A stretch of DNA of 64,000 nucleotides. Source: Ligustrum vulgare. Lineage: Eukaryota; Streptophyta; Magnoliopsida; Lamiales; Oleaceae. Under the pieces are notes generated by a model. That model was given only the letters and a program-made list of their open reading frames with translations, did not search any database and was not told the origin of the DNA. Below, piece after piece: positions 1-64,000 of the stretch; positions within the stretch are counted from its first letter, which is position 1, and each line of letters opens with the position of its first letter. The stretch lies in NCBI GenBank assembly GCA_963555705.1, contig OY743183.1, positions 27,749,932 to 27,813,931 on the forward strand. The letters run 5' to 3'. Position numbers and translations under genes: made by a program.

Positions 1-60
1 AGTCTTTGGGCCCATCTGGTCCTACGTGGGCTCCCATGAGTGACGTGTCAAGTTTAATTT

Positions 61-691
61 AGGCGTGGTCGTAAGAGTATGTACAAGACTAGATATAACA
101 CACACAGTGGGAGTTGTGAGTAGATATATGAACAATCCAAGTAAACATCATTGGAGGGCAGTAAAGTGGATTCTCGAATATTTGAGAGGTACTTCAGATT
201 GAGTCTTGTGCTTTAGAAAATCAATTTTGAGATAACTGGGCTATGTAGATGCGGACATGGTAGGGGATATTGATGACAAGAAGAGTACTATAGGATACGA
301 ATAACTTTGAGTGGTACAACAGTTAGTTGGGTGTCAAGATACAGAAGATAGTTGATCTTTCTACTATTGAGACTGATTATGTTTCCGTAACTGAAACTAG
401 AAAAGAAATGATATAGTTGCATCCTTTCTTGAAAGAATTGGGTCACAAGTATGGAAAGAGTATGTTGCATTGTGATAGTCGAAGTGCTATTCACTTAGCA
501 AATAATCATGTTTATCATGCAAGGACAAAGCATATACAAGTTTGTTATCATTTCATCAAGTCAACTTTGGATGATGAAATCTTAACACTTGAGAAGATTA
601 TGAGGAATCAAAATTCAACTAACATGTTGACGAAAACTGTTCTAATTGGGAAATCGAAGTATTGTGCAACTTTAATTGGACTTCTCTTTTG
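61..691 (+). pseudogene. Ty1/copia reverse transcriptase-RNase H 3' end, decayed
   Basis: This is the 3' end of a copia pol gene. The upstream part, about 61-400, reads as the C-terminal reverse transcriptase and start of RNase H only when frames are switched and stops ignored. The last part, 417-691, is one open frame containing the copia RNase H signature around HCDSRSAIHLANN, the HARTKHI motif and a terminal MLTK motif. Frameshifts and stops in the first 400 bases make it non-functional. The window begins inside the element, so gag, protease and integrase are not visible. A purine-rich tract and a probable LTR start follow directly downstream, as expected for a copia 3' end. Confidence 0.85.
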
Positions 692-744
692 AGGATTGAT
701 GAGTTGTTGCCGCTATAGAGGAGTTATTGATGGTAAATAATTCT

Positions 745-757
745 CCAAGTGGGAGAT
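745..757 (+). other. Polypurine tract of the copia remnant
   Basis: The tract CAAGTGGGAGAT lies immediately before a TGTT sequence. This is the usual copia polypurine tract and LTR-start arrangement, downstream of the RNase H end. Confidence 0.7.
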
Positions 758-1093
758 TGTTTACTTGTGGGGCCTAATTATTTGTCTAGCCAAATTAATT
801 CCGACCATAATTATTGGCAAATTAATAACTTTTTAAGAGATTGTGTTAATGTAAAATTCTATTATAGACTTGCAGTCATTGTGCGATTTGGATTTTTCAT
901 ATTCAATCTTGTAAATATGGCGCAATACTTAGGCTTTTAAACATCATTAAAATAGAAAAGAAAAGCTAGATACGATACTTGTAAGTTTTCTCTTGTAAAC
1001 ATTATTTTATTCACGTAATCTCACATTGAGACTACCATCTATAATGTTCTTGATTGTTTATAGATTGGCTATATTACCACCACAATAATTATT
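758..1093 (+). repeat. Probable 3' LTR of the copia remnant
   Basis: The LTR starts with TGTT right after the polypurine tract. The right end is uncertain; I placed it where the sequence changes character near a CCACCACA run. The 5' LTR lies outside the window, so the boundary cannot be checked by pairing the two LTRs. Confidence 0.45.
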
Positions 1094-2235
1094 CAATACA
1101 CCACAATTTTAATACTCACTTAAATAACCTTCAATAAAATGACATAAATACTCTATTTACTAATTGATATATTTATTAAAATCAGTATTTTTATTTGATA
1201 CACCGCTTCATATTTGGATCAAGAAATAAAGTTCTTAAAGTTGGATCCCTTGAATTGTAAATTTTTATCCTCATAATCCATTTTCCATCATGGGACCTCC
1301 AAGTGCTAATTCCGCATCAACAATGGAGGCCCGTCGGAATCTCCTCGCCCACCACAGCGCCATCGTCCTTTCCCGGCAATTCCCAATTGGACTAGCCAAA
1401 ATGGAATAAAACAAGAAAATTCAAGAGGGGAAGTTCCAGCTGCATCTCGACTCACCCTTTTCTTTGCATTTCTTGGTAAATTCTTGAAGTCTCCCTCTCT
1501 CACGGTGGGCTAAAATGGAGAAAGTTCGATGCCTGAGAATCGGATGAGACGCCATGTTTACAGAGGAAGATAAACCTGATGGTTCCTGTACCTATCATGA
1601 TACTCTAATTACACTTCCCTCTCTCTGTTTCTCTCTCTTTTTTATTTCCAATCCCTTTTAAAGTAGATTTATGCATTCATACATGTATTTTTTTGAAGAC
1701 TGTTTCTGTTTTTTGGGATGATGATAATGTGAATTTTTTTAACTATTTTTTCCCCCATTTTCTGGTTTTTATTATGTTAAGGTTATATGATTGTAAATTT
1801 ATTGTGGTGTATGTATTAAAAATATATTTCAAATGTGGTTGTAATAAAATTACACTTGTTTATATTCTCTTTCTTAATATTAATTGCTCCCGATAAAATA
1901 GAACGAGTATCTCATGTTGCCTCCCAAGCAGCATGCCTACGCCTTCATCGGTCCACCATTGGTGATTCCAATAGGTCAGCCCTCTTGCGAGGCATTATAA
2001 TTTATAGCACTTAAAATCTAGAGAACGTACAACTCTAATGTATCTTTTACATTGAATTGTAACAACTCTACCATATGTTGTGTTGTAGATCATATTATTT
2101 TATCATGCTATTATAGTTGGTTTAAGTACTAATTCAAACTCTTTCAATTTGAGCCTTTCGATCCATGAACTGGATTCACCTTCAAAACTACTGCAGATAA
2201 ATCATATTAGAATTGACACATAGAAATTATGCTAT
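1094..2235. other. Intergenic, no supported gene
   Basis: This is AT-rich DNA between the copia remnant and the 3' end of the chlorophyllase gene. A somewhat GC-richer patch at 1290-1520 gives a short minus-strand open frame of 65 residues with no recognisable motif, which I do not call a gene. The chlorophyllase 3' UTR should lie in the right-hand part. Confidence 0.5.
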
Positions 2236-3978
2236 CTAAATTAGAAACTCAGATTTTTGGAGCTCAACAGGAAGTTTCTCGTTTCCATCTCTAATAGCCA
2301 TCAACTCCCTCGAATTGTCTTCCAAATAAGCTTTCAAGAAAGCGATCACAATCCCCCCAACAAATCTCCTCATCGGCTCCCTCGATTCCCCGTTCTTGCA
2401 CAAACAATGCGTCGTCCTCCCTCGAATCCCTTTTGTCTCATCGTCCAGCATATCAAGATGGCCATAATCCTTCACAACGAAATGAAAAGCAAGTTTTCGA
2501 CATTCGTTAAAGAAGTCTTGATGATTCACTCCTATAGGAGCACAAGGAGGGAAAAGAGGATTTCTTTTCATTTCTCCCAATCCCGAACCTATAACCATTA
2601 CCGCCATGTCAAGATCGAAGGAATGGGGTACGTAAGTTAGTACCGGAGGGGGCGTTTGTTTTCCCTTATCCATTCCATCGACAGGATCAATGCCGATCAA
2701 GGCTGAGAATCTCAAAGAACTGACTTGCTTTCTCAGAGCTAGAGCGAAAGCGACTTTCCCTCCTCGACTGTGCCCAGCAAGTCCCAGCTTTGTCAAGTCT
2801 GGTCGAACGTGAGTTGGCAGAAAATGGTACAGTCCTCCTGTTAACCAATTCGTTATATCGGCAGTGATCTTGATTTCTTCGTTTGCATCAGGTCCTGTCA
2901 CGCTGTATAACTGGTAGAGCAAAACGAATTTTATTTGTCATGCATCTGAAACACAAATAACCTTCATAAATAGGTTAAATTTCAACTAGGACAGAAAAAT
3001 TTGGACCCTAAATTTTCTTCTGTAGTTTCTATTATCAGATTTCAATGACTCGGAAAAATAATGTTAGTCAGATTAGTTTGTAATAACTGATTAAAGTCAT
3101 CGTTCTCTCAATTTATCCTCAATCTGTGTCTCTGCCACTTGGTATTATATGTATATATATATATATATATATTATTCCATAAGCTAATTCCTCATATTTT
3201 ATTGTATTTTGGCTCCTCCTGAGGGGTTTGTCCGCTTTGTCATCCTTGCTGTTACATCTAGCATAATTCATTATTATAATCGAATTATGCTCCTTTGTCC
3301 ACCTCATTCTACTACGTCCGTTGCCCCTCTCATGGATGAATGTGGGACAGGCCACAGAATTAGCGGGCCCACCCCCACCCCACTCCACTGGTAGAATAAA
3401 ATTTGTAAAATAACATGACTCATTATAACCTCTTAAGCATCTATATACATTCATACTAGAATCTTTATCTATGACATTTTGTCCATAATTAAGTACCATA
3501 ATAATTCAGCAACACAACTGATAATGGATAACGAGAAAACAGAAAGATCAAATTTTAATTACCGCAAAACTACAAAACAAATATAGCATATAATAAAAAA
3601 AAACTCGTAATTCCCTCTTACTGAAACAATAAAAATCATTTGACAAAATCTTCTTGAAAAATAAATAAATAAGCTGAAGAACCTAACCTGGGGTGCAACG
3701 ACAATGAACCCATGTGAAGAAATATGTTGAATAAGCTGAGAATAAAAAGAGTTATAGAGAAGGTAACCATGGAGGAGTATGAGTACTGGGAAAGTTCCTG
3801 ATTCTGTTGGCGTCCCAATTAAAAGTGGCTTTGGAGGAAAACTGACTGAACCACTGCTATTGCATGTTTTAGGCTCAATTTTAATCAGCTTAATTAAATG
3901 ATTTCCAATATCAAAAGCATTACTAGAGGAGGAGGAGGAAGAAGAAGAAAAGGTGGGAGTTGTAGATGAAGAATTCAT
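2236..3978 (-). CDS. CLH: Chlorophyllase, two exons
   Basis: The product removes the phytol tail from chlorophyll, giving chlorophyllide. Exon 1 is 3688-3978 (97 codons, ATG at 3976-3978) and exon 2 is 2236-2910. The intron, 2911-3687, has GT (GTTAGG) and AG (CTACCAG) ends and is phase 0, giving 321 residues, the usual length of the family. The serine-hydrolase motif GHSRGG carries Ser145. The probable partners are Asp172 in GIDPVDG and His248 in YGHLDMLDD, the arrangement of the chlorophyllase triad. The lipase-like oxyanion region LLHGY is in exon 1. The N-terminus is a serine-rich stretch rather than an obvious transit peptide, so location (plastid, vacuole or ER) is open. No frameshift or premature stop is seen, so it looks intact. 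The intron contains a short (TA)n run near 3150-3171. Confidence 0.95.
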
Positions 3979-4390
3979 GATGAATTCAATTGCTCAAGCT
4001 CTTGTGTGTATTTCTTGTTTCTGAAGGATAGAGGTTTCACTCTTACTAGTGGCCTATAATGTATTATCCCACTGTGTGTTGTACTCTGGTATCTACCTCT
4101 TATGTTTTTGCCTTTTCAGTGGGAAAGCAAGAAATTTGTAAGCAGATATTTTCATAGTATTTCACTTCTCTTAAATGGATATTTTCTTTTATACCAATAA
4201 AATATGGACACAACGCCAATTTTACACCTCAAATATTTTTTCTTTTTTTTAACAACAAATTCCTTATTGGCTGTTAAACATTATCAGTTAATCCTCTCCT
4301 TTGATGTTAATTGATTTGGCATTGTCGGCTATACTCAAGCTTTTCATCTCTTGGAACCCAAAAAAATCTCTAATGATAAACTCATTATTG
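3979..4390. other. Upstream region of chlorophyllase
   Basis: This should contain the chlorophyllase 5' UTR and promoter, reading leftward. I see no unambiguous TATA box or regulatory motif. Confidence 0.4.
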
Positions 4391-4417
4391 GGATTTATGT
4401 CCAAAAGTGTTAAGCGT

Positions 4418-4565
4418 TCGTTTAATAATACTGTAGTGATTTATAAATTAATTTATTTATGATTTTGAGGTAAAATGTGTGGTTGGAAAGTTGAGAGAGA
4501 AAATTTGAATGATTAAAAAGTGGTATGAGAAATTGTGTGGTTTATAAACCGTTTACCAAACTAAT
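4418..4565. repeat. Dispersed MITE-like repeat, copy A
   Basis: This segment begins with GTTCGTTTAATAATACTGTA and includes the phrase GATTTTGAGGTAAAATGTGTGG. A closely similar segment lies at about 60330-60475, and related phrases recur near 53975, 54820, 55060 and 61980. It has the AT-rich, non-coding character of a MITE. Exact ends were not resolved. Confidence 0.5.
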
Positions 4566-4979
4566 GTAATAAACGATTATTTATATTTAATATAATATTT
4601 GATGTTTATTTAAATTTGCAATTCATTATTATATGTAAGCTGTAACGAAGGGCCATCGATTATTTTAAAGACATTACAATATTAGTACTTTCGAAGTATA
4701 GAAAATTAATATTATATTTTAATCGAGAATAATTTAGTCCTAAACCTTGAATAAAGATTAGCACTTTATTTTGCCCTTGTTTGAGCCCCATTTTATGGAA
4801 AAAGTTTGTGAATAATATGGTTTTGAATAGTATTTTTGGAAGAATGTGTGATTAAAAATGTTTGAAAAGTCAAAAATGACATGCTTGACTCAGATAGATG
4901 GTTGATATTAAATGTTGAATAAATATGATTTTGAAAAAATGGGAGCCAATCAGTAGGTCTATTGAGTTTCATTTGATTA

Positions 4980-5690
4980 TTAATCTAATTATTCAGAATG
5001 GGTGATTTATCTTAATCCTTGCGACTAGTTGAGTCGTGAATAATAACATTGGATATGCTTCGGGATAAGTACATTGGACTGGACCATCGTGAAATTAATT
5101 CTTTAGCGACCGTGCTTAGGAATTGAGATTTCACATCACTATTATATGGATTGTCTTAATCTATCTTGGATAGTATTTATTATGTAACAATCTTTAGAGA
5201 CTTTGATATACTATAAGTAAGATCATTCATTTATATAATCAATAACTTTGTATGTTGGGAACCAAAGGAAAGTAAATTAATAAAGAACGTATTGCAAGAG
5301 GAATCCGTTGCTCTAACTGTGGAGTTAGGGAGATCGCTTAAATATTCTAAATGCAAGTATGATTTCAGGAAACTAAGCTTAGTATTTAACATTCGATGTT
5401 AAATAAAAATCATAACAATAAGAATATTGATTTAACCAAAGTGAATAATTAATTAGGTGAAACGGTTAATTGTATGTTTAATTAATTATCGATCTCTATC
5501 GGGGACAAACTATTAGATTAATAAGTCGAGAGGATAAATAATTATGGAAAATACATATATATTGCCTCTATGATTATTTTATATATTTAGGAGTTGCAAT
5601 AATTCATCTATAGTGGTATGAGCGAATTATTAGATAATTAAATTGGATGGTTATTAATTGTCGTAACTGAATTTAATTATTAGGATCCCA
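4980..5690. other. Possible decayed non-coding LTR element
   Basis: This stretch has no open frame but a less AT-biased, structured composition, with phrases reminiscent of plant TRIM or LTR-retrotransposon ends, such as a TTGGGATTTATGTCC phrase just upstream at about 4387. I could not find a matching pair of LTRs or a target duplication. Treat it as an uncertain call. Confidence 0.25.
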
Positions 5691-5694
5691 TATA

Positions 5695-6420
5695 TATATA
5701 TATACTACTTCTAAAAGTTTCTTAAAGGGAGAAACTTTTTTGGACGATAATATCCTCAACAATAATTTACAATTTCTTATTTGTCCTTTCAATTAATTTT
5801 ATTTTAATTAATAATTATTATAATTAATGTAATATTTTATAATTTAATGATGGTCGTTGTCTCTTAAAATTTTATTTATTTATATTTATATTTATACTAC
5901 TTTTAAAATAACTTGAAAGGAGAAATACTTTGTATCATGATACTCTCGAAAATAATTTATAATTACTTATTTATCCTTCAATTGATTTTATTTTAATTAT
6001 AGCATTTTATAATTAAAAATAAATTTTTTAATTTAACGATGGTCGTTGTTTCTTCAAATTTCATTGATCTATATTTATATCTATACTACTTTTGAAATAA
6101 CTCGAATGGAGAAATATTTTGTATCATAATTCTCTCGAAAATAATTTATAATTTCTTATTTATCCTTCAATTAAATTTATTTTAAATATAACATTTTATA
6201 ATTAAAAATTAATTTTTTTAATTTAATGATGGTCGTTATCTCTTCAAATTTCATTAGTCTATATTTATATCTATACTACTTCAAAAATAACTTGAATAGA
6301 GAAATATTTTGGTTCATAATACTCTCAAAAATAATTTATAATTTCTTATTTATCCTTCAATTAAGTTTACTTAAATTATAGCGTTTTATAATTAAAAATA
6401 AATTTTATATTTATTTACGC
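5695..6420 (+). repeat. Four tandem copies of a ~190-bp AT-rich unit
   Basis: Each unit begins with a phrase like CTATACTACTTTTGAAATAA, followed by GGAGAAATATTTTG, a CTCGAAAATAATTTATAATT block, and then AATTTAATGATGGTCGTTGT. Starts are near 5701, 5893, 6083 and 6271. Divergence between units is moderate. The same unit recurs as two copies at about 60500-60900, so it belongs to a dispersed family. The TCTATACTAC start recalls some plant Helitron 5' ends, but no convincing Helitron 3' end was found. Confidence 0.75.
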
Positions 6421-7210
6421 ATGTAATGGTTCTGTTTTATAAAGAAAATAATGTTACTAATAAATATTGACCACCAAATATTTTACTAATATATCACTTT
6501 CAAATGTGATATCATTTTCTTATTTATTATTAATTTATTCCAAATTCGTTTATATTTTTACCAAATGTCACAATCTACATATTTATATTTAGTGATTTTC
6601 AAGAGATATTGAGGCTCATGAGATTTTTTATTAGTATATATAACTTATTGTTTTAGCAGCTAAGATAGTTGAATGTGAAAGAATTAAACAATAATATTTT
6701 TATTCACTTAGCAATTTTTACGTTAGCGCACCTCGTAAGCTCCTTTTTCTATATTTGAGACCGAATATAAGACATGTTCGCTGACCTGTTATGAGTTCAT
6801 AATAATTTGATGATTTTTTACTTTAAAAGTTGCTCGCTATTAGTGACTAGTGACGTATGTTCACACATAAAAGCATCTTCAATCGTTATATATGATAAAT
6901 CTTTTTAGTGTTTTACATCTTCAAAGTCATCAGAATGATCTTCAATGGTGGAATGCAAAGTGAATGTATTTTAGATCTTCGGCCAAAAATGTAAATTTAG
7001 ATGTAAATCTGTTTCTTTTACATCTTCAAATGGAATAAAATGAACCCAAAAAATAGCTATTAATCCATAAAATCTTGATGTGAGGTATATAATTTAAATA
7101 TTTATTGTATTAATTTACATTACAATTTAAAGTTTTTTATATTAATTTGCACATTCTTTTATTTTTTAATACTTTTTTCTTTACCAAATTTTGAATTTTT
7201 TAGATCAATT

Positions 7211-7218
<8 letters not shown>
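6421..7218. other. AT-rich intergenic DNA
   Basis: No gene is seen. The part at 6460-6620 resembles 61400-61530 and probably continues the dispersed repeat family. A GCATCTTCAATCG sequence near 6870 resembles one end of a small PIF/Harbinger-type MITE, but a partner end was not found. Confidence 0.4.

Positions 7219-7272
<54 letters not shown>
7219..7272. repeat. (TA)n microsatellite
   Basis: An uninterrupted AT dinucleotide run of about 54 bases. Confidence 0.95.
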
Positions 7273-7274
<2 letters not shown>

Positions 7275-8594
7275 TAACATAAAAAAAATAAAAATAAAAA
7301 GATTAAGATAAAAATTACGGGCTAATTTTTTTTTTTTGCAAAAAGTGAATTTAATTACATTTATCTATTGAAACAAAATTTTGATTTAGATCCATTGAGA
7401 TACTAACAAACTCAAGATAATATCAATAGGTCGATCAATTTTCTTGCCATGGTCATCTTGAAAGTGTATATTGTGATTTCCATTTTGGAAAAGATGAATA
7501 AAGCACTGTCTCCCAAGATGAGCCTGGTACGGCTTGTATTGGGCAAGAGGGGTAAACTGCCTTTGCACTGGTTTCCTAGAAAATAAAGAGAGAAGTTCCA
7601 TAACTACAAATGGTTATGGAAGGAGATGTTTAAACGAAGGGATATCCCCAACATGGAATTTGATAGGTTTTTGAATTTTATTATAGTCCACGTATCTTCA
7701 ATTTGAAATTTTATGGAATCCATCAAAATTCAAAGTCCTTAACATGGATTTGTGATGAATTTTAAACAAAAATTATGAAGATAGAATTCTTCAACAAATC
7801 CAACCCGATCCCTCAGAATTCGAATTACACGCCTTCCATTCAATACGGTATTACTCTACATTCATCCATTTATTATTCTTTACATATAGTTCCTTCCAAA
7901 CTAAGCCTGCAGGTCACCGCCTCTTCAGGCCAAAATTCTGTGTGTTATCAAAGATTTTCTGATTTATATTTTTGAATCTACAGCGTGATATTTTGTGTCG
8001 TACCAAGATGAATAAGATTTTCAGAATTGCTTGATAGTAGAAGCCTAGCCCAGTTTGGCACCAATGTTTGAAAACTCATTTATGTTACCTACAATTTTTA
8101 TCAACTTTTCATTTACACATTTCATCAATTTTTAGCAAAAAAAAAAAAAAAAAAAATTAGCAAGACCAAACAAGGACTTATACTAGAATAATGACTGTTA
8201 TAAAGCATTAAAGTTAATGTCCATTCCAAGAACATATATCTAGCTTTATACATGAAATTGTTTATAATAAATTTGATGATAAAATGGTAAAGACCTTTAT
8301 TATTTATGTTCTGCTAGACCTGAAAGGGGGAGCAGGACAAGCACAAGTCTCCTCTAATGTTTCTTATGTAAATTATCTTTTTGTTTCAATTATAGTAGGT
8401 AGCATTGAATTTTTATTTTTTAATTAATGACATAGGTCCAATATTTTTGCTTCTTTTTATTTTTATTTTTTTATGATAACTTAAACAAATTATGTTAATT
8501 TATTTTTACTTTGTCTCAAGTTCATGTTCAACTTACAAAAAAATAATAATAAATAAATTACCGAACAAGAGATAAAAGTAGATGAAAAAATCCC

Positions 8595-8637
<43 letters not shown>

Positions 8638-8734
8638 TTGAGGACACATTCAACAATTTTCACCAAAAATCTAATAAAGTTCACTAAAATTCGTGGAATA
8701 GAATTCTAATATAGAATGTGGGATTTTTTATGGA
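7273..8734. other. AT-rich intergenic DNA with poly-A runs
   Basis: Poly-A tracts lie at about 8139-8157 and 8595-8631. Short open frames at 7386-7601 (-) and 7775-7975 (+) have no recognisable domain or gene context and are not called. Confidence 0.5.
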
Positions 8735-8735
8735 A

Positions 8736-8908
8736 AAATAATGATATATATCTCAAGATTGAGATAAATCTTAACCCAGTGACACTCTTTCATTGAAAAT
8801 TGAAGATGTGACTTGTGCATGTGCACATGGGCACTTCCTCATTCTTCAATGAATGTATGTCAATTTAGTTGAGATTGATCAACCTTAAGATAAATAACAT
8901 TACTGTTT
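8736..8908. mobile_element. Foldback MITE of about 170 bp
   Basis: The segment is nearly palindromic. The left arm has TATCTCAAGATTGAGATAAA and TTCATTGAAAATTGAAGA. The right arm carries inverted counterparts including TTCTTCAATGAATG and TTGAGATTGATCAACCTTAA. The arms meet near GTGCATGTGCACATGGGCAC. There is no coding capacity. The superfamily is unclear because the target duplication could not be fixed. Confidence 0.55.
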
Positions 8909-9256
8909 ATGAAATTCTATTAAAATTCATCAATCTAAAAAATTTCAATAAATTTCATATTGGGAACACCCTTGGAAAGGAAACGTTTAAAATCATTTTC
9001 TAGTTAACTGAAAAAACGTTAGGTTTGTTAAAAAAAAAAAACGCGTTAGGTCCGTAAGCCGTTCAATTGTACGACTCCTTTTTACATCAGAATTCCTCCT
9101 TTTTCGGTTTACTTCAATAAAAAAACCGTAATCCATCCGTTCATCCTTTGGTAGAAATTAGATTATTTTTTCCCCCATTCCATATTTCCATTGACTTCCC
9201 AATAATCAAGAATTCAATTGAAATCCCTTCTCTGCAGACAAATATTGTTGAATAAA

Positions 9257-11527
9257 ATGTCTTTTTACGGTTCAAAGAATAATGTTGATCTCGAGGCAGG
9301 CAATGGCCAACTCTACCCGGGCATGCAAGAACATCCGCAATTGCGATGGGCTTTCATACGTAAAGTTTATTCCATCCTTTGCGTACAGTTGCTTATAACT
9401 TTTGGGGTTGCTCTTGGCATGTTTTTCATCCCTCCGGTTCGAGAATTTATGCATTCAAAAAATGGACTCTACACCATGATCGCTCTCATTGTTGTTACCT
9501 TCATATGTAAGTAAATTTTAATTCTTCTTGAGTGATCCGTGAATATTCCCGTTTCTCAGTTTAACATAATTTATTTTTATTCATTGTATATTGCATATGA
9601 ATGCTAGACACCAAATGTCACGATAATTTTCTCGATTTGTTTACGCATAGTTTTTTGTTGTCAATTTTATTCATATATGTGGTTTGGCTAATTAACCTAA
9701 TTGCAAAACGGCTGTGCTAAATGTACTTCACCACAAACGGATAGATATGTATTCAAATAATGTGATTTGTAATAGTTAATTTTTATAGAATGAATGCTTA
9801 AAAAGTAGGAAATTTTTTTTGGGTTTATGTACAGATTATTTTATTGATAGAATATGTAATTGAAATGAGTTTAAAATAATAATAATAATAATAATTAATC
9901 AATCAAAATTTCTTCAACCAGCCTCTGTTTGATTTTCATTAAATTTTTCTCATTTTTCTACAGTATTCAATCTCAACCATCCATCAAAAGTCAAGCCCAC
10001 AATTTTTTACTTTTCAACCAAATCTCAACCATCATTTCTTCTACAAATCACTATTCATTTCAAAAAAACTTATTTTAAACAATACCAAACACACTCAAAT
10101 AACTAATAATAATAATAATATAATAATAATAATAATAATAATACATCTCCACTTTATTCTTAACGCCTCACTGATAAACTTATGTAATTCCATTGCCAAA
10201 TACCAGTCGGGGGCACCAGAAAGTTCATAAAACTTTCCACTCGTCATGTGACGGGTGAGGAGTGGCTGTCAGCCCAATAAGGGAGAGACACTTGCCCACA
10301 GTGGTACCGGAGGCACCATAAAACTTCTCACCCGTCATGTGATCGGTGGAGAGTGACTGTCAACTCAATAAGAGAAGACACTTGCCCACAGTAAGTACCA
10401 TAAGGTGCTCACTGTGGACAACATATAATTTCTATTTCCCAATATCCATCTTAGCATCATTTTCCACAAGTACATGTATTTTGGATGACAAAGGGATGGA
10501 CGATTGTAGAGTAAATAGGCACATATCGAGTCGTATATGATCTACTGCATTTTTGCGTCTTCTTGAATAGGGCACTGTGGTTTGTAGCACTTTCCCTTGA
10601 TGGCATTGGTATCCTCCATTTTTGTTTAATACTTAGACCCTATTTGATACGACTAGAATTTTAGATTTTAATCTAAGTTAAAGTCAACATTTAATCTTAA
10701 TCGTACATTTTATAAGACTCACAACTTTTCAATAACTCATCTCACCTGCTTTTATCAAAATCTACTGAAAATATAATTTTTATCTATACCAAACTGACAG
10801 GGGCTTAATAATAATGTGCATGTTAATTTTATGAAGTTTATCTGTTGAATTGAATAAAGCTAAATCCCATCCAAAAAGGTATTTGGAATGTAATTAATGA
10901 ATAATGAAGTGGAAGGGTAGACAGAAACTTGTTTAGTATTGATGAATCGATTCTTGAATGATCTGTGCAGTGTGCATATTAATGCATTACGTCAGGAAGC
11001 GTCATCCATGGAACTATGTTGTCATGTTTCTCTTCACCTTTGCAATGGCATTTATGATTGGAGCAGTTTGCAATCAGAAGAAAGGTATAATTCTTGTATA
11101 CACATACATAATATTACTGTGTTAAATTAAAAGAAGAAAGGCATACATAATATAGATATGGGCAGGTGAAACGGTGTTGTTGGCTGCTGGTCTAACACTT
11201 TTAGTCACTGTTGCCCTCACTCTCTACACATTCTGGGGTGCAAAAAGAGGCCAAGACTTCAGTTTTCTGGGTCCATTTTTACTTTGTGGATTGCTCTTGC
11301 TCTTGGCATTTACTCTTATTCGGATCCTTTTCCCTATGGGAAGAATGGGAGAGCTGGTTATAGGTTGCATTGGAGCACTCGTGTTCTCGGGTTTTATAAT
11401 ATACGATACAAACAATCTGATCAAGCGTTTCGACTATGATGAGTACATTGAAGCAGCGTCTTCTCTCTTCCTCGACATATTAAACCTCTTCATGTATATT
11501 CTCAGGATTTTGAATGGTGATGAATAA
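9257..11527 (+). CDS. LFG: LIFEGUARD / BAX-inhibitor-1-like membrane protein, three exons
   Basis: The product belongs to the TMBIM (BI-1/LFG) family of multi-pass membrane proteins that modulate cell death and calcium leak at the ER and other endomembranes. Exons are 9257-9506, 10971-11084 and 11166-11527; all introns are GT-AG and the reading frame joins exactly, giving 241 residues. The N-terminus has the plant LFG hallmarks VDLEAG, LYPGM and LRWAFIRKVYSIL. Exon 3 has TFWGAKRGQDFSFLGPF, YDTNNLIKRF and YDEY. Aspartates in YDTNN and FLDILNLF match the positions of the family's pH-sensing pair. About seven hydrophobic segments are visible. The Met at 9257 was preferred over an in-frame Met 13 codons upstream (9218) because LFG proteins usually begin just before the acidic VDLEAG region. 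No break is seen. Confidence 0.93.
9869..10142. repeat. Two (AAT)n runs in LFG intron 1
   Basis: AAT trinucleotide runs occur at about 9877-9894 and 10107-10142. Between them, 9899-10100 is AT-rich and MITE-like. Confidence 0.7.
10204..10395 (+). repeat. Imperfect tandem duplication in LFG intron 1
   Basis: Two copies of a unit of roughly 110 bp occur in tandem. Each contains GGCACCA, a CGTCATGTGA phrase, GTGGCTGTCAGCCCAATAAG or its variant, and AGACACTTGCCCACAGT. It is much more GC-rich than the surrounding intron, suggesting an inserted element or fragment of unknown origin. Confidence 0.7.
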
Positions 11528-12168
11528 GAAACAGATCACACCATCCCTCCCACCGCCACCTAGCTCTCTTACTTGTTATCAACCTTACTAACGATCAGAT
11601 AATTTAGATGGATGGACAAAACTTTTGGTTTTTACTATTTTATGTATCCACTTCTCTCTTTTTTTGAGTTCAAAAAAAGTTTGACCAATAGTTCACATAA
11701 AGTGGTAGTTACAAACCTCAGTATATTTGGTAAATGTGATTTTTCCAAGTTTTTATCATTTTTTTATTTTTTGATTAATGTGTAATTTAAAAATATTTGA
11801 AAAATTATTTGATTAAAAATAAATAGTTGATATTGAAGTGAAAAAAATCACAACATAATAATATCCAACAAATCGCATATTCCATGGGAATTCCCACATT
11901 CTTTTTGACCAAAACCTACTCCAAGATCCTCCTTTTTCTTTCTGAAAAAAGAACAAAATACTGGGCTCACATGGCTTTATTGCTTTTCCTTCACTTCACT
12001 TTACTTTTCAACCATTCACAAGAAGCAATTTGGATAAACTTTTTGTTCAATTTTCCTTTTTACATTAACACGAGAACGAACAAACCAATCCAACCCATAT
12101 TTTAAAATAGCAAGGTTAGTTCTATATTTTTGGCGTCTAACAATAGTTTTACAGAGGAAATTCAGGTT
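11528..12168. other. Convergent intergenic region
   Basis: The LFG gene (+) and the FORKED-like gene (-) point towards each other here, so both 3' UTRs and poly-A sites should lie within these 641 bases. No separate gene is supported. Confidence 0.6.
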
Positions 12169-15100
12169 CTATTTTTTCTCTGCAGCAATAGCGAGAAGCC
12201 TCGAGACACCTTGAGTCCAAATATTGTATTCCCTCTGGTTTTTGCACTCGAATTCAACAATCCCTCGTGCCACGGTCTTCAATGCAAAATATCGTCGATC
12301 TTCACCACCCTCAAGCAAGTGGCGGCCCGGCCACGCCGGAATGTCCTTCAGCACCTCCAGCACTACATCTGAAAATTCAAAAGATAAAGATAAAGATTCA
12401 TGCTTTAGCACTTTCTCAGATCCCCAAATGGAAGTCCCACCACTTCCAATTCTGATCTCATCATCACAGATTTGAGAAAGACAAAAGCAAAAACAACTTA
12501 CTCTTTTTCTTTTTAGTGACAGTCCCAGCAACATGTTTGCTTTTCATTTTCAGCATAACCTAAGCGAAAAACAAAGGAATAATATAAGTTTTAGATGGCA
12601 AGAAAAAGCAGAGTAATATTGTTTCTATCTTTTACAACTTTAACTTTTCCTCTTGATTTCAGTTTCATACAGTTGATTAGAAATTAGAGATCAGAGTATC
12701 AAAGTGAGTGCGATAATGCAACAAAGATGGATAATTACACAATCATAAAGAATAAAGCGTACCTGTCCCGTCTTGTTGACGTAAACTGACACTATTTTCC
12801 AGTGAAGATCACCTGCATTTGCACAAGTGCATGGAAATAGAAGTTACAAAGATTTTAATTGAAACAATTTATACGAATATAACTATGTAGGATATAATTG
12901 TGGAGAATTTATACAATTATAAATAATATTTAACCAAGAAACTTGAAATAGGATGAGTTACCATTGCGAGTTCGCTTCAGGAGCTCGGAACCTCTGGCAA
13001 GCAATTCTCTACTGCAAATTCCGAGGAAATTCTCTTCGGGAACAAGCTCACCACTAAAACTACTATTTGAGCTTCCATTACTGCCCCCATTACCGCTGGT
13101 ACTAGCTCCCATACCTTTATCAACAGGGATAACAGCTGCAATATTCCAGACTTCCTTTAATGCCCTTGCCCTTAATGTGGCTGCACCTCGCAGAGCTATA
13201 GAATATAACTTGATTAGAGAATTTGAGAAAATCAACAACACACACTAATATACCAATAAAAACTATCAGCAGAAATTTCCAGATAAATAACAAGTACGGA
13301 ATTCATTTCATCAAATCCCCAATACAAATCCAAGAAAGCATACCAGTGGCAGCAGCAGCTGTTAAGGTCATGATATCGCCTGCTGACCGAACATTGACAG
13401 CCGAGCTAACAACTGAGGCCAAGTGTTCACGCTCAGCCCCCATTGACTCGGCTGCTTCAACACACTGTGCCGCGACCAAAGTTGCAGCAGATGCCACAGC
13501 CATGTCTGTTTTAGCCATCTGCTCATCCTTTCCTGCCCCAGATGATGCAGCAGTGGCAGCGGCTATGGCAGCAACAGCAGCAGCAACCCCAGCGACGGAA
13601 ATGGCAGCATGGAGCTGAGCATTCTGTGCTCTACTCTCTTCCTTCTTTTTCTCTCTCCTGTCCTTCAACCACCTGCCCATCGTCTTTCCACCGCCACTCA
13701 TGGTGATACCACTAGCTGCACTTCCACGATACTGGCTATTTATTGGGTTCAGTCGACAGTACTGCAAACACGATCCATCTTCAGCATTTATACTAATATA
13801 ACAACACGATAGATAGGGTTTCGATGCCATAACACATCCATCATGGTAAAATAAGCAACAAAATAAATCTGGAAACGCACTTCTAAGTCACGAATGAACA
13901 AGTGATTTGGGGAAATGTGAACGAGTTTACCAAACACTATTAATTATAATTAATGTGATCCATTGTAACCCACCACCCACAAGTATATTGGACCTGTTTC
14001 TCTAGGCACATAATATATTAGGACCATATTCTCAGAGAAGGATGAAAGAACATTAAAACTATAGGGTACCCCCAACAATCATTCCTATACTCCCATTCTG
14101 ATACGCAATTGAAAGAACAAACATGTAATTCCAAGACAATATCATTCTTACCACATGTAAATAAAGACAAAAATGGTCAGTAAATCTGCAGTTATTCTGT
14201 AATAAAAGCATAATACTTTTTTTTCACTAATCAAATCTTGACACAAATTACAGTAAACCGGAAAAAAGTGCAAGAAAGTCAATATCAATGAAGATCTTTT
14301 AACAAGCAGAGTATGTTGTTGGTTAACGAGAAATCTGATATTACGCTTCTCTCAGTGGCATGGCATCAGAACTCGTGGTTTGCAAACGCGATACAGCTAG
14401 AAAACAAAAGATTTAACTTGTTGAAAGTAAATTAGACAGACCTTAGTGTCATCCAATTCAGGGGGAGACACAGGAGGGCTGTCAGTGAGAGATCCACACC
14501 CATTAAGAGGCCCACTGCTGTGGGATAGCCTTCCAGAAGTGCGTGGTGATACCTCCTGCTGTGCAATTAGTACACAAATCTTATGAGCAAACAATTTTTT
14601 CCATATTCAAATCACATAGAGAATTGAATCTTGAAAAAATAAATATGAGAGAGAGAGAGAGAGAGAGAGAGCAGATGGAAGGATTGGTTGTTAGTAGATT
14701 AGGATTAAAATAATTCAGTTAATGAATCTTGAAACGAGTATTGATTAAGCCCAGAGAGCAATAGTGCTGTCTTTTAGTATTGCACAAATGTTCCAGAAAT
14801 AATAGTTCACAGCTCCAAGAAACTCTTGGTTTTCCCGTAAAACGCCATATATATAATTACTTTTATACTGTCACTGTAAATAAACAAGCACACACAAACT
14901 GAGGAAAGTAATCAAGAATGCAAATATCAAAGGAACTTGTATTTTTTAAGAATAAAGAGCAGAACAGGCCAAAGAATTATAATTATCTGATCACAATAAA
15001 TTCCAAAGTAGATGAGAACAAGTTAAAATTAGTGAAAACAATTCCACACAGAGAAAGACGCAGACGGAATGCGGACAAAAATAAGGTATTCGGTGTCAAT

Positions 15101-15409
15101 TTGTTTTTAACCTGAGTATATACTTACAGATTGATACATAATGCGTTCCATAACAAACTGCGAAGTTTCAGAAGAAGCGAAGGAAAAAGCGTTGCCGGAA
15201 ACAGCAGCCTCCAACTCGCCGGAGATATCTTCATGAATGGTTTCACCGCCGCATCCAGGTGAAGGAGCGCCGCCGTTTGTGGGATTCTTGGGTATCAGAG
15301 CTTTAGAGATTTCATGAGCTGAAACACTCCATGAACGGGATAAAAACTCCATTGGCTCTCTTGGAGTCTCCGGTGGCCGGAACGTTGATGGAAGTTTAGC
15401 ATGTTCCAT
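12169..15409 (-). CDS. FORKED-like / VAN3-binding protein (DUF828 + PH domain), seven exons
   Basis: The product resembles Arabidopsis FORKED1 and FORKED-LIKE proteins, which bind the ARF-GAP VAN3 and act in PIN1 trafficking and leaf vein patterning. Exons, in transcript order, are 15128-15409, 14442-14558, 13344-13761, 12962-13195, 12763-12812, 12502-12559 and 12169-12368. All have GT-AG boundaries and matching phases, giving 452 residues. The N-terminus has [19 protein letters not shown]. Exon 3 encodes [14 protein letters not shown] followed by an alanine-rich helix, typical of the auxin-canalisation domain (PF05703). The last exons form the plant PH-like domain (PF08458), ending with [20 protein letters not shown]. 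The start is the first Met of exon 1, in the expected position. No stop or frameshift is seen. Confidence 0.93.
14646..14672. repeat. (GA)n microsatellite in an intron
   Basis: A GA dinucleotide run within intron 1 of the FORKED-like gene. Confidence 0.9.
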
Positions 15410-16229
15410 TTCTTTTGAGGAGCAGAAGTGCAGTTAAAGTGTGGAATGGTGGGTGGGAGGGTGTTGCAAAGGTTAATGGGGCGAGTAGTTCTTTAAATAT
15501 ACAGAGAGAAAATTCAGTGCGTGTTCGTGCGTGTTTGTGTGTGAAAGGGAGAGATGTCAGTATTGTCTATCAAAGGCTTTATAACTCCGGTTTGCTGGTG
15601 GCCTGTTGGTTTTTACGTACGGAACTAAACCAAAGTGAAAATATGATATTCTTCATCGTATTTGCATTTTGGTGGGTTCACATATAGTCGAATAGTGTTT
15701 GTGTTAGGATCAAACTTTAGCCTACCTAAGCAATTATTACTTTGCACCACGAATTTTTTCTTTCTAATTTTTAATCACTACTTTTTTTATTAAAAAGTGG
15801 CTCATATATAAATCTAAATAACACATTTTTAAGTTACTTTTTAACTACACACATTTTTTAAATCAATTTTTAACAACATATTTTACTTAAAAATATTTAT
15901 AAATTAATAAAATTCAGCCGAACGGACCATTAGTTTATTGTTGGATGAAAGACTTAGGTGGCGTTCTGTTTGTATTTTATTTTATATTTTCATTTTCGAA
16001 AATATTTTGTATTTCATGATTTTATTTTTATTTTCAAATTTGCAGAAACACGTTTAGTTTGTCATTTCTAAAAACTGTTTTAGAAAATGAAAAGCTGGAA
16101 AATATGTTATGTTTGAAATTTTGATAAGAATACTATTTAAACTATTTTTAATTAATTTACTTACAGAATACTACTGGCTCAAACTCAAATTTATTTTCAC
16201 AATACACTGAAAATATGGTTAAATGCAAC
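15410..16229. other. Upstream region of the FORKED-like gene
   Basis: The first 200 bases should hold the 5' UTR and promoter of the minus-strand FORKED-like gene. From about 15700 the sequence becomes AT-rich. The stretch beginning GGCGTTCTGTTTGTATTTT near 15961 resembles one terminus of the MITE at 40828-41222. No gene is seen. Confidence 0.45.
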
Positions 16230-16234
16230 ACACT
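16230..16234. other. Left 5-bp target site duplication (ACACT)
   Basis: ACACT precedes the TGTAGC start of the left LTR, and the same five bases follow the right LTR at 25480-25484. Confidence 0.95.
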
Positions 16235-16523
16235 TGTAGCGACCAAGAATTTTTACGCGATTAATAATTATTTTAATAGAAAATCGTGTCGCTACTATTT
16301 CACCGATTTTTATTAAGTAACGCCGTGACGTATTCGTATAGCCAAGTCAAGAAATAATCGAGATCGTTCGATTTTAAATTAAATTCCGAATTTCTAAAAA
16401 TATCTCCATTCTCTTGATTTAAAATATATTAAGTTCAAGTACTTAATTCAATGTTATCCCAATATTTATTTATACAAAAATTACTTTTATTATTGAAATT
16501 AAGAAAATATATGCAAGCATGGG

Positions 16524-16940
16524 AGGTTCCATTATATGTAATCATGAAGAGCATAATATTTGTATAAATATGGAAAAGTATATGAATGATTTATATACTC
16601 CATTATATATAATCATGAAGAACATAATATTTGTATAAATATGGAAAAGTATATGAATGATTGATAAGACTCCATTATATGTAATCATGAAGAGCATAAT
16701 ATTTGTATAAATATGGAAAAGTATATGAATGATTTATATACTCCATTATATATAATCATGAAGAGCATAATATTTGTATAAATATGGAAAAGTATATGAA
16801 TGATTGATAAGACTCCATTATATATAATCATGAAGAGCATAATATTTGTATAAATATGGAAAAGTATATGAATGATTGATAAGACTCCATTATATATAAT
16901 CATGAAGAGCATATTATTTGTATAAATATGGAAAAGTATA
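16524..16940 (+). repeat. ~71-bp tandem repeat in left LTR (six units)
   Basis: Units contain CTCCATTATATATAATCATG, AGAGCATAATATTTGTATAA and GGAAAAGTATATGAATGATT. About six copies are seen, with spacers alternating between TTTATATA and TGATAAGA. The same array is in the right LTR at 23491-23907. Confidence 0.9.
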
Positions 16941-17171
16941 TGAATTGTGCTTTACTTTAAGAAAAGGATGTGTTAAAATTAATAGAATTTAATGATTATG
17001 TTTACAATATGCCAACTTTATACATCTATTTAAACCCATCTCTTTTACACACAACTCTACACATATACACTTATTTCCAATCTCTTGACAAAATCCACAA
17101 GTAAGAGAAATTCAAGGTGGTCAAGAAAGTTTTGGTCCATTTACTACTACACTTCATTTTAATCTTTTAAA

Positions 17172-18000
17172 AGGTAAGTATATCTTATGTTTTTATGAAA
17201 AGTAAGTATGTTTTTATGAAAGGTAAATACACCTTATGTTTTTATGACAAGTAAGTATATCTTATGTTTTTATGAAAAGTAAGTATGTTTTTATGAAAGG
17301 TAAATACACCTTATGTTTTTATGAAAAGTAAGTATGTTTTTATGACAAGTAAGTATATCTTATGTTTTTATGAAAAGTAAGTATGTTTTTATGAAAGGTA
17401 AATACACCTTATGTTTTTATGACAAGTAAGTATATCTTATGTTTTTTATGAAAAGTAAGTATGTTTTTATGACAAGTAAGTATATCTTATGTTTTTATGA
17501 AAAGTAAGTATGTTTTTATGAAAGGTAAATACACCTTATGTTTTTATGAAAAGTAAGTATGTTTTTATGACAAGTAAGTATATCTTATGTTTTTATGAAA
17601 AGTAAGTATGTTTTTATGAAAGGTAAATACACCTTATGTTTTTATGACAAGTAAGTATATCTTATGTTTTTATGAAAAGTAAGTATGTTTTTATGAAAGG
17701 TAAATACACCTTATGTTTTTATGAAAAGTAAGTATGTTTTTATGACAAGTAAGTATATCTTATGTTTTTATGAAAAGTAAGTATGTTTTTATGAAAGGTA
17801 AATACACCTTATGTTTTTATGACAAGTAAGTATATCTTATGTTTTTATGAAAAGTAAGTATGTTTTTATGACAAGTAAGTATATCTTATGTTTTTATGAA
17901 AAGTAAGTATGTTTTTATGAAAGGTAAATACACCTTATGTTTTTATGAAAAGTAAGTATGTTTTTATGACAAGTAAGTATATCTTATGTTTTTATGAAAA
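17172..18000 (+). repeat. Minisatellite of splice-donor-like units in left LTR
   Basis: The array alternates three related ~26-bp units: AAAGTAAGTATG-TTTTTATG, ACAAGTAAGTATATCTTATG and AAAGGTAAATACACCTTATG. I count about 25 occurrences of GTAAGTAT in some 830 bases. This octamer matches the intron side of the consensus plant 5' splice site. The identical array in the right LTR spans 24139-24967. Confidence 0.9.
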
Positions 18001-18514
18001 TGTTTGGATCATTGCTATGAAATCAATCTCACAAGATTGTTATGGGTTCCATATGATATGTTTATGATTATGCTAAGGGGACCGGAGTTTAGTAGCGCTA
18101 CACATAAGAATTCTTGCCATTTAAGTTCGGTAAAATTCTTGTGTCTCCCTATGTTTATGAGTATTTCGATCCTATCCTATGTTATGATGAAAATGATCCA
18201 TATGCATTCAAAAGAAAATTTATGCTTGGTATACTTACTGGGATTTTATAAATCTCACTCCACGATATTTACCATTTTCAGATAATTGAAGGTTCGAGGC
18301 GGTCAACATGGAAGTGGCAAAAGTGGTTAAGATTGATGAGATAATTATGTTGAACTTTATGTAAGAAAATTATGTTCTATTTTTATTCACAAATAAAATT
18401 ATGGGATTCTAATTATTCTTTTGAATAATTTTACATTACTATTTAAGTCTCGATAATATGATATGAGTCACTTTTAGTGGCACTCGAATGGTCGAGAATT
18501 CGGGTCGTCACAGT

Positions 18515-18526
18515 TGGTATCAGAGC
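18515..18526 (+). other. Primer-binding site (initiator tRNA-Met type)
   Basis: TGGTATCAGAGC lies two bases after the left LTR. This is the standard plant PBS complementary to the 3' end of initiator tRNA-Met. Confidence 0.92.
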
Positions 18527-20461
18527 AAAGAGTTTTAAAAACGATTCTGTAGATTTTTGAAATTTTATTTCTTTAAAAAAAAAAAAAAAAAATCACTATT
18601 CACGTGAACAGTAAAACGACGTGCTATTCATGATGAACAGTGAACGAAATCACTATTCATTATAAAAAAAAAAAAAGTTGAATTTTCACATGTCAAGTAT
18701 GGTTATGATTTTGAAAAGCATGATGAAATTTGATGTGCGAATTTCAAGGACAAAATTCATTTTAAGTAAGGGAGTTTGTAATGTCCTGAAAATTTTATGG
18801 AATATAATTAGTTAGTGATATGATGTTTATATTGATGTCTTTGATAAATTTCTAGAAGTTCGGGGACTAAAGGAAAAATAAGATTTGACGATAAATTTTA
18901 TTTGGGTTAAGTTATTAATTATTGATGGGGAGATAATTACTATATCGATATTGGATTTGTTTTGAAGACTGTGATTAATTAGGAATTATGATTCAAGAAA
19001 ATGTTGATTTGGATACAACCACATTAAATTATTGTTGATTAAAGGAAAATAAGATTATATGAAATATTTTAACTCATCACTCTACTATGTCACTCTCCAC
19101 GTATTGACTCCTCGAACCAGGTATGTTATATGCTTTGCAAGTCATTTACGATTTTATTAAGACATGTTAAGTATGAAATCTTCATATGTTATGAATCTTT
19201 AAGTGAAATATACATGTTGAGTATGATATGAATTGATAGAAGCCTGAATTTTAATTTATTCCTTTTTATGTAGAATCATGAGACATAGAGGATATTGATA
19301 TGAATTTTGGTTCATATTAAGCTTAGTAAGACTGACTAAATTAGAAAAATAAGTTGGTTCGTAACTTTTGCCAAAAAAAAAAAAAAATATATGGAATAAT
19401 ATATTAAACAAACAAAATTAATAATGAATTTGTACAATAATTTATCCCTTTATCACTACCTTTGTGTAAAAACAAGGGAAAAACTGTGGATGGTTATTAG
19501 TACTTCCTCTTCAAGTTTCAATTTTCGGTTCAATAATTTATCCCTTTATCACTACCTTTGCTTAAAAGCAAGGAAAAACTGTGGATGATTATTGGTACCA
19601 CTCTTCAAGTTTCAATTCTGAAAAAAAAAAATTCGGAAAGAAAGAAAGAGAACGGGTGTTGAGCCTAATGGGAATAATATGACTTAAGAATGATTTTCAA
19701 AATAATTGTTGTCCTCGAGTTTAGAAATGATGAACCTTAAATGGACTTTGCATAATTGATTTTAGACATGGCACTAAGTATAAGAAGTCAACAGAAATGA
19801 TTAGAAATATGTTCAGATTATCTATCATTTAGATTTAATGAGAAATAGCGAGCCAATTTTATGAAGTTTTATGAGATGTTAAGATTATAAGTGGTTTTAA
19901 TGAGACTTTTATGAGAAGCATTATGAAGTTAGAGATTTAAAGATTTGGTTATTGGGAATTAAGTAATGGATATTATGTTGAGTAAGTGAATTATGCCTCT
20001 ATATTGAAGAGAAATTTATTATGAACTTTGGCCTTGTGATTAAATTTTGGGAATATGATTTATGACTTATAAATATAAGTATGAGTAATCTTTTGAGCCA
20101 ATTAAGGTATGGAAGGAAGTGATATTGTGATATTGAAAAATATGATTTGAAATTGTTATGTTGAGGAATTATGAATTGAATTATGGGATATTTTTGGATG
20201 ATATTGAAGTGTTGGAATCGTTTTCAATATTTTTAGATCGTTGTGATCAAATGTGGAGTTATTTATTATTGTGAGTTATGAAGTATGCTTATGGTTTGGG
20301 ATAAGTCCAAATTACAAGGGAGACTTTGTCCAAAATTTTATCATTTGGAATTAAGAGCATGATATGATAAGCATCCACTAAAGGAATTAAGGTTAGACAT
20401 GCAAGTTCATTTACATCACAAACGAGATTTAGTAGATGATAGCAGAGATTTTATTATTTTC
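18527..20461 (+). other. Internal non-coding part of the retrotransposon, left
   Basis: No gag-pol frame is found. At 18735-18780 there is a second polypurine-tract-like phrase (TTCAAGGACAAAATTC, then AAGTAAGGGAG) followed by TGTAATGTCC, which looks like the internal/3'-LTR junction of another gypsy element. A ~115-bp tandem duplication lies at about 19425-19620 (shared phrase TTTATCCCTTTATCACTACC). The rest is AT-rich with scattered stops. Confidence 0.6.
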
Positions 20462-20544
20462 TCATAAGGAGAACATACAAAGAGTCACACTGGAAAAGAA
20501 ATACATGAAACACGCAAAAGCAAAAGAAAGCAACATGGGAAATT

Positions 20545-20775
20545 CCTCAAATTGAGAGATGTGTTTCCGGAGTAGCCGTATCCTACCACCTCTGACCTTT
20601 TGAGGAAATAAAGAAACCTTCAAAGAGGTGTGTTTCGAGAGTAAGAATACTCCGTAATCTACCACCTGGAACCTTTGAGGTACACACAAGATTTAAACAT
20701 TAAGGAAATCCTAGGAAATTAGAGGGGTGTCTCGAGAGTAAGAATACTCCGTACTCTACCCCCACCTATTCTAAG
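20545..20775 (-). other. Three successive stem-loop repeats 3' of the LOG ORF
   Basis: Predicted foldbacks lie at 20545-20605, 20617-20680 and 20710-20775. Each pairs a CCTCAAA- or CCTAGGAAA-like left arm with an inverted right arm such as CCTTTTGAGG. The loops of the second and third share GAGAGTAAGAATACTCCGTA. They lie just downstream of the LOG ORF on its strand, so they could form part of its 3' UTR; this is inference. Confidence 0.5.
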
Positions 20776-20842
20776 ATTCATAAAGTTAAGTTTACATTAA
20801 CCGGACTCCATTTTCGCTTGATTCCCCTTCCTTGCGACCAAT

Positions 20843-21433
20843 CTATCTTAACCCCTGCTGGATCTTGTATTGAGAAATATATGACTGCAGCTTATCCAGT
20901 AGTTCATCAATAGTAGGAGCAGAAATAAGGAGCCTTCTGGAAAATGGAGAGATGAATCCCTGTTCCACAGCATAATCAAGAAAGGTTAACAAACCATCAA
21001 AGAAATTGTTAACATTCAGAAGCCCAATAGGCTTAGTATGGAGATCTAGTTGAGCCCACGAGGTAATGTTAAAGATTTCTTCTAAGGTACCAAAACCTCC
21101 GGGCAGGGCTATAAAGGCATCAGAACCATATAGCATACAAGTTATGCGTTCATGGATGGATAATGTTTGAACTTCATGCCCTCGTGTTTTGCCTGCAACA
21201 TCTACTAAAGGGACAGGTATGACACCGATTACTTTTGATTTCTCTGCAAGAGCAGATTGGGAAACACAACCCATTAGACCACTGCTACCACCCCCATACA
21301 CAAGAATGATACCTTTTTCCCCCAGTTTCTTTCCAAGATCTACGGCCGCTTCTAGATAACTGAAGCCTTTCCCCACTTTTGATCCACAAAATACACAAAT
21401 AGTTTTGATCTGTCGAAGTTTTGGTGCTTCCAT
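20843..21433 (-). CDS. LOG: LONELY GUY-type cytokinin riboside 5'-monophosphate phosphoribohydrolase, intronless
   Basis: LOG enzymes release free cytokinin base from cytokinin nucleotides in one step. This 196-residue ORF is full length and uninterrupted. It has YGGGSSGLMG at 46-55 and the family signature PGGFGTLEE at 111-119. Arg96 (in HERITCM) and the glutamates of GTLEE, the catalytic residues of the family, are kept; the lysine that usually follows the arginine is isoleucine here. The C-terminal half has SWAQLDLHTKPIGLLNV and AVEQGFISP. Most plant LOG genes have several introns, so the single exon suggests a cDNA origin, though an intronless donor gene is possible. It lies antisense inside a young LTR retrotransposon, 296 bp downstream of another minus-strand ORF. 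A weak TATA-like TTTAAATAG lies about 80 bases upstream of the ATG. Confidence 0.9.
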   Translation of the reverse strand: MEAPKLRQIKTICVFCGSKVGKGFSYLEAAVDLGKKLGEKGIILVYGGGSSGLMGCVSQSALAEKSKVIGVIPVPLVDVAGKTRGHEVQTLSIHERITCMLYGSDAFIALPGGFGTLEEIFNITSWAQLDLHTKPIGLLNVNNFFDGLLTFLDYAVEQGFISPFSRRLLISAPTIDELLDKLQSYISQYKIQQGLR

Positions 21434-21729
21434 CTTTGATAGTATAGAAGAGAAAACTTACGAAGAAGATGTGATTTTGGGATGCCTGAACTATGAAATA
21501 TGTTTGACTATTTAAAGCCGGAAAAATTTACTGTTTTTGATTGATTATGAAAAAGTAAAGATTTACTTTTGACAAAATCGGCCAACTTTTGACTGTTTTA
21601 CCAAAGATATCACCTTTCGGTGATTTATTTCCAGCTTTATCAAAACTCGAGAAAGGAAAATATATTTTATTTCCAAAACGCGTGAAAGAAAACAGCAAAA
21701 TATTTTAAATGTGTATCAAGAGATTTACC

Positions 21730-22329
21730 TTATATCATTGTTGAACTGCCAGAAGCCTCATTTTGTAAAACAGACTGGCAAACAGGATCTTTTGCTATTA
21801 TATTTTGGAGACTATAACGATTTTTGTCCTCGTTAAACTGAGCGTATAAGAAGAGAAGTTCACGTTGCACATAACCACTTGGGTGCGTCTCAAGAGTCAG
21901 TCGAATATCATCCAAAGACTCCTTACTCAGTCCACCCTTTATGAATTTGATTTTATCATCCCGATTAGTAGAAGAATATCCTACTGTTTTGCAACGAGTA
22001 TCACAGTTCCAACGAGCACATTTGTAGCAACCATTCAGCCTTTTTGCTCTTCGTTTCTTTGCGAAGGTGCTTTTGCCTAAACCAGGCATGTGCTTTGGAA
22101 ATGTCATAGGTAATTCACCAGATAGTCGAACCTTTGCTTCGATCAACCAGCGAACATCTTCTGAAACACCATGAGCCATCAGCAACCTCAATCTTTTGAG
22201 TCTTATTCGATAAATTTTCCTCAGATCATTCATTGGAAGACTGGAATAATACTTGCGAATGTTTGTAAGAATGATATCCATGTTTTTGATGGATCTAACC
22301 TCTTCCCAGCATGAACTATTTAAAAGCAT
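21730..22329 (-). CDS. Unrecognised basic protein with Cys cluster, carried by the retrotransposon
   Basis: I do not recognise this 199-residue ORF. It is rich in Arg and Lys in its first half (for example RIRLKRLRLL and FAKKRRAKRLNG) and has a cysteine cluster CYKCARWNCDTRC at residues 101-113 with C-x2-C-x4-C-x3-C spacing. That spacing could bind zinc but is not the CCHC knuckle of retroviral Gag. The second half (SLDDIRLTLETHPSGYVQREL) looks like an ordinary globular, non-repetitive protein. No stop or frameshift occurs, and codon use looks natural. Start choice is uncertain; Met17 (22281) or Met33 are alternatives. It lies upstream of the LOG ORF on the same strand and could share a captured transcript with it. 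It may be a captured plant gene of unknown function. Confidence 0.6.
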   Translation of the reverse strand: MLLNSSCWEEVRSIKNMDIILTNIRKYYSSLPMNDLRKIYRIRLKRLRLLMAHGVSEDVRWLIEAKVRLSGELPMTFPKHMPGLGKSTFAKKRRAKRLNGCYKCARWNCDTRCKTVGYSSTNRDDKIKFIKGGLSKESLDDIRLTLETHPSGYVQRELLFLYAQFNEDKNRYSLQNIIAKDPVCQSVLQNEASGSSTMI

Positions 22330-23187
22330 TAAGGATCGGAGGGAATCCGCGTGATATTGATTCCAGCAAGAAAGTGCGGAATAGAATAATGGAAAAGAGG
22401 GAACAAGAGTTTATGCGCCGTTTACTTTCTTGATAAAAGGAAGATTTGATGATGACGGGATTTGAGATATGGAATATTTTCTTGGATTTTTGGGTACTGA
22501 TATTTTGATATAATAATCAAGGTATAGAAATAATACGGGGATACGTGAAAGTGAAATAAGGACTGTATTGAATCAGGATTAATAAGTTTGTACAAGTGAA
22601 AGGAATACCTTACGGGAAATGTTATGATATTTGAGTTAAGAATTTTAATTATTTGGGAGATATTTGTTTATTGAATTTTGCAGAAATTTTGGGTTACAAA
22701 TATTGGAAAGATAAACTGATGATTATGTTGATATGTGAATAACATGTTTGGATATATTACATAGAGAATATTCAGGTAATCGTTTTAATTATTTTGGGAT
22801 ATTTGGTGATAAGAAGAAATGACAAATTATTATGGTATGATATGTTAGTAAAGATTTATTGAAATTTTAGAGATATTAATACGAATATTTGAGGTTACAT
22901 GATACTATGATAAGTGACAGGTTACATGAGTACTACAAGATATGATGAAATATCACATACGATTGGAAATTTTCATTTTGAGTTAAAATTTATGAGTAGA
23001 CACATATGTCTATTATTGATAAGAAAAATACATGTTCTTAAGAAAACAAAGAGATGCATTTAGTAAAAGTCCAGTGGGTTAGATATTATGATGATGAGAT
23101 TACTAAGAGAAAGAAGAGAAGAGATTCTGATTAAGTGTTCAGAAATCATAAGATCAAGTAAGTTTAATTTCGAGGACGAAATTATTT
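22330..23187 (+). other. Internal non-coding part of the retrotransposon, right
   Basis: This is AT-rich with frequent stops in all frames. The last 150 bases (AAAGTCCAGTGGGTTAG to TTTCGAGGACGAAATT) resemble the degenerate 3' end of a gypsy internal region. Confidence 0.5.
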
Positions 23188-23200
23188 TAAGGGGGTAAGT
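23188..23200 (+). other. Polypurine tract of the retrotransposon
   Basis: TAAGGGGGTAAGT precedes the TGTAGC start of the right LTR, preceded by TTTCGAGGACGAAATT, which is typical of plant Ty3/gypsy 3' ends. Confidence 0.85.
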
Positions 23201-23201
23201 T

Positions 23202-25479
23202 TGTAGCGACCAAGAATTTTTACGCGATTAATAATTATTTTAATAGAAAATCGTGTCGCTACTATTTCACCGATTTTTATTAAGTAACGCCGTGACGTAT
23301 TCGTATAGCCAAGTCAAGAAATAATCGAGATCGTTCGATTTTAAATTAAATTCCGAATTTCTAAAAATATCTCCATTCTCTTGATTTAAAATATATTAAG
23401 TCCAAGTACTTAATTCAATGTTATCCCAATATTTATTTATACAAAAATTACTTTTATTATTGAAATTAAGAAAATATATGCAAGCATGGGAGGTTCCATT
23501 ATATGTAATCATGAAGAGCATAATATTTGTATAAATATGGAAAAGTATATGAATGATTTATATACTCCATTATATATAATCATGAAGAGCATAATATTTG
23601 TATAAATATGGAAAAGTATATGAATGATTGATAAGACTCCATTATATGTAATCATGAAGAGCATAATATTTGTATAAATATGGAAAAGTATATGAATGAT
23701 TTATATACTCCATTATATATAATCATGAAGAGCATAATATTTGTATAAATATGGAAAAGTATATGAATGATTGATAAGACTCCATTATATATAATCATGA
23801 AGAGCATAATATTTGTATAAATATGGAAAAGTATATGAATGATTGATAAGACTCCATTATATATAATCATGAAGAGCATATTATTTGTATAAATATGGAA
23901 AAGTATATGAATTGTGCTTTACTTTAAGAAAAGGATGTGTTAAAATTAATAGAATTTAATGATTATGTTTACAATATGCCAACTTTATACATCTATTTAA
24001 ACCCATCTCTTTTACACACAACTCTACACATATACACTTATTTCCAATCTCTTGACAAAATCCACAAGTAAGAGAAATTCAAGGTGGTCAAGAAAGTTTT
24101 GGTCCATTTACTACTACACTTCATTTTAATCTTTTAAAAGGTAAGTATATCTTATGTTTTTATGAAAAGTAAGTATGTTTTTATGAAAGGTAAATACACC
24201 TTATGTTTTTATGACAAGTAAGTATATCTTATGTTTTTATGAAAAGTAAGTATGTTTTTATGAAAGGTAAATACACCTTATGTTTTTATGAAAAGTAAGT
24301 ATGTTTTTATGACAAGTAAGTATATCTTATGTTTTTATGAAAAGTAAGTATGTTTTTATGAAAGGTAAATACACCTTATGTTTTTATGACAAGTAAGTAT
24401 ATCTTATGTTTTTTATGAAAAGTAAGTATGTTTTTATGACAAGTAAGTATATCTTATGTTTTTATGAAAAGTAAGTATGTTTTTATGAAAGGTAAATACA
24501 CCTTATGTTTTTATGAAAAGTAAGTATGTTTTTATGACAAGTAAGTATATCTTATGTTTTTATGAAAAGTAAGTATGTTTTTATGAAAGGTAAATACACC
24601 TTATGTTTTTATGACAAGTAAGTATATCTTATGTTTTTATGAAAAGTAAGTATGTTTTTATGAAAGGTAAATACACCTTATGTTTTTATGAAAAGTAAGT
24701 ATGTTTTTATGACAAGTAAGTATATCTTATGTTTTTATGAAAAGTAAGTATGTTTTTATGAAAGGTAAATACACCTTATGTTTTTATGACAAGTAAGTAT
24801 ATCTTATGTTTTTATGAAAAGTAAGTATGTTTTTATGACAAGTAAGTATATCTTATGTTTTTATGAAAAGTAAGTATGTTTTTATGAAAGGTAAATACAC
24901 CTTATGTTTTTATGAAAAGTAAGTATGTTTTTATGACAAGTAAGTATATCTTATGTTTTTATGAAAATGTTTGGATCATTGCTATGAAATCAATCTCACA
25001 AGATTGTTATGGGTTCCATATGATATGTTTATGATTATGCTAAGGGGACCGGAGTTTAGTAGCACTACACATAAGAATTCTTGCCATTTAAGTTCGGTAA
25101 AATTCTTGTGTCTCCCTATGTTTATGAGTATTTCGATCATATCCTATGTTATGATGAAAATGATCCATATGCATTCAAAAGAAAATTTATGCTTGGTATA
25201 CTTACTGGGATTTTATAAATCTCACTCCACGATATTTACCATTTTCAGATAATTGAAGGTTCGAGGCGGTCAACATGGAAGTGGCAAAAGTGGTTAAGAT
25301 TGATGAGATAATTATGTTGAACTTTATGTAAGAAAATTATGTTCTATTTTTATTCACAAATAAAATTATGGGATTCTAATTATTCTTTTGAATAATTTTA
25401 CATTACTATTTAAGTCTCGATAATATGATATGAGTCACTTTTAGTGGCACTCGAATGGTCGAGAATTCGGGTCGTCACA
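23202..25479 (+). repeat. Right LTR (2278 bp)
   Basis: It matches the left LTR at a constant offset of 6967 bases with no length difference. I see four substitutions, corresponding to left-LTR positions near 16434, 16613, 18098 and 18169. Confidence 0.95.
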
Positions 25480-25484
25480 ACACT
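25480..25484. other. Right 5-bp target site duplication (ACACT)
   Basis: ACACT directly after the right LTR matches 16230-16234. Confidence 0.95.
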
Positions 25485-26083
25485 AATGTGAGCATTAAGA
25501 GTCTATATTAACACGGTTTGGTCATGTTCGGGATTTGAGGAAGCTCTAGTTCTATTAAAATCTAGAAAATGCAAATTCTTTAAAAACCACTAGAGTCCAT
25601 TTACCAAGATATTTTTTGAAATATAACAACAAGAATTCTCACTTAATATATATATATTTTTTTTTTGTAATGTTGATATTGAATTCAATAAAACTTTATT
25701 TAAGCTTAGTTACAAGTTAGGATAATTCTCCAAAAAAAATATGTATTTAAGCTTAATTACAAGTTAGGATAATTCTATAAAAAAAAATAAAAATAAAAAT
25801 AAAAATTGTATATTAAGCTTAGTTCCAAATTAGAATAATTTTTAAAAAGTAAAATAAAAAATAAAATAAAATTCCGAAAACGTGTTATCCGCGTTTTGAA
25901 CATTTTTTGTTGAAATACACACAAAACGCTCAAAACGAGGTTTCGGGCGTTTTGCGTTTTGTGTACAAATTTTTTTTTTTGTTTTCCAAAATGCGTTTTC
26001 GAAAATGGTAAAGAGAACGAGTTTTTAGTATTTTCGAAAATAAAAACAGAAAACGATCTCAAAACAGCAAAGAGAACAGGGTC
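25485..26083. other. AT-rich intergenic DNA with short direct repeats
   Basis: The phrase AAGCTTAGTTACAAGTTAGG, or a close variant, occurs three times near 25702, 25748 and 25817. The stretch 25870-26080 is rich in AAAACGC/GCGTTTT phrases with dyad symmetry, resembling a MITE. No gene is seen. Confidence 0.45.
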
Positions 26084-26086
26084 TTA

Positions 26087-26629
26087 GGGTCCATTTGGAA
26101 CAGCTATTGTGAATAGAACATTTATTAATTAGTAGAGTTTTTTAAAAAGTGATGTTAACAAAAAGTAGTTCACTGTTTGGTTGTTACTCCAAAAAGTACT
26201 GTTAAGACTAAATTGATTGTTTAGCTGCAAAATTATAAAAGTGCTTTTGTATAAACTAACACTTATCATTATATCTCATAGTTAACTAAAAATTTAATAA
26301 TTATTTCACCAAATGTTGAAGTCTATATTGGGAAAAAAATTAATTAATTTTTATTCATAAAATAAAAAATTAATTAATTCATAAAATATAAAATATAAAA
26401 TATAATATTTCACTAAAAAAGTTACATTAATTTTTGTTAGAAATTAAATTTTAAAGTCACCTCCTATTCCAAGGAATTTTTTGGGAGGAACTCACGTTGA
26501 ACCAACTTTCTATAAAAGCTCTTCTAATTGTTAGAATAACTTTTAAAAAAAAATTATCAAACGAATAAAAAGTAATTTTTGGATCTCAAAAGTAATTTTT
26601 GACTTTCAAAAGTAATCTCAAATAGACCC
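26087..26629. mobile_element. Tourist-like MITE (PIF/Harbinger type)
   Basis: The 543-bp element begins GGGTCCATTTG and ends with the inverted CTCAAATAGACCC. It is flanked on both sides by TTA (26084-26086 and 26630-26632), the typical target duplication of Tourist MITEs. It has no coding capacity. Confidence 0.8.
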
Positions 26630-26924
26630 TTAATGCAATAAACACTACTTGATTTACTTGTGTGTCTAATAGTTTTTAGCCCCTGTTTTACCCCCATTTT
26701 TTCAAAACAAAATTTATTCAATACTCAATATCAATCATCTATCTTAGTCAAGTTTACCATTTTTTATTTTTCAAAAAAAATTTAACCACACATTCTCCAA
26801 AAAATATTATTCACAACCACAGTTTTTTTTCAAAAATGGGGACCAAAGACATGCTTAACTATCAACTTAAGCATTGATGATATTACTAGTACTTTCACCA
26901 ACTAGTTAAAAAAAAATACATGCC

Positions 26925-27075
26925 CCAGAGGCATGGTGCAACAGTAAGGGATGCATTGAAATTAGGGAATCGGAGGTTCGAATCTCGGCTATTCAAATGT
27001 AGCATTTAAATGTTGAAAGACAAGTGCTTACATGAATGCAGGGCAAGCAATCCCTAACTCTTTTTTTTTTTTTCT
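26925..27075 (+). mobile_element. tRNA-derived SINE-like copy
   Basis: A possible A box (TGGTGCAACAG) is followed about 35 bases later by a good B box GGTTCGAATCT at 26975-26985. A T-rich tract closes the segment near 27060-27073. Age and family are uncertain. Confidence 0.5.
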
Positions 27076-27171
27076 ACTTTCCACATCAACATTTTCTCCA
27101 CAATTTAATCTTAAAATAATATAACTCTTTCTTTCTCTCTTATCCAATCCACATCCCCAATACACACTAGT

Positions 27172-27310
27172 GATGGCAAGGGAATGAGTTCGGGTCGGGT
27201 GCTCCTGAACCATACCACGCCCCGTGGGTTTTTTATTTTTCCAAACCCGCCCGCCCAGTGAATTGCAGGGCGAGACGGGGGGAGTTCGAGGGCGGGTCAC
27301 CCCGCCGCCT
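27172..27310. mobile_element. GC-rich fragment with GGGTCGGGT motifs
   Basis: AGTGATGGCAAGGGAATGAG followed by TTCGGGTCGGGT, and later AAACCCGCCCGCCC and GGCGGGTCACCCCGCC, resemble the subterminal regions of non-autonomous hAT-type elements. No second terminus or target duplication was found, so it is probably a truncated copy. Confidence 0.4.
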
Positions 27311-27321
27311 GAAACAGTCAT

Positions 27322-27770
27322 TCTTGTATCTATGTCGGGGGATTTCTCTCTTTCAATTCAAATTCAATTACATCTTAGCAATTAAATCTAGCTCTCGACC
27401 TTTAAATATGTAAAAGAAAGTCCCAAGTAAAGACAAGTTATCTTGACGACTATAGCCACGAAGATCTCCAGCATGCTGTAGTAAAACTTATGATAAAGTC
27501 CATTATATTCACCTGGAACAACAATTCTAGAAACATATCTCAAAGGGATAAGAATTGAGTGGAAAATCCCCCAACTCTTTCTGCTAAGTTGATATATCTT
27601 GAATAGCTAGGTGTTTTAAAAAAGGTGAACAACAATTGGACAAACTTCCAGTCATCTTCTTTGAATTCCCAATTGGTTGACGCTTTAACTTATCGCCCTT
27701 ACTAAGGCATGCAGTTTATTCGCATTTTCCTTGAAACTCGCAAATTAAGGGCCTGTGCCAAAGAATCCTC
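27322..27770. other. Region upstream of the antisense retroelement gene
   Basis: No ORF is found. It may contain the 3' LTR or internal DNA of the minus-oriented gypsy element at 27.3-33 kb, but no LTR partner is present in the window. Confidence 0.35.
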
Positions 27771-27779
27771 CTATAAAGC
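27771..27779 (+). promoter_or_regulatory. TATA-like element of the antisense gene
   Basis: CTATAAAGC lies about 300 bases upstream of the ATG at 28080, in a plausible promoter position if a 5' UTR, possibly with an intron, intervenes. Confidence 0.35.
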
Positions 27780-28079
27780 CTTCCCTCCTCCCTTGTTCCA
27801 AAAGTTTTTGAATTCCTTTCTGTGGAACTAATCTCTCTACTCCTTTTCATACGCATCAACGCATTTCTTGAAGGTGTTGACCTCGCTTACTTGCTTCAAT
27901 CAATCGAAACCCCCCGTTGGCATTTTATTCATTGGAGCATCAGGCCTCTCGCACCACTCTCAGGTAACTGTTCTTTGTTTTGTGTTTGTTTTTGTTTCAA
28001 ACCCTTGAGTGTTCATTTGAAAACTCTTTTTTTCCGTATCTTCGCTCTCCTCTGGGTAAGTTTGAATTTTTTGAGAAAA

Positions 28080-30970
28080 ATGGAAAGGGTTGAGGGAATG
28101 GGTGTGCAGGAGTTAGTGGCACTGGCGATTCCTATCAGAGGTTTTTGCCCTTTGTCCTTGTCGATTTTTAGCTCCCGCTTTTTTAAAGAACAAATTAGGA
28201 GAAGGAATAGGAAATGCAGTGGTATAATTTATTTGAATGATTCTGACAGCAAAGAAGAGAAGAATCAAACCTACATGGTCCACTTATCTGCTGAAGACGA
28301 GTCCTTGCTGAGAGAGCTCCGAAGTAAACATGATAGAGATATGGGGAGAGGAGGAACGGTTGGCTCTTCGTCCGACCCACAGGATCCTAACTTAAGTGCA
28401 AGGGCCCCTTTTAGGGTGCATAGAGAGGAAATGGGGTTATCTGAAGAGGAGATCGCCCAAGTCGAGGAATGGGTGGATTATGTGAATAAGGTGTTGGGAT
28501 ACCATGTGGATCCAGAACCAAACCCCGATTCTTGGGAAAGTAGCAAGATAGTGTCTGAAATCCAGAGCATCGACTTGGCGGGCACCCCCTCAAAGTTTAG
28601 ATTGCCCGAGGAGGTCAAGTTGGTGCGTCCGACATCCTCCTGCCGACCCTGCAACCCCCTGCCAGGTTATGTAGCAATTTGCTATGACTCTCTGTCATGT
28701 GGGATGAGACTCCCACTCCACCCCTTTTTCAGGGCACTACTTAGGAGCTACAACCTGTGCCCATATCAAGTGGCTCCTAACTGCTGGACGCAAGCAGTTG
28801 GTACTTGGCTGGTGTGGCAAGAGGTCAATCCAGATTCTCCTATCTCCCTAAACATCATCCACACCCTATACACCTTGAAGAAGTTCGTCAAGAGGGACAA
28901 GGATGTGAGGGCCGACGTGAAAGATTGGTACTACTTATATTCCTGAGGCTCCTACCCTCCCATCATTACTGGGCACCCCACTTCCATAAAAAATTGGAGG
29001 AACCAATGGTTCTGGGTCACAGGAGAGTGGCAAAGCTCACTTGTGGATCCCACTCCTAAGATCACCGTACCCCGAACTCTTTCCTCCCCACGTGAGTTTT
29101 ACTTTGTTTCATTCATTTACCACCAATACTGCCATCATCCTGTGTTATGATTATTTGCTATTATTATTTTTCTATGGGTGCATTATTCACGTTTCTCCTA
29201 TCCTACTCATAATATGACTCATTTCCTTGCTCTGTTTATTACCTCAGGGCCAACCTTCCCCTCCTTGCTCTCTGATGCGGAATTACCGCTGGTGAGGCGT
29301 CTCTTTACCTACAAGGCACCTTTCAAGAAGTTATTCAACAAAACAAATTGTTCATCAAGCACGGTCTTATGCGACCTATGGGTAAGTTGCATTTTATTTT
29401 TGTTCATTTATTTATTTATTTATTTTTTTATACCAGATTTTGGTCTATTAAGACTAATCACTCCTAGCCTTAGCAGGTTCCAAGGACTTTCCCAAAATTT
29501 CTTTAAAGAGGATCATGTCTAAGAAGGTCCCTCCCCTCCTCCACCATGGCAGCGAGGTGGAAAAGAAACAGAAATCGATACTCGCCACACTTCATGGGGA
29601 GGCGACTAAACAAATGTCTGAGGTGCCTACTACAGGGCTAGAGGGTGCCTTTCCTGCCCTGATGCCTCCCCCCGCCTCGCTACCTATTGGCCCCCAACTG
29701 CCCGACGGGACTGAAGGAGGTGATCCCCAAAGGGGCCTTTCTAAAAGGAAGGGAAAAATGTCAGAAAGAGGAGGCCCCATGGGGGAGAAGGTGACCAAGA
29801 AGGGCACACTTAGAGATACTTCTTCCTAGGACATTACAGAGTCCACTTCAGAGGAGGAAGTCCTCCCCTTGAAAAGGTTAAAGAGGGGTACAGAGGCTTC
29901 TTCCATACTCCCTCCTCCTCTTCCAGAATCATTTGACCCAATGGAGGAGCCTGAGATATCCATTCCGGGCCTTCAATATGAGGTGACCCAGGCAGTGGCT
30001 GACGAGCTTGCTCGAATTAAAGCCAGCGTCCTTCCCAGAGATGTAGACTTTGATTCCAATCTCCTCGACTCCCCTGACTCTCCGCCCGCCAAAGCTGCGC
30101 TAGCCACAAGTCGATTCTGGACAGAAGACTAGTCTGCTTTTTCTTCAAGTGTCCCACCGGCTCGGAAACTGCCTCCGACCAAGGCCATGAATGTTAGGGC
30201 TTTGGTGTTAATTAATGAAGTGGAGTCTTCCGTTCTTGAGGCACAACGGGACAAGAAAGAGTTCGAAACTGCCCTTCGCCACGCGGACAAGATGCTAAAG
30301 GAAATCAATGACCTCAAGGAGCATCTGTCCATCGCCCGCAAGGCCTCCTCGGAAGACGGGCTAACGGTTAAACGCCTCCAAGAGGATAATGAGAAGCTCG
30401 AGCATGATCTTCATGCTTCCGAGGCAAATGTGGCATCCCTTTGCAAGAAATCGGATGACTCCAACCGGGCACAATCTATAACTGTCGAGGCTCTGACAGC
30501 AGCCAATACGGCCAAAGCTAAGCTGGAAACTGAGGTGGCAACAGTCACTGAGAAATTGGAGAGAGAGGCGGAGGCTCGGCAAAAGGCACAGGAGGATCTT
30601 ACATCTCTGGAACGGCACATGCAATCCAGGATCACGGAGGTTTTGGAGCGGACTATTTCGGCACGGGTGGAAGAAGCTCTGAATGCCAAGGTGTCAGAGG
30701 CGATCCAGAATTTCAAAGACACTTTTGAGGAGACGCCTGAATATGAGGCCATGCAGATGGTCTTTGGAAATATAGGGACCATGATGGCTTTGGGGGACGT
30801 AAAGGAAGCTTTCCCTACCTTGGACCTCTCCCCCCATCGAGGCCCTGTACCCCGAATCATAGGATGCGGATAAAGGTGATTCCCTTGATGATCCTGCTGA
30901 CCCTTCTCTGGAAGTGCCTGGCGAAAACTCTACAGAAGATGCCCCCCTCAATGATCCCTTTTTGTATTTA
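28080..30970 (+). pseudogene. Retroelement-associated gene, PF04195-like domain plus coiled coil, disrupted
   Basis: The first exon (28080-29091) encodes a protein with the hallmark of the 'putative gypsy-type transposon' family (PF04195): GMRLPLHPFF, then LCPYQVAPNCW and, after an in-frame TGA at 28944-28946, GHPTSIKNWRNQWFWVTGEW. Introns with GT-AG ends probably separate 29091/29248 and 29381/about 29480. The last exon is a single frame from 29515 to 30873, broken by TAG at 29827-29829 and at 30130-30132. It encodes a long charged coiled coil (about 30190-30700). Near 30850 the frame shifts, after which an acidic tail continues to about 30970. Such genes occur in Tat-lineage gypsy elements antisense to pol, which fits the minus-strand integrase at 31.6-33 kb. 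With three stops and a shift it is not functional as it stands. Confidence 0.75.
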
Positions 30971-31614
30971 TTATTGCCATTTTTATATTACATATTTCTC
31001 AGAAATTTGAAATGTAATTGAAATGTAGCGATTAATGATGTAACTATTTCATTGGCTCAATATCTTGATTATCTTGTGTAATTCAACATTTGTATGGCAG
31101 GAATATTTGGTATTTTATGACATTGTTTGTAAGAATGTGAACTTCCTAAACGTTTTGTATTCCTGATAGTCCCTCAGACGTAAGCAGCTTAAGACATTCA
31201 TGCTTACTGGTTAGGTCTGACTTGATAAACACTTGATCATATTCGTGTTATACCTTTTAGCACTTGTGATCTTATCTTCCTACAATTATTAGTTAAGCTA
31301 GCTGCTGCTGGCTGTTTATCACTTTTATCTAAGACGCAGTAAGCGTGATGCGAGCTTACAAGTCCCTTGTTTATGAAATTCAAGCATAGTACCGTTATTA
31401 TTTGAATGTCGCTTGATTATCATAGGTAGAACGATACTTTCTCATGAACAAAACAGTTTTACCATTCTTAACATTTTCCATGTTTGACAAAGAGGTTTGG
31501 ATGTGATTTGGCGTAACTCGTTGCAAAATTTCATTAACCTATGTGGGGGTCTTGCAATCATTCAATAACTACTGAATCTTGCTAAAATATTACATACCCA
31601 AGAGGAACTTAATT
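30971..31614. other. Non-coding spacer between antisense gene and pol end
   Basis: This should hold the 3' end of the plus-strand gene transcript and the 3' flank of the minus-strand pol. No gene is seen. Confidence 0.5.
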
Positions 31615-32985
31615 TTATTGAAAGTAGCGACGAAGATGATCAGTGTTCCAAGGGTTGCGCAGGGGGCCTAGATAGGTCTTCAATCATGAATGTACCGGGT
31701 ACTACCTCGGCAGTGACTTTATAAGGTCCCTCCCAATTAGGACCCAAAGTCCCTACTCCTGGTTCTTGAGTAGAGGGGAGTATTTTCTTAAGGACCAAAT
31801 CTCCAATGTTAAAGTGTCGACCTTTTACCCTTTTGTTGTAGTAGCGGACCATTTTTTTCTGGTACCTGGCCATCACCATTTGGGAATCACTCCGTCTTTC
31901 AAGGAGGAAATCCAAGTTTGCCCTTTGTGCTTCTTGATTTTCCGCCTCGTCATAATGGATTTGACGAAGAGAAGACACCCCAATCTCAACTGGACATACC
32001 ACCTCGGATCCATACATCATGGAGAAAGGCGTTTCCCCTGTGGCGGTGTGCGAGGTGGTCCGAAGTGCCCATAACACCTGTGGGAGTTCATCTACCCATG
32101 CACTATTTTTTTATTCCAACTTTCTTTTTAGGGTATTCTTTATGGTCTTGTACACGGCTTCGACCTGCCCATTTACTTGTGGGTGATGTGGAGATGAAAA
32201 TAATTTACAGATTCCCAAATCCCCGTATAACTCGTTAATATCTCTATTTTTGAACTGCTTTGCGTTGTCACTAACCAAGGAGTGTGGTATCCCAAATCTG
32301 CATTTAATATTCTTCCAGATGAACTTGGTAGTTTTGGCTTCAGTAATCCTCATCAGGGGCTCCGCCTCAACCCACTTGGTGAAGTAATCGATTGCCACTA
32401 CTGCGAAGCAATTATTACCAGTACCTCTGGGTATAGGACCAATAATTTCAACTCCCCACTTCGCGAAAGGCCAGGGACTGGTTACCACAGTCAATTTGTG
32501 ATGTGGCTAATGCGGTATGGTTGCATGTCTCTGACATTTATCGCACTTGCGGATGAAGTTATGGGAATCCTTTAGCATAGTTGGCCAAAAGTATCACTAT
32601 TTGAGGGCTTTCCAAGCTAGTGATAACGCTCCAGCGTGGTTGCCGCATATGCCCTCATGAATCTCTTTCATTATATACTGTCCTTCCTTCGGCCCAACAC
32701 ATCGCAGCAAAGGAGAGGTGTAGCTCCATTTATAAAGCAGATCGTCCAAGAGGACAAATTTTGCGGCATACCTTGCAGTTTTCGAGCTACTTCCAGCTCG
32801 TCTAGTAGGGTTTGATGCTTCAAGTATGCCAGTATAGGATTCATCCAAGAACCTTCTTCTTCTATTGCCAAAATCTCCACTCCTTGTTCGATGGAAGAGA
32901 TCGATAGATGCTCAATTGGCACCATATTGAAGAACTCGACGTCCTTACTGCTTGCTAGTTTAGACAAAGCATCGGCGTCGATTGT
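31615..32985 (-). pseudogene. Ty3/gypsy (Tat-like) RNase H end and integrase, decayed
   Basis: Reading leftward, the fragment starts with the end of RNase H (ALSKLASS), passes a linker, then an integrase HHCC zinc finger (HEG..GNHAG, and CDKCQRH near 32545). The integrase core follows with AIDYFTKWVEAEPL, LVSDNAKQF and HPQVNGQVEA, then the C-terminal part with GDLVLKK and GPNWEGPYKV. It ends at a stop at 31615-31617 in a shifted frame. Several frameshifts divide it. At the first catalytic position the usual Asp of WGxDxxGP is Glu (WGVEIIGP). The upstream reverse transcriptase is missing: the sequence is cut near 32985 by CACTA-type DNA. Confidence 0.88.
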
Positions 32986-33279
32986 TTTATAACCACCGTC
33001 ACCTTAAGTCATACTTATAGGCGTCGGTTTTCGACAACAACCGATGCCTTTTAGTATGATTTTTTTTAATTATTCATTTATTTATATTTCCATTATACCT
33101 GTAACACTATAAAAATCACATACACATCAACTAATTATCTTCAACAATTATATAATCGAGGAATGCAAAATAAAACTTAATAACTCAATAAACATAATTT
33201 TGAAATAATTAATTTTGTATTCACAATATTGTTAATAAATTTGTACATGTTAACATAAAATGAGCCAAATTTACTTACA

Positions 33280-33537
33280 CTCTTCGACGAAGTATTTGGC
33301 CCATAAATTTCGAACCTCGTCAATTTCCTCTATTGAGTAAAATTCTTGAAATGCCTAAAAATAATTAATAAGAATTAATATTTATTATGACAATTACATA
33401 TAAATCATAATTAAATAACCCTCATCAATAACTTATACCTCGTGTAAAGAAGTAAGTTGAGAATGGGCTGTGACTATCTCGAACATGTTTCTCGTAACAT
33501 AATAGTCACACTCATCTCCTCCAGGTTGCTGAGGACA
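33280..33537 (-). pseudogene. ULP1/C48 peptidase C-terminal fragment of the CACTA element
   Basis: Two short minus-strand exons are visible. The one at 33439-33537, with TTTCAG and GTATAAG borders, encodes CPQQPGGDECDYYV, matching the catalytic-cysteine region of ULP1-like proteases carried by plant CACTA elements. In that family the motif usually reads ECGYYV, so the residue after the cysteine is changed. The second, about 33286-33354, encodes YSIEEIDEVRNLWAKYF, the usual C-terminal helix. Upstream exons, including the His of the triad, are not recognisable. Confidence 0.65.
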
Positions 33538-33599
33538 CTGAAATTTGAATATTTAAAATTAAAACAACTATTAATAATCTAATGAAAGTGAATATATAT

Positions 33600-34208
33600 T
33601 AAACTAATGTGACAATTTGTAGCTACTTATAAAATTCTAGTTTTCACATCGAGATCTTTTTTCAATTTACATTGGATGTTGCCTTCTTGCCTCCTAATGA
33701 GCAAAATGCTCGAAAGGCCCTAAAGTTTCAATAACTATGAATAAGTTATAAAAATAATAATAAAACTCAAAATTCTTACATAAATTTTGTCATAGTCTCC
33801 CCTATAAATTGAATGTAACCAACCTGTATAGATACCTATATATTATTGAAAATTATCCTAACAATTATCATAATCACAACACAAACACATCAATTTCACC
33901 TCAAACTCTCTACAATTATCCCATGAAAGTAACCCAACTTATCTACAATGCACTAAATACAAAAGTTTGAATACTGCAATAATTACTTACACATTCACTG
34001 ACGGCTTGATTTCTATGTTACGCCTATATGATTTTGCTGAATCTACAAAGTACACAGTATTGGCTTTAAAACATATCGCAAGCAACGTCCAATGATTTCA
34101 ACGTATTTTGTTTTATTTTCCTCGGCACATTTCATAAACTCTTCAACTCATTTCACATATTAATGTATATTACGTCTCCCATACATCCAACTCCGATCTA
34201 TATCTAAT
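33600..34208. other. CACTA interior, no clear coding
   Basis: AT-rich sequence with remnants of exons on the minus strand that I could not assign. Phrases such as CTCCCCTATAAATTG anticipate the tandem repeat to the right. Confidence 0.4.
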
Positions 34209-35463
34209 AACACATATATCAAGATATTCACCATTTGTTAAAATTAATGAAATCACCTTAATTTATTATTTTCATTTTTATTAATAAAATCTTACGAAAA
34301 TTTTGACAGAATCTCCCCTATAAATTGGACTTAACCAACTTGTAGGGGGAATCAAAATGCCACAATAAAACTAAAATATTTAACTTCAACATATTCAAAA
34401 CTCAAACAAAATTCCAGTCGAACTTCAACATTATCATGTAGTCTAAAATATTCATCACCAGCATGTTAAAAACTCAAACATTTTTAGCCTCTTAATTACT
34501 CACTATATACGCTCATATCTCCAGATCATCACAACATAATCACTCAACTCACTAAAACATCCAACAAGTACAAGACATCTCAAATAATTCACTTATAAAT
34601 ACCTCACAATCATTACTTATCCGTAACTAATTCAAGACACATATATCAAGATATTTACCATGTGTTAATACGAATGAAATTACCTTAATTTATTATTTAT
34701 AAAATCTTACGAAAATTTTGATAGAATCTCCCCTATAAATTGGACTTAACCAACCTGTAGAGGGAATCAAAATGCCACAATAAAACTAAAATATTTAACT
34801 TCAACATATTCAAAACTCAAACAAAACTCCAGTCGAACATCAACATTATCATCTAGTCTAAAATAATCAACCTCAACATGTTAAAAACTCAAACATTTTT
34901 AGCCTCTTAATTATTCACTATATATGCTCATATCTCCAAATCAGTACAACATAATAATCTCAACTCACCAAAACATCCAACAAATACAAGACATCTCAAA
35001 TAATTCACTTATAAATACTTCACAATCATTACTTATCCGTAACTAATTCAAGACACATATATCAAGATATTCACCATGTGTTAATACGGTTGAAATTACG
35101 TTAATTTATTATTTACATTTTTATTTATAAAATCTTACGAAAATTTTGACAGAATCTCCTCTATAAATTGGACTTTTCCAACCTATAGAGGGAATCAAAA
35201 TGTCACAATAAAACTAAAATATTTAACTTCAACATATTCAAAATTCAAACAAAACTCCAGTCGAATTTCAACATTATCATCTAGTCTAAAATATTCAACC
35301 TCAACATGTTAAACACTCAAACATTTTTAGCCTTTTCATTATTCACTATATACGCTCATATCTCCGGATCATCACAACATAATCATCTCAACTCACCAAA
35401 ACATCCAACAAATACAAAACATCTTAAATAATTCACTTATAAATATCTCACAATCATTACTAA
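34209..35463. repeat. Three tandem copies of a ~420-bp unit
   Basis: Copies start near 34209, 34634 and 35051 with ACACATATATCAAGATATTC or a close variant. Each contains AATCTTACGAAAATTTTGA, GAATCTCCCCTATAAATTGG and TTTTTAGCCTCTTAATTA. Divergence is only a few percent by eye. They lie within the CACTA element. Confidence 0.9.
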
Positions 35464-35917
35464 AATTAAATTAAAATTTTACAATTTCAATAAAAATCCA
35501 ATAATTTAAAAGTTGAATTTATAAATCTACTAACTCAAAATCAATAATCTAAATTCGAAATTCAAACAAGACTAATAAGTTCATTTAAATCAATAAACAT
35601 ATTAAATCATAATTAATAAATTCAATTATAAACTAACAAAATGAACAAACTAATTTAAACTTAAAATATGAAAAATTACCATGTTGGTGGTGGACCATGC
35701 GGGGTGGGACTGTGGTGGCTGGTGGAGGTGCTGGCTGGGGTACAGTACGGATGAACGCGGCTGGGGGAGGGACGGTGGCGGTTGGTGGAGGTGCCGGTAC
35801 AGATGAACGGTGGTGGGCTGGGTGTGGCGTACGGAGGGAAAAGAGAGGGGAGCAAGGTGGGGGTGGTGCGCGGCGGAGAAGAAAAGAGATGGCTCTCGAT
35901 GAGGAAGAGAAAGAGCA

Positions 35918-35922
35918 GGTAC
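35918..35922. other. Left target duplication of the solo LTR (GGTAC)
   Basis: GGTAC precedes TGTAGCG and is repeated at 38615-38619. Confidence 0.9.
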
Positions 35923-38614
35923 TGTAGCGCCCCGATTCTAAATACCCGGTTCACCACGTCATCTTTTAGTCTAAACTTTAAAACAACATTTTAGCGGAAG
36001 AAATATCTGAAATTCATTTTTGGCAACGTTAAATAAACTGTAATGGTCGATAAAATTGAAAACATTTATGAAATCATTCGAAATAATAAATCGAGTCATT
36101 AATATTGTAAAGCAAATTACAACGTCATAATTTCTCAAATAACTGAAATTCTCGAAATTATCCCATGTTTGGAAATACGGAAATCATTAAAATAAAGTTT
36201 TCAACCATTTAACGTCTATTTCCACAATCATCCATCACTTGCCACCATCTCCGAGATCTGTAAATGTTGTTAAAATAGACATGAGCATTTCATAGAAATA
36301 CTCAGTAGACTCATCGCCAATTAATTAATCTACAATATAATTGAACACATAAATGCAGGCTCTTTAGAAATCATAAGGTGTGGGTTGCTCTTCTCGTGCA
36401 TTAGAGCACATGACTTCTTTTGAAAATTCATAGGCTCTTTAGAAATCATAGGGTGTGGGTTGCTCTTCTTGTGCATTAAAGCACGTGGCTTCTCTTTGAA
36501 AATTCATAGGCCCTTTAAAATCATCGGGTGTGGGTTGCTCTTTCTTCTCGTGCACATAAGGCACATAAGTTATGCATAACATCATCATTTATCTTGCAAG
36601 ATATTCTCTTCTTTCTTTCTCATGCATTAAAGCATATAAGTTATGACAAGCATAACAACATAATTATTTTCGAAGAAATACATTCTCGTCTCTTTTCATA
36701 AAAAATGACTTTCACATAAGTCACATAACATACACATTCACATGCAATCATAATTTAAATCAATTAATAGGGGCGAGTCTACCTTAAACTCGACGAGTGC
36801 AAAGTTGATCGGGAAACGACTTCCATTCTTTAATTCTCCGTACGCTTCGTCCAGCCAATTAGAAGATTAAGTCGAATAAGACTTTAGAAATTTATAGTCT
36901 AAAAATGATAAATTACAATTTGGGGACTGAAATTGATGATTTGAAAGTTGAGGGACTAAAATGAATACCTTGAAAGTTGAGGGATTAAAATGAATAATTT
37001 GAAAGTTGAGGGACTAAAATGAATACTTTTCAAACTTGAGGGATAAAATGTAAATTTTCAAAAGTTGGGTCAAAGCTCAAAATGAATTTTAAACTAGAGG
37101 GCTTGAAATGGTTGATTTTAAAAAATGAGGGGCAGGTTAAAATCTTTTAAAGAATTTAAGGGCTGAAAAGTTAATTGTAAAACTATAAGGACTGATTTAA
37201 TAACTTCAAGAAATAAAGGGACCAAGGTGCAATTTCTGAAAAATACAAAATATTAAAATCTGATTCCTTACTCTCTCTCTACCCATTTTCGACGAAGAAA
37301 GAGAGAGATAGAGCGTAGGGATGCAGCGACGCCGGGCGGGAGACTTCCCTCTGTGCAACCAACGATTTCGCCGACGAAACGCCTACTCAGGGTGCGGCGA
37401 GCGGCGGCCATGGATGGGGTTCAAGTTTGGTACGAGATTGGGTGTCAAAACTGAGGTAATACGAGGCTCGAATCGCGATTTTCCGGCGAGGAACCCGGCG
37501 GTCGAGGTAGGTCTTGGGTTTCTAGGGCTATGGGTTCTTCTCTTCTTGGTTTTGATTTTCGATTTTGGCTTATTTGGTGAGGGTTGGAGAGGGTAGTGGA
37601 GGTGGTTGGTTCGAAAATGGTTGTGATGGTGATGAGTTGGTGGCGGTGCTGGAGGTGGTTCGACTGGCGTGGAGCTGCAGACGGTTTGGTTGGGTGGTGG
37701 TTGCGTTGGTTGGTGGTATTTGGTTGGTGGCTGCGTGAGGTTGGTGATTTGGGATTGATTTGGGGCAGTGGTGGTTTGGTTGTGGTTCATTGGTGGTGTT
37801 GCAGGTTGTGCCGTGGGTGTTGAAAGTGGTGGAGTTGGCCGTGGTTGCAGTGGGGGTGAGGGTGAAGGGTGGTGGTTTGGAGTTTGATTGGTGGTATGAA
37901 ATGGGGATGGAGGTGAGTTGGAGGTGACGGTGGTGGTACTGCAGAGGGTGATGACTGGTTTGTGGGCGTGATGGTGATGATTTGGATTGATTTTGGCTTA
38001 GGTGCGTGAGTGGTGGTGGCTGCTGCAATGAGGCAGCTGAAATGGATGCGTGAGGTTGGGGTTCGAGGTTACCTGGCTGCAGGAGGATGCTGAAATGGAG
38101 CTGAGGGAAGAGTTTGAAGCTTGATGAGTCCAGTGTCGTGAATGCTGGAAGAAAAAAAATATCAGGGTGAGGCAGGTGAGGTGAAATGCTGAGGATGGGA
38201 TGGTGTAGTGTATAAAAGAGGGAGTTGGGTGATGTGAGGGAATCTTGGCAGGGTATGGGTTGAGGGGGTTGGGAAATGTGAGGGAATCTTATGGGGTTTG
38301 GATACACAAGAAGCGGAAATCGAGAAATAATACGCGTAAATTCAACTGAGTTGGAAAAATGGATCTGATAAAATGATCTTGACACAATTTGGAATTTAGA
38401 ATGATTTTGAGAAAAATAATTTAAATAAATAAATAAAATAATAAAATTTTGGAAATTTGGAATTTAATTTAAAATTGAATTAACTCGATATTTCTCGACT
38501 TGGCTAGATGAACGCGTCGTGACGTTAACGTAAAAATGGGTGAGATCTCAGCGACACGGTTTTTCGAAACTTTGAAATAATTATTAAATTGCGTAAAAAT
38601 TCTTGGTCGCTACA
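35923..38614 (-). mobile_element. Solo LTR (2692 bp) related to the LOG-carrying element
   Basis: On the minus strand it begins TGTAGCGACCAAGAATTTTT and ends GGGGCGCTACA, flanked by GGTAC duplications, with no second LTR. Its first ~160 bases match those of the 16235 LTR, including ACGCAATTTAATAATTATT, CGTGTCGCT and TAGCCAAGTCGAGAAATA. Inside are ~75-bp repeats (36359-36545), ~32-bp repeats of GAGGGACTAAAATGAATA type (36920-37040), and a GC-rich block at 37280-37520. Long minus-strand open frames (37570-38385, 37383-37790) are low-complexity Pro/Thr/His/Ser-rich and not considered genes. Confidence 0.9.
36359..36545. repeat. ~75-bp tandem repeat in the solo LTR
   Basis: About two and a half copies of a unit containing GGCTCTTTAGAAATCATA, GGTGTGGGTTGCTCTTCT and CGTGCATTAGAGCAC. 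Confidence 0.85.
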
Positions 38615-38619
38615 GGTAC
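38615..38619. other. Right target duplication of the solo LTR (GGTAC)
   Basis: Matches 35918-35922. Confidence 0.9.
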
Positions 38620-39056
38620 CGCGATGGGGGAGAGCTGTGATGGCGCCGGAGCTGCATTTCCGGTCAGTGGTGATGGTAGCGACTGCGGGAGAGAGGTGTG
38701 ATGAACGATACGGGCGTGGGAAGGCTGAGCTTTGAGGGGCGCTGTGGAGTGAGCTGAAGGTTAAGACCTAGAAATACTTAACTTAAAGGTGACGGTTCCT
38801 TTCAAGAATCCCCGCCTTTAATTAAAAGGTGTCGGTCTTTTTTAAGAACCGACGCCTATAATTGTATTATAGGCGTCGGTTCTTACTAAAGAACTGACGC
38901 CCTTACTTGGGCGAAACTACTAGCGTCGATTCTTACTAAAAAATCGACGTTTTTTATAAATTTTTATTTACAATTTTGCCGCCGTGTTTTTTGAGGCATC
39001 GTTTTTTGAGAAAAACGACGCTAATATGTTATTTTTTGTGTAATTTTGTATTAGTG

Positions 39057-40827
39057 ATACTCACAGAATTAATTTATCGACTCCCCTAATAGTAATATAA
39101 GAATTGATACTAAATATCTTTATGTAATAATTGATATAATATATTAAACAAATATTTCATTTAATTACATATAAAAAAAGCAAATACATCATGACCAAAT
39201 TTTACCATACATTTAAAAAAAAAAAAAAAAATATTATTCAAACGTAAATTAAATGTTGTAATTTGTTAAATTTACATGTGATAGACTTTTATGCAGTCCC
39301 ATGTTTAGAAATGTAACAAATAAGTAATATGAAATATAAATTTTTATTAAAATTTATTGAATAGATATTACAAGTACAATTAATTTTATATACAAAAAAA
39401 ACCATCTATACATCTCAATTTATTATGGGAACTTAACCCACAAGATATAAAACTTAATTTATCACTTAATCATGCAGAATTGATTCTTAAAAATTATGTT
39501 TTTTCACTATTATTTTCAACCACACATTATTTAAAAACTCATTTCAAAATTGCACATACTACTTTGTAAACACACATTCTAAAAAAAGAAAATCATTTCT
39601 CAACCTTTATTTTTAATCACTCAATTGATTAATTTGACAATTATTTTAGTTTGAAATTATTTTAATTTATAGTCTCTATCAAACATACCCTTATTCAATG
39701 ATTTCCAATCCAACATCATATTTTATTTTTCACCGAGTAGTCAAATAGTCATGTTATCGAAAAAATTATTTTTGTGCATGTTAAATATATTTGTTGCCCA
39801 TATTTTATTTTTAAATAGAATGAGTTTTACTAACACCTTATATTTTTATTTTTGATAGAATTCAATGAAATAATTGTTAAAGTCTGTAGTATATATATTA
39901 CAAATTGAGGTTATTTTAAATTTATAAAATTAAAAATAGATAAATGAACAAAATGAGTAAATTAATAAAATTAATTTCAAAGTGAATTGAAATCTAAAGT
40001 TGTAAAAATTAGATTTAATTGAATTTACTTAGAAACTCTCTTTCCGTTTGATAAGAAAAGTATTCGAATTAATCATTTATGTCAAATTGAATTTAGGTAA
40101 GAAATGATAGGTGTCATTTTATGACTTAAATGAGATAAATTAAAAAGATTGGATATTGAAAAATGTAAAAAGTAAAAGTAAAATTTTTACCTTTAGTATT
40201 GAAGAAGATTTTACGAATGATCTGTTTAGAGTTCGCTCTCATTTGTTAGCTTGTATTAAACATTTAGCTGAGATCTTGAATTTGATATCATATTGCATAT
40301 TTTTCAATTTCAAAATAATATAATAATTATCAAAAGAATAAAAATAATATACAATTTGACTTTTTTATAGATGTTTTATTATTCAAACTCATAAATCATT
40401 TATTAAATGCCACATATAATTGATTTTTTCTAATTCAGTTATTAAAATAAGTTGATAAAATAATAAAATTTCCTAACTTGACAGGTAAAAATAGTTATGA
40501 AACTGTGTGCGAATTTATGTGACGAATATATTGTTATTATATATATAAAGAAAAGATCAAACTAAATGTATCCAATTCCAAAATATCCAATTAGGTTAAA
40601 TCTTCATTTAGACATTATCCCTTTTCTATTGGATAAAACTTCGTCGAATTTAACCAGTTGAGATATCTAAAAATGACATTTTTATTATTTTCATTCAAAC
40701 TCGAAGTGACTTCTTAGTTTATCTCTGTATTCTTTTTAGATTAAAACAAAATCATAATAACATAGAACCATGAATGAGGTAGGTTAATTAACAATTCACA
40801 TATTAAAAAAAAATGACAAAAAATAAG
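39057..40827. other. AT-rich intergenic DNA
   Basis: No open frame, TE terminus or RNA gene could be supported in this 1.8 kb. Confidence 0.5.
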
Positions 40828-41222
40828 GTTATGTTCTCTTTCATATTTTCATGTCATTTTCTGTTTTCAATTTTTCAAAAACATCGAAAACTTGTTCACC
40901 TTCATATGTTCGATAACGCGTTTTCGAAAATAAGAAGAAAAAAAATTGAAAAGAAAACTCAAAATGAAAATTTTGACATCTTGAATGTTTTCGGCGTTTT
41001 TAGGGTAAAAAAAAAAAAGTCGAAAACATGAAAAACAAGTCTAATATTAAGTAAATTACCTTCAAATTCCCAAATCTTCTGTAAATTTTCATCTTCTTCC
41101 CTTACTCATTTTCAAAAATGACAAAGAAAACAAATTTTCAAAAACTAAAAAGTATACACAAAAGACAAAACTGAAAATGAATTCGAAACTTAAAATTGAA
41201 AACTGAAATACAAAGAGAACGC
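40828..41222. mobile_element. Possible MITE with GTTCTCTTT inverted ends
   Basis: The left end reads GTTCTCTTTCATATTTTC and the right end reads GAAATACAAAGAGAAC, an imperfect inverted pair. The interior has repeated GAAAA/TTTTC phrases and no credible coding. Related ends appear near 15961. No target duplication was fixed. Confidence 0.4.
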
Positions 41223-44200
41223 CTCTAAAGCATTCACTCCTCTTCTGTATTTTGCATATATATTAAAAAAAAAATTGGTGGATTTCTCTCTCATTTACTC
41301 AAATTATGAATTTTTTAGTTACTAACTCGTGGAAAACTGGGCAATATGAATAGTTTTAGTGATATTCAAGAAAAGAGTAATCTAAAAAAGTTCATAGAAC
41401 TAGAGAAAATTCTCTTCTTGAACGAAATGATCAAAGAATACTTGGAGACACGTTTACAGAAGCTTGGCATGAGAATTCACAAAGAGACAATCGAGGATCG
41501 TATCCATAAGATTTTGCACTTCTCTACAAATATAATATGTTTTGTTATTCTATCTTTGGTAATTAAAGCTATTCTAGTCATAAATGATGGATACTAGGCA
41601 ATGTGCGTATAAACTTGTGCAATGTTGTAACTAAAGCGTTAAGTATCGTACCTGTGGAGTAAATTCTAAGAAAGAAACTCAAAGAAATTGATTGGGTCTG
41701 TACAAGTGGTGGAACATGTTGTTTAATTCGATGTAAAACGAAGAATCTTATCAGGGCTTGAAATGCAGCAAATCCTCTTGAAAGAGGCAAGAGGGGGTTG
41801 CCCTCGAGAACGTGTACATATAGGGGTGGAGAAAAAATGGAAATGGTGAACACAAATAAAACTTTCAAATATCATTTTTTTTTAATTTTTCGTTTATTTA
41901 TTTTAAATTATTACTTATTCTCAGTAAACACAAATAAAAATATATTAATACACTATCATAAAGGAAATAGTGAAAAAAAATCCGGTTATAATTTTTTTAT
42001 GAAACTGAAATTCTCCTTCTTAATTAAATATTAATATATTTCCATCATTAAGGAAGTTACGAAAAATATTAATAATATATTTTTTAAATTATATTTTTTA
42101 TTTTTTTCATTTGTCAACAATGTTATTAATTCAATAAACATATCTACATCCCACACTCCTTACCCAAAACCACATATATTATAACCTTCAATCTAATACA
42201 TTTACATAGTTATATATAACTCTCAATTACTAATTTTCATTAATATTCATGTATGTTTATGCACTAAAATGAATTCGATACAACATATAATAGAATCCAA
42301 TATAGCTCATTATATAAATTCAAAAGGGATTAAAAGTCTAACATCATATTTTGCTGAATTTTTTTGAATCATCATTTCTCTCAAATTTGGATTTTTAATA
42401 AATTGAATGCTTTTTTTCACAAATAAAAGTATCAACCATATATTGCTATGAAATTTGATCACATATAATGAAGATAGAAATATAAAAAATTCCAATATAT
42501 GTACAGATCTCATTGAAATCTATATGTACGGATAGAAGTTTTAAAACATTTTTTGAGTTTTTGTTTAATGAAGATGTGATATTTTCATGATATTTATATA
42601 TCTTTATTTTAATCAATTTTCTATATTAAATAAATATGTTGTTTTTTTCAATACCTGTAGGATACTACATTCTTACTACATTATTTTGGGTCACAATTGA
42701 GAATTTTACTCACATGCTTCAGAAAGAGAAAATATATCTTTATCATAAAAAATTAGACCAATAGTAATCATACATTTATAATCGTTCACGATGAATTGAA
42801 ATCAACCTCACCACAAACAAATGTTATGAAGGAAAAATAATTGGTTACTAAATATTCATTGACAATTTTTTTTGTTCTTTTTATAATATTTAAAATATTA
42901 TATAAATAAAATCTATCATATATTCTCAAATTATCTATCTGCACGCAAAACTATTTTTGTTTGTTTTCTATTCAAGTTGAATTCTTATTGTAGTAACTTT
43001 TATGTTGGAATTTTGAAATGCAATTTCTTGAAAATACCATTTCTTTATGTCTTAAACTGTTTTATATGTAAACATCTTTATCTTGTGTTCAAATTTTGAA
43101 CTGAAATTCTAGTTTTTTACATATTATAGAAAAGTTATTTTGATGAATGTTATTCGTATAAGAGCTGTTCAAAAGAAACATGAACAAAATTGAGTTAATA
43201 GTCTATAAATATTTGTTTACCTGGACTCTTATACTGAAACTCATTCTATTCTCATATGTTTACTATGCAGACATTTCAAAAGAAATCACGATAGCATGGT
43301 GTTATTACTTTTTCTTAAGTCAAATTGATGACCACATCTCATTAGATTGTAGCAAAACTTGAGATGATAGTTTGTGGTGGTTTTATCAATTTAAAGGTTC
43401 GGGCATATCGTTTTTTGATTTATTTCACTATAAACCAATTTGTTTGAGGCAGAAACTTGAAGAAGACCGATTTCAAAATAATTTTTCTAATCAAACATTA
43501 CCGTAATAATATGATATCTTTTGTAGCTCAAATAATCATATCTTAATAGGGAACCTATGTCAGATATATCTCAATTTTTCTCAAACATGTAAGATCGGAT
43601 ATTGTTTTGAGTTCTAACTTTACATGCATGATCAGCATTCTTTGTTTGTCATGTTCTTATTAATTACTTTCATCTTGATTCTAAAATATAGATAAATTTT
43701 CAAATGATATTTGTCATTCTTTTTCTATTGCAGCGATAGAATCATTCCAACTCCAGTTTGTTTAGATAAAGCTGCCTATAAAAATAGATTTTAGGAGATA
43801 CAAAAATTTAAGAAGCCAGTAATCAATAAGAAGAAGAAGAAGAAAAATAATGGTATTACTAATTAAGGTATTGCATACTTAATAGTAGAATTTTGAATAA
43901 TATTAATGGTAAATTGAGTTCTGTATTGAGATTAATTCAATATGTTTTAACTTTTTTTTTTTTTCTGAAATATAAAGAAATTTTTTTGATAATTTTTATT
44001 TAATTTCAAAAGCATATATACTTGAATAAAAAATATCAAAATATCGTTATAATATCATGTGTTACGTTTTACAGATTAGTACATACAAAAACCTATATCT
44101 ATGAAAAGAATAATGATATTTAGTTAGCACTACTGGTGACACCAGTTTAAGTGATGATATGTATAATTAAATTACTCATTTAATAGTACCTCACATTTAA

Positions 44201-44967
44201 TGTTACCTTTGTATCATCAAGACTGAATTTTTAACACAAGTAAAGCTAAATGGTGTTAGTCATATAAAACACTCATTCATCCACTCTGGGGCGGATCCAG
44301 CCAACTGTGAGTCCATTCAACCGCTTGTGTTGGATTCGTAAAAAGAAGGGAAAAAAAAATCTTGTAATTAGGAGACCAATTTTTTCCCCTTAAACAATCA
44401 TTCGTACTCACTTAAAGCCACTCGTGCCGACTCGTAATCCTGAATTAATAATCACTAAGTACTAGTACTTGGAGATTTCAACTATCACTTCATTGAGTTT
44501 TTTAATTATTGATATTGACCATCGAGCTTGCTAGCGATGCTATACCTACATGTCGACTAAGCCCAATAATGTCATTTAAAAACACACATCCTTCGTTGTC
44601 TTTCATTTCATTTTTAATTCTTCTTACCGTCCTTCGTTACTTGACTACTTGCTCTCTTTGATCAAACTTTGAAACATATATCTTAATCATTAAGGTTTCA
44701 CAGCCTCTTTTATTTAGATAATCCCACAAGCACCCCAATATTAACTCTTACCCCCATCATATGGGGGATGGACAACTGTGGAGCGCATTAATGAGGAGAT
44801 CGATCACACCATCCATGTGAGGGGTTATCAAATTTGGAGTTAAGGTTGTGATGCAAATAGTTTTATTCTTAAATTTTCTTTCACACATTTTTTTTTGAAT
44901 TTCAACCTTACTTCTTTATAGATCGATGACTGAACGAAATCAATTGGAGCTAAGTGAGACTGAACTT
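41223..44967. other. AT-rich intergenic DNA, no supported gene
   Basis: An 83-residue open frame at 41346-41597 (+) has a charged first half and a hydrophobic end ([16 protein letters not shown]), but I recognise no family and no splice partner, so it is only a possible small gene. The stretch 44285-44450 begins GGGGCGGATCCAGCC and may be a TE fragment. The rest is low-complexity AT-rich sequence. Confidence 0.4.
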
Positions 44968-45562
44968 AGTGGCGGAGCCAGGGCCAATGGGGCATGACCT
45001 TTTTTTTTTTGAAAAAAATTGAATATTAATTTTTTATAAATTTCATTTGAAATATGTATTATAGCTTTCCAACTTTCTTATACTAATTCATCAATTCTAG
45101 TTTACATTATTAGTTTGTTTAAGTCTTAAATTTTGGATATATTTTAATATTTATATTTAAGTTTATGTTGAAACTCCACTTTAATATGATTTGTTTTAGC
45201 AGATTCTTGTTAAATACATTTTTTTCTAATTCTTTCTTGTAATTCTATTTACTTAATTTGAGTGGATTATTGTTAAACTTAATTTGGGCATATTTTATTT
45301 AACTTAATATTATTATTATGTATTTTATTTTGTTTCTAAAATCTTCTATAGCTTTGTTCGACTACTTTTGGGGATTATAAATTTAGTTTATTTGTATTTT
45401 CTAGATAAAATATGTGATTAAAAAATGAAAAGAGGATATATGTGTGCTTAAAAATGGTTTGAGAAATTGCATACTTCATAAATTAGATTATAAACCATAA
45501 TGATTTTATAACAGAACACAGTGTAACTTGTGCCCCCACTGAAATTCCTTCTTGGCTTCGTG
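44968..45562. mobile_element. MITE with AGTGGCGGAGCC terminus
   Basis: The left end AGTGGCGGAGCCAGGGCC and the right end CCTTCTTGGCTTCGTG are imperfect inverted repeats, with GTGCCCCCACT just inside the right end. This is a common plant non-autonomous element type. No coding capacity. Exact ends and target duplication are uncertain. Confidence 0.5.
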
Positions 45563-45623
45563 TTTGATTGAGGGTGGAAAGTGAGGGGTAGAAAAAAATT
45601 TCCATTCTAATTTTCCACCTTTA

Positions 45624-46140
45624 GGGTCTGTTGATAGGTAATATTTTTCTAGAAAGTTAGAAAATGTTTTCCATTTTCCACTTTTTTTTTTTTTTTATGC
45701 CATGAAATTCGTTTTCCATCTAACCATATTTCACATGACATTTTCCATGCATTCAAGGAAAACATTTTCTTACCTAATAGGTGAAAACGTGGTTTCCATC
45801 TTGCATGGAAAATTATTTTCGTCGCGTTTGATTTTTTTTGTTATTGTTAATTAACTTATTTTTTTTTAAAAAAACTAATATTATTATTAACAAGTACAAG
45901 TGTGTGAAAAATAAAAATTTTATTTTTCGATTAAAATAACTCAATTTTACAAAATTTTTCATGGATAATAATGTTAATCAAATAACAAAAGTTGAAAAAC
46001 TCTCCACTTTTTCACCTAAAAAATTAATCCAATCAAATATATTAAACTTCCAATTCCTAAGAAAATAAGTTCTCAAGAATTCAATTCTCTGAAATTTATT
46101 TTCTTTCAAACAAATTTCACCATTCCTATCAAACGGACCC
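45624..46140. mobile_element. Tourist-like MITE (PIF/Harbinger type)
   Basis: It begins GGGTCTGTTGATAGG and ends CCTATCAAACGGACCC, imperfect inverted repeats, flanked by TTA at 45621-45623 and 46141-46143. The element is 517 bp and non-coding. Confidence 0.8.
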
Positions 46141-46143
46141 TTA

Positions 46144-46802
46144 GTGTTTGATTCAAAATTTTCCGTTGTAAATGTTTTCCACCAATGTTAAAAAGGTGGA
46201 TAATTCCTTGAAATCAAGGAAAACAAATTCCTATGGGGGAGGTAAGAAAATATTTTCCGTGAAACTTTTTTCCTTTTTCATTTTCATCTCTCAAACAAAC
46301 ACACCCTAATAATCTCTTACACGGTTAAAGCAGTCATTTTTGTTATATAGTAACCCTTATATATCCATCCAAAGAGAATGAAAGATGAAGAAGGTACAGG
46401 CACAACATAACCAACCCAACCTAAAATTTGTATCTATCTTGAAAAATTAATTGAAGGGCCATATCCATTTGAGGTCATAATTCATGAAGAACCCTACTGG
46501 GACCAAGCCCCCATCAAGAATGACTGGTTTTAATCAATGATTGGGAGTTATAACTCCCCGCATGTAATGCAAAATGTTTTTTCAATTATTGTATAAGCTG
46601 GAAAAACGCGGCTTACACAAGATAAAAGGACATAGTGCATGTGTTTTTTTTAGTTTTCATTTAAAACTTTTATAAGTAAAATTAATAAGACTTTTGGAAA
46701 CTTTCATTTAAATAGAATTCAACATCCTCATCCACTTAAATCATATTTTGAAAATATTTATAAAAGAAAAAAAAATTAATCAACTTAATTATATAAATAA
46801 AT

Positions 46803-46875
<73 letters not shown>

Positions 46876-47220
46876 TTCAACTATTTTTTTTTAAAGAAAA
46901 TATCCTAATGTTTAGTATTACTAATATGTTAGGCTTCCAAAAAATAGAAATTGATCTTTTACATAAAAAATTGAATAACGAACAGGGAAAAAAATTAACA
47001 TAAGAATTTTTAATTATAAATAATTCTTTTTTACAGTGGATGAAGAGAAATAATAAAATAGAGATAAAAGGGAAAGGTTTAGGTATTAATTATAGTTTAT
47101 ACCCAAGTTTGATTCTTATCCAGAGAATTCATCGTCACTTATTCATTACTTAAAGTTTTCACTTTGTACAGTCTTCTCATATGTATTTGGTTCATTATCA
47201 ACTAGTTCCTAGTAAGTAGT
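46144..47220. other. Intergenic DNA with a long (TA)n run
   Basis: A (TA)n microsatellite occupies about 46809-46871. The rest is AT-rich without a supported gene. Confidence 0.6.
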
Positions 47221-47242
47221 AACTACAACAAAGTTAGCCTTT

Positions 47243-47515
47243 TACGGCGTGCATTGCATGCCGTAAAATCATTTTTACGACGTGCAGCCGCACGCCGTAA
47301 AAAGTCACGCCGTAAACATTTACGGCGTGCAAATCCACATGCCGTAAATTAAATTTACACGGCGTGCATTTTGAACGCCGTTAAATATTTTACGGCGTGC
47401 ATTTTTGCACGCCGTGAACAGTTACGGCGTGCATTTTTGCACGCCGTGAACTGTTACGGCGTTCAAAATGCACGCCGTAAATGTTCACGGCGTGCAAAAA
47501 TGCACGCCGTAAATA
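47243..47515. repeat. Left subterminal inverted-motif array of the CACTA element
   Basis: About six GC-rich hairpins of the form TTTACGGCGTGC...GCACGCCGTAAA occur in succession. Confidence 0.85.
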
Positions 47516-48241
47516 AGGATTTTATTTTTTTTAAAAAAAATTCTATAAATTATAATTCCAAAAATCCTATAATAATAAAACAAAAACACATTAATGTATA
47601 TATAATCAATAAACGTGATTTCGATAAACAAACAATATCATAGTAAGATTCAACACAATATACAAAAAATTTGATATCACATAACCTACTCAAAAATCTA
47701 GATAGGAATTAATGTTAAAAGTCTATAGACAACTACTTCAAAATAAACTTAAAATGTCGTAAAAAATAAAAGTATCCATATCGAAGCTTTAACATGGAAT
47801 TCCATTGACTCTGCTTCCTTTGACACATCCTGGCCATAACTTGTATCGGGAGACTTTACCTGCACAAAACAATAGCAAGCTAAACTTAGCAATCAAAATA
47901 GAACATTAGTTTCAACCACACATTTATAACTACAACCCATTATTATCCTCGCATTTCACATGACCCACTACTCCTTATATTACTAATAAGTCATTTAAAC
48001 CCCCACGAGCATGTTTTATTATTTTTTAAGAACCACAAATTATCCGGTGAGTTATCCCCACTTATGCTGTTTACAACAGGAGTTCACTACCCATCTACGC
48101 ATTTTTATCTTCTTTTTCCCAGTTCATCTCTGTAGCAGTACCTGAGCTCATTACACATATTATCTGAGCTTTGTCCATAAACATACTAGACTAGGTGAAC
48201 TTGACATTCAGTATTTCGGCACATAAAACACAATAGCATAC

Positions 48242-48319
48242 CTTCCTCCGACCTGACCCAAAATTTCTTGTGCTTTTGCTCCATAGCCAGTGTCGGCTCC
48301 ATCCTGTGAGGAAACTACG

Positions 48320-48381
<62 letters not shown>

Positions 48382-48656
48382 CATTGATGGGGTCAAAATA
48401 TTAAATTCGCGTAAACATATACATATCTACATTCTACCAATATTTATGATTCTATCTGTTTGCACATATAAATTTTGCAAATGCATAGTGTATCCATAAA
48501 AAAATGTCAATAGATATACAAATGCAATGGCATTTGAAGGATCAATAAAAGGGAAAAAAATCAAACCTTTGCCCAGTACGAATTATCTTGAAGCCTCTCA
48601 TCCACAAACTTCACCTGATCAACTTTAACCCTCTGAAATGCATTCACCGTTTTTGG
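48242..48656 (-). pseudogene. Captured SRP40/NOLC1 C-terminal fragment, two exons
   Basis: Exon 48567-48656 (TTGCAG and GTTTGA borders) encodes 30 residues including FQRVKVDQVKF and DERLQDNSYWAK. Exon 48242-48303 (CACAG and GTATGC borders) continues in frame with DGADTGYGAKAQEILGQVGG. This is the SRP40/Nopp140 C-terminal domain (PF05022). The upstream serine-rich part and downstream exons are missing; a possible further exon-like piece near 47790-47862 does not continue the frame. It sits inside a CACTA element with its introns, so it was captured from genomic DNA. Confidence 0.8.
48320..48380. repeat. (AAT)n microsatellite
   Basis: About 20 AAT units, inside the intron between the two captured SRP40-like exons. 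Confidence 0.95.
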
Positions 48657-49289
48657 CTGCAATAAACCATCAAACTTGTCTTTAAGAAAAACAATTATGA
48701 CACACAAACATTAGAGGTATTCTCCACTAGAGAAGATCAGAATGTGACTGCAAACTCCAGTACTCTCCAGTTCGTTTTGGGCCCATAAGTACTTTTCGGA
48801 AAGGTCTCGACGAGCCAGACAAGACTCACCGCTTCGCCGTGACGTATGATGGATTTTAGCCTTTCGAGATCGTTTAGACAGTCAAAACGGACATTCTTTA
48901 AATTGTTTTTATGTTTTTTTGGAGCATTTTAGTCATTTTTCATTTTTCAGAAAGTAACCCACAAATGTGTAGAGAGAAATCCACCTGAATGGGCTAAGAT
49001 AAGATTGGAGCAGTCTATCAGCAAAGAAGTGTACAAGGGTAATGCTTCAGGGCCCTAATCTATCAAACTTACATTTAAAAAATGCACTACTTAAAAGACA
49101 TAATTGTTCTTGTCTTTGCAAAAACCAGTTCTTACCATATAATGTACGTAATAAGGATAAGCTTTACCATATACTGATGCAAGAGACCTTGATGATTCCG
49201 TGTGTGAGTGTGTTCTTCCATGAATAGACCAAATAAACAAACAAAGTTGAAACAGAGGAATAATATAAATAGCAGAAGGCTTAAGCATG

Positions 49290-49425
49290 TTACACTGCAC
49301 TGTGAGGCGTCTTGGTAGCAACCCTGCAAGATTTACTTCTGCTTTTGTTCCACCCATGAAGCCAATTATGAATAGCCTTCCATCAAAGTTTAGGCTGTCA
49401 ACTCCATTCCAGCCACCTCCCACAG
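49290..49425 (-). pseudogene. Captured exon of a PIG3-like quinone oxidoreductase
   Basis: The minus strand encodes LNFDGRLFIIGFMGGTKAEV followed by NLAGLLPRRLTVQ, matching the C-terminal part of plant quinone oxidoreductase PIG3-like proteins (zinc-type alcohol dehydrogenase superfamily), just after the NADPH-binding fold. Only this exon-sized piece is present, in the opposite orientation to the BURP fragment, inside the CACTA element. It cannot make an enzyme alone. Confidence 0.7.
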
Positions 49426-49439
49426 CCAGGTAACCTCGA

Positions 49440-50470
49440 GCTTCAACCTCACCATTTGCAACACCACCACATCCGCCACCTCCTTCATCATCATCATCAT
49501 CATCATCACCACATTGAACTGCCTGCACCAAGCTCCACTGCACCATCCTTCCAACCAGTCATGCCACTCGATGAACACCATCACAATCGAGCACCACCAC
49601 TGCCAAACAACCAGCCCACTGCCAAGACTCCAAAGTCACGGCCAACCTCCAATTTCATTTCTACCCAACCTCAAGAAATCACTCAACCCATAACAATCAA
49701 CCATTTCCACAACACCACCACAACCCTTTCGTCGTCAACCACCAAGAACCACCTGCTGCACCACCAAAATTGCGGCCAACCCAACTCCAATCAGCCCAAA
49801 ATCAAACTCAAACCCAAGAAACAAATTACCCAAGATACTTACCTACCTCGACCGCCGGTAAGCTCGCCGAAAACCATAGCAAATCACGAACTCAGCTTCG
49901 TTTTTTGTCTCGGTTTTACACCCATCTCGCACCAAACTCCCTCAAATCTGACCCCCTTCTTGGTCGCCGCTAACCGCCACCCTGCGGTGGCGTTTCGCCG
50001 GCAACTCTCTGGCTGAGGGCCGGTTGCGCGGAGGGCCACTCCCGGTCGCGCCTCTCCTCTCTCTCTTCAGTTCTGAAAATGAATTGGGAAAGAGAGAGTA
50101 AGGTTTGTTTTTAATATTTTGATTTTCAAAATTTGCAGCTTAGTCCCCAAGTTTTAAAATTATTCAAATTAGTCCTTATAGTTTTAAACTAATCATTTCA
50201 GCCCCTTAAGTTTTTAAATAATTTTAAACAGTCCCTTCATTTTAAAAATCAATTATTTCAATCCCTACAGTTTAATATCCGTTTTGAGCTTCAACCCAAG
50301 TTTTGAAAAATTACATTTTAGTCCCCAATGTTCCAAATGTTTCATTTCGGCCCACGAGTTCAAATATTTCAAAACTCTATCCTTTAATTTAAAAATATGT
50401 TATTTTCAGCCTGAATATTTTTATAGCGTTTTATTCGAGTCTTGAAAGTTTCGAAAAACTCCATTTTAAC
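49440..50470 (+). repeat. Fragment of an LTR related to the solo LTR at 35923-38614
   Basis: The plus strand here follows the order seen on the minus strand of the solo LTR: a His/Pro/Thr-coding low-complexity block, a CGACCGCCGGTAAGCTCGCC phrase, GAAAGAGAGAGTAAGG, and then a series of AGTCCCCAAGTTTTAAAA-like lines that parallel the GGGACTAAAATGAA repeats. The long open frame 49456-50016 falls in this low-complexity block and is not considered a gene. Confidence 0.65.
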
Positions 50471-51445
50471 ATAAATCTGTATAAATCTGTATAAAACTCC
50501 ATTTTAACATAAATCTGTATAAATCGAAAAACTCCATTTTGGTGGACAACTAAGGAGACACCATTTTGAGACAGCAAATCTGAACTCTACCGATATGCAA
50601 TATCTTTTGTCAAATCGTTCGATTTAACATAAATCTGTATAGATTGTGATAGACAATCGAGTAATTTGAAAAGTATAGTTTGGTACAAACCAATTCTTGA
50701 AAAGTGACACTCATCCACATATCCACCCTCATGATTCAACTAATAGGCATCTTCAAATTGTCAAAGTTGAAGCAGCCTTTGGAAACATGATCAATATGAA
50801 TGTGAAATGTCTACTCATCTTCTACAAGTCTATCCAAAATCATAACCTTTTTTTTAATGTTGGATTGCATTTTTGACATTGTAGAAACTAGAATTTGCCT
50901 TTAATTTGACTATATAAAATCATTTTATTTAAGATTCGAGTTGAGTTTGGATGTATCCCACCTCTCGATAATTAGATTTTTAAATTCTTAATCAACATGG
51001 GATGGGGGAATGCTGATCCCGAAAAAAATTAGAGATTTTAACTAATCTAATTGTATTTCTTGATGTGAATGTTATAAAGAGAAGTAAATTGTAACGATCG
51101 CGATTAACCGCTCTTGAGATATTTCTTTCAAACCCATTGACAAAATAATTAAATAATATCAAATCAAGATTATATATGAAGAACTCCAATTCAGCAGATA
51201 GGGACATAAACTATTAAATACCATTTTTCAACCATCAAAATAGAATCAAACTCCATAAGAGCATTTCAATATTCTCTGGAAAATCACTGTACAAGGCATC
51301 ACCATGAGGTTATATTTAAAGGAAATTCCTTGTTCTTAGCTATGTGCATCTCACTACCTAATACTAAATAGTCATTATTTTGGTATTATTATTATTGCAG
51401 AAGCTGAAGATTATTGGACATAGAACAGATACAAGAAAAGAAAAT
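50471..51445. other. CACTA interior, probable captured upstream DNA of the BURP gene
   Basis: No ORF is found. A short duplication of CTCCATTTTAACATAAATCTG lies at 50460-50530. The region just before 51446 may be the original promoter and 5' UTR of the BURP fragment; this is inference. Confidence 0.35.
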
Positions 51446-52170
51446 ATGGGTTTTGGATTTGGTTTTCTTGTCCACCTTTTTTGCTCACTACTTGTGTTGC
51501 AGGTATATTGTTTTCTTCCTTCTTTCTGCACTATAATTTCATGAACTGCATAAATCTTTATCCAGTAATCGCGCTTCGGATAAGTTTCTATATATTTTTC
51601 TCTAAATTTGAGTAGTACATATTACGAAGTTTTATCTAATTTTGACACCATTGCAGCGCATCGAGATGACTGAAGCACATGGGGAGAACATCGAAAGATA
51701 CAATGGAAAATCTGGCAGTAATTTATATGAACATTCAAAGTCACATGAGAATCACTTGGATCCTCAACTAAATGTGTTCTTTTATATCAATGAACTTAAT
51801 GTTGGGAAGAAAATGCCTATCTACTTCCCAATAAAAGACCCTTCAACGTCTCCCCCTTTGCTGTCCAAACAAGAATCTGATTCTATTCCTCTCATCAGAA
51901 AATCTTCCCTATATTCTTCAACTATTCTCCTTCCTAAAGGGTTCAAAACAAGCCAAAGCAATGGAAAATACCCTACAACATTGTGAATTTCCACCACTTA
52001 AAGGAGAAACCAAGTTTTGTGCCACCTCTTTGGAATCCATGCTCGACTCAGCTCGATCCATATTCGGATTGAAGTCCAGATTTCAAGTTCTTACAACGAA
52101 TCATCTCACGAAGTCCGTTACCCTTCTGCAAAATTATACTATCTTGGAAGCGCCCGAGGAGATTTTAGCC
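51446..52170 (+). pseudogene. Captured BURP-domain protein gene, 5' part
   Basis: Exon 1 (51446-51502) encodes a short signal peptide, MGFGFGFLVHLFCSLLVLQ. After an intron with GT and CAG ends, exon 2 starts at 51657. It encodes LNVFFYINELNVGKKMPIYF, the start of the BURP domain. Around 51950 the frame shifts; the second frame continues with HCEFPPLKGETKFCATSLES and TILEAPEEILA, all typical of BURP. The sequence then runs into the CACTA subterminal array near 52175. The CH-repeat C-terminus is missing. BURP proteins (RD22, USP, polygalacturonase beta-subunit types) are secreted cell-wall-associated proteins. Confidence 0.85.
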
Positions 52171-52197
52171 AGTAAAAAAAAAATTTTTTTTTTTAAA

Positions 52198-52865
52198 ATT
52201 TTTACGGCGTGCGAATATGTACGCCGTAAAATTTTTTTTTTTTTTTTAAAATTTTTACGGCGTGCAAATATGTACGCCGTAAATTTTTTTTTTTTTTTTT
52301 AAATTTTTACGGCGTGCGAATATGTACGCCGTAAAAAAATTTTTTTTTTTTTAAATTTTTACGGCGTGCGAATATGTACGTCGTAAAATTTTTTTTTTTT
52401 TTTTTAAATTTTTACGGCGTGCAAATATGTACGCCGTAAATTTTTTTTTTTTTTTTTTTTAATTTTTACGACGTGCGAATATGTACGCCGTAAAAATTTT
52501 TTTTTTTTTTTTAAAAATTTTTTACGGCGTGCGAATATGTACGCCGTAAAATTTTTTTTTTTTTTTTAAATTTTTACGGCGTGCGAATATGTACGCCGTA
52601 AAATTTTTTTTTTTTTTTTTTTAAATTTTTACGGCGTGCGAATATGTACGCCGTAAAAAATATAATTTTTTTTTTTAAATTTTTACGGCGTGCGAATATG
52701 TACGCCGTTAAAGGTGATAATAAATGAAATTTTACGGCGTGCTAATTATGCACGCCGTAAAAGATATTCCTTTACGGCATTCATTTTATGCACGCCGTAA
52801 ATAATTAAGATTTACGGCGTGCCCTATATGCACGCCGTAAATTCATGTCGTAAAAGGTCACTTTT
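52198..52865. repeat. Right subterminal hairpin array of the CACTA element
   Basis: About ten head-to-tail units of 50-58 bases each contain TTTTTACGGCGTGCGAATAT and GTACGCCGTAAA separated by T-runs of 12-20. Three more diverged motifs follow up to the terminus. Confidence 0.9.
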
Positions 52866-52874
52866 GTTGTAGTG

Positions 52875-54402
52875 ATAGGCTATGGTATAGTGAGACATCC
52901 TATGGGATTTCCTACGTGGTCTTCTATCTCCTTCTCTAGCTAACTAGTAGTCAGACAAATGGGGTGTTCCTAATCACATTATCCTCTCTTTCTAATTCTA
53001 AATTTGGCTTATTTTGTCGTGGATTATTCTCCATCTCACTAAGGATGATAGGGATGGAACGCTCACCTTCTCCACCTCAACGGCTCAACTAGAGATTCAT
53101 TCTTAATGATCTCTTGTTGTTCTTCACTCTCTAGACATGACATCTTTGACTCATTAAAGGGACATTCCTACCAATGATAATTCTTATATCCTTTTTTGAA
53201 GTTTTTCAGTTGAATCATATTTACCAACTTTGTGTAAAACTAAGTGAGATGCAATATACACCATCCTAGATTCACTGTGAGACTCGAGATCCCGGATCAA
53301 GGGAATCGAAATGGGTAAGATTTAAGTGAAAATTTCTAACAAATACTCAAGTCATCAACCAAAAAAAAAAAAAGCAACAGTAAAGTAATATCCAAATCAC
53401 CATAATATCTCAAATAGTTAGCAAGTAATCCTAATCTTTAGCAGTAGAAAATGGTCGCCCCATACAATCCTAATGCTCACCCATATGATGATCTATTATT
53501 GCAAAAATTTAATATTGCAAAAATTTAAAACGATCGATCAATTTATCAGAGCGGGCCAATATGCAGGTCCATGATATCGGATAGATACGAAATTATTTAT
53601 TTGAGGCCCACCCCCACCAACCAATCAAATTGCGTGGGAATGGATTATGTTCTCCACTATGGGGAACATATCATTCCTCTCACTTCTTAATCACGAATGT
53701 TTTCCAAATAACTTTTTAATCAAATATTTTACCTCAAATACATAAATTTCTTTGTTTATGATAAAAAAATATTTTACCAAAGAGAAGTATATATTAAGAT
53801 CTACCAATAGAAAGAGTAGATTAACCTCTATTTAGTAAATCATTTAAAAACACGTTTTTAAATAATATAATTTTTTAAATAATTTTTTAATAATACATAT
53901 TTTTTCTCTTACTTTTCAACCACATGATAAATTGATTAAAATTTGTGTTTAAAAGTATGTTTTTTATGTTTTTGAGGTAAGATATATGTAGTTAAAAAGT
54001 TGAGAGAAAAAGTAAAGAAGATTTTTTGGGTTTTTGGATTTTGTAAACTATTTTTTTTTAAACTACACAATTCCCCAAATCAATCTCTAACTCTACATAT
54101 TTTCTCTCTCCATTTTTTAACCATCCATCTACCTAAAAAAAAAATATAAAAAAAAAACCATTTTTTTTACACCCCCAGTCGCCGAACAGGGGCTAAATAA
54201 AAAGTAATTTAGAGAATTGTGTTGTTTAAAAATAAAAATATATTTTTAAACAATGTTTGCCTAAAGTATTTTGTATTGAAAACAGAGATACAGTAATTTA
54301 CCCCTTCTTGTGTTGGCCAAATGTTAGACAATTTTTACTGAAGGACATCGTCGGGAATTCCTGCAATCCCAGAAATAAGCGCATATTATAAAGTAGTAGC
54401 AT
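52875..54402. other. Intergenic DNA with a possible copia fragment
   Basis: The minus strand of about 53080-53260 gives broken reading similar to the copia integrase/RT linker (for example NESKMSCLESEEQQEIIKNE), but with frameshifts. The stretch 53830-54180 holds MITE-like AT-rich repeats of the GAGGTAAGATATATG type. No intact gene is seen. Confidence 0.4.
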
Positions 54403-54409
54403 ATTAGGT
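54403..54409. other. Left target duplication of the foldback element (ATTAGGT)
   Basis: ATTAGGT is repeated at 55929-55935. The true duplication may be shorter if the inverted repeat extends one base outward. Confidence 0.7.
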
Positions 54410-55928
54410 AGAGAACAAATTTGTTCACCCTCGTTAAACGAGGGTGACATTAACCTTCACCATTTTCGTTACTTTTTTAAATTCCCCACCCACCCACCGC
54501 ACTCCACCCCACCCCACCCCACCCTTCTCTAACACATAAACTGACAAAAGGCGTCCCACCCTTATCCTTTTCAACATTTTTTCTCATTTTTTTTCCTTAA
54601 ATATTTTAAAATCGATATTAATAATAATATTTTTGTTGATTTCATATTATACGATTTAATAAAAGCTTCAATATGAGTATAATATCAATATATTATTTTT
54701 TGCTATTTTAAAAATAAATATTTATCACATACAAATTTTCGTTTCCATTTAAAGCATGAGTCTTTGTTTGGTAAAAAAACTTGTTTTTTTTTTAAAAAAA
54801 CGAATATGATATTTTCGAGATAAAATATGTGGTTAAAAATTGGTTTTGAAAAATATGTATGATTAAAATCGTGTATCATTAACAAGTGGATTGAAAATGT
54901 GTATATTAATATTATAGTATCAATATATTAATTTTTGCTATTTTAAAAATAAATATTTATCACATACAAATTTTCAGTTCAATTTAAGCACGAGCGTTTG
55001 TTAGGTAAAAATTTTTTGTTTTAAAAAAAAATGATGTTTTGAAGATAAAATATGTGGTTAAAAAATGATTTTGAAAAATATGTATGGTTGAAAATGTGTA
55101 ACGTTAAAAAGTGGTTTAAAAATGTGTATTTTCAAACGATTTGGTTCACTTTGACTTGAAACCGTTGTTTCGATTTCACGTAAACCCGCCAACATTTTCA
55201 AGTCCAACCGAACCAAAGTCCAACCGAACCAAACCGTTTGAAAATACACATTTTCAAACCACTTTTTAACGTTGCCCATTTTTAACCATACATATTTTTC
55301 AAAATCATTTAACCACATATTTTACCTTCAAAACATCATATTCTTTTATTAAAAACAAAAAAAATTTTACCAAACAAAGGCTCGTGGTTAAATTGAACTG
55401 AAAATTTGTATGTGATAAATATTTATTTTTAAAATAGAAAAAATTAATATATTGATACTATAATATTAATATACGCATTTTCAAGCCACTTGTTAACTAT
55501 ACACGTTTTTAATCATACATATTTTTCAAAATCAATTTTTAACCACATATTTTATCTCGAAAATATCATATATTTTTTTAAAAAACAAGTTTTTTTACCA
55601 AACAAAGACTCATGCTTTAAATGGGACCGAAAATTTGTATGTGATAAATATTTATTTTTAAAATAGCAAAAAATAATATATTGATATTATATTCATATTG
55701 AAGTTTTTATTAAATCGTATAATATGAAATTAAAAAAAATATTATTATTAATATCGATTTTAAAATATTTAAGGAAAAAAATGAGGAAAACGTGTTGAAA
55801 ATGATAAGGGTGGGGCGCCTTTTGTCAGTTTGTGTGTTAGAGGGAGGGAGGGGGAATTTTAAAAAGTAACGGAAATGGTGAAGGTTAATGTCACCCTCGT
55901 TAAACGAGGGTGAACAAATTTGTTCTCT
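54410..55928. mobile_element. 1.5-kb foldback (long inverted repeat) element
   Basis: The left arm (54410 to about 55140) and the right arm (about 55235 to 55928) are inverted copies over roughly 700 bases, with termini AGAGAACAAATTTGTTCACC. Each arm itself contains two direct copies of a ~220-bp unit (phrase AAAATAAATATTTATCACAT). Near each tip lies a perfect short hairpin, CACCCTCGTT-AAACGAGGGTG. Between the arms is a short spacer with CCAACCGAACCAAA repeats. No protein is encoded. Confidence 0.9.
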
Positions 55929-55935
55929 ATTAGGT

Positions 55936-56423
55936 ACTGCTAAAATGCGCGTGGGGAACACTACAGGGTACGTCATCATCCCCCCGTGTTGGTTTCATCT
56001 CCTATCTACAACTTCCAAAAGCTTTTGCAGAATCTGGTCTTTACTTTTGTCTCTTTTGTTTCTTCTTTTCCTTTTCATGATTTTTGCTAATTCTTAAGAA
56101 CTTTGCTTATGTTTAGTTTGTATTTATAAAAAAATAAGTTACTTATAATCTATATTTTAAAATTTTCATTCACAAGTACTACTCATTTATTTATAATCTG
56201 TTTTTATTTTATATATAATTAAACAATTTATAAGTACTTATCAATTACTTGTGTTTTATTTATAGCGATAGAGAAAGAGAAGGATTGAAATGGACAAGTT
56301 TGAAAAATCTAACTCGAAGTCGAATCGGTAAGATTTCCAAGCGCCCCCAATAAAGTTAGATCCACTAGGACCCCATTTTCAAATGAGTTGATTTGTGGTG
56401 AGCCCCTTAAGATGTGATAAGCT
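55936..56423. other. Short intergenic stretch
   Basis: No gene or recognisable element. Confidence 0.5.
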
Positions 56424-56431
56424 ATAGTAGA
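56424..56431. other. Left 8-bp target duplication (ATAGTAGA)
   Basis: Identical to 57023-57030 on the other side of the hAT element. Confidence 0.92.
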
Positions 56432-57022
56432 TAGGGCTGGGCAAAAACCGACCCAACCCGATCAACCCGCCCAAACCGACCCAACCCGATCGGGTTGGGT
56501 CGATTTTTCATGAAAATTGGGTTGGGTTGGGTTTTTTTTTTTATTAAATTTTCGGGTTGGGTCGGGTTGCGGGTTGGGTGAACAACCCGACCCAACCCAA
56601 CCCAACCCAACCCAACCCAACAAAAAAAAAGACGTTTTTTTTATTTTATTATTTTTTTATTATTTTTTTATTATTTTTAAGTAATGAAACTTGACTTATT
56701 TAAATATTGATTGAACATATTTTAATTTTATTAGCAAGTGTTCAATTTATTGTATTTTTGGTTATTGTAGTGTACATAATTGATTTTGAATTAAAGATAG
56801 ATTCTTGAGTGTTTTTTTTTTTTTTTCAAAAATTTTACTAATTGGGCCAAAGCTCAAACCGACCAACCCGACCCAACCCGACCGAAATTTGGTGGGTTGG
56901 GTTGGGTTGGGTTTGAATTCGTAATTGGGTTGGGTTGGGTTGATTTTTTATCAACCCGACCGTGGTGGGTTGGGTTCGGGTTGGGCAAAAAACCGACTCA
57001 ACCCGACCGACGCCCACCCCTA
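56432..57022. mobile_element. Non-autonomous hAT element with GGGTTGGGT arrays
   Basis: The 591-bp element begins TAGGGCTGGGC and ends GCCCACCCCTA, imperfect inverted repeats, and is flanked by an exact 8-bp duplication, which is diagnostic for hAT. Both subterminal regions are dense with CCAACCCG/CGGGTTGGGT motifs (56445-56630 and 56855-57010), probably transposase-binding sites. It contains no transposase; the short open frames are repeat-derived. Confidence 0.9.
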
Positions 57023-57084
57023 ATAGTAGATTCAAACAAGAGTTAGGTTTCTTTAGGTTAAAACGTTAGAATTGTTCAACTCGC

Positions 57085-57087
57085 TTG
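57085..57087. other. Left 3-bp target duplication (TTG)
   Basis: TTG precedes GAGCATCTCC and recurs at 60130-60132. Confidence 0.7.
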
Positions 57088-57424
57088 GAGCATCTCCAAG
57101 GGTTCGGACCTTTGTCCCAAATTTGGTCCGAACCCTTTTTCTTCTTCAAAAGTTTATTCCAAATTTGGAATAAACTGTTTTTTATTTATTTTTCTTATTA
57201 TTATTTCTAATTCTATAAATTAACATATGTATTTATTATCTATTTAATTGGTTTAATTTTATTTTTAATTAGTAGTTAAAGATTTTGAAGTGCCTAAAAA
57301 AATGTCAATATTGTGGACGTAAAAAACTAAATTATTAAAATATTCATCTCGAACAAGTACATTGAAGGATTGTCTTCGAAAACAAATGAAGACATGCTTC
57401 GAAAGCATACACCACATCGAAAAA

Positions 57425-58781
57425 TTAAAAAACATCATCTTGATTTTGAGAATTAGCAAATTGCTCCCACAAATGCTCAATTAAGGCATCTCGAAGTGCA
57501 TAGTGGGCAGAGACATTCTTGATTTGTCTGTGATGAGCAAGAAAATTTTGAAAACGAACATTTTCATCCCGAACCATCTCAACTTCTGGGGGTGGTGCTT
57601 CGTTCCAATCTTTAATTGGGGCATCAACATCACGTTCATCCTCAATAATCATATTATGCATAATAATACACGCTGTCATTATATCCTTCAGCACATGTTT
57701 GTGCTAAAATCGTGATGGTCCTGCTACAATTGCAAACCTTGATTGTATCTTTTCTGCAGCTCTCTTGTTTGGTTGCAAATAATCTCTTTTTTGGACCACA
57801 TGGATCATGAATTGTTTGCACAAGAGTTGACCACTTTGGGTATATGCCGTCAGCTAAATAATAGCCAGTGTCGTACTCCTTTCCTTGGATGACATAATGA
57901 GCTGGGGGAGCCATACCTGAAGTAAGATTGGAAAAAAGATGGGAACTTCCCAACACGTTAATATCATTGTTTGATCCTGGTAGCCCGAAGTGTGCATGCC
58001 AAATCCAAAGATCATAGTCAGCTACTGCCTCCAAAATAATAATTGGGCGTCCACTACGACTTGCATATTGACCTGCCCAAGCAGTTGGACAATTTTTCCA
58101 CTTCCAATGCATGCAATCTAGACTACCCAACATTCCAGGGAATCCTCGTTGTTCACCAATAGCTAGTAGCCTGGAAACATCGTTATAGTTTGGCGATCTA
58201 AGATACTGCGACCCGAATATCTCAACAACTGCTCGACAAAAGCGCTTCGTACTCTCAATAGCAGTGGATTCTCCAATTCTAACATATTCATCAGTTGCAT
58301 CTGCAGGTACGCCATAAGCAAGAATTCGAAATATTGCAGTTACCTTTTGAAGTGCGGATAGTCCAACTTTACCCGTGCAATCTCTCTTTTGCTTGAAGTA
58401 ATTGTCATGAGCTTTCACGGCATCAACTATTCGTAGAAATAAACTACGAGACATACGAAATCGACGTCGAAATAGGCCCTCGTGAAAACGTGGATTCTCG
58501 GCAAAGTAATCATTAAATAAATTCAAATCTGCAGTTTCTCGCTCACGGTTGATTACTATGTGGCCTGGGATGGAGCCTCCATGCCTCGGATGGACATCTC
58601 GTTGTTGCCTGCAATATTCAGAAAGAAGGAAATTGTTATTGGTCTGCATGCCTACCACCGCAACACTTTCAGCTTCAATCATATTCAGCATAGTTTCGAA
58701 AATTTGGGGTTCTCTTTCATGTTCATCATCACAATTAATGGATGAATGTCGAGAAGGAGAACCTCCAATACCCGAACTCAT
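57425..58781 (-). pseudogene. PIF/Harbinger transposase (DDE, HARBI1-like), disrupted
   Basis: The frame opens at 58781 with 345 good residues: an N-terminal region, the helix-turn-helix-like LFLRIVDAV area, and the DDE domain with Asp222 in LGSLDCMHWKWKNCP and Asp273 in GLPGSNNDINVL. After SCRKD (near 57747) the family motif VERAFGVL, which holds the third catalytic residue (Glu), is absent. The reading frame shifts there and resumes as SRFAIVAGPSRF, followed by TAG at 57704-57706. The C-terminal ACIIMHNMIIEDE then continues in the same new frame to the stop at 57425. The protein cannot be catalytically competent. Confidence 0.92.
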
Positions 58782-58919
58782 TGTTCTTGCTGAAGTTGAA
58801 ATGGGAGTTGTAATGTTTAAGATGATATGCCATCATTTAAATAGTGGTGAAGATAAGGGTAAGTCAAGATGACAAAAACATTCTCAATCCTTGGATTGGA
58901 TTTCATGAAAATCTGAGCC

Positions 58920-59066
58920 CTTCAAAATCTTGTTGCGCTATGCGGAGTTTGTACGCAGATCGACCTTCGCGGTAAGGTCGCCGTGGGGGTTGGAAGGGGG
59001 GCAGGAGGCCCCCCTCCTAGGGATTCGGGGGCAGCGCCCCCGAAAGGTATACGTTATTGACGGGAC
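58920..59066. other. GC-rich palindromic insertion in the Harbinger element
   Basis: The stretch contains TCGGGGGCAGCGCCCCCGA, a perfect hairpin, and AGGAGGCCCCCCTCCT. It is far more GC-rich than its surroundings. Similar GC-rich palindromes are found in the transcribed ends of some plant LTR elements, so it may be a foreign fragment. Confidence 0.45.
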
Positions 59067-59178
59067 CATTCAATGCTGACAGGCTTTGCAGATGACATGA
59101 TCATTCAATGTCGACAGGCTTTGCAGATGAAATGGCCATACAATTGCGATAGGCTTTGCAGATGACATGATCATTCAA
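59067..59178. repeat. ~45-bp tandem repeat
   Basis: Three to four partial copies of a unit containing CATTCAATG, GACAGGCTTTGCAGATGA and ATGATCATTC. The repeat ends where the ORF1 coding remnant begins. Confidence 0.75.
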
Positions 59179-59494
59179 TGTTGAGGTAGTCAAGGAAGAA
59201 AATCGTAAGCTTAGTGACATCCTCCAAAGGGGCAGTGAAGAGAGACAACAATGGCATGCCTTGGAAATGAAAAAATTAGCCATGGCAGAAGTTCAAGAGG
59301 AGAACAAAATTTTACTAACTGATTTGTCAACTGTGACAAACCCTTATGCACGTCAGTTCTTAGAAAATGAACAAACAAGAATTGTCCAAAAGAGAGCTGA
59401 ACATCAAAGTTCAGGATCCCAGAATAACTCGATTTCCTTCGGTCAGTATTTTGGAGATATTCGAGGATCCTCAAGTGATCTTCCGGATTACTGA
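59179..59494 (+). pseudogene. Harbinger ORF1 (Myb/NAM-associated-like) C-terminal remnant
   Basis: An open stretch encodes a charged helix (EENRKLSDIL, ERQQWHALEMKKLAMAE, NPYARQFLENEQTRIVQKRA) ending at TGA 59492-59494. This resembles the C-terminal 'NAM-associated' region of PIF/Harbinger ORF1 proteins. The Myb/SANT N-terminus is missing; its place is taken by tandem repeats and GC-rich DNA. Confidence 0.65.
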
Positions 59495-59798
59495 ACCATC
59501 TGGTCTACGTCTACCTAGTACTCTTGATTAGCTATTGTGTTATTTATGTTTAAGATTGGGATCGTGCGTTTGTCCCTATATTGTTTTCATGTAGTAGGTT
59601 CGTTTTCAATTTCCATGTTGAGAATTATTGTCTTTGTACCACTGTTCAGAAATTAAATTTCGGTCATTTCAATTATAATTCTAACTACCGTTCTTGTTAC
59701 TAGTATCCCTTATGTAACATTATCATACGCGAAAACAACAAAAATTAACAATAACAAAAACAATAATAATTAAAATACAAAATAAAAAAAATAAAAAA

Positions 59799-59928
<130 letters not shown>

Positions 59929-60132
59929 TGATTAATTAAATAGATAAATGAGGTTAATGAAAAAAAAAATGACATTTTTGTAAATAAATTAATGACATTT
60001 TTGTAATAAAAGCTTTATCCCAAATTTGGGATAATGAATAGTGCTATCCCATATCCCAAATTTGGGATAGGAAAAGGGGTGTGAATGGAGATGAAAAATC
60101 ACAAATTTGGGGTGCCCTTGGAGATGGTCTTG

Positions 60133-60470
60133 GGCTGTCTTCGGCTCCTTCAATTAAATTGGAAAATACACAAAATTTAATTTATATAATTTTTCATATA
60201 ATTTTTTAATCACACACATTTTTTTCTCTAATTTGTAACCCCACATCTTACCTAAAAAAACAAATAAATCAACAAAATAATTTAAATTCCCTCATGTTGG
60301 TCTTCGAACAGGGCCTTAAATACATCCGTTTGATAATACTATAGTGATTTATTGACTAGTTTATTTATAATTTTGAGGTGAATTATATAGTTGAAAAGTG
60401 AAGAGAAAAAATATGTGTAGTTAAAGAGTGGTTTAAAGAATTGTGTGATTTATAGTACGATTTATAAATT

Positions 60471-60473
<3 letters not shown>
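60133..60473. repeat. Intergenic with dispersed MITE-like repeat, copy B
   Basis: 60330-60473 resembles 4418-4565, sharing CGTTTGATAATACTATAGTG and ATTTTGAGGTGAATTATATA. No gene. Confidence 0.5.
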
Positions 60474-60506
<33 letters not shown>

Positions 60507-60903
60507 TACTTTTAAAATGCCCTTAAAGAAAGAAACATTTTTTGGATCATAATACTATCGAAAATAATTTATAATGTCTTTTTTACCTTTCAATTAGTTT
60601 TATTTTACTTACAATATTTGATAACTAATCTAATAATTTATAATTTAATGACGACCGTTGTCCCTTCTAACTTTATCTATCTATCTATCCATCTATATCC
60701 ATATTTATATTTGTACTACTTCTAAAAGGTGCTTAGTGGAGAACTATTTTTTTACCATAATACCCTCGAAAATAATTTAAATATTTTTATTTATCCTTAA
60801 GTTAATTTTATTTTAATTATAACATTTCATAATTAATGCAATATTTCTCTAATTTAATGATGTTCATCATCCCTTCAAAATCTATTTATAAGTTTAATTA
60901 GCC
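60474..60903 (+). repeat. (TA)n run followed by two copies of the ~190-bp dispersed unit
   Basis: After a (TA)n run at 60474-60501, units starting ACACTACTTTTAAAATGCCC (60502) and GTACTACTTCTAAAAGGTGC (60713) match the tandem family at 5695-6420, which also follows a short (TA)n run. Confidence 0.75.
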
Positions 60904-62387
60904 CCTGTTTGGTATAAATTAAAATCAGATTTAAGTAGATTTTGATAAAAAATGATGAGATGCGTGTTTGAAAAATTGTGATCCCATAAAATGTGTGATT
61001 AAAATTAATTATTGATTTTGACTTATTTTAAAATCATATTTTAATCAAAATCAAACAAGGGAAAGAAAATTTATCACTAAAAATAAACACCAAATATTCA
61101 TTTACAAGTGTAATGATCAAATTTTAAAATGACTATTTATTTATAAAACTTCATATAGATTGTTCGAGGTAATATTATTAGTAATTTTTTATTATCTTAA
61201 GAAATGGTGGTTAAAATGTATAATAATTATTGTTGAATTTAATATTTGATTTTGATTAAATGAAAAGATAACTTTTAATATAGACAAATGAAAAAATATT
61301 TTGTTACCTTTAACAAAACACTATTTCTTGTAACTTTCTAAATGTGACCATACAACATATGTAAAATACACACCCTCCCAATAGGGCCTCAAAGAAAATG
61401 ATATTACTGCTAAATATAAACCACCAAATCTCTTCCCCCGAAAATTCATCTATATTTAAGGCAAAAAGTCACGGTCTACATATATATGTTTACTGTTTAG
61501 TAATTTTTATGGGACATTTACGCACAATGATATTTATTTTACGTATTTTTAATTTATACAATTTTTAATAATAATATATTAAAATAGTTGATATGTATTA
61601 CAAGACAAATGCTATTCATGACATTCAAATAAATTTAATAATATCATCACAGAGTCACGTGAAATGCACATGTTACTAACTATTATAAGAAAAAACAAAA
61701 AGAAGAAAAAGGTCAAAAAAGAAGTGGGAAAAATTCTTTAGGTTACGAGCATGTTTGGTCTAAAGTTTTTTTTTTCCTCGTTCATCTTTAATCACATATT
61801 CTTATGGGATCACCTCTTTTCACATTTTTGAACCATACATTCGTCCCAAAATCCAAAAATTTCAAAAATTTGAAAAAACAGACAACCAAATTGGTTCTAA
61901 GTGGTTGCATGATTCAAATTATCTAATTTACTGTTTGGTAAAAAGTTTTGTTTATATAAACAAAGAATATGATGTTTTCGAGATAAAATATGTGGTTTAA
62001 AAGTGATTTGAGAAAATGTGTATAATTAAAAGTCATTTGAAAAAATATGTTATTTATAAATTTGTTTATTGATAAGTTTACCAAGAGGCTAAATTTTGAT
62101 AATACGTTCATATTTTAGCTCCTTTAACCATATCACACTAATCTTACAAGCTTGGATTTGGAGTCTGGACCTAAGCCTAAGGTTGTAAAGATAAAATTAA
62201 CCTTCATGATTACTTGTACTCCCCAGTTCCCACATAAGAAAATGTACTTTAAATTGACAACTTTCAATTATTAGAAAATCATAGGTGACAACTTTATTTA
62301 TTTGATATTTTTAATAAATTTATGGTGAGAGGGAAACTCCGACCCACCATATAATGGTGAAAACTGAAATTTTTTCCTCAAGGCACA
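60904..62387. other. AT-rich intergenic DNA with MITE-like fragments
   Basis: 61400-61530 parallels 6460-6620 and so extends the same dispersed family. 61930-62095 begins CTGTTTGGTAAAAAG and ends GTTTACCAAGAG, with the GATAAAATATGTGG phrase common to this region's MITEs. No gene is seen. Confidence 0.45.
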
Positions 62388-62625
62388 TCTTCAAGTGGTG
62401 AAAGGAGGAAGTGGAAAGTCTCCACTTAGCTTGCAACTGTCGTAGCGAGGGTTCGAATCCTGAAAAATGGATGAAACCCTTGATAAGTGAAGTTAAAAGG
62501 TAAGTCTCCCACCCTACATCCTTGGAGGCATATCCTGCGATTTACCTTCTTCACCAAGGCTCAGGGTAGAGTATGGCAGGTCCTTAAGGTGTGGGCTACA
62601 CCTTTTTTTTTTTTTTTTTTTTTTG
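62388..62625 (+). mobile_element. SINE-like copy with Pol III boxes
   Basis: A possible A box (AGTGGTGAAAGG) is followed by a perfect B box GGTTCGAATCC at 62450-62460. The segment ends in a run of T after GGGCTACACC. This is the layout of a tRNA-derived SINE. Confidence 0.55.
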
Positions 62626-62653
62626 TGAAAATTGAAATTTGATTTTCGAAAGG

Positions 62654-62774
62654 CACTACAAGAAAACTATTATAATAAATTTGTACGCGTGAATTTTAGT
62701 TTTACATCTGTTATTTTGTTATTAAATTATAAATTATTTTAATTGTTAATATATTATTATTACTGGAAATATAT
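62654..62774 (+). mobile_element. CACTA element left terminus
   Basis: CACTACAAGAAAACTATTAT is a textbook plant CACTA terminus. It follows the SINE-like copy and is interrupted after about 120 bases by the gypsy-like LTR. The rest of the element lies outside the window or is lost. Confidence 0.6.
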
Positions 62775-63442
62775 TGTTATACGTCGAGCTGAGGTCGATG
62801 ATAAATTCAATGGTCGAAAGTCAATGATTAATGCATCTCCTCAACAACAAGACGACCTGAAAACTAAAGAATCTTTAAGTAAGTATAACAGACTAAAACT
62901 TCAGCTCGGCATGACAGAACTGAGTTGGAGAACTGAAGTGAAATGTAATATCGAGGTGATCTCTTCAGGCGAGGTGATTCCACGTGCACGAGGTGAAATA
63001 GTTCTATCCGATCTGAATAGTGTAAACGAAGGTGAAAATGGAGGCTCTGCAGAATGGTCAAATCGGTCGAATTATGTGTCAGAAATCATTATTAACTAAA
63101 GGTGTCAGTGTCATCATTTGATATAAGTTTGTCAAATATGTAATGTCAATCACATCTTAAAGACGTGATATATTGTAATAATTATGTCTGGTCTCCTATG
63201 TTACTATAAATAGGAGACATAAATGCCAGATTAGTACCTAACTGGACAAGAATTTATCCTGCCCCCATTTCAGTTCGCTCTTGATTTGATCAACCGTTTA
63301 TATAAACTTTACCCTTATTTTCTCTAAATCCTAATCATCGAAGAAGGGCCATCATACTTAGCCAAAAAATCGTAAAATCAAGTTATTCCCATGTTAAAAG
63401 TCAGAATCATTTCCTGCATATTTGTTGACCAGCTTCGTGACA
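62775..63442 (+). repeat. Probable 5' LTR of a gypsy-like element
   Basis: It begins TGTTATACGTCGAGC and probably ends TTCGTGACA. A TATA box CTATAAATAG lies at 63204-63213. An open frame at 62743-63099 covers the LTR start and is not considered a gene. Downstream, TTAGCGCTAGAAGGAGGGCC resembles the primer-binding region of many plant gypsy elements. Ends are tentative because the 3' LTR is outside the window. Confidence 0.55.
63204..63213 (+). promoter_or_regulatory. TATA box of the LTR
   Basis: CTATAAATAG within the LTR, followed by about 300 bases of leader before the gag ATG. Confidence 0.6.
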
Positions 63443-63516
63443 AAAAGTGACGTAAAAAAAATTAGCGCTAGAAGGAGGGCCTACACAAACAACCACGTAT
63501 CTTCTTCACAACCGCA

Positions 63517-64000
63517 ATGAGTCATAGACACGGTTCATGCAGTTATAGGACACATCACAGCGGTACTTCTCACCGAAGTGCTCGTGGATCTAGAATGGCT
63601 AGAACTTCACGACCTCTGTTCGACCCAAACATAGAACTAGTTCTTAACCGGCTAGAATAGATGCAAAGAGAGATGGAAGAAATAAGAAGGGATAGGAATA
63701 AGGTCGACGATAGGAAGAGGATGAAGTACAGTCACAACCTCAAAGAAGTGAAAGTTCAACTCGATATGATCACGGGAGAATCAGCATTCAGACCGAACAA
63801 GAAGCGCAGTAGGAGAAAGTACGCCTCTGTATCATCAACATAAAACTGCGGATCGACAAAGGCAACCGGAAGAGAGTACGTTCAATAGATTTGGAGATCA
63901 TTCAGAAAGGCGGAATAGAGATGGAGGCAAAAGTAAGGTCACGAAAGTAAAAGAAAATGGGGACAGGACTCCAATCAAAAGAGTAGGCCTGAAAAATCAT
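63517..64000 (+). pseudogene. Gypsy-like gag, 5' part, disrupted
   Basis: The frame opens with ATG at 63517 (MSHRHGSCSYRTHHSGTSHR), runs to TAG at 63658-63660, and continues in the same frame from 63661 with a highly charged stretch (REMEEIRRDRNKVDDRKRMK) to a stop at 63841-63843. A second frame, open from before that stop to the window end (HKTADRQRQPEEST onward), suggests a frameshift near 63800. It is a damaged gag of an element that continues beyond the window. Confidence 0.55.

What the first reader, a model, noticed from the sequence alone, without database searches (positions are those of the whole stretch)
16230..25484. Young LTR retrotransposon with no gag-pol that carries two intact antisense ORFs, one a cytokinin-activating LOG enzyme
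The sequence shows perfect structural marks of a recent insertion (2278-bp LTRs with equal length, ACACT duplications, PBS, PPT), yet the interior encodes no retroelement protein. It holds instead a full-length LOG-type ORF and a second uninterrupted ORF, both on the strand opposite to the element. Gene transduction by LTR elements is known (for example Bs1 in maize), but a mobile, intact hormone-biosynthesis gene in antisense would be notable: each new copy could add a cytokinin source under new promoters.
Basis: partly seen in the sequence, partly recalled or inferred. Interest (0 to 1): 0.92.

Follow-up and report, generated by a model that had tools for sequence, protein, structure and literature searches.

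The report
Retrotransposons carrying plant-hormone and virus-like genes
Mobile DNA elements in this plant lack the usual copying genes but carry, back to front, a pair of genes, one for a hormone-activating type of enzyme and one for a protein akin to a plant-virus zinc-finger protein, and hundreds of intact copies of the enzyme gene lie scattered over the genome.

Summary
In detail: 16230-25484 is a young LTR element (LTRs 2278 bp, 4 mismatches; TSD; PBS; PPT) without detectable gag-pol, with two antisense ORFs. Corrections: (1) the second ORF belongs to the NABP/Carla_C4 families named for flexivirus zinc-finger proteins; (2) this copy's LOG has lost its C-terminal tail to a frameshift, while 39 of the first 40 sister copies fetched encode 217 aa (of 5 more, picked from those missing in a list of intact copies, 1 does); (3) it is not unique: two searches of the own genome listed 300 LOG places, 298 stop-free (top-scoring lists, so biased to intact copies). 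One ~2.1-kb NABP-LOG module lies antisense in two LTR families unrelated outside it (20 of 20 elements whose orientation was read). Between families dN/dS is 0.05-0.10 for LOG and 0.09-0.30 for NABP. In other plants NABP or LOG gene models join Ty3/gypsy pol in sense. The window's LOG clade is separate from typical plant LOGs, and many members end in an EAR-like LxLxL tail. LOG domains in Ty3/gypsy were already reported; the papers I saw do not mention the NABP partner, the antisense shuttling or the tail. Function (cytokinin activation, anti-silencing) is inferred.

The parts
16230..16234 (.). 5-bp target site duplication ACACT (left)
16235..18512 (+). 5' LTR, 2278 bp, TGTAGCGACC...GGTCGTCACA, with internal tandem repeats of ~72 and 49/28/21 bp
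18515..18526 (+). primer binding site TGGTATCAGAGC (initiator-Met type; tRNA assignment recalled)
20501..22601 (-). shared NABP-LOG module: the only stretch in common (80% identity) with the short-LTR family B representative L039
   Evidence: converted from element coordinates
21730..22281 (-). NABP ORF, 183 aa from the conserved start: basic patch plus zinc-finger-type cysteines; open also from an upstream ATG at 22329
22316..22324 (-). TTTAAATAG, TATA-like, upstream of the NABP ATG; identical in 5 of 5 family representatives aligned (role inferred)
20843..21433 (-). LOG-type ORF, 196 aa: Lysine_decarbox/TIGR00730 domain with PGGFGTLEE; in this copy the last residues are read out of frame
20781..20879 (-). 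family C-terminal tail of LOG, in another frame in this copy
21508..21516 (-). TTTAAATAG, TATA-like, upstream of the LOG ATG; kept in 4 of 5 representatives (role inferred)
20555..20763 (-). three ~43-bp repeats downstream of LOG, well conserved between families (possible 3' UTR element; folding support weak)
23189..23199 (+). polypurine tract AAGGGGGTAAG
23202..25479 (+). 3' LTR, 2278 bp, 4 mismatches to the 5' LTR
25480..25484 (.). target site duplication ACACT (right)

Best explanation
The window holds one young copy of a family of pol-less LTR retrotransposons whose only recognisable coding content is a two-gene accessory cassette, NABP then LOG, lying antisense to the element. Shown: structure, copy number, repeated antisense arrangement in LTR families unrelated outside the cassette, purifying selection between families, relation to sense genes behind Ty3/gypsy pol in other plants. 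Inferred: the cassette is transcribed from its own promoter(s); the elements are mobilised in trans by autonomous retrotransposons; antisense placement lets the cassette keep its own promoter and polyadenylation signals without truncating the genomic RNA; NABP acts as a nuclear, nucleic-acid-binding suppressor of silencing or transcription regulator, as flexivirus proteins of its Pfam families do; LOG releases active cytokinin from its nucleotide, favouring dividing or meristematic cells in which new copies reach the germ line; the LxLxL-like LOG tail may recruit a nuclear co-repressor such as TOPLESS. The benefit acts at the level of the cell or cell lineage, so it can favour intact copies but does not need each copy to be intact.
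For: Structure and no gag-pol: (the last also for seven other elements). PF05515 and PF01623 each match 30 of 31 NABP members scanned; LOG by Pfam, NCBIfam TIGR00730 and PDB sequence match, with the conserved Arg and PGGxGTxxE aligned (catalytic role recalled). Copies: 300 distinct LOG places in two searches, 298 without stop, on 23 contigs; both lists are top scorers for an intact query. LOG exactly 217 aa in 39 of 40 copies and NABP open in 39 of 40. Families A, A2, A3 have partly similar LTRs; B has ~200-235 bp LTRs and shares only the ~2.1-kb module with A. Antisense in 20 of 20 elements whose orientation was read. Mobility: of 16 B elements 14 resolved, all 14 with perfect 5-bp TSDs and 0-2 LTR mismatches; family A TSDs ACACT, CTCCA, CAGTG. 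Selection: LOG A vs B 57.5 synonymous and 13.5 nonsynonymous differences, dN/dS 0.057; A vs A3, both antisense with partly similar LTRs, 0.087; NABP 0.21 and 0.17. Sense position behind pol elsewhere: L003, Citrus and Primulina gene models.
Against: No expression, enzyme or localisation data. A frameshifted LOG subfamily also spread (L055, L056, L058 share one insertion), and the window copy is frameshifted, so an intact LOG is not needed in cis. Of the 9 family-B copies on C1 and C2 found by noncoding sequence, 3 have a frameshifted LOG. Within families NABP shows no constraint (pN/pS 1.05 and 0.86; small numbers), and A against A2 its dN/dS is 0.20-0.30. Selection between families could partly have acted in pol-bearing source elements followed by recapture; L018 (LOG identical to A, NABP about 5% diverged) shows that segments recombine. 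The autonomous partner was not identified (the integrase search of the own genome did not complete).
Confidence: 0.5

Rival explanations
1. Passive cargo: pol-less elements captured the accessory cassette from pol-bearing Ty3/gypsy elements and amplified recently; the ORFs are intact because copies are young, and selection acted only in the source elements.
For: 40 of 40 scored copies are 100% identical over 461 noncoding bases; pol-linked NABP and LOG exist in other plants; frameshifted copies spread too; segments recombine (L018).
Against: A and A3 have partly similar LTRs and the same antisense arrangement, so their ancestor probably was already antisense, and since then LOG changed with dN/dS 0.087 over dS 0.35.
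Confidence: 0.3
2. Host benefit: the host retains and uses element-borne LOG copies as a cytokinin gene reservoir, so selection is on the plant.
For: LOG is a hormone enzyme in plants (recalled); several proteins annotated 'LOGL10' in Populus fall in the window's clade.
Against: Hundreds of copies and a tail motif not seen in the 48 LOGs on the other side of the tree fit an element gene better; a host counterpart of NABP was not looked for separately.
Confidence: 0.08
3. One-off transduction of a host LOG mRNA, as in maize Bs1.
For: The ORF is uninterrupted and lies in a pol-less element.
Against: Multi-copy, multi-family, multi-species cassette with a separate LOG clade.
Confidence: 0.03
4. 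The antisense transcripts matter as RNA (silencing decoy or regulation of the genomic RNA), not as protein.
For: Antisense orientation throughout; conserved 3' noncoding repeats.
Against: dN/dS of 0.05-0.30 between families and length conservation of both ORFs.
Confidence: 0.07

Closest known systems
YgdH (LOG-type) domain in Ty3/gypsy consensus elements of Citrus and Populus (PMC9289625, passages and section 12 read; it cites Steinbauerova et al. 2011, not held)
   Same: A LOG-family domain carried by plant Ty3/gypsy elements.
   Different: That section names no NABP partner, antisense placement, pol-less carriers, C-terminal tail or selection test for it.
Antisense additional ORFs (aORF-3R) of Grande, RIRE2, Retand, PvRetro13 (PMC7264820, parts 1-2 of 3 read; PMC11963269, passages)
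   Same: Conserved antisense accessory genes; Grande gene23 is transcribed from its own promoter and its protein is nuclear; some Retand elements lack part of gag-pol.
   Different: They lie between pol and the 3' LTR and encode TRP28, SMC and similar domains; the review describes no clear similarity to other proteins. Here both ORFs have clear homologues and no part of gag-pol was found.
Orchid Ty3/gypsy elements with an AlkB-type m6A demethylase (PMC9289625)
   Same: Retroelement with an acquired accessory enzyme.
   Different: Different enzyme, two Phalaenopsis species, no zinc-finger partner described in the section read.
Flexivirus cysteine-rich / nucleic-acid-binding proteins (PF05515, PF01623; PMC12172455, passages)
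   Same: Same Pfam families; the passages describe NLS and zinc-finger motifs, silencing suppression for several viruses, and one protein acting as a transcription factor that induces hyperplasia.
   Different: Here encoded in plant retroelements beside LOG; no function tested.
Maize Bs1 transduction (named in PMC7264820; details recalled)
   Same: Host-type gene inside an LTR element.
   Different: Bs1 carries pieces of host genes; this is a cassette in several LTR families and species.

Membership tests
LTR retrotransposon | paired LTRs with TG..CA, target site duplication, PBS, PPT | tested here: met
   family B
Autonomous Ty3/gypsy element | gag-pol with RT, RNase H, integrase | tested here: not met
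   none in the window element; in L033, L034, L051, L052, L039, L042, L035 only a neighbouring integrase fragment outside the element in L034
Large pol-less derivative (LARD type) | large LTR element without gag-pol | tested here: met
   it keeps two ORFs, whereas LARDs are recalled as non-coding
Chromovirus (Tekay-type) LTR lineage | lineage by reverse transcriptase phylogeny | not testable with these tools
   no RT in the element; PBS and PPT resemblance is recalled only
LONELY GUY / TIGR00730 family | Lysine_decarbox domain with conserved Arg and PGGxGTxxE | tested here: met
NCBIfam LOG equivalog NF058542 | score above the curated cut-off of 300 bits | tested here: not met
   107.2 bits
LONELY GUY / TIGR00730 family | cytokinin riboside 5'-monophosphate phosphoribohydrolase activity | not tested
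   needs an enzyme assay
Viral_NABP / Carla_C4 | score above the curated Pfam cut-offs | tested here: met
   32.4 vs 23 and 22.7 vs 20.9 bits; each family matches 30 of 31 relatives at E <= 1
Viral_NABP / Carla_C4 | silencing suppression or nuclear transcription activity | not tested
   needs a bench assay
EAR-motif protein | LxLxL motif that binds TOPLESS-type co-repressors | tested here: inconclusive
   85 of 120 LOG relatives have LxLxL in the last 14 residues, 10.9 expected on shuffling each tail; in this genome the tail reads VNVNLTL or VNVNLSL, a relaxed form; binding untested, motif name recalled
Bs1-type transduction | one or few copies carrying host-gene pieces | tested here: not met

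The most novel reading that the evidence does not exclude
A growth-and-anti-silencing cassette shared by RNA viruses and retrotransposons: plant LTR elements and flexiviruses have exchanged a nuclear zinc-finger gene, and retroelements paired it with a LOG enzyme that gained a co-repressor-binding tail, so that an active element reprogrammes its cell to divide with silencing lowered, much like a viral oncogene pair. Pol-less elements turned the cassette around, gave it its own transcription unit and spread it between unrelated LTR families.
Probability: 0.25. Interest if true: 0.95.

Novelty: new variant of a known kind. Interest (0 to 1): 0.8.

Why it matters
The review read here calls the function and origin of antisense accessory genes in plant LTR elements unknown. 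This cassette has recognisable biochemistry on both sides (a hormone-activating type of enzyme and a virus-type zinc-finger protein), is under purifying selection between families, and occurs in LTR families unrelated outside it, so both questions become directly testable. It also suggests that some genes annotated as LOGL10 in plant genomes are retroelement cargo, and offers a case where a plant mobile element may manipulate host growth for its own spread.

Tried and rejected
Viral-contig scans with NABP alone and with the NABP alignment found no relative; with the LOG alignment only two distant matches, 37% and 29% identical. Structure prediction of NABP reached mean pLDDT 62 and was not used for a fold search. 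A structured 3' UTR was considered: folding z-scores -0.42 and -2.03, three pairs with double changes among five sequences, no Rfam match; left as a note. A Bs1-like single capture was rejected (copy number, clade). A hidden gag-pol was rejected. The host species was not identified.

Rows dropped before counts: in the LOG tree 58 of the proteins P0121-P0347 were left out (fused, over-long or short, or lacking the motif) and 170 rows thinned to 129; five rows were dropped. Two of 16 family-B elements (L049, L050) had unresolved LTR ends; L053 had no exact LTR motif. L052 and L053 are longer fetches of the places of L015 and L026 and are not counted again (their ORFs are intact). Of the 40 noncoding-chosen copies, 15 matched a listed stop-free LOG by the offset test, one more (C9:24324168) has a listed LOG 1802 bases away, five were fetched (1 intact, 4 frameshifted), and the other 19 were not examined.
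Full report
Check of the observation. The LTRs (16235-18512, 23202-25479) are 2278 bp each with four substitutions; the TSD ACACT flanks them; a TGGTATCAGAGC primer site and an AAGGGGGTAAG polypurine tract are in place. Two antisense ORFs of 196 and 199 aa exceed anything in 300 shuffles of the interior (maximum 141 aa). Pfam on nine of the 28 other interior pieces and one LTR piece gave nothing above a cut-off. Six plant gene models with RT, RNase H, integrase, protease or copia-gag parts matched the window element, and six of seven other fetched regions, only through their NABP or LOG parts; the seventh, L034, has an integrase fragment outside the element. A degenerate gypsy integrase lies elsewhere in the window, at 31676-32758.

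What the ORFs are. ORF 20843-21433 is a LOG/TIGR00730-family protein (Pfam 9.5e-34, NCBIfam 8e-48; PDB matches to At2g37210 and At5g11950; the stricter NCBIfam LOG equivalog cut-off is not reached). ORF 21730-22329 matches Viral_NABP (1.2e-7) and Carla_C4 (9.8e-5), both above the curated cut-offs; each family matches 30 of 31 relatives scanned. The NABP search found 413 relatives, the LOG search 6842 (120 of each seen). Most NABP relatives aligned start at the Met corresponding to 22281 and keep a basic patch followed by conserved cysteines; the named ones in the list are plant proteins (Orobanche, Populus, Xanthoceras, Acer).

The cassette. A joined NABP+LOG query found 350 proteins; of the 120 listed, 29 carry both domain types, all from Orobanche, Citrus and Rhamnella. 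Gene models also join NABP to RT, RNase H or integrase domains in Citrus sinensis and to an aspartyl protease in Populus, and LOG to RNase H and integrase in Primulina (the Carla_C4 scores there are below the cut-off). L003, a plant-like contig filed under a bacterial MAG, has an integrase ORF (rve and H2C2; no chromodomain at E 0.001) followed 192 bp downstream by NABP in sense; no LOG follows in its remaining 983 bp. I take this integrase for Athila-like from memory only. Window NABP against L003: dN/dS 0.25 at dS 1.18; pN/pS 0.42 against 1.05 (minimum 0.69) for 300 random placements.

The own genome (G000, 1.385 Gb, 51 contigs, unnamed). A LOG DNA search scored 40 of 722 candidates; the other 39 are 99% identical to the window copy and span 589 bases where it spans 591. 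Protein searches with two LOG queries each scored 150 places (of 9395 and 9031 first-look candidates), with no overlap between the lists: 300 places on 23 contigs, 298 without stop. These lists favour intact copies by construction. NABP with query P0018: 150 scored of 8580, 137 without stop by my count.

Families. Among fetched copies: A (window type, LTR about 1.4-2.3 kb), A2 (L032, L033) and A3 (L051), whose LTRs of at least ~2.9 kb are cut by the fetched region and are partly similar to A; and B (L035-L050, LTR about 200-235 bp, TGTTATAAA..TTTATAACA). L039 of B shares with the window element only a 2.06-kb stretch (window 20501-22601, 80% identity). Orientation was read in 20 elements (14 B; window, L034, L052; L032, L033; L051): the cassette is antisense in all 20. 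The 14 resolved B elements all have perfect 5-bp TSDs and 0-2 LTR mismatches. Family A TSDs: ACACT, CTCCA, CAGTG.

ORF integrity and selection. Of the first 40 copies fetched, LOG is exactly 217 aa in 39 (L048: 207) and NABP is open in 39 (L031 lacks a full-length match); these were chosen from top LOG scorers. LOG between A and B: 57.5 synonymous and 13.5 nonsynonymous differences, dN/dS 0.057; A-A2 0.086-0.095; A-A3 0.087. NABP: A-B 0.21, A-A3 0.17, A-A2 0.20-0.30; lowest A2b-A3 0.09. Within families the numbers are small: LOG pN/pS 0.33 and 0.13, NABP 1.05 and 0.86. Against the reading: copies found by a 461-bp noncoding stretch (40 scored of 2446 candidates, all 100% identical) are not all intact. 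Of the 9 on C1 and C2, 6 have an intact LOG (5 listed, and L054) and 3 a frameshift (L055-L057); the same insertion in L055, L056 and L058 shows that a broken subfamily also spread. The five fetched for this test were picked because one search did not list them, so one intact of five is biased towards broken copies. L018 (LOG identical to A, NABP about 5% different) shows recombination between copies.

LOG phylogeny and tail. A tree of 129 LOG proteins splits into 81 rows with the window's LOG and 48 rows that hold named plant LOGs (moss, grass, banana and others) and a few metagenomic TIGR00730-type rows; without tail columns and five rows the split is 79 against 45, SH-aLRT 100. Direct linkage to retroelement genes is shown for only some members of the first side. 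LxLxL in the last 14 residues occurs in 51 of 81 and 0 of 48 (50 of 79 and 0 of 45). Among the 120 best LOG hits 85 have it, 10.9 expected on shuffling each tail. In this genome the tail is VNVNLTL or VNVNLSL, a relaxed version. Co-repressor binding is suggested from the motif, recalled from general knowledge.

Regulatory sequence. TTTAAATAG lies upstream of the NABP ATG in 5 of 5 and of the LOG ATG in 4 of 5 family representatives. The region after LOG, with three ~43-bp repeats, is well conserved between A and B; RNA folding support is weak.

Mechanism. Inference: antisense placement lets an accessory transcription unit keep its promoter and terminator without cutting the genomic RNA short. 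Passages of PMC12172455 state that several flexivirus CRPs suppress silencing and that one acts as a transcription factor inducing hyperplasia; a LOG would supply active cytokinin. Together they would help an element replicate in dividing cells. None of this is tested here.

Literature. PMC9289625 (passages and section 12 read) reports YgdH/LOG domains in Citrus and Populus Ty3/gypsy consensuses and cites Steinbauerova 2011 (not held). PMC7264820 (parts 1 and 2 of 3 read) and PMC11963269 (passages) describe antisense accessory ORFs of unknown role. Ten searches ran, of which those on NABP or carlavirus with retroelements, LOG with LTR elements, the Pfam names, EAR with LOG, and antisense ORFs in pol-less elements listed no title or abstract start describing a NABP-LOG cassette. 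I saw only the listed rows (some lists were cut at 20 of many), did not open most papers, and the library lacks most subscription journals.

Noticed in passing
31676-32758 (-): Degenerate Ty3/gypsy integrase region with in-frame stops, another older element in the window.
   Followed up: no
57654-58832 (-): Open stretch of 392 codons that reads like a Harbinger-type transposase (by eye; not searched).
   Followed up: no
2236-3993 (-): Two open stretches that read like exons of a chlorophyllase-type hydrolase gene (by eye; not searched).
   Followed up: no
G000:C6:13821963, 13828721, 13835480: Three LOG copies at regular spacing of about 6.76 kb, as if family A elements stand in tandem sharing LTRs.
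   Followed up: no
P0241 and other Orobanche NABP-LOG gene models: In P0241 the conserved Arg aligned to the active-site region reads Asn and PGGxGTxxE is altered, so these copies may have lost catalysis (by eye).
   Followed up: no
L003 (DAIEQH010000041.1): A contig filed under a Candidatus Nomurabacteria MAG looks like plant retroelement DNA by content, so the MAG is probably contaminated.
   Followed up: partly
G000:C1:46299482, C10:54776568, C16:40940302, C23:37051922: A second, more P0018-like NABP lineage (66-71% identity to P0018) in the own genome, perhaps the pol-linked source; not fetched.
   Followed up: no
L003:1671-1700 and window 20555-20763: A short GGTCA..GTGG..GGATA..CGG..ACTCCG-like stretch seems shared (by eye) between the integrase-NABP spacer of L003 and the repeats after LOG.
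   Followed up: no
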